A stretch of 21,164 bases of DNA from IMG/VR virus record IMGVR_UViG_3300033553_000352, positions 1 to 21,164 of that record; one strand, written 5' to 3'. This DNA comes from a virus. Position numbers and translations under genes: made by a program. Positions 1 through 21,164 of this stretch are shown piece after piece. The first letter of the stretch is position 1; the number at the start of each line of letters is the position of its first letter. The notes beneath the pieces were generated by a model. The model ran no database searches. It was not told the origin of the DNA and worked only from the letters and a program-made list of their open reading frames with translations.

Positions 1-507
1 ATCTACAACCCTCACAACTTCATACTCATCCACGTTTCCATTTGCGCTATTCTTTAAACGAATTTTGCTAGGATAGTTTGGTTGTCCTCTTAAGACTTCG
101 GTGAACTTCGTATTTATTCCGGTTAAATTCCCTAAGCTATCTATGGAAACTGTTCCGGCTTCGCTCGTATTATATTGATGTGAAACTTTTATCCAGTACC
201 AGTTTCCGGTGCTAGGTATTCTTAAGTTTTTCTTAATTTCATTAACTATCAGGTTAGCATTTGAATCCAGCGCTATCCCTAAATTGATAACTACTTCATC
301 AAAAGGTGTTCCGGCTTTACTTACATAAAAACAATCCGCTTTATTGATAACCCCTATTGTAGGAAATTCAATATTTTCTACTAAACCAAAACTTGCTGTA
401 TTTATAAGAGTGTGACGTTTGAATCCTTCCTCATCGAGAAATTTGGCAACCTTTTTAATTTCGGCTAATCCGTGGAATACGTTTTCACTTTGTTTTACTC
501 TTCCCAT
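1..507 (-). CDS. Partial tail/baseplate protein, C-terminus beyond window
   Basis: The frame is open from an ATG at 507-505 to the left edge, giving 169 residues and no stop, so the gene continues outside the window. The protein begins MGRVKQSENVFHGLAEI. It has a hydrophilic N-terminal segment, then beta-rich sequence, then a stretch around residues 107-160 with WYWIKVSH, a GTVSI...GNLTG motif and VLRGQPNYPSKIRL. A purine-rich AAAGGAA lies directly against the ATG. It starts 16 bases after the stop of the preceding gene in the same direction and so belongs to the same operon. The position at the distal end of the baseplate cluster suggests a baseplate-attached or fibre-related virion protein. 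I do not recognise a defined family, and the function is inferred from context only. Confidence 0.75.
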   Translation of the reverse strand, partial: MGRVKQSENVFHGLAEIKKVAKFLDEEGFKRHTLINTASFGLVENIEFPTIGVINKADCFYVSKAGTPFDEVVINLGIALDSNANLIVNEIKKNLRIPSTGNWYWIKVSHQYNTSEAGTVSIDSLGNLTGINTKFTEVLRGQPNYPSKIRLKNSANGNVDEYEVVRVVD

Positions 508-523
508 TTCCTTTACTTTATTT

Positions 524-2212
524 CTAAGTTAATAGTTGTTTGTCGTCCACTTTAGGCTCTAAAAATATCGCAGCAAGTTTTTGTTGATATGGTAATAGGT
601 AGCTTTCTATAAAATCAACAACACCCTCATCCGTCATATCTTCATTATTATTTTTCATCCACGCCAATACTACGTTTTGTTGTTGAACGAATTGAGGATT
701 TTTTATATAACTTAATCCGGTCTTAAAATCTGGTAGAATATTCTTTCCCCTGATTAGTGGTCGCATTTTTAAATCGTGTATCTTTATGCTTTTCGTTGCA
801 TCCGTTGAATCGGTATAAATACAAATTTTTATCTTTTCTACGGTATTATTGTTAAACTTTAAATTATGCCCTCTACGCACGTTTAACCTCGCATCCTTTT
901 CCGATATACTTTTACTCACTCTAGAATAGATTATGCCCCTTACTACGTACCACTCACCGCTTATCTTAGCTACAGTGCTCGCATCAATCTCATCTAAAAA
1001 AGTATTTTCTATTGCTCCATTATCGATTCTGGAAAAAGGATTAACTTGGTAGGCTCCATTTTTATTGTATCCTATAACTCCAAACTTTAATCCAAAAGCA
1101 GTTGCTCCGGTTAAAACAACATCCCTTCTAATTTTAAACGTAATTTCATAATCAATCTCAGAATCAACCGTTATCAGGCGCTCTCTAGGAATTTCCACAG
1201 GTGGACTTTCTAGATTAAAACCTAAGCCATTTAATCCTGCTCCCCCACTAATTTCCAAAACTCCATCGACAATAGATGCACCCCCAAGTGTATCGTATTT
1301 TGTTAAGTCAATGAAGTCTATGCTATTTTCTTCGGTCTTATTTAATTGGACTGAAGAATGTGTACCGTGATATAATGGATAGGAATTTCCCACATTATAT
1401 CCCATATGTTTTTTATCTACTACTTCCAATAAAAATTCGTCATAGTAGTTCTTGCTTAAAACCCTTAACCATTCCCCTCTCGCACTCGCTTGTGTCTTTT
1501 CTTTGAAGGTGTTAACCGTTCCTCTTTTACGGATTTCATCCATAAAATTATTCGCAATAAATTGAAGGTCATCCAGAGTTTCCTCTCGGTTGGTTATCTT
1601 GATTCCTCTTTGTTTTATGTGCTCTGAAAGATATTCCCTATTGTTAAGAATATTATCAAATGAATTTCCAAATTCTATAACTAGCGCCATAAAGAAACAA
1701 ACCGCTCCCCAAAACGCTATAAAATCATCATCCTCTATCCCGTCACCCCTGTCTATAAATTTCGGTAGGATTCCGCTGAAGTAAATCTTTCTAAGCAGAT
1801 TGCTCGCTAGCTCATTCGTCATACTATCATTATTCGCCAAATCGGCAAATATACTTTCTAGCGTGGATGTATTATTACAAATTTGGATTTCTATATTACC
1901 CAGAATTTCTAAAGATACAAATTCCAATTCTCCGGTAGTATCTGAACCAATTCTCTCATAATGTATTTCTAAGAAAAGAAGTCCAAAAATATTTCCTTGG
2001 ATAGCTTGGATGTTTTGTGTATTAAATATTTCCCAATCGCTCCAATTAAGATTATCAAATGAATATTTAAATACTCTTGAGAAATTTCGGGTTGCTGTTA
2101 CTCCAACTACCTCTTCGACAAATCCGGTCAAATTAATACTACCTCGAACAGATAGTTGAGTTTTAATTTCTAAAACATCCCCAACTTCAGTTAGTGTGTT
2201 ATTTATTACCAT
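524..2212 (-). CDS. Baseplate wedge/tail protein (gp7 or tail protein I-like) with jelly-roll-like C-terminal half
   Basis: 562 residues. The first ~110 residues are beta-rich. Residues 115-235 are helical and carry LRKIYFSGILPKFIDR and DDDFIAFWGAVCFFMALV, which resembles the helical core of tail protein I/gp7 wedge proteins that link the J/gp47 ring to fibres. Residues about 295-475 are beta-rich, with short strands such as DYEITFKIRRDV and GEWYVVRGIIYSR, and look like a jelly-roll or carbohydrate-binding-type module. The C-terminal ~70 residues are helical again (NVVLAWMKNNNEDM...DFIESYLLPYQQKL). Its start overlaps the stop of the 110-residue gene by one base (TAATG), and it lies two genes after the J-like wedge, the usual order J then I. 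The wedge role is inferred from pattern and position. A receptor- or glycan-binding role for the beta-rich half is speculative. Confidence 0.6.
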   Translation of the reverse strand: MVINNTLTEVGDVLEIKTQLSVRGSINLTGFVEEVVGVTATRNFSRVFKYSFDNLNWSDWEIFNTQNIQAIQGNIFGLLFLEIHYERIGSDTTGELEFVSLEILGNIEIQICNNTSTLESIFADLANNDSMTNELASNLLRKIYFSGILPKFIDRGDGIEDDDFIAFWGAVCFFMALVIEFGNSFDNILNNREYLSEHIKQRGIKITNREETLDDLQFIANNFMDEIRKRGTVNTFKEKTQASARGEWLRVLSKNYYDEFLLEVVDKKHMGYNVGNSYPLYHGTHSSVQLNKTEENSIDFIDLTKYDTLGGASIVDGVLEISGGAGLNGLGFNLESPPVEIPRERLITVDSEIDYEITFKIRRDVVLTGATAFGLKFGVIGYNKNGAYQVNPFSRIDNGAIENTFLDEIDASTVAKISGEWYVVRGIIYSRVSKSISEKDARLNVRRGHNLKFNNNTVEKIKICIYTDSTDATKSIKIHDLKMRPLIRGKNILPDFKTGLSYIKNPQFVQQQNVVLAWMKNNNEDMTDEGVVDFIESYLLPYQQKLAAIFLEPKVDDKQLLT

Positions 2213-2544
2213 TACCTATTATAGATTAATTCCCCCATTGCATTTATGGAGTATTGGTCTGCGTATTCATCGGCAATTATTAAATTCCCGTCAATATCAA
2301 CCGTCAAAACAGCTAGTTTATTTTTTGAAACTAATAATTCACCTTCCAATCCTAATTCTGCATCAATCTTTTCTCTAGCTTCTAAAATCTCTACATCATT
2401 TATATTTACCGGAAACATTTCCCCATCCGTGGATTCCGTATTGATTCCGGTAATTTTTAGTGAAAGGTTTCCGGCTCTATCTTCTAGACTATCCGAAATT
2501 GCCGTTATTTTTGACCGTTGTGATATTATAATTTCTTTCTTCAT
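2212..2544 (-). CDS. Small hypothetical baseplate-cluster protein
   Basis: 110 residues, with no family I recognise. It begins MKKEIIISQRSKITAISDSL and is predicted by eye to be mostly beta strand, with one charged helical stretch around residues 50-65 (DVEILEAREKIDAELG). The C-terminus reads LTVDIDGNLIIADEYADQYS...GELIYNR, a repeated 'GxLI' strand pattern. Both ends are coupled: its ATG overlaps the wedge gene's stop as TAATG, and its own stop overlaps the next start as TAATG. This placement between the J-like and I-like proteins suggests a small structural partner such as an adaptor or fibre-attachment component, but nothing in the sequence proves that. Confidence 0.7.
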   Translation of the reverse strand: MKKEIIISQRSKITAISDSLEDRAGNLSLKITGINTESTDGEMFPVNINDVEILEAREKIDAELGLEGELLVSKNKLAVLTVDIDGNLIIADEYADQYSINAMGELIYNR

Positions 2545-3740
2545 TATATGGATTTTAATACGCTAGCTTGATATCCAAAATCTGATTCGTTAGGATAAAA
2601 AACTGGATTCAAAGTTTCTTCTTGGTTAGAAATAATTTCACCCCGCATATTCATTAGCAAAAACCCTCTAAACCTCGGCAGCATTCCTTTAGGAATTATT
2701 ATATCATTGTTTGGGTAGAAATAATTATCCAGAACTCTATTCACGCCCTTAACGCCCTTTATAGCATTTATCAGGTCAATCCAGTCTATTATACCACCAT
2801 TATTCCAGTAACGATAATCTACCACCTTATTCAAGGCAATCTGAATGTGTTTCCGTATCTTATCTGGATTAGCAGAAGAGTCAAGGTCAACTCTAGCACT
2901 AACATCTATTGGGAAGTATGGGATATTTACGATTTTGATTCCATAGCTATTTTCTCCATCCGGCTTTAGCTCGTTCATAGAAAAATAGCTTTGCCCTCGA
3001 TTATAGATTTCATCCAATTCTCCAGAGGAAAATAAAACTCCATTAACAGCGCTTATACCCACTCTCAAATCGCCAACACTATCTAAGCCTAAATTATAAA
3101 CTCTCAAAACCTTCGGGTTGATTTTTCTAAATACCTGTTCCAAATATGATAACGTTCCTCTAGCTAGAACATTGATTTCATCCTTAATCCTTTTTCTAAA
3201 GGTATCATCATCTTCCACGTTTCTTCCTCCGGTAGCGGCAAACTCATTTATACAATAATCGTGTCCGGTTGGAATTGGACTTAGTTTATCGATTGTGAGC
3301 GCTGGCACGTTTGAATCTTCTCCAGCCTTAAGACTTTTCACTTTCACATACGTAAATCCTTCTGCTGGGATTTCCGTTACTTCTTCCGGTATGAAGTCAA
3401 CTCCTTTTCCTCTGAATACGTGATTTGCCGGGTTGTAAGTCGTGCCGGGTGCTCCTACTACTCTGATGTAAGTGGAACTTTGAGTTTCTCCTAATCTCGT
3501 GGCAACCCCTCTCAACTTAGCAACCTCATCTAGATATTGGCCATAAGCAGTATCTACAAAAAGATGTGATTCAACTATCGCTATTTCCTTTAAGGCTTTT
3601 TGTGCTAGCTTTCCGATTCCATAACCAGTACCGTTTAGTACAGAACCATCCGAAATTTTTGTGACCTTATTGGTCTTATTTAGCAGGGTTTCTGTAAATA
3701 CCCTCTTTAGTTCCTCTACGGTTGTTATCTTGGTTATCAT
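2544..3740 (-). CDS. Baseplate wedge protein, J/gp47-like
   Basis: 398 residues. The central motif ATGGRNVEDDDTFRKRI followed by ARGTLSYLEQ is the recognisable signature of baseplate J-like proteins (P2 gpJ, Mu gp47, T4 gp6 core), which form the wedge ring around the tail hub. The N-terminus has the usual helical segment, with LFVDTAYGQYLDEVAKLRGV at residues 60-79. A beta-rich middle follows (residues 90-165), and the C-terminus carries WIDLINAIKGVKGVNRVLD, typical of the domain that packs wedges together. Length is normal for the family. It starts with ATG at 3740-3738 and overlaps the downstream gene by one base. A possible 40-residue ORF overlaps its first codons in another frame. The sequence and the neighbouring gp25-like and I-like genes agree with this assignment. 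Confidence 0.88.
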   Translation of the reverse strand: MITKITTVEELKRVFTETLLNKTNKVTKISDGSVLNGTGYGIGKLAQKALKEIAIVESHLFVDTAYGQYLDEVAKLRGVATRLGETQSSTYIRVVGAPGTTYNPANHVFRGKGVDFIPEEVTEIPAEGFTYVKVKSLKAGEDSNVPALTIDKLSPIPTGHDYCINEFAATGGRNVEDDDTFRKRIKDEINVLARGTLSYLEQVFRKINPKVLRVYNLGLDSVGDLRVGISAVNGVLFSSGELDEIYNRGQSYFSMNELKPDGENSYGIKIVNIPYFPIDVSARVDLDSSANPDKIRKHIQIALNKVVDYRYWNNGGIIDWIDLINAIKGVKGVNRVLDNYFYPNNDIIIPKGMLPRFRGFLLMNMRGEIISNQEETLNPVFYPNESDFGYQASVLKSI

Positions 3741-3798
3741 TTTTCTTATTTTTTAATTGCCATCTTGCTGGAATATCTACTCTTGGTGCCGTTCTCAT
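3676..3798 (-). CDS. Possible 40-residue small ORF
   Basis: This small frame is inferred from a spacing oddity. The nuclease gene stops at 3804-3802 and the J-like gene starts at 3740, leaving about 61 bases in an operon where other neighbours usually touch or overlap. An ATG three bases after the nuclease stop opens a 40-codon frame beginning MRTAPRVDIPARW, ending in TAA at 3678-3676, 65 bases inside the J-like gene in a different frame. The product would be very basic and Asn/Lys/Arg-rich after the first 13 residues. The first part could be a real short peptide or an unused leader that couples translation. I recognise no family, and it may be chance. Confidence 0.33.
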   Translation of the reverse strand: MRTAPRVDIPARWQLKNKKNDNQDNNRRGTKEGIYRNPAK

Positions 3799-3801
3799 AA
3801 C

Positions 3802-4155
3802 TTACGGTGTCCAAATTACTGCATATCCGTTTTCATACAGCCAATAGTTTAGATGTTCCCCATCTATCCATATGTGAGCTATATACCTATTGAAAGTACC
3901 AGTTTTGTCCTTATCGGTTTGCAGTGTAAAGGTTTTCCCTTTTAATTTATCTTCAACTATTTTTTGAACCATACGTCCTTCTTCTAAGGTCGGTGTTCTA
4001 CGCTCCGGTGTATCTATTACCGCTAACCGTAATTGTCGAGTGGTGTAATCTCTGAATCCTTGGTCTATTAAAGCCGTAAGAGTATCACCGTCAAAATTTT
4101 TAATTGACGTTCCAACATACACATAATTCCGTTCTGGTTCTGGTAGCTTTATCAT
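3802..4155 (-). CDS. Staphylococcal nuclease (SNase/TNase)-like protein
   Basis: 117 residues forming a single OB-fold nuclease domain. The key positions of micrococcal nuclease appear conserved: FDGDT (residues 21-25, with the calcium-binding Asp at D24), LRLAVIDTPE (R43, D48, T49, E51) and FNRYIAHIW (R90), followed by DGEHLNYWLYENGYA. In the family these residues hydrolyse DNA or RNA phosphodiester bonds with calcium. No signal peptide or membrane segment is seen, so it would act in the infected cell or travel in the virion. The length is short, essentially the minimal domain. It overlaps the stop of the gp25-like gene through ATGA and lies inside the baseplate cluster, which suggests co-expression with structural genes. 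Whether it degrades host DNA, acts in the virion, or serves structurally as an OB fold cannot be told from sequence. Confidence 0.85.
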   Translation of the reverse strand: MIKLPEPERNYVYVGTSIKNFDGDTLTALIDQGFRDYTTRQLRLAVIDTPERRTPTLEEGRMVQKIVEDKLKGKTFTLQTDKDKTGTFNRYIAHIWIDGEHLNYWLYENGYAVIWTP

Positions 4156-5078
4156 ATTCCAATATTTTTAATTATGGTTAATTCGTACTTGGTATCAATC
4201 TTGTATTCTATAAAGATATCACCTTCTTCAAACTTAATATCTTTTATCTCAAAATCTTTAAATAAATCATCTGAGGCAAACGTTCTTTTTAATTCTCTCG
4301 CTATACTCTTATAGTTGAGTTGAGAATAATTCTGACCTTTATAAAGGTTCGCATTTAATCCTAAATTTGGAAATTCCGGTATGTCGTTTTTGCTAAGCGT
4401 GGATAGTATGTCTGTGGTTTGTTCTACGGTTTCCCTGTAGCCTAAAACTTCTAAATCATTATCCTGAAAAGTTAACAGCCTTTTTATATCTCTTCCATAA
4501 ATCCTTTCACCTATCGTATTATCAATCATACTGGTTACTAGATTTGTCTGGAAAAGTTGCTTTCTTAATTTTAGGCTCGTGCTTCCTTTAATATCCCAAT
4601 CAATCTCTTTTAAATCGTTTTCAATTGCGCTTCTAGTCCATTCGTTCTCATAATCATTTTCCTCTAAGAAGTTCTTTGAAGCTTGCTCTAAAGTTTCACC
4701 GCTCTTTAACGTATAATCAAAAACCACTCCGGCTCTCGTTACTCCGTTGATAATGGATGACCTCAAATATTTAGATATATTCTGGAAGTAATTAAGTTTT
4801 GTCTTTATCGTTTCTATGCCCTCTAACAACTCCCAATAGTCAACGGTATTCATTACTCCCTTTTTATAATAAAAGAAGTCGGTAATGATTAAGGCGTGCT
4901 CTGCTAGTCTGTTAAGTTCCTTTACCCTTTCTTTATCTAGAAAATTATTTCTACCTGAAAAGAAATTAACGATTTCCGACACATCATCCTTAAAGAATTT
5001 ATTGGTATCTTGTAAATATTGAGCTAGTCCATATCCTGTTAGGTTTTGAAACTTCTCTATGACTTTTTTGCTTATCAT
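4152..5078 (-). CDS. Baseplate protein: LysM-like segment plus gp25-like C-terminal domain
   Basis: 308 residues. Residues 1-115 are helical and unfamiliar. Residues 120-172 (FDYTLKSGETLEQASKNFL, then GSTSLKLR) look like a degenerate LysM repeat, a fold often found in baseplate proteins that bind the tube or peptidoglycan. Residues about 190-308 fit the gp25/gpW wedge pattern: GRDIKRLLTFQDNDLEVLGY, then ETVEQTTDILSTLSKNDIPEFPNLG, then LKRTFASDD and a closing beta segment GDIFIEYKID. gp25-like proteins connect wedges to the tube and sheath start and carry the EPR-type core motif in T4. That exact motif is not obvious here, so the call rests on overall pattern. ATGA overlaps couple it to both neighbours, and its place next to the J-like gene supports it. 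Confidence is moderate. Confidence 0.55.
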   Translation of the reverse strand: MISKKVIEKFQNLTGYGLAQYLQDTNKFFKDDVSEIVNFFSGRNNFLDKERVKELNRLAEHALIITDFFYYKKGVMNTVDYWELLEGIETIKTKLNYFQNISKYLRSSIINGVTRAGVVFDYTLKSGETLEQASKNFLEENDYENEWTRSAIENDLKEIDWDIKGSTSLKLRKQLFQTNLVTSMIDNTIGERIYGRDIKRLLTFQDNDLEVLGYRETVEQTTDILSTLSKNDIPEFPNLGLNANLYKGQNYSQLNYKSIARELKRTFASDDLFKDFEIKDIKFEEGDIFIEYKIDTKYELTIIKNIGI

Positions 5079-5734
5079 AATAAATCTTCAATATCAAATT
5101 CTTTCAAAGTTTCATTAATTACTTTATTCGCAACATCAATCGCTAATAAGGCAACTAATCTTCCAGAATTTCTTCCGGACATTTTTATTTCATCAACGTC
5201 AGCCAAAGCTTTCATATCTAAAGAATAATTCCAAACCATATTATTCTCTAGGCTCATAGTAGGATTAAAATTTAAAACCTCCACTATGAAAGATTGGTTA
5301 AAAGAAAGATTGTTAAATATCAAAAATCTAGGCTTTCCGTTTTCCAACTCACAACTTCGCTTAATGAATTTCTCCATTAACTTTAACGCCCCATATCCAG
5401 TCTTGAACTTTAAATCTCTTCCTCCAAGTATCACTCTAAACTTTCTCCCAAAAGTTCCATTTATGGAAATAGTTTGCCCTACAAAAGAATTACTAAATTG
5501 AGCTAGGTATCCAGCGCCTGTTTTCTTTATACTGATTAAGGATTGCCGCCCTATCGATATGGAATTTGGCATTACCGGAAAATGAAATAAATCGATAACA
5601 TTAAAATTGCTATCCACTAGTTCAAACGAACAGGAATAATATTCAAAGTCATCAGGGCCAATTGCGTGCAATCCGGCTCTCCCAATCCTTTGTGAAGTTG
5701 TTAACGCTTTATTTTTAAAATCCATCTGTGACAT
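5075..5734 (-). CDS. Baseplate/tail tube initiator or distal-tail-like protein
   Basis: 219 residues, mostly beta strand. Recognisable elements are FHFPVMPNSISIGRQS (residues 51-66), the QTISINGTFGRKFRV strand pair (87-101), a helical GYGALKLMEKFIKRS (113-127), then KPRFLIFNN and VEVLNFNPTMSLENNMVWNY followed by SLDMKALADV. This order (strand, 'G.FG', long helix, paired strands with a final W-Y segment) is the pattern of small baseplate proteins that cap the tube or adapt it to the hub. I cannot assign a numbered family with certainty. The start overlaps the previous stop by one base (TAATG). A second in-frame ATG at codon 4 is an alternative. It ends in an ATGA overlap with the gp25-like gene. 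Confidence 0.5.
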   Translation of the reverse strand: MSQMDFKNKALTTSQRIGRAGLHAIGPDDFEYYSCSFELVDSNFNVIDLFHFPVMPNSISIGRQSLISIKKTGAGYLAQFSNSFVGQTISINGTFGRKFRVILGGRDLKFKTGYGALKLMEKFIKRSCELENGKPRFLIFNNLSFNQSFIVEVLNFNPTMSLENNMVWNYSLDMKALADVDEIKMSGRNSGRLVALLAIDVANKVINETLKEFDIEDLL

Positions 5735-6192
5735 TATCTCCAGTTTAATTCCACCTTAGTTGTAGTATTAATAGCTGTACCTTTTGTAAACCATTCGGTG
5801 GTAATGGTCGCTAACATACTCGCAACCTCTCTCGCAGTACCTCCCATAAATCCTCTATTATAGGCTGATTTATAACTTAACGGTACAGCTGGACTAATTG
5901 CCGCAAATTCCGGTAGCATACCTATTGCTAATTGATTCGCAAATTCCGTTACCGCTTTCTCCATTATCAGAACATCGTCTGAGAAGTCAACGCTCAATAA
6001 TCTCTTCCGCATAATCTCTTTAGCTAATCCGGTAGTTTTTGGAATAGGATACAATCCCATAGAATATTTAAAAAAAGCCATACTCCATCTTGAGGCTGCT
6101 TCTTCTCTGCTTCTTGGAAAACCTTCAAAATCTCTAAATTTTGGGTCTGAGATTTTCCTTATCTCGTTTACTAAAATCTCTGTGTTTAGCAT
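5734..6192 (-). CDS. Hypothetical baseplate-cluster protein
   Basis: 152 residues, with no function recognised. The N-terminal half is helical and charged (RSREEAASRWSMAFFKYSMGL at residues 27-47). The C-terminal half has small-residue-rich segments (AISPAVPLSYKSAYNRGFMGG, then REVASMLATITTEWFTKGTAINTTTKVELNWR), which look like a short helix pair followed by a beta strand. No signal peptide, transmembrane helix or catalytic motif is visible. It is coupled by TAATG overlaps to the spike-like gene before it and the tube-initiator-like gene after it, so it is very likely a virion or assembly protein of the baseplate. Alternatives such as a chaperone cannot be excluded. Confidence 0.6.
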   Translation of the reverse strand: MLNTEILVNEIRKISDPKFRDFEGFPRSREEAASRWSMAFFKYSMGLYPIPKTTGLAKEIMRKRLLSVDFSDDVLIMEKAVTEFANQLAIGMLPEFAAISPAVPLSYKSAYNRGFMGGTAREVASMLATITTEWFTKGTAINTTTKVELNWR

Positions 6193-7100
6193 TAGTCTGT
6201 GTTTGAAAGATTAGACAAAAAATCCTTAAATTTATTCCTGACTTTAGTAAATTGTATTTGATTAATCCTAGTACCACTTGGTCCAAAGGCAGTCGGTACA
6301 GTCATAGCTGCTAACGCATCATCGAACTCTTCTAAAATCGATAACAGCTTATTTCCTAGCACTAGCTGTTCTTTTCCATCCCCCAGATTTATCTTTTTTG
6401 ATTTATCTGCCCTTATCTCAACTTTCTCTTCGCTTATGATTACTTTATTCTCAAATTCATCTTCGTATCGGTAGCGCTCAGATTTTAGTGGGCTAAGGCG
6501 TATTTTCCCCTTGACCACTCCGTTCTTATCGGTCACCACGTGTTCTATTCTTTCTGAAGAGGCATATATGATTTCCTTGCTCGCTTTAGCTAATATTTTT
6601 CCATTTACTTTTATTTTGAAAATAGCTTCAGCATCAGGATTACTTAATTCAATATCAAATATCATAGGCTTATCAACCCCATTACCGGAAATTGATATAC
6701 GTCCATTTTTAGCGTCCAAATCAAAATCAACTATATTTTCTCCATCCGTCAACGTATCTCTTCGCCTATTCTCCCCCAGAGAAAAATAATCTTCATCGTA
6801 TTTTATGCACGCAATTACAATAGGCTCATTATGTTTAGGAATATTAATCCAGACAACCGGACTTCCCATTTCACCGGACTTCTTTGGAAATTTAATTCGT
6901 TGTAAAGTTTCCCTATCGATTAATATGTTATAGAAATTACTGTGGCTATAACCTCCATAAATAGAAATTCTGCCGCTGCTGTAAACGTCCTGTTTATATT
7001 CCTCAATATCTATATTTTCTGGAATAATAACATACCCAACTCCCGCAGAAAGATTTCCGCTAATTCCCTTAACTCCTAGTATGTTCTTATTTTTATTCAT
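6192..7100 (-). CDS. Baseplate spike/central puncturing protein (gpV/gp5-like)
   Basis: 302 residues if it starts at the ATG at 7100-7098, which overlaps the previous stop as ATGAATAA. A TTG start eight codons upstream is possible but would lengthen the overlap to 32 bases. Residues ~60-100 (GSPVVWINIPKH and flanking strands) look like an OB-type N-terminal domain. Residues ~110-235 are beta-rich with repeated short motifs (GRISISGNG, VVKGKIRLS, EVKIRA-like strands), the pattern of a triple-stranded beta spike. The C-terminus carries NLGDGKEQLVLGNKLLSIL, then TAFGPSGTRINQIQF and a final helix, which matches the C-terminal region of gpV-type spikes (P2 gpV, Mu gp45). It follows the hub genes, as expected for the spike that sits at the tip. 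Confidence is moderate to good. Confidence 0.65.
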   Translation of the reverse strand: MNKNKNILGVKGISGNLSAGVGYVIIPENIDIEEYKQDVYSSGRISIYGGYSHSNFYNILIDRETLQRIKFPKKSGEMGSPVVWINIPKHNEPIVIACIKYDEDYFSLGENRRRDTLTDGENIVDFDLDAKNGRISISGNGVDKPMIFDIELSNPDAEAIFKIKVNGKILAKASKEIIYASSERIEHVVTDKNGVVKGKIRLSPLKSERYRYEDEFENKVIISEEKVEIRADKSKKINLGDGKEQLVLGNKLLSILEEFDDALAAMTVPTAFGPSGTRINQIQFTKVRNKFKDFLSNLSNTD

Positions 7101-9147
7101 TACCAAATTGCTTTCTATTAACAAAGAATTGAAAAACTTTATCGTTAACCTTCCAATTTACCGCATCCGTTTCAACCATCGTTTCTACTTCCTTTTCATA
7201 TTCCTCCATAATGAATAAACAGTGGCGTTGGTAGGCTTTAGTTTTTGCCCCTTTTATATCGGTATTGAAAACCTGTTCTGAATCCAATTGGTTTCCTTCT
7301 ATATCAAGTGGATTAAAAGTATCACTACCAGTATCGGCTTTAGTGAATATTACGCTCTCTAGCTCAGCCTTATTCCTATCAGAATATTTTTTCAAATAAG
7401 CTTCTATTATAATTTGCTTACTTGTTTCGGCTCTACTTTTTGCTAATCTAGATTTATCAACTCCAACTTCATCATCTACATATCCAGTACAAGTGAATTC
7501 TTTAGCTTGAGGATTTTCCCTAATTAATATCAATGAAGCTTCTATACTCCTTTTGTTATTCCGGTCTAAGATATTTCGCATATCTGGAAAGGATTCTATA
7601 AGGTTTCGCATTTTCAAATCATCATTCGAACCACCTTCAAATTCATCCGTTAAATTTACCGTGTAGCTTTTACCGCTATCAAAATAAAAAGTTGGTCCAC
7701 CCCTCTTGCTAACTTTCTCTTTGTACTTTACGTTTTGAGGCTCTGGTTGAGTGAAATTGATTAAGTTGAAATATCCTATCGTGTCGCTATTCTTTGGGGC
7801 AAGAGTGTATTCTATTTTCATACCTCTACTAACTTGCAGAATTGTAATTATTTCGCTTCCTTGGTCGCCTGAAGAATATCTAGTTGAAACCGCATCTACA
7901 TAAAACTCTTCGCCTGTGGGGTGGTAGAAAATTTTAAATCCTCTTTTGATATTAGTTGTTCCGGCTATCGTAATTGTTCCTTGTCGGGTGAACGGCAAAT
8001 ACATATTACTCTCCACCATATACCTTAAATCTTCTAAGGCTTTTTTATACATATTACTATTCCCTTTAATCTTCGTGAAGTTCAAATAATTGCTTACTTG
8101 AATGTTCGGTTTACTTCCCCAGATTTCCGCATACTCTTCGAAAAATACTGAAGTAATATAAGCAAAGATTAAATTTTGCTCTCCTAAAAATGAACCTTTA
8201 GGAATAATTTGAAACCAAGAAAAAACTTGTCCATCATACCAATTTAAATCATCGCTCAAAACCTCATCGTCAAATATCCTTCTAACCTCCGGTAATTTCG
8301 TCCAACCGTTATAATCAAACGGCTCTTTTCTGACAAAAAAGTAATATTGGTCTTTTACCGTATCTCCATAGAATTGCAACCAAGGTTCTTGAACTACTTT
8401 ATTTATGTAGTTTATTAAGCTTCCCTGCGCATAAGCAATTGACGCATCGTTTACACTTTGACTTAGTGAGTATTGGTCGGCCACTAGTTTCACTATTTGC
8501 CATATCCCCACCGCTTTCTTTTTCTCTATTCTCGTGATTGACCTCTTTATGGGTTTTTCCTTCTTTTCGGTTTCTGTTTCGCTTTCTGAGATTAATGATT
8601 TTCCGATTTCCGTTTGCCATTCGTCTTTTATTTTTTTAACAGTTTCTTTTACTTTCTTCCGGTCTAATTCTGAAAATAATACATAGCTATTTTCATCGGT
8701 CTTTCCGGCTTTTTGGGCGTTCAATAAATCTAGTACCCTAACTTTATTATAATCAAAGTGGTGCATTTCTAACTTATTGACGCTCCCTAACCAACGTAAA
8801 CCGTATTTGGCTGCGATTGGTTTTAGCTTCTTATAAGTATCATATTGCCCAGTTCGCAAGAACATTTCCTGCTCTTCATCGTAAACATAGATGTCTATTG
8901 CTAATCCGTAATTATGGTAACTACTGCCCGGTTTGGCAGCTGGTATCTCGCTTATTCCGGTAGCGTATGCTGAAAATAATTGAGATTGAAGGTCAAAGCT
9001 TCTATAACCAGAATAAATCCAAACTGGTATTCCTGACTCTTCGCAGTCGAAAATAAATTTTGTGAAGATAGTCCTAACTTCAGGGTGAAGCGTGTTTATT
9101 TCGTCAGTATTATTGGCGCTAGCGTTTTGTAAGTTCCTAGTTCTCAT
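7093..9147 (-). CDS. Baseplate hub protein fused to M15 peptidase and OmpA-like domain
   Basis: 684 residues with three parts. (1) Residues ~20-145 are a zinc D,D-/L,D-peptidase of the M15/VanY-Ply500 type: SGYRS at 46-50, SSYHNYGLAID at 75-85 (H78 and D85 as zinc ligands) and EMHHF at 127-131 (E127 catalytic, H130 third ligand). This would cleave peptidoglycan stem peptides at the tail tip. (2) A charged linker, ~160-212, leads to a beta-rich hub region, ~215-445. It ends with QGTITIAGTTNI, FKIFYHPTGEEFYVDAV and ITILQVSRG, typical of gp27/gpD-type hub C-terminal domains. (3) Residues ~485-640 resemble an OmpA C-terminal peptidoglycan-binding domain: a long helix, then FTCTGYVDDE, then RLAKSRAETSKQIIIEAYL. 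TAA of the upstream gene and the ATG here are adjacent (TAAATG). The first two parts are well supported and the third is moderately supported. Confidence 0.85.
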   Translation of the reverse strand: MRTRNLQNASANNTDEINTLHPEVRTIFTKFIFDCEESGIPVWIYSGYRSFDLQSQLFSAYATGISEIPAAKPGSSYHNYGLAIDIYVYDEEQEMFLRTGQYDTYKKLKPIAAKYGLRWLGSVNKLEMHHFDYNKVRVLDLLNAQKAGKTDENSYVLFSELDRKKVKETVKKIKDEWQTEIGKSLISESETETEKKEKPIKRSITRIEKKKAVGIWQIVKLVADQYSLSQSVNDASIAYAQGSLINYINKVVQEPWLQFYGDTVKDQYYFFVRKEPFDYNGWTKLPEVRRIFDDEVLSDDLNWYDGQVFSWFQIIPKGSFLGEQNLIFAYITSVFFEEYAEIWGSKPNIQVSNYLNFTKIKGNSNMYKKALEDLRYMVESNMYLPFTRQGTITIAGTTNIKRGFKIFYHPTGEEFYVDAVSTRYSSGDQGSEIITILQVSRGMKIEYTLAPKNSDTIGYFNLINFTQPEPQNVKYKEKVSKRGGPTFYFDSGKSYTVNLTDEFEGGSNDDLKMRNLIESFPDMRNILDRNNKRSIEASLILIRENPQAKEFTCTGYVDDEVGVDKSRLAKSRAETSKQIIIEAYLKKYSDRNKAELESVIFTKADTGSDTFNPLDIEGNQLDSEQVFNTDIKGAKTKAYQRHCLFIMEEYEKEVETMVETDAVNWKVNDKVFQFFVNRKQFGNE

Positions 9148-10599
9148 TTAGTCTAAATCTTCATTTATATCTTCTTCCTCTACATCTTCAACCTCATAAA
9201 TTGGTACGGTAAATTCCGTGCGCTTTTCTCCATAGTAAGCAAATAAATCGCTATAACAAATTTCAATATTCGACAACCTACTCATCAAAAGGTTCATAAT
9301 AAAGTTCACATTTCTAGCTTCAGGATTAAAAAGCATATCAATCATTCCGGTAGTTATCAACCTATTTATTCCGGCTTGACCTCCTTCGGCTTGAACTATA
9401 TTTAGCGCATTATTACCATCCCCTCTATTCGGCAAATCTACGTTGCTGAATGCTGAGTTTGTATTATCTGGATTAGCAAAACTTTTAGTAAAAAAGTAAC
9501 TTCCATCCTCTATTAATAATTTCATACAATCTCTTCCTGATATGGATATTTCTGAGGAAGAGTTTTCAAACGAATTACTTATTTGATTTGAATCCACTAA
9601 TCCTATCATCTGCCAATCTCTATTTTGTAAATTAGAATGATTAACAAAAAAGTCATCCACATACTCTATTTCTTCGTGGTCGGAAAAAGAAATAAATATC
9701 AAATCATTTTCGGCTATTATATTTTTGAATAAGGCTTCTGTTCTATTGAAAGAATAGTTATCTGCAGTGGCGCTGAAATCCCTATCTCTCGCATTAACAT
9801 TATTCGTATCTACAGATTGATATCTTTTACCGTATGTATCTCCAAAATCATAAGATTTTCTAAATCCCATTTTATTTAGGATTTTCTTGAAAGCATAGTT
9901 TTCTTCGCTATCCTTATTGAATTTTAGATAAGCAGATTTTTCAGGGTGCCATATTCCTTCCGGCACTCCATCTGCCATATTGATTATCCCTTCTATTGGT
10001 AATAAGCTTATATTAAAATTGCCGCCTGATTCGGTTTGATTTATACTTAAGTTATCTATGAAAGGTGTTAAGTTGAAAAGTGAATTAGGATTAAAAACTC
10101 CATCTTCATTTAAACTCTTGCTCCATAACCAAACTAAAGGTTTTGGGCTTTGTCTTTTATTACTCCCAAAATTTGAGCTGCGATTATCTCTTTTAAAATT
10201 CTCCTTTATTATATCTTCATAAAAAACATTTTCCCTAATTATAAAACTAGATTCCGCACCCTTTTTAAACTCTATGACTTGCGTATTATCCGCTAACACA
10301 TTCCCTTGGCTGAAAAGAATATCCTTATCAACCTTAGTGGCATCCGCAAATAATATCATAGGAATAGGACAGGGCATACTAGGCTCTATCTGTTCGGCTG
10401 TAGTTATATTTAAGCTCAATCTACTTTCATCAGAATAATTCAAGAATATAAAATCACGGTTGGAATATCCACCTTTGCTTTTCTTTACGCCTAAAAAGTC
10501 CTCATCCGTCATACGGATTTTAAAAAACTTCCGTACTTCAGAAATTGGTGTTTTATATCCTAATTCTCCGTTATATTGTATCTCTATTATTTTACTCAT
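9148..10599 (-). CDS. Baseplate hub protein, N-terminal half of a split hub
   Basis: 483 residues starting at ATG 10599-10597 (MSKIIEIQYNGELG), preceded by GGAGGAA and overlapping the tape-measure stop by eight bases (ATGAGTAA). A TTG start 13 codons upstream would overlap the tape measure by 47 bases and is less likely. The region after the tape measure, together with SEISISGRDCMKLLIEDGSYFF and strands such as IDNLSINQTESGGNFNISLLP, resembles the 'G/SGRD...K.L' element of gp27/gpD-type hub proteins that form the ring under the tube. The C-terminus is acidic (EVEDVEEEDINEDLD), which may be a flexible tail. The following gene carries the other hub half, so the hub appears split into two coupled proteins. 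The hub assignment is inferred from pattern and position. Confidence 0.6.
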   Translation of the reverse strand: MSKIIEIQYNGELGYKTPISEVRKFFKIRMTDEDFLGVKKSKGGYSNRDFIFLNYSDESRLSLNITTAEQIEPSMPCPIPMILFADATKVDKDILFSQGNVLADNTQVIEFKKGAESSFIIRENVFYEDIIKENFKRDNRSSNFGSNKRQSPKPLVWLWSKSLNEDGVFNPNSLFNLTPFIDNLSINQTESGGNFNISLLPIEGIINMADGVPEGIWHPEKSAYLKFNKDSEENYAFKKILNKMGFRKSYDFGDTYGKRYQSVDTNNVNARDRDFSATADNYSFNRTEALFKNIIAENDLIFISFSDHEEIEYVDDFFVNHSNLQNRDWQMIGLVDSNQISNSFENSSSEISISGRDCMKLLIEDGSYFFTKSFANPDNTNSAFSNVDLPNRGDGNNALNIVQAEGGQAGINRLITTGMIDMLFNPEARNVNFIMNLLMSRLSNIEICYSDLFAYYGEKRTEFTVPIYEVEDVEEEDINEDLD

Positions 10600-12508
10600 T
10601 TCCTCCGGTATGGTAAGTGTTACCTCTCGTTGGGGCAACCGCTTTCGTTTTATCTTTAACTATATTTACATTAACGCTATCTTCGCTCATTGCTCCACTA
10701 AAGAATTGTAGAATTTGGTCAATCATACCTTGTGAACGGTTTCCAAAATCATTCATCGCTTCGGTTATCATCCCATATCCTGAACTAGCTTCGGTCATCA
10801 TAGTATCTTCGTCCAGCGTGGATTTTCTAGCTTTCATTCCGGCTAATCCTTTTCCACTAAGAAGTTTTTGAAAATCTCCACCTTTCATAGCTTTCTTATA
10901 CATTTCCATATCCGCTTCGCTTTCTGGATTGAAAAACGAATAAAGCAAATCATCTTGAGCCATTTCGTTACCTTCCGTCATACCTCCAGCCATTTTGAAG
11001 AACTCCGACATATATTCTGGGTTGTCTGAATTAAATCTAACTAAACGCCTTAAAGCTGCTGGGTCATTCGCTAAATCCGGTCTTGCTCTTTTTGCCGCTT
11101 CTAACTTTAACATCATCAAATTATCGCTTCCCCCTTCTCCTAATCCTTGTATGGTTTGACTTAAGAAATTTCCGGCTTTTTCTCCTTTTCCGGACAAGCC
11201 TACACTTTCGAATGCGGAAAGAATTTGTAAAGATGCGTCACTGTCCACGCTATCTCTTTTGGCTCTCTGAAGAGAAAGTATTGTATTTTGAGCTGCTAAT
11301 TTTTCTGTTAGGGTTGAAAGGTCGGTTTCCTTAAGTGAACTTTTTTCTATGGAAGTTAAAACGTTCAAAACGTTCATCGCTATTTCGGTGGCATCTTCTT
11401 GACCTTTTGTAAATCTCTCGAATTGGGAAAATTGTCCGGCATCACCTCCAAAAGCTTTCTTAAAGGCATCATCTTCTATCGTTCTTCCAACTAGGTCTTT
11501 TCCGGCTATTCCGCTTGCTAAGGCTTTTTCTCTCATCATCGCAGCAACGTCCGTATTTTTTAATCCTAAAGAACCAAAGTCAAATCTCCCATCCGCTCCA
11601 AGGTCACCATTTATATCCCTTAAGCTTAAGTTAGTTTGTGCGTTTGTTGCTCCTGAACCTCTAAAGGCTGAAACTGGCGCTAGTGCTTCCTCTAAGCTTT
11701 CACCGTGACCAATGGTTTCTTTTAGTATCATAGCCACTAGTCCGGCTATCGTGAAACCTTTAACCGCTCCGGTTAATGCTCCACCAGCTTGTAAACCTCC
11801 TTGTACGGTTCCCATTAGGTCACCACGTCCAGCTGAAGCTAAAGTTCCTCCAACCTCTCTGAATCCAAATTCACCATCATCCCCTTCTTGGTCACCGCTT
11901 CTTAGGTTTCTAATCCTAGCATTATTCGCTTCTATTTCCGATTGAAGTCTTGCTACTTCCTCTTCATCATCTGAACCTAATTGTTGTCGCCTTAATTCCG
12001 CATTCTGTTGAGAAAGTCCTCCAACTAAACCGCCTGACTTAAATTCTGCGTTATCTATTTGTCTGCGCTCTCTTTCGATTTTTGAATCTTGGGTCATTTC
12101 CTTGTAAATGTCCCGCAAGGTTTGGTTCATTTCTTTTTCAACCTCCAGAATTTCACTGTTTTCTAAGCCAGTTAATTCTTTTTGGTTTACTTGAAATTCT
12201 GCCTTATACTTATCAAAAGATTGTTTATTGATTTCACCGCTCTTGAACTTATCCTCTATTTCGGAAAAGTCAGAAACATTATTACTCCGCAAATCAGAGT
12301 AGTCACTACGAATTTGTTCTTTTTGGTGTCTAAGAGTATCATCGCCAATTTTGCCGACTGCTACTTTCTTTTCGGTTGAAGTTAAATCTGAAAGGTTGTT
12401 GAGTTCTGAAATATCCCTTCCAAGTTCTTGAGCCTTTTGTCTTAGTGAATCTAACTGATTCCCCAGTCCGTCATCCCTTCCTCTAATATTAATGCTAACA
12501 TCTGACAT
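10592..12508 (-). CDS. Tape measure protein
   Basis: 638 residues, placed directly after the tube and tail-assembly-chaperone ORFs and before the hub, the conserved position of the tape measure. Residues 1-210 are mostly coiled-coil or charged helix (repeated K/E/Q-rich heptad-like runs, e.g. ELRRQQLG and EEVARLQSEIEANNARIR). Residues ~218-268 are a small-residue/hydrophobic segment (GALTGAVKGFTIAGLVAMIL) typical of the membrane-active or folded central region. The rest alternates helix and Gly/Ser-rich linkers (KGEKAGNFLSQ, GLGEGGSDN). In the family it sets tail length and is released at infection. At about 1.5 Angstrom per residue, 638 residues predict a tail of very roughly 95 nm, an estimate only. 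The start at 12508 lies inside a 13-base palindrome region. It is short for a myovirus tape measure. Confidence 0.8.
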   Translation of the reverse strand: MSDVSINIRGRDDGLGNQLDSLRQKAQELGRDISELNNLSDLTSTEKKVAVGKIGDDTLRHQKEQIRSDYSDLRSNNVSDFSEIEDKFKSGEINKQSFDKYKAEFQVNQKELTGLENSEILEVEKEMNQTLRDIYKEMTQDSKIERERRQIDNAEFKSGGLVGGLSQQNAELRRQQLGSDDEEEVARLQSEIEANNARIRNLRSGDQEGDDGEFGFREVGGTLASAGRGDLMGTVQGGLQAGGALTGAVKGFTIAGLVAMILKETIGHGESLEEALAPVSAFRGSGATNAQTNLSLRDINGDLGADGRFDFGSLGLKNTDVAAMMREKALASGIAGKDLVGRTIEDDAFKKAFGGDAGQFSQFERFTKGQEDATEIAMNVLNVLTSIEKSSLKETDLSTLTEKLAAQNTILSLQRAKRDSVDSDASLQILSAFESVGLSGKGEKAGNFLSQTIQGLGEGGSDNLMMLKLEAAKRARPDLANDPAALRRLVRFNSDNPEYMSEFFKMAGGMTEGNEMAQDDLLYSFFNPESEADMEMYKKAMKGGDFQKLLSGKGLAGMKARKSTLDEDTMMTEASSGYGMITEAMNDFGNRSQGMIDQILQFFSGAMSEDSVNVNIVKDKTKAVAPTRGNTYHTGGNE

Positions 12509-12521
12509 CTAAAGTCTTTAG
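12509..12521. promoter_or_regulatory. Small palindrome just upstream of tape measure start
   Basis: CTAAAGTCTTTAG on the plus strand is a perfect 6+1+6 inverted repeat covering the last codon and stop of the second chaperone ORF and abutting the tape-measure ATG. It could form a small hairpin hiding the ribosome-binding region, or be chance. The stem is A/T-rich and weak. Confidence 0.25.
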
Positions 12522-12799
12522 TTAGTAATATCTGAAAAAGAGAAATTCTCAAAATCTGAATCGATTTCTTTTTGGGATAGTTTGGGAGTTGGAACTAATT
12601 CCGGCTCGTCAGATTTTTCGGTAAGTTCACGCATCATACGCTCTTCCTCATAATCCCTCGCCATATCCAAAAAGGTAGCACTACGGTGTTGTGCGCTACC
12701 AAATGGGATATTATATTTTTTACGCCAGTAATAATCTAAAGGAAAAGAATTATTCCAATGGATTATCTCATTCCGTATCTTCTCCTTCAGTTTGTTCAT
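12518..12799 (-). CDS. Tail assembly chaperone, second ORF (GT-like)
   Basis: 93 residues beginning MNKLKEKIRNEIIHWNNSF. The segment PLDYYWRKKYNIPFGSAQHR followed by FLDMARDYEEERMM resembles the short second ORF found between tube and tape-measure genes in many tailed phages, there often made by ribosomal frameshifting as the GT-type chaperone. Its frame overlaps the first chaperone ORF by 32 bases and is offset +1 (equivalently -2) from it, not -1. I see no canonical slippery heptamer in the shared stretch. Its own ATG at 12799-12797 is preceded by purine-rich AAGAAG, so independent, coupled translation is possible. A chaperone role in recruiting the tape measure is inferred from position and family resemblance. 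Confidence 0.7.
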   Translation of the reverse strand: MNKLKEKIRNEIIHWNNSFPLDYYWRKKYNIPFGSAQHRSATFLDMARDYEEERMMRELTEKSDEPELVPTPKLSQKEIDSDFENFSFSDITN

Positions 12800-13142
12800 C
12801 TTCTTGGTCGTACTTATATAAATCTTCGATTAAAGGCTTGAACCAAGGTATAAACTGTTTCTTGAAAGTATGTATTAGTTCCTTCGCTAAAATCGGTGAT
12901 ATGTCTCTCCAATTTTTTACTCCTAAGTCAACTTTTAATTCCGGTATAAGCACGGAAAGATAAGCAACGGCATCGGTAGTATCTAAGGCAAAATTATGGA
13001 TTTTTAAAGTACTCATCGACATATCGACATACTTTCCATTTGTGTACGCTATTTTAAAGGATTCAATATCCATTAATTGTCCAACGGTTGGGAAGGCTAC
13101 CAAATAAGCCTTCCCTTTCACCGTAATATTTTGTTTTTCCAT
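12768..13142 (-). CDS. Tail assembly chaperone, first ORF (G-like)
   Basis: 124 residues beginning MEKQNITVKGKAYLVAFPTVGQ. FPTVGQLMDIESFKIAYTNG and the ALDTTDAVAYLSVLIPEL segment are the recognisable pattern of the G-like chaperone preceding the tape measure in this tube-chaperone-tape arrangement. The C-terminal half is helical (LAKELIHTFKKQFIPWFKPL), ending in an acidic tail (DQEDEQTEGEDTE). The upstream tube gene ends at 13161 and the gap is 18 bases. The coding sequence contains a perfect 9-base-pair inverted repeat near codons 10-18. The stop lies 32 bases inside the second chaperone ORF. Chaperones of this kind are not in the virion. They coat the tape measure during tail assembly. Confidence 0.78.
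   Translation of the reverse strand: MEKQNITVKGKAYLVAFPTVGQLMDIESFKIAYTNGKYVDMSMSTLKIHNFALDTTDAVAYLSVLIPELKVDLGVKNWRDISPILAKELIHTFKKQFIPWFKPLIEDLYKYDQEDEQTEGEDTE
13090..13115 (-). promoter_or_regulatory. GC-rich hairpin inside first chaperone gene
   Basis: GGGAAGGCT and AGCCTTCCC form a perfect 9-base-pair stem with an 8-base loop (positions 13090-13098 and 13107-13115), within the first codons of the chaperone gene and about 45 bases after the tube gene stop. No U-run follows in the transcribed direction, so it is not a classical terminator. It may slow RNA polymerase, block exonuclease or modulate translation between the abundant tube and the scarce chaperone. It is also constrained by coding, so it may be chance. 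Confidence 0.35.
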
Positions 13143-13160
13143 TATTGAATTTAAATTTTA

Positions 13161-13646
13161 TTAAAGTGAGAACAAGATAGGCTCGGTGTAGTCAAAATCC
13201 ACGTTTTTACCGCTGATTTGTCCTTCCGATATATCAAACCCCTCTTTAGTAGAAAGAGCACCCCTAACTGATGCTAGTACCTCGTACTTGCCTGTTATGA
13301 TTCCGGTATCTGGGTCAATACTATCCTTTACCTTCTTCATAATATCAATCGTGATTCCTTCGTCCTGAAGAAGTACCGTGTTCACCCATTCCTCTAAGTT
13401 GTTAACCTTTCTCAGAATGGCTTTTTTAGTAAGTTCATCTTGGGCATCTAATTTGATTAGATAAAATCCACAGCTAAGGTTTCCTGTCCATCCTAGCGCT
13501 GGAAGTTCAGATGGGGTCAAACGCCCTATTCCTGTAACTTTTCCTCGCTGAAGGCTTTCGTTAACCCTAATGTTTTTCATTTTCCCAATAGCAATCCCAT
13601 TTACCTTTATTACGGCTAAGGGTGCTGTCATAGTTTTTTCTGCCAT
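13161..13646 (-). CDS. Tail tube protein
   Basis: 161 residues following the sheath gene, matching the usual sheath-then-tube order. The N-terminal PLAVIKVNGIAIGKMKNIRVNE and RGKVTGIGRLTPSELPALGW are the typical opening of contractile-tail tube proteins (a strand, 'G..iG...n' loop, then a beta hairpin). A central helix follows (KKAILRKVNNLEEWVNTVL), then a strand-rich C-terminus (SVRGALSTKEGFDISEGQISGKNVDFDY). Monomers stack as hexamers to form the inner tube through which DNA passes. Length is normal for the family (about 140-175). It starts at ATG 13646, ten bases after the sheath stop, and is expected to be abundant. Well supported by sequence pattern and context. Confidence 0.88.
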   Translation of the reverse strand: MAEKTMTAPLAVIKVNGIAIGKMKNIRVNESLQRGKVTGIGRLTPSELPALGWTGNLSCGFYLIKLDAQDELTKKAILRKVNNLEEWVNTVLLQDEGITIDIMKKVKDSIDPDTGIITGKYEVLASVRGALSTKEGFDISEGQISGKNVDFDYTEPILFSL

Positions 13647-13656
13647 TTCTTAATTA

Positions 13657-15261
13657 TTATAGGTTGGTGTCTAACATAAATCCAGTAACAAATAATTTGT
13701 TAATTGGGCCATTCGGTACATAGTTGTAATTGATTGCGTAACTTCCTTGAGAAAGTTCTACGGTTATGTTTTCCGATTTAATAATAAGCGTGCTCTCTCC
13801 ATCACCCTTACTAGATTTTGAAAGTAAATAACTCTCCACAAAACTTTTTACATCCTCTCTAGTTACTCTTCCTCTATTACCACCTACAAATAAAGGTCTT
13901 AGATTTAAAATCAATTCCTTATTTAGTTGCGCTCCTATACTCATTATAGAAATTTCAAAAGAAGTTCCATCAGGAAGTATTTCTTGGTTGCTGTTATTTT
14001 GAAGGGTGTTTATACCTTGGTTAACTACGTTACCCATTCCAACAACGTTCCGGCTATGTAGTACTCCAGCTTGAAGCGCTTTAACTCGCTCCTTAACAGT
14101 TAACTCGTGAATGAAGTTGTCTATCCTTAAGCTTTTGAAAGTAATTGGCTCTTCAGGCGCTAATCCACCTAATCTACCAGCTACGTTAGCAGCGTGATAA
14201 ATCGCTGGAAGTTCAATCGTTCTTCCGGTCGTATTATCAATTCTGAAATTTCCACCGTGAACTACTATTACTCTGGCGCTATCGTAAGATTTTGCCGTAT
14301 CCATTGAGAGTTGTAATTGAGTGTCGTCAATTCCGGCTCCAACGATTAAAAATTTATCAAATTCTGAATCAGTTAGAATATGGTCCAATATTTTTAGATT
14401 GCTTGCGTTTCCAGCATCCGCTCCATAATCGGTAGATAAAAAGAAAGTGTTCCCAAATTCCCTTACCGCTTCTAGGACTAAATCTAATGCTGCTGGAGTA
14501 TAAGTTTCAGTTCCACCTGTAGCTAATTTTAAAGATACTACGTCACCCGCAACAATTGCTCCGGCAACCGCTCCGCCAGTAGCTAATTTGAAAGCTTTGT
14601 TTAGTGAGTTATCGGTTTGAGCCCAAGTTATCAATTCTTCAATTGTACTAATTGAAGGTGATTGAGCTACTTTTACAGATTTAACAATTTCTTTGCTTAA
14701 TCTTCCGTAAATATAACCTCCAGTGGTTTCACCGCTATAAGTACCTTGGAAAAATTCTACTACGAATTTTGCTGGGTCTTCATCGCTAACTCTAACCGTT
14801 GCAGCATATCCTTTATAGATATCATCCGCAGCAGTATTTTTAACTCCATTTCCAACAGTTCCTTCGTTTTTAGCTATAAAGGTTACATTCCCTATTGCTC
14901 CAAAGGTTAAAGCTATTTTTGCCGCAGTAGTGTCTGCCGCTCTTACTATCGATACAGATTGTGGGGCACCTGCACCTCTAAGTGGGTTGAAGATATATTC
15001 CGAATAATCCCAGATTTCACCACCTTTCATAAAATTCCTAAAGTCGCTTAATCCGTCAAAGGAATAAACTGAATTCAAACCCTTAGCAAGCTCACCGTTT
15101 ATTCCGGCTCCACCGCCCCAACCAGCACCTTTTCCGGTATCGATTAAAAGGACATTACCGAATGGGAAATTGCTTGGCTTAATAGTAGTGGCTCCTTTAG
15201 TTTGGGCGTACACCCCTGGCTCCACTATTCTCTTGCTGCCGAAATTAACTTCTATGCTCAT
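13657..15261 (-). CDS. Contractile tail sheath protein
   Basis: 534 residues. The N-terminal RIVEPGVYAQTKG with GNVLLIDTG is the typical sheath start that threads into a neighbouring subunit. The conserved C-terminal region, ~380-534, contains FIHELTVKERVKALQAGVLHS, then NLRPLFVGGNRGRVTREDVKSFVESYLL and ELSQGSYAINYNYVPNGPINKLFVTGFML, matching the core domain of contractile tail sheaths. Residues ~115-260 (TTGGYIYG, SAGATGG-like Gly/Ala-rich strands) are likely the surface-exposed variable insertion. It sits in front of the tube gene and after the tail-terminator-like and neck genes. It is the reason to call this phage a myovirus type. Strong evidence. Confidence 0.93.
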   Translation of the reverse strand: MSIEVNFGSKRIVEPGVYAQTKGATTIKPSNFPFGNVLLIDTGKGAGWGGGAGINGELAKGLNSVYSFDGLSDFRNFMKGGEIWDYSEYIFNPLRGAGAPQSVSIVRAADTTAAKIALTFGAIGNVTFIAKNEGTVGNGVKNTAADDIYKGYAATVRVSDEDPAKFVVEFFQGTYSGETTGGYIYGRLSKEIVKSVKVAQSPSISTIEELITWAQTDNSLNKAFKLATGGAVAGAIVAGDVVSLKLATGGTETYTPAALDLVLEAVREFGNTFFLSTDYGADAGNASNLKILDHILTDSEFDKFLIVGAGIDDTQLQLSMDTAKSYDSARVIVVHGGNFRIDNTTGRTIELPAIYHAANVAGRLGGLAPEEPITFKSLRIDNFIHELTVKERVKALQAGVLHSRNVVGMGNVVNQGINTLQNNSNQEILPDGTSFEISIMSIGAQLNKELILNLRPLFVGGNRGRVTREDVKSFVESYLLSKSSKGDGESTLIIKSENITVELSQGSYAINYNYVPNGPINKLFVTGFMLDTNL

Positions 15262-15263
15262 AA

Positions 15264-15503
15264 TTATTTGTTTTTAGCTGTTTTGTTATTCTTTGGTTTT
15301 GAAGCAATTTTCTCCGCTTTTAACCTTTCTATTTTCTCTTGGGTAGATTCTTTCTTTGGTGCTTCGGCTCGAATTGAAAAATCATTCTTTAATAACTCGT
15401 ACCAATCTGACTCTTCCTTCTCAGCGCTTCCATATATCTTTTCAGCTACACGACTATCTCTGGAGGAAAATTTATACTTTTTGGAAAATTCTGCTATTTT
15501 CAT
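15264..15503 (-). CDS. Small basic hypothetical protein
   Basis: 79 residues beginning MKIAEFSKKYKFSSRDSRVAEKIYG, rich in Lys and Glu (C-terminus KIASKPKNNKTAKNK). No signal peptide, membrane helix or known motif is seen. It sits between the tail-terminator-like gene and the sheath gene with gaps of 9 and 2 bases, so it is clearly part of the operon. It may be a small tail- or neck-associated structural or assembly protein. The coding frame is well placed but the function is unknown. Confidence 0.65.
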   Translation of the reverse strand: MKIAEFSKKYKFSSRDSRVAEKIYGSAEKEESDWYELLKNDFSIRAEAPKKESTQEKIERLKAEKIASKPKNNKTAKNK

Positions 15504-15512
15504 CTTTCAGAT

Positions 15513-16196
15513 TTAATTCTTTACACTAATAATACCTGTTGAAGCAAAAGTCTTAATAAGTCTTTTCCTAAAAATAGATGGAACAGAAACATCGTACCAA
15601 AAACTGACCGTGAAGGCTCTATGGAATATATGCGTTGGGATTTGACTACTATCTAAATTCACATCTGCCCCACCAATTTTAATATCTCTTATTCCGGCTA
15701 ATTCTAGATGAGCATTTAGACTTATAAAACAAGCCTTCAAAAAGTTATATATCAAAATTACTTCAAACGTATTTTCAGAAGTTATCATAAGTTGGTAGGT
15801 TGCGTTAAACCGCTTCGTGTACCTTCCTTGATAATATTCGTTCGCCATATCGTCAGTAGAAATTTCTGGGTCATTAGCTCCCTCATCCGCTCCGATATTT
15901 AAAGGATTTCCGGTTTCACTCGGTAATAGGATATGAATACAGCCTGTTTTAGCAACCTCCATATTATATCCTAAAAATACCTGCACGGATTGGTTTATGA
16001 ATAATTCTTCGGCTTGAGTAAAGAAATTAAAAGTTTCCCACTTTATCAATCTCTCATTTTCATCCTTATTAAAAAAGTGAGACAACATAGTTTCCTCTTT
16101 AGGATTGTTTACCCAATCTTCTTTAATCAATTTCATTATTCCGTTCAGAGTATCATACAATAATACCTCCGGCATTATAAGTCCGTTAGATGCCAT
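15513..16196 (-). CDS. Tail terminator/sheath terminator-like neck protein
   Basis: 227 residues. The N-terminus MPEVLLYDTLNGIMKLIKEDW (residues 8-28) is the first helix, typical of tail-terminator proteins. Strands and helices around YQLMITSENTFEVILIYNFL and LNAHLELAGIRDIKIGGADVN follow, ending with FTVSFWYDVSVPSIF. This 'helix, beta sheet, conserved FWYDV-type end' is the pattern of the ring that caps the tail tube/sheath and receives the capsid connector. Its ATG is 11 bases inside the preceding gp10-like gene. A second in-frame ATG at codon 8 is an alternative start. Position between the neck gene and the sheath fits the role. Moderate confidence, based on pattern and order. Confidence 0.6.
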   Translation of the reverse strand: MASNGLIMPEVLLYDTLNGIMKLIKEDWVNNPKEETMLSHFFNKDENERLIKWETFNFFTQAEELFINQSVQVFLGYNMEVAKTGCIHILLPSETGNPLNIGADEGANDPEISTDDMANEYYQGRYTKRFNATYQLMITSENTFEVILIYNFLKACFISLNAHLELAGIRDIKIGGADVNLDSSQIPTHIFHRAFTVSFWYDVSVPSIFRKRLIKTFASTGIISVKN

Positions 16197-16986
16197 ATCC
16201 TAAGTTTGCTAGTATTTCGTCAACCGTATTGTTAACCACTGTATCTACATCCGTTGCGGCTCTCGCAGCTGGAAGTAAATTATGCGCTTTTATTCCCTTG
16301 TGCATCCAAGAATTTTGGTCACTCTTTTCTCCTACTCTTCTGAAAGAAACGTAAGTGTTTTGAGTTGTTTTTCCGTATGCGGCTGTCTGTTTTGTTAATC
16401 CTTCGAAGATGCTATGCTTGTGCTTGTATTCCGGTATGTCTATATTTTTACTTGGAATTAAAATCCGGCTTCGCTTCCCTAATTTTTCGTATGGGTGAGG
16501 AATTTCGCTGCTAACTAATCCGGTATTGCTAGGCTTGTTTTTAACTATGTTGTAAATTGGTTTCGGCATTATTCCCGAAAAAGCAGCATTATCTCCTATC
16601 GTTGTTGGAACTCCCATTCTGAATGGAATAGTTAAATACCAACTGTACGTCACCGCCCCATTTTTATCGGTCTTTATAGAATACTTAACTTTTGAACTTT
16701 TCCTAAAACCCTCCTTCATATCAAAAGCGCTAGCACCTTTCTCTACCATATTCGCCAAAACTCCATTCAGCTTAATCGTTTTTGAGAATTGAGAGTTATC
16801 TATAATTTGAAGTCCATTAACATATTCGTTACGTGAGCTAGTTAGTTGATTGGCTGCCTCTAGTCGCCAGTTACGATACATTTCTGTAGTTACGTTATTG
16901 ACTGCTTGAGAAACCATTAAATCAGCCGTATTTTGAGGCAGGCTGAATTCCTGTATTAAGTCATCTATGTCGATTTCTATTCTCAA
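16186..16986 (-). CDS. Neck/tail completion protein, HK97 gp10-like
   Basis: 266 residues. MVEKGASAFDMKEGF (residues 79-93) and FRRVGEKSDQNSWMHKGIKAHNLLPAA (C-terminal region) are the recognisable features of gp10-like neck proteins: the 'E.GA.A.DM' turn and the 'SW.H.G....N' element. The first ~60 residues are helical. The best start is a TTG at 16986-16984, giving a TTGA overlap with the zinc-protein stop. The next ATG is codon 24, which would remove part of the N-terminal helix, so an unusual TTG start is likely. In the phage this would join the head-side connector to the tail. It lies between the putative zinc protein and the tail terminator. Confidence 0.6.
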   Translation of the reverse strand: MRIEIDIDDLIQEFSLPQNTADLMVSQAVNNVTTEMYRNWRLEAANQLTSSRNEYVNGLQIIDNSQFSKTIKLNGVLANMVEKGASAFDMKEGFRKSSKVKYSIKTDKNGAVTYSWYLTIPFRMGVPTTIGDNAAFSGIMPKPIYNIVKNKPSNTGLVSSEIPHPYEKLGKRSRILIPSKNIDIPEYKHKHSIFEGLTKQTAAYGKTTQNTYVSFRRVGEKSDQNSWMHKGIKAHNLLPAARAATDVDTVVNNTVDEILANLGYGI

Positions 16987-17771
16987 AGTAGCTTCGTGTT
17001 ATCTATTAGGTTTTTGGTTTCTTCGTACTTTTGGTTATCAAACATATAATGAGCTTTCCTAGCTACACCGGAAATTGGCATTTCTGCTAACTCCTGTTCC
17101 GGTTTATTACATCCTTTAGTTTTTACTTTTAGAATATCCCTATTCATATCCAGAATATGGTAAGTTTGTAAATGCCTATACCTAATCGTCACAACGATTT
17201 CTTCTATCAATGTATTATATTGGGAGTTCATTTTTATCTGATAAGGCTTCTCTGGGTCTAAAGTATAGTCAGCGCCCTCTTCCAAATAATCTAAAGGAAC
17301 AGTATTTCCTTTAAAAAGCATTATGTCCTCAATTTCCGTTAACTCGTAATTTGTAAAGAAATAAACGATTCCGTCAATTTTCTTACTTCTTAGAATTTCG
17401 TTATGATATCCTTCAACATCCCTTAACGTTATTCTATCCATAAACGCTAAACGGTCAATTGCTCTCGCAGTTATCCTAGCTGTTCCGGCTGTCGTTTTAG
17501 TCCAGTTTTCATATTTAATATCTACGTTCAAACCCTGAACTACAACATTCGTTTCTACTCTATTGGAAAATAGCCATCCTAATCCTAAACAGTTATGGCA
17601 GTTTATTAAGGGTTGACCAGCGTTTTTTACGGCACACGGGCACTTATACGCCTTATCTACGTAAACATCATAACCTTTATCAAACACAAGTGCGTTAAAC
17701 CTTCTAGGCTCAAAATTCACCTGATGCTCTATGGCTTCTGGGCTAGTCTTAGAAACAACCGCTTTTTTCAT
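16983..17771 (-). CDS. Putative head-completion protein with CxC-x11-CxxC zinc site
   Basis: 262 residues. Cysteines C44, C46, C58 and C61 (KCPCAVKN and NCHNCLGLG) form a likely four-cysteine metal site close to the N-terminus, while the remainder is strand-rich (residues 75-215, including VVQGLNVDIKYENW and TIRYRHLQTYHILDM). The site resembles a small zinc ribbon rather than an enzyme. The gene follows the connector by one base and ends in a TTGA overlap with the gp10-like gene, so it is in the head-tail joining group. Its likely role is head closure or neck stabilisation, but that is inference from position. I cannot match it to a named family. Confidence 0.5.
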   Translation of the reverse strand: MKKAVVSKTSPEAIEHQVNFEPRRFNALVFDKGYDVYVDKAYKCPCAVKNAGQPLINCHNCLGLGWLFSNRVETNVVVQGLNVDIKYENWTKTTAGTARITARAIDRLAFMDRITLRDVEGYHNEILRSKKIDGIVYFFTNYELTEIEDIMLFKGNTVPLDYLEEGADYTLDPEKPYQIKMNSQYNTLIEEIVVTIRYRHLQTYHILDMNRDILKVKTKGCNKPEQELAEMPISGVARKAHYMFDNQKYEETKNLIDNTKLL

Positions 17772-17772
17772 A

Positions 17773-18570
17773 TTATAATACTCTCCAAGAAATTCCTAAA
17801 TATTCTGCCTTCAAGGCTTTTAGCTTTCCGGCTATTTCTTCAGCATATTGTCCAATTCTTCCTGAGAATGCTCCTTTTCCTCCACCCTTAGTAGTACTGT
17901 AAGTTTGAGAAATTCCGTCCAAAGATATGCTTTGATTTCCTATTCCGGCTCCATATATTAAATCTCCGGTAATAGATAACATTTGTACGGCTGCTAATTT
18001 TGCAACGGTATCTATTATATCATTCGGCATTTCATCCGCATTCCATCCGCTAATATATTTTATGTACCAATAGTTAGGAATATTCGAAGTACCGAAAAAT
18101 CCCATATGTGGCGTTATACCGGAAAATGTAAATGCATTTTGGGTCATCGCTGCCCCACCTTCCGTATTAGGTATCAAGTGAAGATTCCTAAACTTAGTTT
18201 TGTCTGTTCCTCTTTTTACGCTTAACCATTCAGCAGGATACATTACCTGTCGAATTTCATTTATTTTTCCTTCTAAAGATATTGGCGTATTTATTGGAAA
18301 AACAGTTTTAATATAACCCCATTGTTTAAATTCGTTTACATTAAAATCTTGATTCTCTTCTACTATTTGTCTGTTAAACTTTAGTGAAAGATAATCTTCC
18401 AACTCTTGCTGAGCTGCCAATATTTTCTGTTTAATCGTTTCATCAGATATGCTTCCTCCATTAGGATAGCATAACGGTATTCCGGTTAAATAGAGTTCAA
18501 CTAAGTCAGAAGGACTGATTAACAGTCCTTCGTTCTTAGTATAATTTATCTTTAGAGTTACACTGGGCAT
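17773..18570 (-). CDS. Head-tail connector, gp6-like
   Basis: 265 residues. The first helical block SDETIKQKILAAQQELEDYL (residues 42-61) and the late block DIIDTVAKLAAVQML followed by QSISLDGISQTYSTTKG are the typical 'helix bundle plus loop' of connector/adaptor proteins such as HK97 gp6 and SPP1 gp15 that bind below the portal. The middle, ~95-175, is strand-rich, an addition to the compact family length. It starts at ATG 18570-18568, overlapping the previous stop as TAATG, and precedes the other neck genes. The portal itself is not in this window, so it must be upstream in transcription. Moderate confidence. Confidence 0.65.
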   Translation of the reverse strand: MPSVTLKINYTKNEGLLISPSDLVELYLTGIPLCYPNGGSISDETIKQKILAAQQELEDYLSLKFNRQIVEENQDFNVNEFKQWGYIKTVFPINTPISLEGKINEIRQVMYPAEWLSVKRGTDKTKFRNLHLIPNTEGGAAMTQNAFTFSGITPHMGFFGTSNIPNYWYIKYISGWNADEMPNDIIDTVAKLAAVQMLSITGDLIYGAGIGNQSISLDGISQTYSTTKGGGKGAFSGRIGQYAEEIAGKLKALKAEYLGISWRVL

Positions 18571-19025
18571 TATGCTCTATCGTTAAGGAATTTAATCATT
18601 AATTTTTTGTTGGTTTTGAACTTCCTGTAAGTTGGCTCTTTAAATCCGGCTTCCTTAGCAAGCTCAATAAGTTCCTCTAGGCTTAAAGCTTCTAGGTCAT
18701 CTTCTTCCTCTTCCTCTTCTTCATTTTCTTTAACCTCCGCAGCCGGAACAACTGGTACATCCAATTTCTTATCGGCTTCTTTTTTAGGCTCGGTCTTAGG
18801 TTCAGTTTTAGGCTTTTTAGGCTCTTTTACTTCCTCTTCCTCTACAACCTCAATATCTCCTAATCTGGAGAAACTTCCGTCATATTTAGTGATTAGTAAT
18901 TCGGCAACTTTCGTTTCCACTTCAATCTCTCCATTTTCGCTAATTTGAGTTTCTCCAGCGTATGGCAGATTTAACTTCTTTCCAAATAATCCAGTGTTAT
19001 TTGTTTTTAAAATTTCTTTGGACAT
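18570..19025 (-). CDS. Acidic linker protein with C-terminal HeH/SAP/LEM-like motif
   Basis: 151 residues. An N-terminal ~55-residue strand-rich part (LFGKKLNLPYAGETQISENGE) is followed by a low-complexity charged stretch (residues ~62-112: alternating Lys/Pro/Thr/Glu, then a run of Glu and Asp). It ends in SLEELIELAKEAGFKEPTYRKF, then KKLMIKFLND, which looks like a small two-helix HeH, SAP or LEM motif, often nucleic-acid- or protein-binding. It is the first gene after the terminator and couples to the connector. Likely a head-decoration or head-completion factor, but this is inference. Acidic linkers may serve as DNA mimics or flexible spacers. Confidence 0.6.
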   Translation of the reverse strand: MSKEILKTNNTGLFGKKLNLPYAGETQISENGEIEVETKVAELLITKYDGSFSRLGDIEVVEEEEVKEPKKPKTEPKTEPKKEADKKLDVPVVPAAEVKENEEEEEEEDDLEALSLEELIELAKEAGFKEPTYRKFKTNKKLMIKFLNDRA

Positions 19026-19046
19026 AATTTTTAATTATTTGTTATA

Positions 19047-19084
19047 CAAAATAAAAGGGTGAAGATTTTTACGTCTTCACCCTT
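19047..19084 (-). terminator. Intrinsic terminator after the capsid gene
   Basis: AAGGGTGAAGA and TCTTCACCCTT form a perfect 11-base-pair stem (19055-19065 with 19074-19084) and an 8-base loop. In the transcribed direction the stem runs into a T-rich TTTTATTTTG tract. It lies 25 bases past the capsid stop and about 20 bases before the next start. Such partial terminators after the capsid gene help make the capsid mRNA more abundant than the downstream neck and tail genes. Confidence 0.88.
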
Positions 19085-19108
19085 ATAATAGTTGTTATGG
19101 TTTACTTC

Positions 19109-20608
19109 TTAAACCGCTTCACCAATATTCACGATTCTCACCATTTTCTTAGGTGCATACAAGAACGGTGTTCCGTATAGTAAAATCATAAATCGGTAGG
19201 CTGGAGAAAGTAGCGCTAAGTCCATTTTCATAAGCGGAGCAAGCTGCGCAAATTCGATAACCTCAGTATCCATTTGGAATAGGATAGCTTGGTCTGTATC
19301 AGGCACCCAACGGTTTCTATCTCTTACTACTCCGGCTCCAGCACCATCATAACCTACTTCTTTTTCGGCTTTAGATACTACATAGATTGGGTAATAGTCA
19401 GCAAGTGTAGCGCTCGCAGCACCTTTCTTGGAACGGTAGATAGCGTATGAAGTTGCAGGGTTTGAACCTCCACCGTCAGTGAAAGCTAAATCCGCAGAAC
19501 CACCATCGGTTATCGCTACAGCGGCACCAGGATTGATTACTGTTAAAGAAGATTCTCCGTATCGGTTTACAGCGGCAACAGCATAGAAATAACTTCCAGC
19601 ATCAGCAGCTTCGAACTTAGAACTTGTAGAGTCATTTGCAACAGCAGTAACACTTACAGCTTCTACTTTAGAAGGGGCACTTGGAGAAGTTGACCCAGTG
19701 GTAACTCTCTTTAAAGGTTTCTTGTTGAAGAAAATATCCCAGTTAAGTCCGATATTCCCAAATTGAGATTCGAATGACTTAACCCTTTGACCCATCACAC
19801 CCTCAGAAAGAGCATTCGTGTTAGGCTGGATAAATTTATTCCCGTAAAAGTTTTTCACGAAGTTGGAAAGAACTTTTGGTGGAGCAAACAGTTGGTTACC
19901 TAAACCGAAGTTTTGGATAATTCCGTTAGCTGAATCTTCAATCATAGTTTCCGTTAAAGCTTTACCTCTAGCGTCAATTACGATTTCAGAATTAAAGTAA
20001 GCATCCAGATTCTCATAACCGGAATTTCTTTGGTGTTGAGCCAAAAATCCGTTAAACTGTTGCGGTACCAACGCTTCATCACCGAAGTATAAAGACTTAT
20101 TAAGTTGGCGTAAAATCCACATTGTTCCGTTATTGATTTCTCTCTGAACAACGTTTCCAACGTGCGTGTTAACAAGGGTCATAGGGTGAGTAACAGACTT
20201 CACAACTCCCATAAACTTCACTAACTGAGCACGTCTAACATACGTACTATCTTCCTCGTTAGGTAGTTCACCTTCATTGTAGAAACCTCCACGCTCTTGA
20301 CCATAGTCAACAAGTTGGTTGTATTCTTCTACTGTGTTGTAAGCAGATTTTTTCGGCACTTGTTTCCAAAGAACAATATCGCTCTCTTTAAACGTTAAGT
20401 GCTTCAAAGTCTTATCAAGACTTTCTACTTTCAACGGAGCACCTGACGCTATGGAACTGTCGGAAGTTTCCCTTCCTGTAATGGACCCAGCCTCAAGTGC
20501 TTTTTGTAATTGGTTTAACTCTTCTTGGGAAGAGCCACCTGCGATTGATGCTTGCCCATTATTTGCAGCAGCTTTAGCATAATCGGCTAAATTTAATCCT
20601 GGTGTCAT
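19109..20608 (-). CDS. Major capsid protein with inserted Ig/FN3-like domain
   Basis: 499 residues. The first ~55 residues are Gly/Ala/Ser-rich and may be a processed arm. The core holds KFMGVVKSVTHPMTLVNTHV (131-150) and REINNGTMWILRQLNKSLYFGDE (156-178), and the C-terminus YRFMILLYGTPFLYAPKKMVRIVNI, an HK97-fold-like order. Residues ~306-425 form an insertion beginning SPSAPSKVEAVSVTAVAND, with GSYFYAVAAVNRYGESS and TSYAIYRSKK, clearly FN3/Ig-like strands. Such domains in other phages sit on the capsid surface and may bind host-associated glycans. It is followed by a strong terminator. The start ATG at 20608-20606 has AAGGAGT immediately before it, with an unusually short spacing. The 49-base gap upstream shows no promoter I trust. 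Confidence 0.85.
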   Translation of the reverse strand: MTPGLNLADYAKAAANNGQASIAGGSSQEELNQLQKALEAGSITGRETSDSSIASGAPLKVESLDKTLKHLTFKESDIVLWKQVPKKSAYNTVEEYNQLVDYGQERGGFYNEGELPNEEDSTYVRRAQLVKFMGVVKSVTHPMTLVNTHVGNVVQREINNGTMWILRQLNKSLYFGDEALVPQQFNGFLAQHQRNSGYENLDAYFNSEIVIDARGKALTETMIEDSANGIIQNFGLGNQLFAPPKVLSNFVKNFYGNKFIQPNTNALSEGVMGQRVKSFESQFGNIGLNWDIFFNKKPLKRVTTGSTSPSAPSKVEAVSVTAVANDSTSSKFEAADAGSYFYAVAAVNRYGESSLTVINPGAAVAITDGGSADLAFTDGGGSNPATSYAIYRSKKGAASATLADYYPIYVVSKAEKEVGYDGAGAGVVRDRNRWVPDTDQAILFQMDTEVIEFAQLAPLMKMDLALLSPAYRFMILLYGTPFLYAPKKMVRIVNIGEAV

Positions 20609-20657
20609 ACTCCTTTTGGTTTTTGTTTATAATTAATTTTCATTCTAATAATACTTG

Positions 20658-21164
20658 TTAATCTACAATCGTTATTCCACGTTCATTTTTTATACGCTGA
20701 ATAATATTTGCAGGAAGCGCTTTTGTTATTTCAAATGAAGCAGTAGCCTGTCCCATTTCCATATCGTAATTCCCTTTTTGGAAAGCCATTTCATCCACAA
20801 GGCTTAAAACCTCTTTATAATTTTGGCTCTTACTTAATACGTTTCCACCTTCATTAGAAGTTTGCGCCTTTTGGAAACTTTCTTTTTCTCTAACCAAATT
20901 AGCTTTAGTTAAGGATTTTCTAGGCTTTGGATGTCCACCAAGACTTCCAATTGCCTCGTTTGCCTTTCTAAGGCTCTCTACTATTCCGGTGTTACCTTTC
21001 TGAAGCTTATCGGCTAATTCAGTGTTAGCTTTGACTAGGATTTCATTTTGAGCCGTAATCATTTGATTTTGCTGCAGTACTCCTTTTACGAGTTGACCTA
21101 GCGCTCTAATGCCTTCAAAATTTTGAGCATTCGATTTTTGGATTTCCTTTTGAAGGATTTTAAC
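20658..21164 (-). CDS. Partial scaffold-like coiled-coil protein
   Basis: The frame is open all the way from the right edge to a TAA at 20660-20658, giving 168 visible residues. An internal ATG at 21062-21060 would give 134 residues. The 34 extra codons upstream (KILQKEIQKSNAQNFEGIR...) continue the same helical pattern without a stop, so the true gene starts beyond the window. The N-terminal visible half is coiled-coil-like with heptad-like leucines. A basic linker follows (GHPKPRKSLTKAN), and the C-terminus ends ALPANIIQRIKNERGITIVD. Position directly before the capsid gene and high helix content suggest a scaffold or prohead core protein. No protease motif is seen in this part. The role is inferred. 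Confidence 0.65.
   Translation of the reverse strand, partial: VKILQKEIQKSNAQNFEGIRALGQLVKGVLQQNQMITAQNEILVKANTELADKLQKGNTGIVESLRKANEAIGSLGGHPKPRKSLTKANLVREKESFQKAQTSNEGGNVLSKSQNYKEVLSLVDEMAFQKGNYDMEMGQATASFEITKALPANIIQRIKNERGITIVD

Follow-up and report, generated by a model that had tools for sequence, protein, structure and literature searches.

The best-known fusions of tail hubs with hydrolases belong to machines directed at the thick walls of Gram-positive bacteria. SPO1 gp12.1 and the Herelleviridae hubs (phi812 chain E/ORF56, Deep-Blue Gp189 and Vp4 Gp110) belong to phages of Gram-positive hosts, and each is a single chain in which peptidoglycan hydrolases are fused to a core that is homologous to, or matches in fold, the hub described below. 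The C-terminal part of these hubs is NlpC/P60 and 3D in SPO1 and an annotated C51 peptidase domain in phi812, and no OmpA-like domain was found in SPO1 gp12.1. Deep-Blue Gp189 and Vp4 Gp110 were reported to be bacteriolytic (PMC11406892). A gp27-like hub is likewise fused to wall-cutting domains in diffocin CD1368, a bacteriocin with a Gram-positive target, for which two hydrolases and no OmpA-like binding domain were described (PMC10996793). The Deep-Blue, Vp4 and diffocin proteins are a precedent for action on the wall by hubs of this kind. OmpA, Pal, MotB and TagL domains anchor the envelope machines of the cell itself. The pocket of OmpA, Pal and TagL grips diaminopimelate (DAP). In TagL, DAP was contacted by Asp486, Asn494, Leu497 and Arg501, and alteration of Asn494, Leu497 or Arg501 abolished wall binding (PMC8253398).

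The window analysed here, 21,164 bases in length, is a complete virus record, and all of its genes and domains given below with coordinates lie on the minus strand. Its gene block included an SU10-like major capsid protein, a tail sheath protein (13657-15261; phrog_279, E 2e-29), a baseplate J-type wedge and another baseplate protein, and the sheath gene indicates a contractile tail. A frame of 684 codons with an ATG start occupied 7093-9147, and no such frame was present on the plus strand. The encoded protein consisted of an M15 peptidase, the C-terminal half of a hub, an OmpA-like domain and a hub tail, and the three parts named in the earlier note (peptidase, hub-like core and OmpA-like domain) were all real. 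The reading favoured here, with a probability of roughly 0.6, is that the wall would be opened by an endopeptidase of the L-Ala-D-Glu type while the tail-tip hub grips stem peptides, as judged from sequence, models and analogy. The full-length model had a mean pLDDT of 83 and a pTM of 0.50, at which the placement of the domains relative to one another is not trustworthy.

The gene downstream (6192-7124, likely start ATG at 7100) is a candidate central spike protein by its position. It was a neighbour conserved in the relatives, and no match was found for it among solved structures. The ORF of 638 aa that lies immediately upstream of the hub (10592-12508) is a candidate tape measure protein by gene order. 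Two short ORFs just upstream of the latter (12768-13142 and 12518-12799) overlapped in different frames. Tail assembly chaperones are usually encoded at this position (12518-13142); the overlap contained no obvious slippery site. The host is likely a member of the Bacteroidota, since the relatives of the hub were found in Bacteroides and Chryseobacterium phages and in Chitinophaga genome assemblies.

The M15/VanY peptidase domain covered residues 19-133 (8749-9093). It matched PF02557 over residues 19-119 with an E value of 7e-15 and 55.3 bits, and PF13539 (Peptidase_M15_4) over residues 73-133 with 27.7 bits; the cut-off was 25 in both cases. The zinc ligands (H-x6-D ... H) and the catalytic acid were present as H78, D85, E127 and H130 when aligned to PlyA500 and LysB4, and these four residues, together with H129, S46 and R49, were invariant across five homologues. 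The claim of an active-looking peptidase with this set of residues was thus borne out, and the zinc site, on which the claim depended, was intact. The VIA comparison of the M15 model gave Z values of 13.5 for PlyA500 (2vo9), 13.3 for LysB4 and 11.5 for Serratia ChiX. These were the best matches among solved structures. The fold and zinc site were as in these three enzymes, which are not tail proteins, whereas in the window the domain is part of a tail hub chain. PlyA500 and LysB4 are endolysins, and the database entries of PlyA500 and ChiX both name L-Ala-D-Glu peptidases. Hence, the domain is predicted to be able to cleave peptidoglycan stem peptides, and the L-Ala-D-Glu bond is most likely the one that it would cut. 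The PHROG family matched by this domain, phrog_5115, carries the label "ferredoxin", which is a probable mislabel because the family matches the M15 peptidase.

A linker (residues 135-205, 8533-8745) led from the enzyme to the hub core, and residues 163-206 were of low confidence in the model. The C-terminal half of the hub (residues 208-465, 7753-8526) was recognised by both homology and structure, and its surroundings of sheath and baseplate genes agree with this identity. Residues 206-488 matched the hubs of cultured Bacteroidota phages, namely the Bacteroides phages DAC16/SJC03 and the Chryseobacterium phage MA9V-3 with E values down to 1e-45, and SPO1 gp12.1 with a weak tblastn match (8e-5). 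The hub model was aligned by VIA with chain E of the phi812 baseplate (9eug_E) at a Z of 15.6 over 231 residues, and the relatives L021 and L023 matched phrog_1015, which supports the hub family. SPO1 gp12.1 and the phi812-type hubs have both halves in one chain, but in the window the N-terminal half was a separate ORF at 9148-10638 (496 aa from a TTG; the ATG at 10599 is the likelier start), and its stop directly abutted the ATG of the 684-aa ORF. The two hub ORFs overlapped by one base in L002, L004 and L005. A comparison by hhalign of seven split N-terminal halves with the N-terminal parts of eight single-chain hubs gave an E value of 1.4e-53. With the upstream ORF as the N-terminal half, the hub is divided between two genes, and the second half has the peptidase fused to its N-terminus. 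The hub-like core proposed earlier was therefore real, but the protein carries only its second half. By homology and modelling, the 684-aa ORF is best described as the C-terminal half of the tail-tip hub of a contractile phage, a split relative of the SPO1 gp12.1/phi812-type hub.

The OmpA-like domain (residues 472-659, 7171-7734) was followed by a conserved hub tail (residues 663-684, 7096-7161; W-x-VN-x2-VF-x-FF-x3-RKQF). The earlier note had extended the OmpA-like part over residues 480-684; the fold was confirmed, but the limits were not, and the last 22 residues belong to the hub. A profile of eight window-type domains matched OmpA among PDB sequences at 3.3e-5, and the top seven matches were all of the OmpA family. 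When L021 and L023 were added, the ten-sequence profile reached 9e-9, with only OmpA/Pal/MotY-type matches. A four-sequence profile that ranked OmpA below a GPCR-cytochrome b562 fusion construct was regarded as noise and was superseded by the two larger profiles. The window-type set and the L021/L023 OmpA set were aligned to each other by hhalign at 4.9e-9. The AF2 model of the isolated domain had a mean pLDDT of 84.7, and the structure prediction on which the earlier note had let its claim depend recovered the beta-alpha-beta-alpha-beta fold of OmpA. All 50 Foldseek matches listed were OmpA/Pal/MotB/TagL-type, with an E value of 1.3e-5 to OprF, and VIA gave a Z of 11.7 (rmsd 2.5 over 115 residues) for Klebsiella OmpA and 11.4 for TagL. 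The PF00691 gathering cut-off (27.2) was exceeded at the same site by L021 (31.2) and L023 (44.2), and L017 scored 28.1 in the record search. No PF00691 match above that cut-off was obtained for the window domain, which is therefore classed as an OmpA-like fold and not as a PF00691 member.

A set of forty distinct hub cores was compared at two positions: site A, the start of the chain carrying the core, and site B, between the core and the C-terminal tail. Both are plug-in sites, occupied in the window by the M15 and the OmpA-like domain, respectively, and modules were gained and lost across the set. Site A held M15, M23 or lysozyme in many hubs, and site B held OmpA, NlpC/P60, M15, M23 with lysozyme, lysozyme, a transglycosylase-like domain or nothing. 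The hub tail was retained in hubs with other site-B domains. Because peptidoglycan hydrolases occupy site B in other hubs, this slot probably faces the wall. None of the forty hubs combined OmpA with a hydrolase at site B. The hubs of MA9V-3 and of the Chitinophaga contigs belong to the same Bacteroidota hub family and have a hydrolase at site B, but they are unsplit and no OmpA-like domain was found in them. The site-B domain was transglycosylase-like in MA9V-3; the four Chitinophaga genome contigs (L048, L049, L050 and L052) each had a complete single-chain hub, with M15 at site B in L048, L049 and L052. Two further arrangements were observed. In L051, a contig from a Sulfuricurvum MAG assigned to Campylobacterota, the hub was split and its site A held M23; the contig may be a mis-binned phage contig. 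In L028 (3865-7137), an insertion of ~280 residues (about 430-710) lay between the hub halves, where other hubs split.

A close comparison was provided by L003, which was 70% identical to the window hub in the alignment. Exactly the OmpA module was missing from it, in frame and with the tail kept, and no such module was found elsewhere in its 97-kb record. In the tree, L003 was sister to the window (98/98) and L002 came next (85/85), and most of the deeper forks lacked resolution. Given this branching order, the state of L003 fits a loss of the module. The module is therefore dispensable in L003, and this counts against the anchor explanation to the extent that the domain is not essential for that phage.

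The earlier note had left the classic binding Asp/Arg pair to be confirmed, and both residues were found: D558 and R572 aligned with the corresponding Asp and Arg in the A. baumannii domain that binds DAP, and with L568 they made up three of the four DAP contacts, all three invariant in ten relatives. The fourth contact, an Asn, was replaced by Lys565 in the window. This Asn was lost in most close relatives and kept in L004, L005, L021 and L023. Moreover, the loop between Asp and Arg was one residue shorter in the window domain. Both changes may reduce the affinity for DAP, and with the Asn missing, membership of the OmpA type is claimed for the fold and not as a proven binding pocket. The window domain thus shares with TagL, OmpA, Pal and MotB the fold and the Asp, Leu and Arg of the pocket, but it is part of a virus tail hub, lacks the Asn and has extra helices.

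These changes bear most directly on the main rival, in which the OmpA-like fold has been retained as a structural or protein-binding module that has ceased to bind peptidoglycan. Before firing, it might for example hold in place the spike, the wedge ring or the enzyme, and action on the wall would be left to the M15 domain alone. The lost Asn and the shortened pocket loop of the window clade agree with such a role, as does the score of the window sequence below the Pfam cut-off, and the hydrolase domain of diffocin was reported to bind the baseplate ring as well before firing (PMC10996793). However, the Asp, Leu and Arg were unchanged among domains that share only 16-40% identity with that of the window, and a purely structural role would not demand this. 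The occupation of the same slot by hydrolases in other hubs is also at odds with it. This rival is accordingly considered unlikely, and binding of peptidoglycan stem peptides, by analogy with the cellular domains, is the function that we infer for the OmpA-like domain.

The domain composition of the relatives bears on a second alternative, in which the OmpA-like domain would serve the enzyme in targeting or processivity, like the substrate-binding domain of a two-domain lysin, and not a mechanical anchor of the tail. The OmpA-like domain was present in 10 of the 40 hubs, and 13 of the 40 were split; nine of the ten OmpA-bearing hubs fell among the split ones, with L023 as the exception. Each of these nine chains had its own N-terminal domain (M15 in seven, M23 in L021 and a domain other than M15 in L011), as would be expected if the binding domain served an enzyme. 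Against this, L023 carried a canonical OmpA domain with no Pfam hydrolase in the hub or in its three scanned neighbours, and the hub core lies between the two domains in the chain. This alternative is thus judged improbable, more so than the structural one. The last alternative, that the motif TGYVDDE ... RLAKSRAETSK arose by chance in an unrelated fold, could appeal to the lack of a Pfam OmpA match for the window sequence alone, but it is rejected as barely credible, as the profiles, the structure prediction and the intermediate sequences L017, L021 and L023 all concur on the OmpA-like fold.

Some of these relatives had features of their own. The site-A domain of L011 (7003-8970, residues 1-150) had no match in Pfam, PHROG or PDB sequences and is possibly an undescribed wall hydrolase. 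The split hub chain of L021 (4978-7440) contained an M23 peptidase, the hub core and the OmpA domain, and a second stretch (residues 180-307) matched a phage tape-measure family and an endolysin family, so that two enzymes and an anchor are apparently combined in one chain. The OmpA domain of L023 gave two weak tblastn matches among annotated phages, both in unannotated records. Residues 732-858 of L023 matched phrog_7897, a phage family of unknown function. The final stretch of this family matches the L023 OmpA domain, and the family may contain further OmpA-bearing phage proteins.

For the favoured reading, in which the hub both grips and cuts, the following course is proposed. If known hubs are a guide, three copies of the hub would lie beneath the tail tube and directly on top of the spike. 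Upon sheath contraction, the tube would carry the hub and spike across the outer membrane and into the periplasm; in phage XM1, hub and spike were proposed to stay with the tube and to be driven through the envelope by contraction (PMC10457771). The OmpA-like domains would then seize stem peptides of the peptidoglycan, and the M15 domain, tethered by a flexible linker, would cut a nearby stem-peptide bond, most likely L-Ala-D-Glu. With the tip still docked, the tube would thereby gain a local opening. The idea of the earlier note that one chain may cut and hold the cell wall can soundly be inferred, and a benefit would be expected from combining stem-peptide binding with M15 cutting. On a broader proposal, our judgement is evenly divided: the phage lineage may have taken up a cellular-type OmpA peptidoglycan anchor as an exchangeable hub module, so that the injecting tip would clamp the wall that it cuts. 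The module would then be the injected-side counterpart of the TagL anchor, which holds the T6SS in its own cell.

Hub-hydrolase fusions were already known. An OmpA-like domain on a phage tail hub appears to be unreported, as a search of the open-access literature for such a domain in a phage baseplate or hub returned only T6SS anchors and unrelated papers. The hub family of Bacteroidota phages described here has hydrolase fusions together with a dedicated domain of the wall-binding type at a defined swap site. Two questions follow: whether the tip of a phage tail attaches to peptidoglycan as it injects, and whether a hydrolase and an anchor can stand in for each other at a single site. The window and L003 form a natural pair, with and without the OmpA module, that is ready for comparison.
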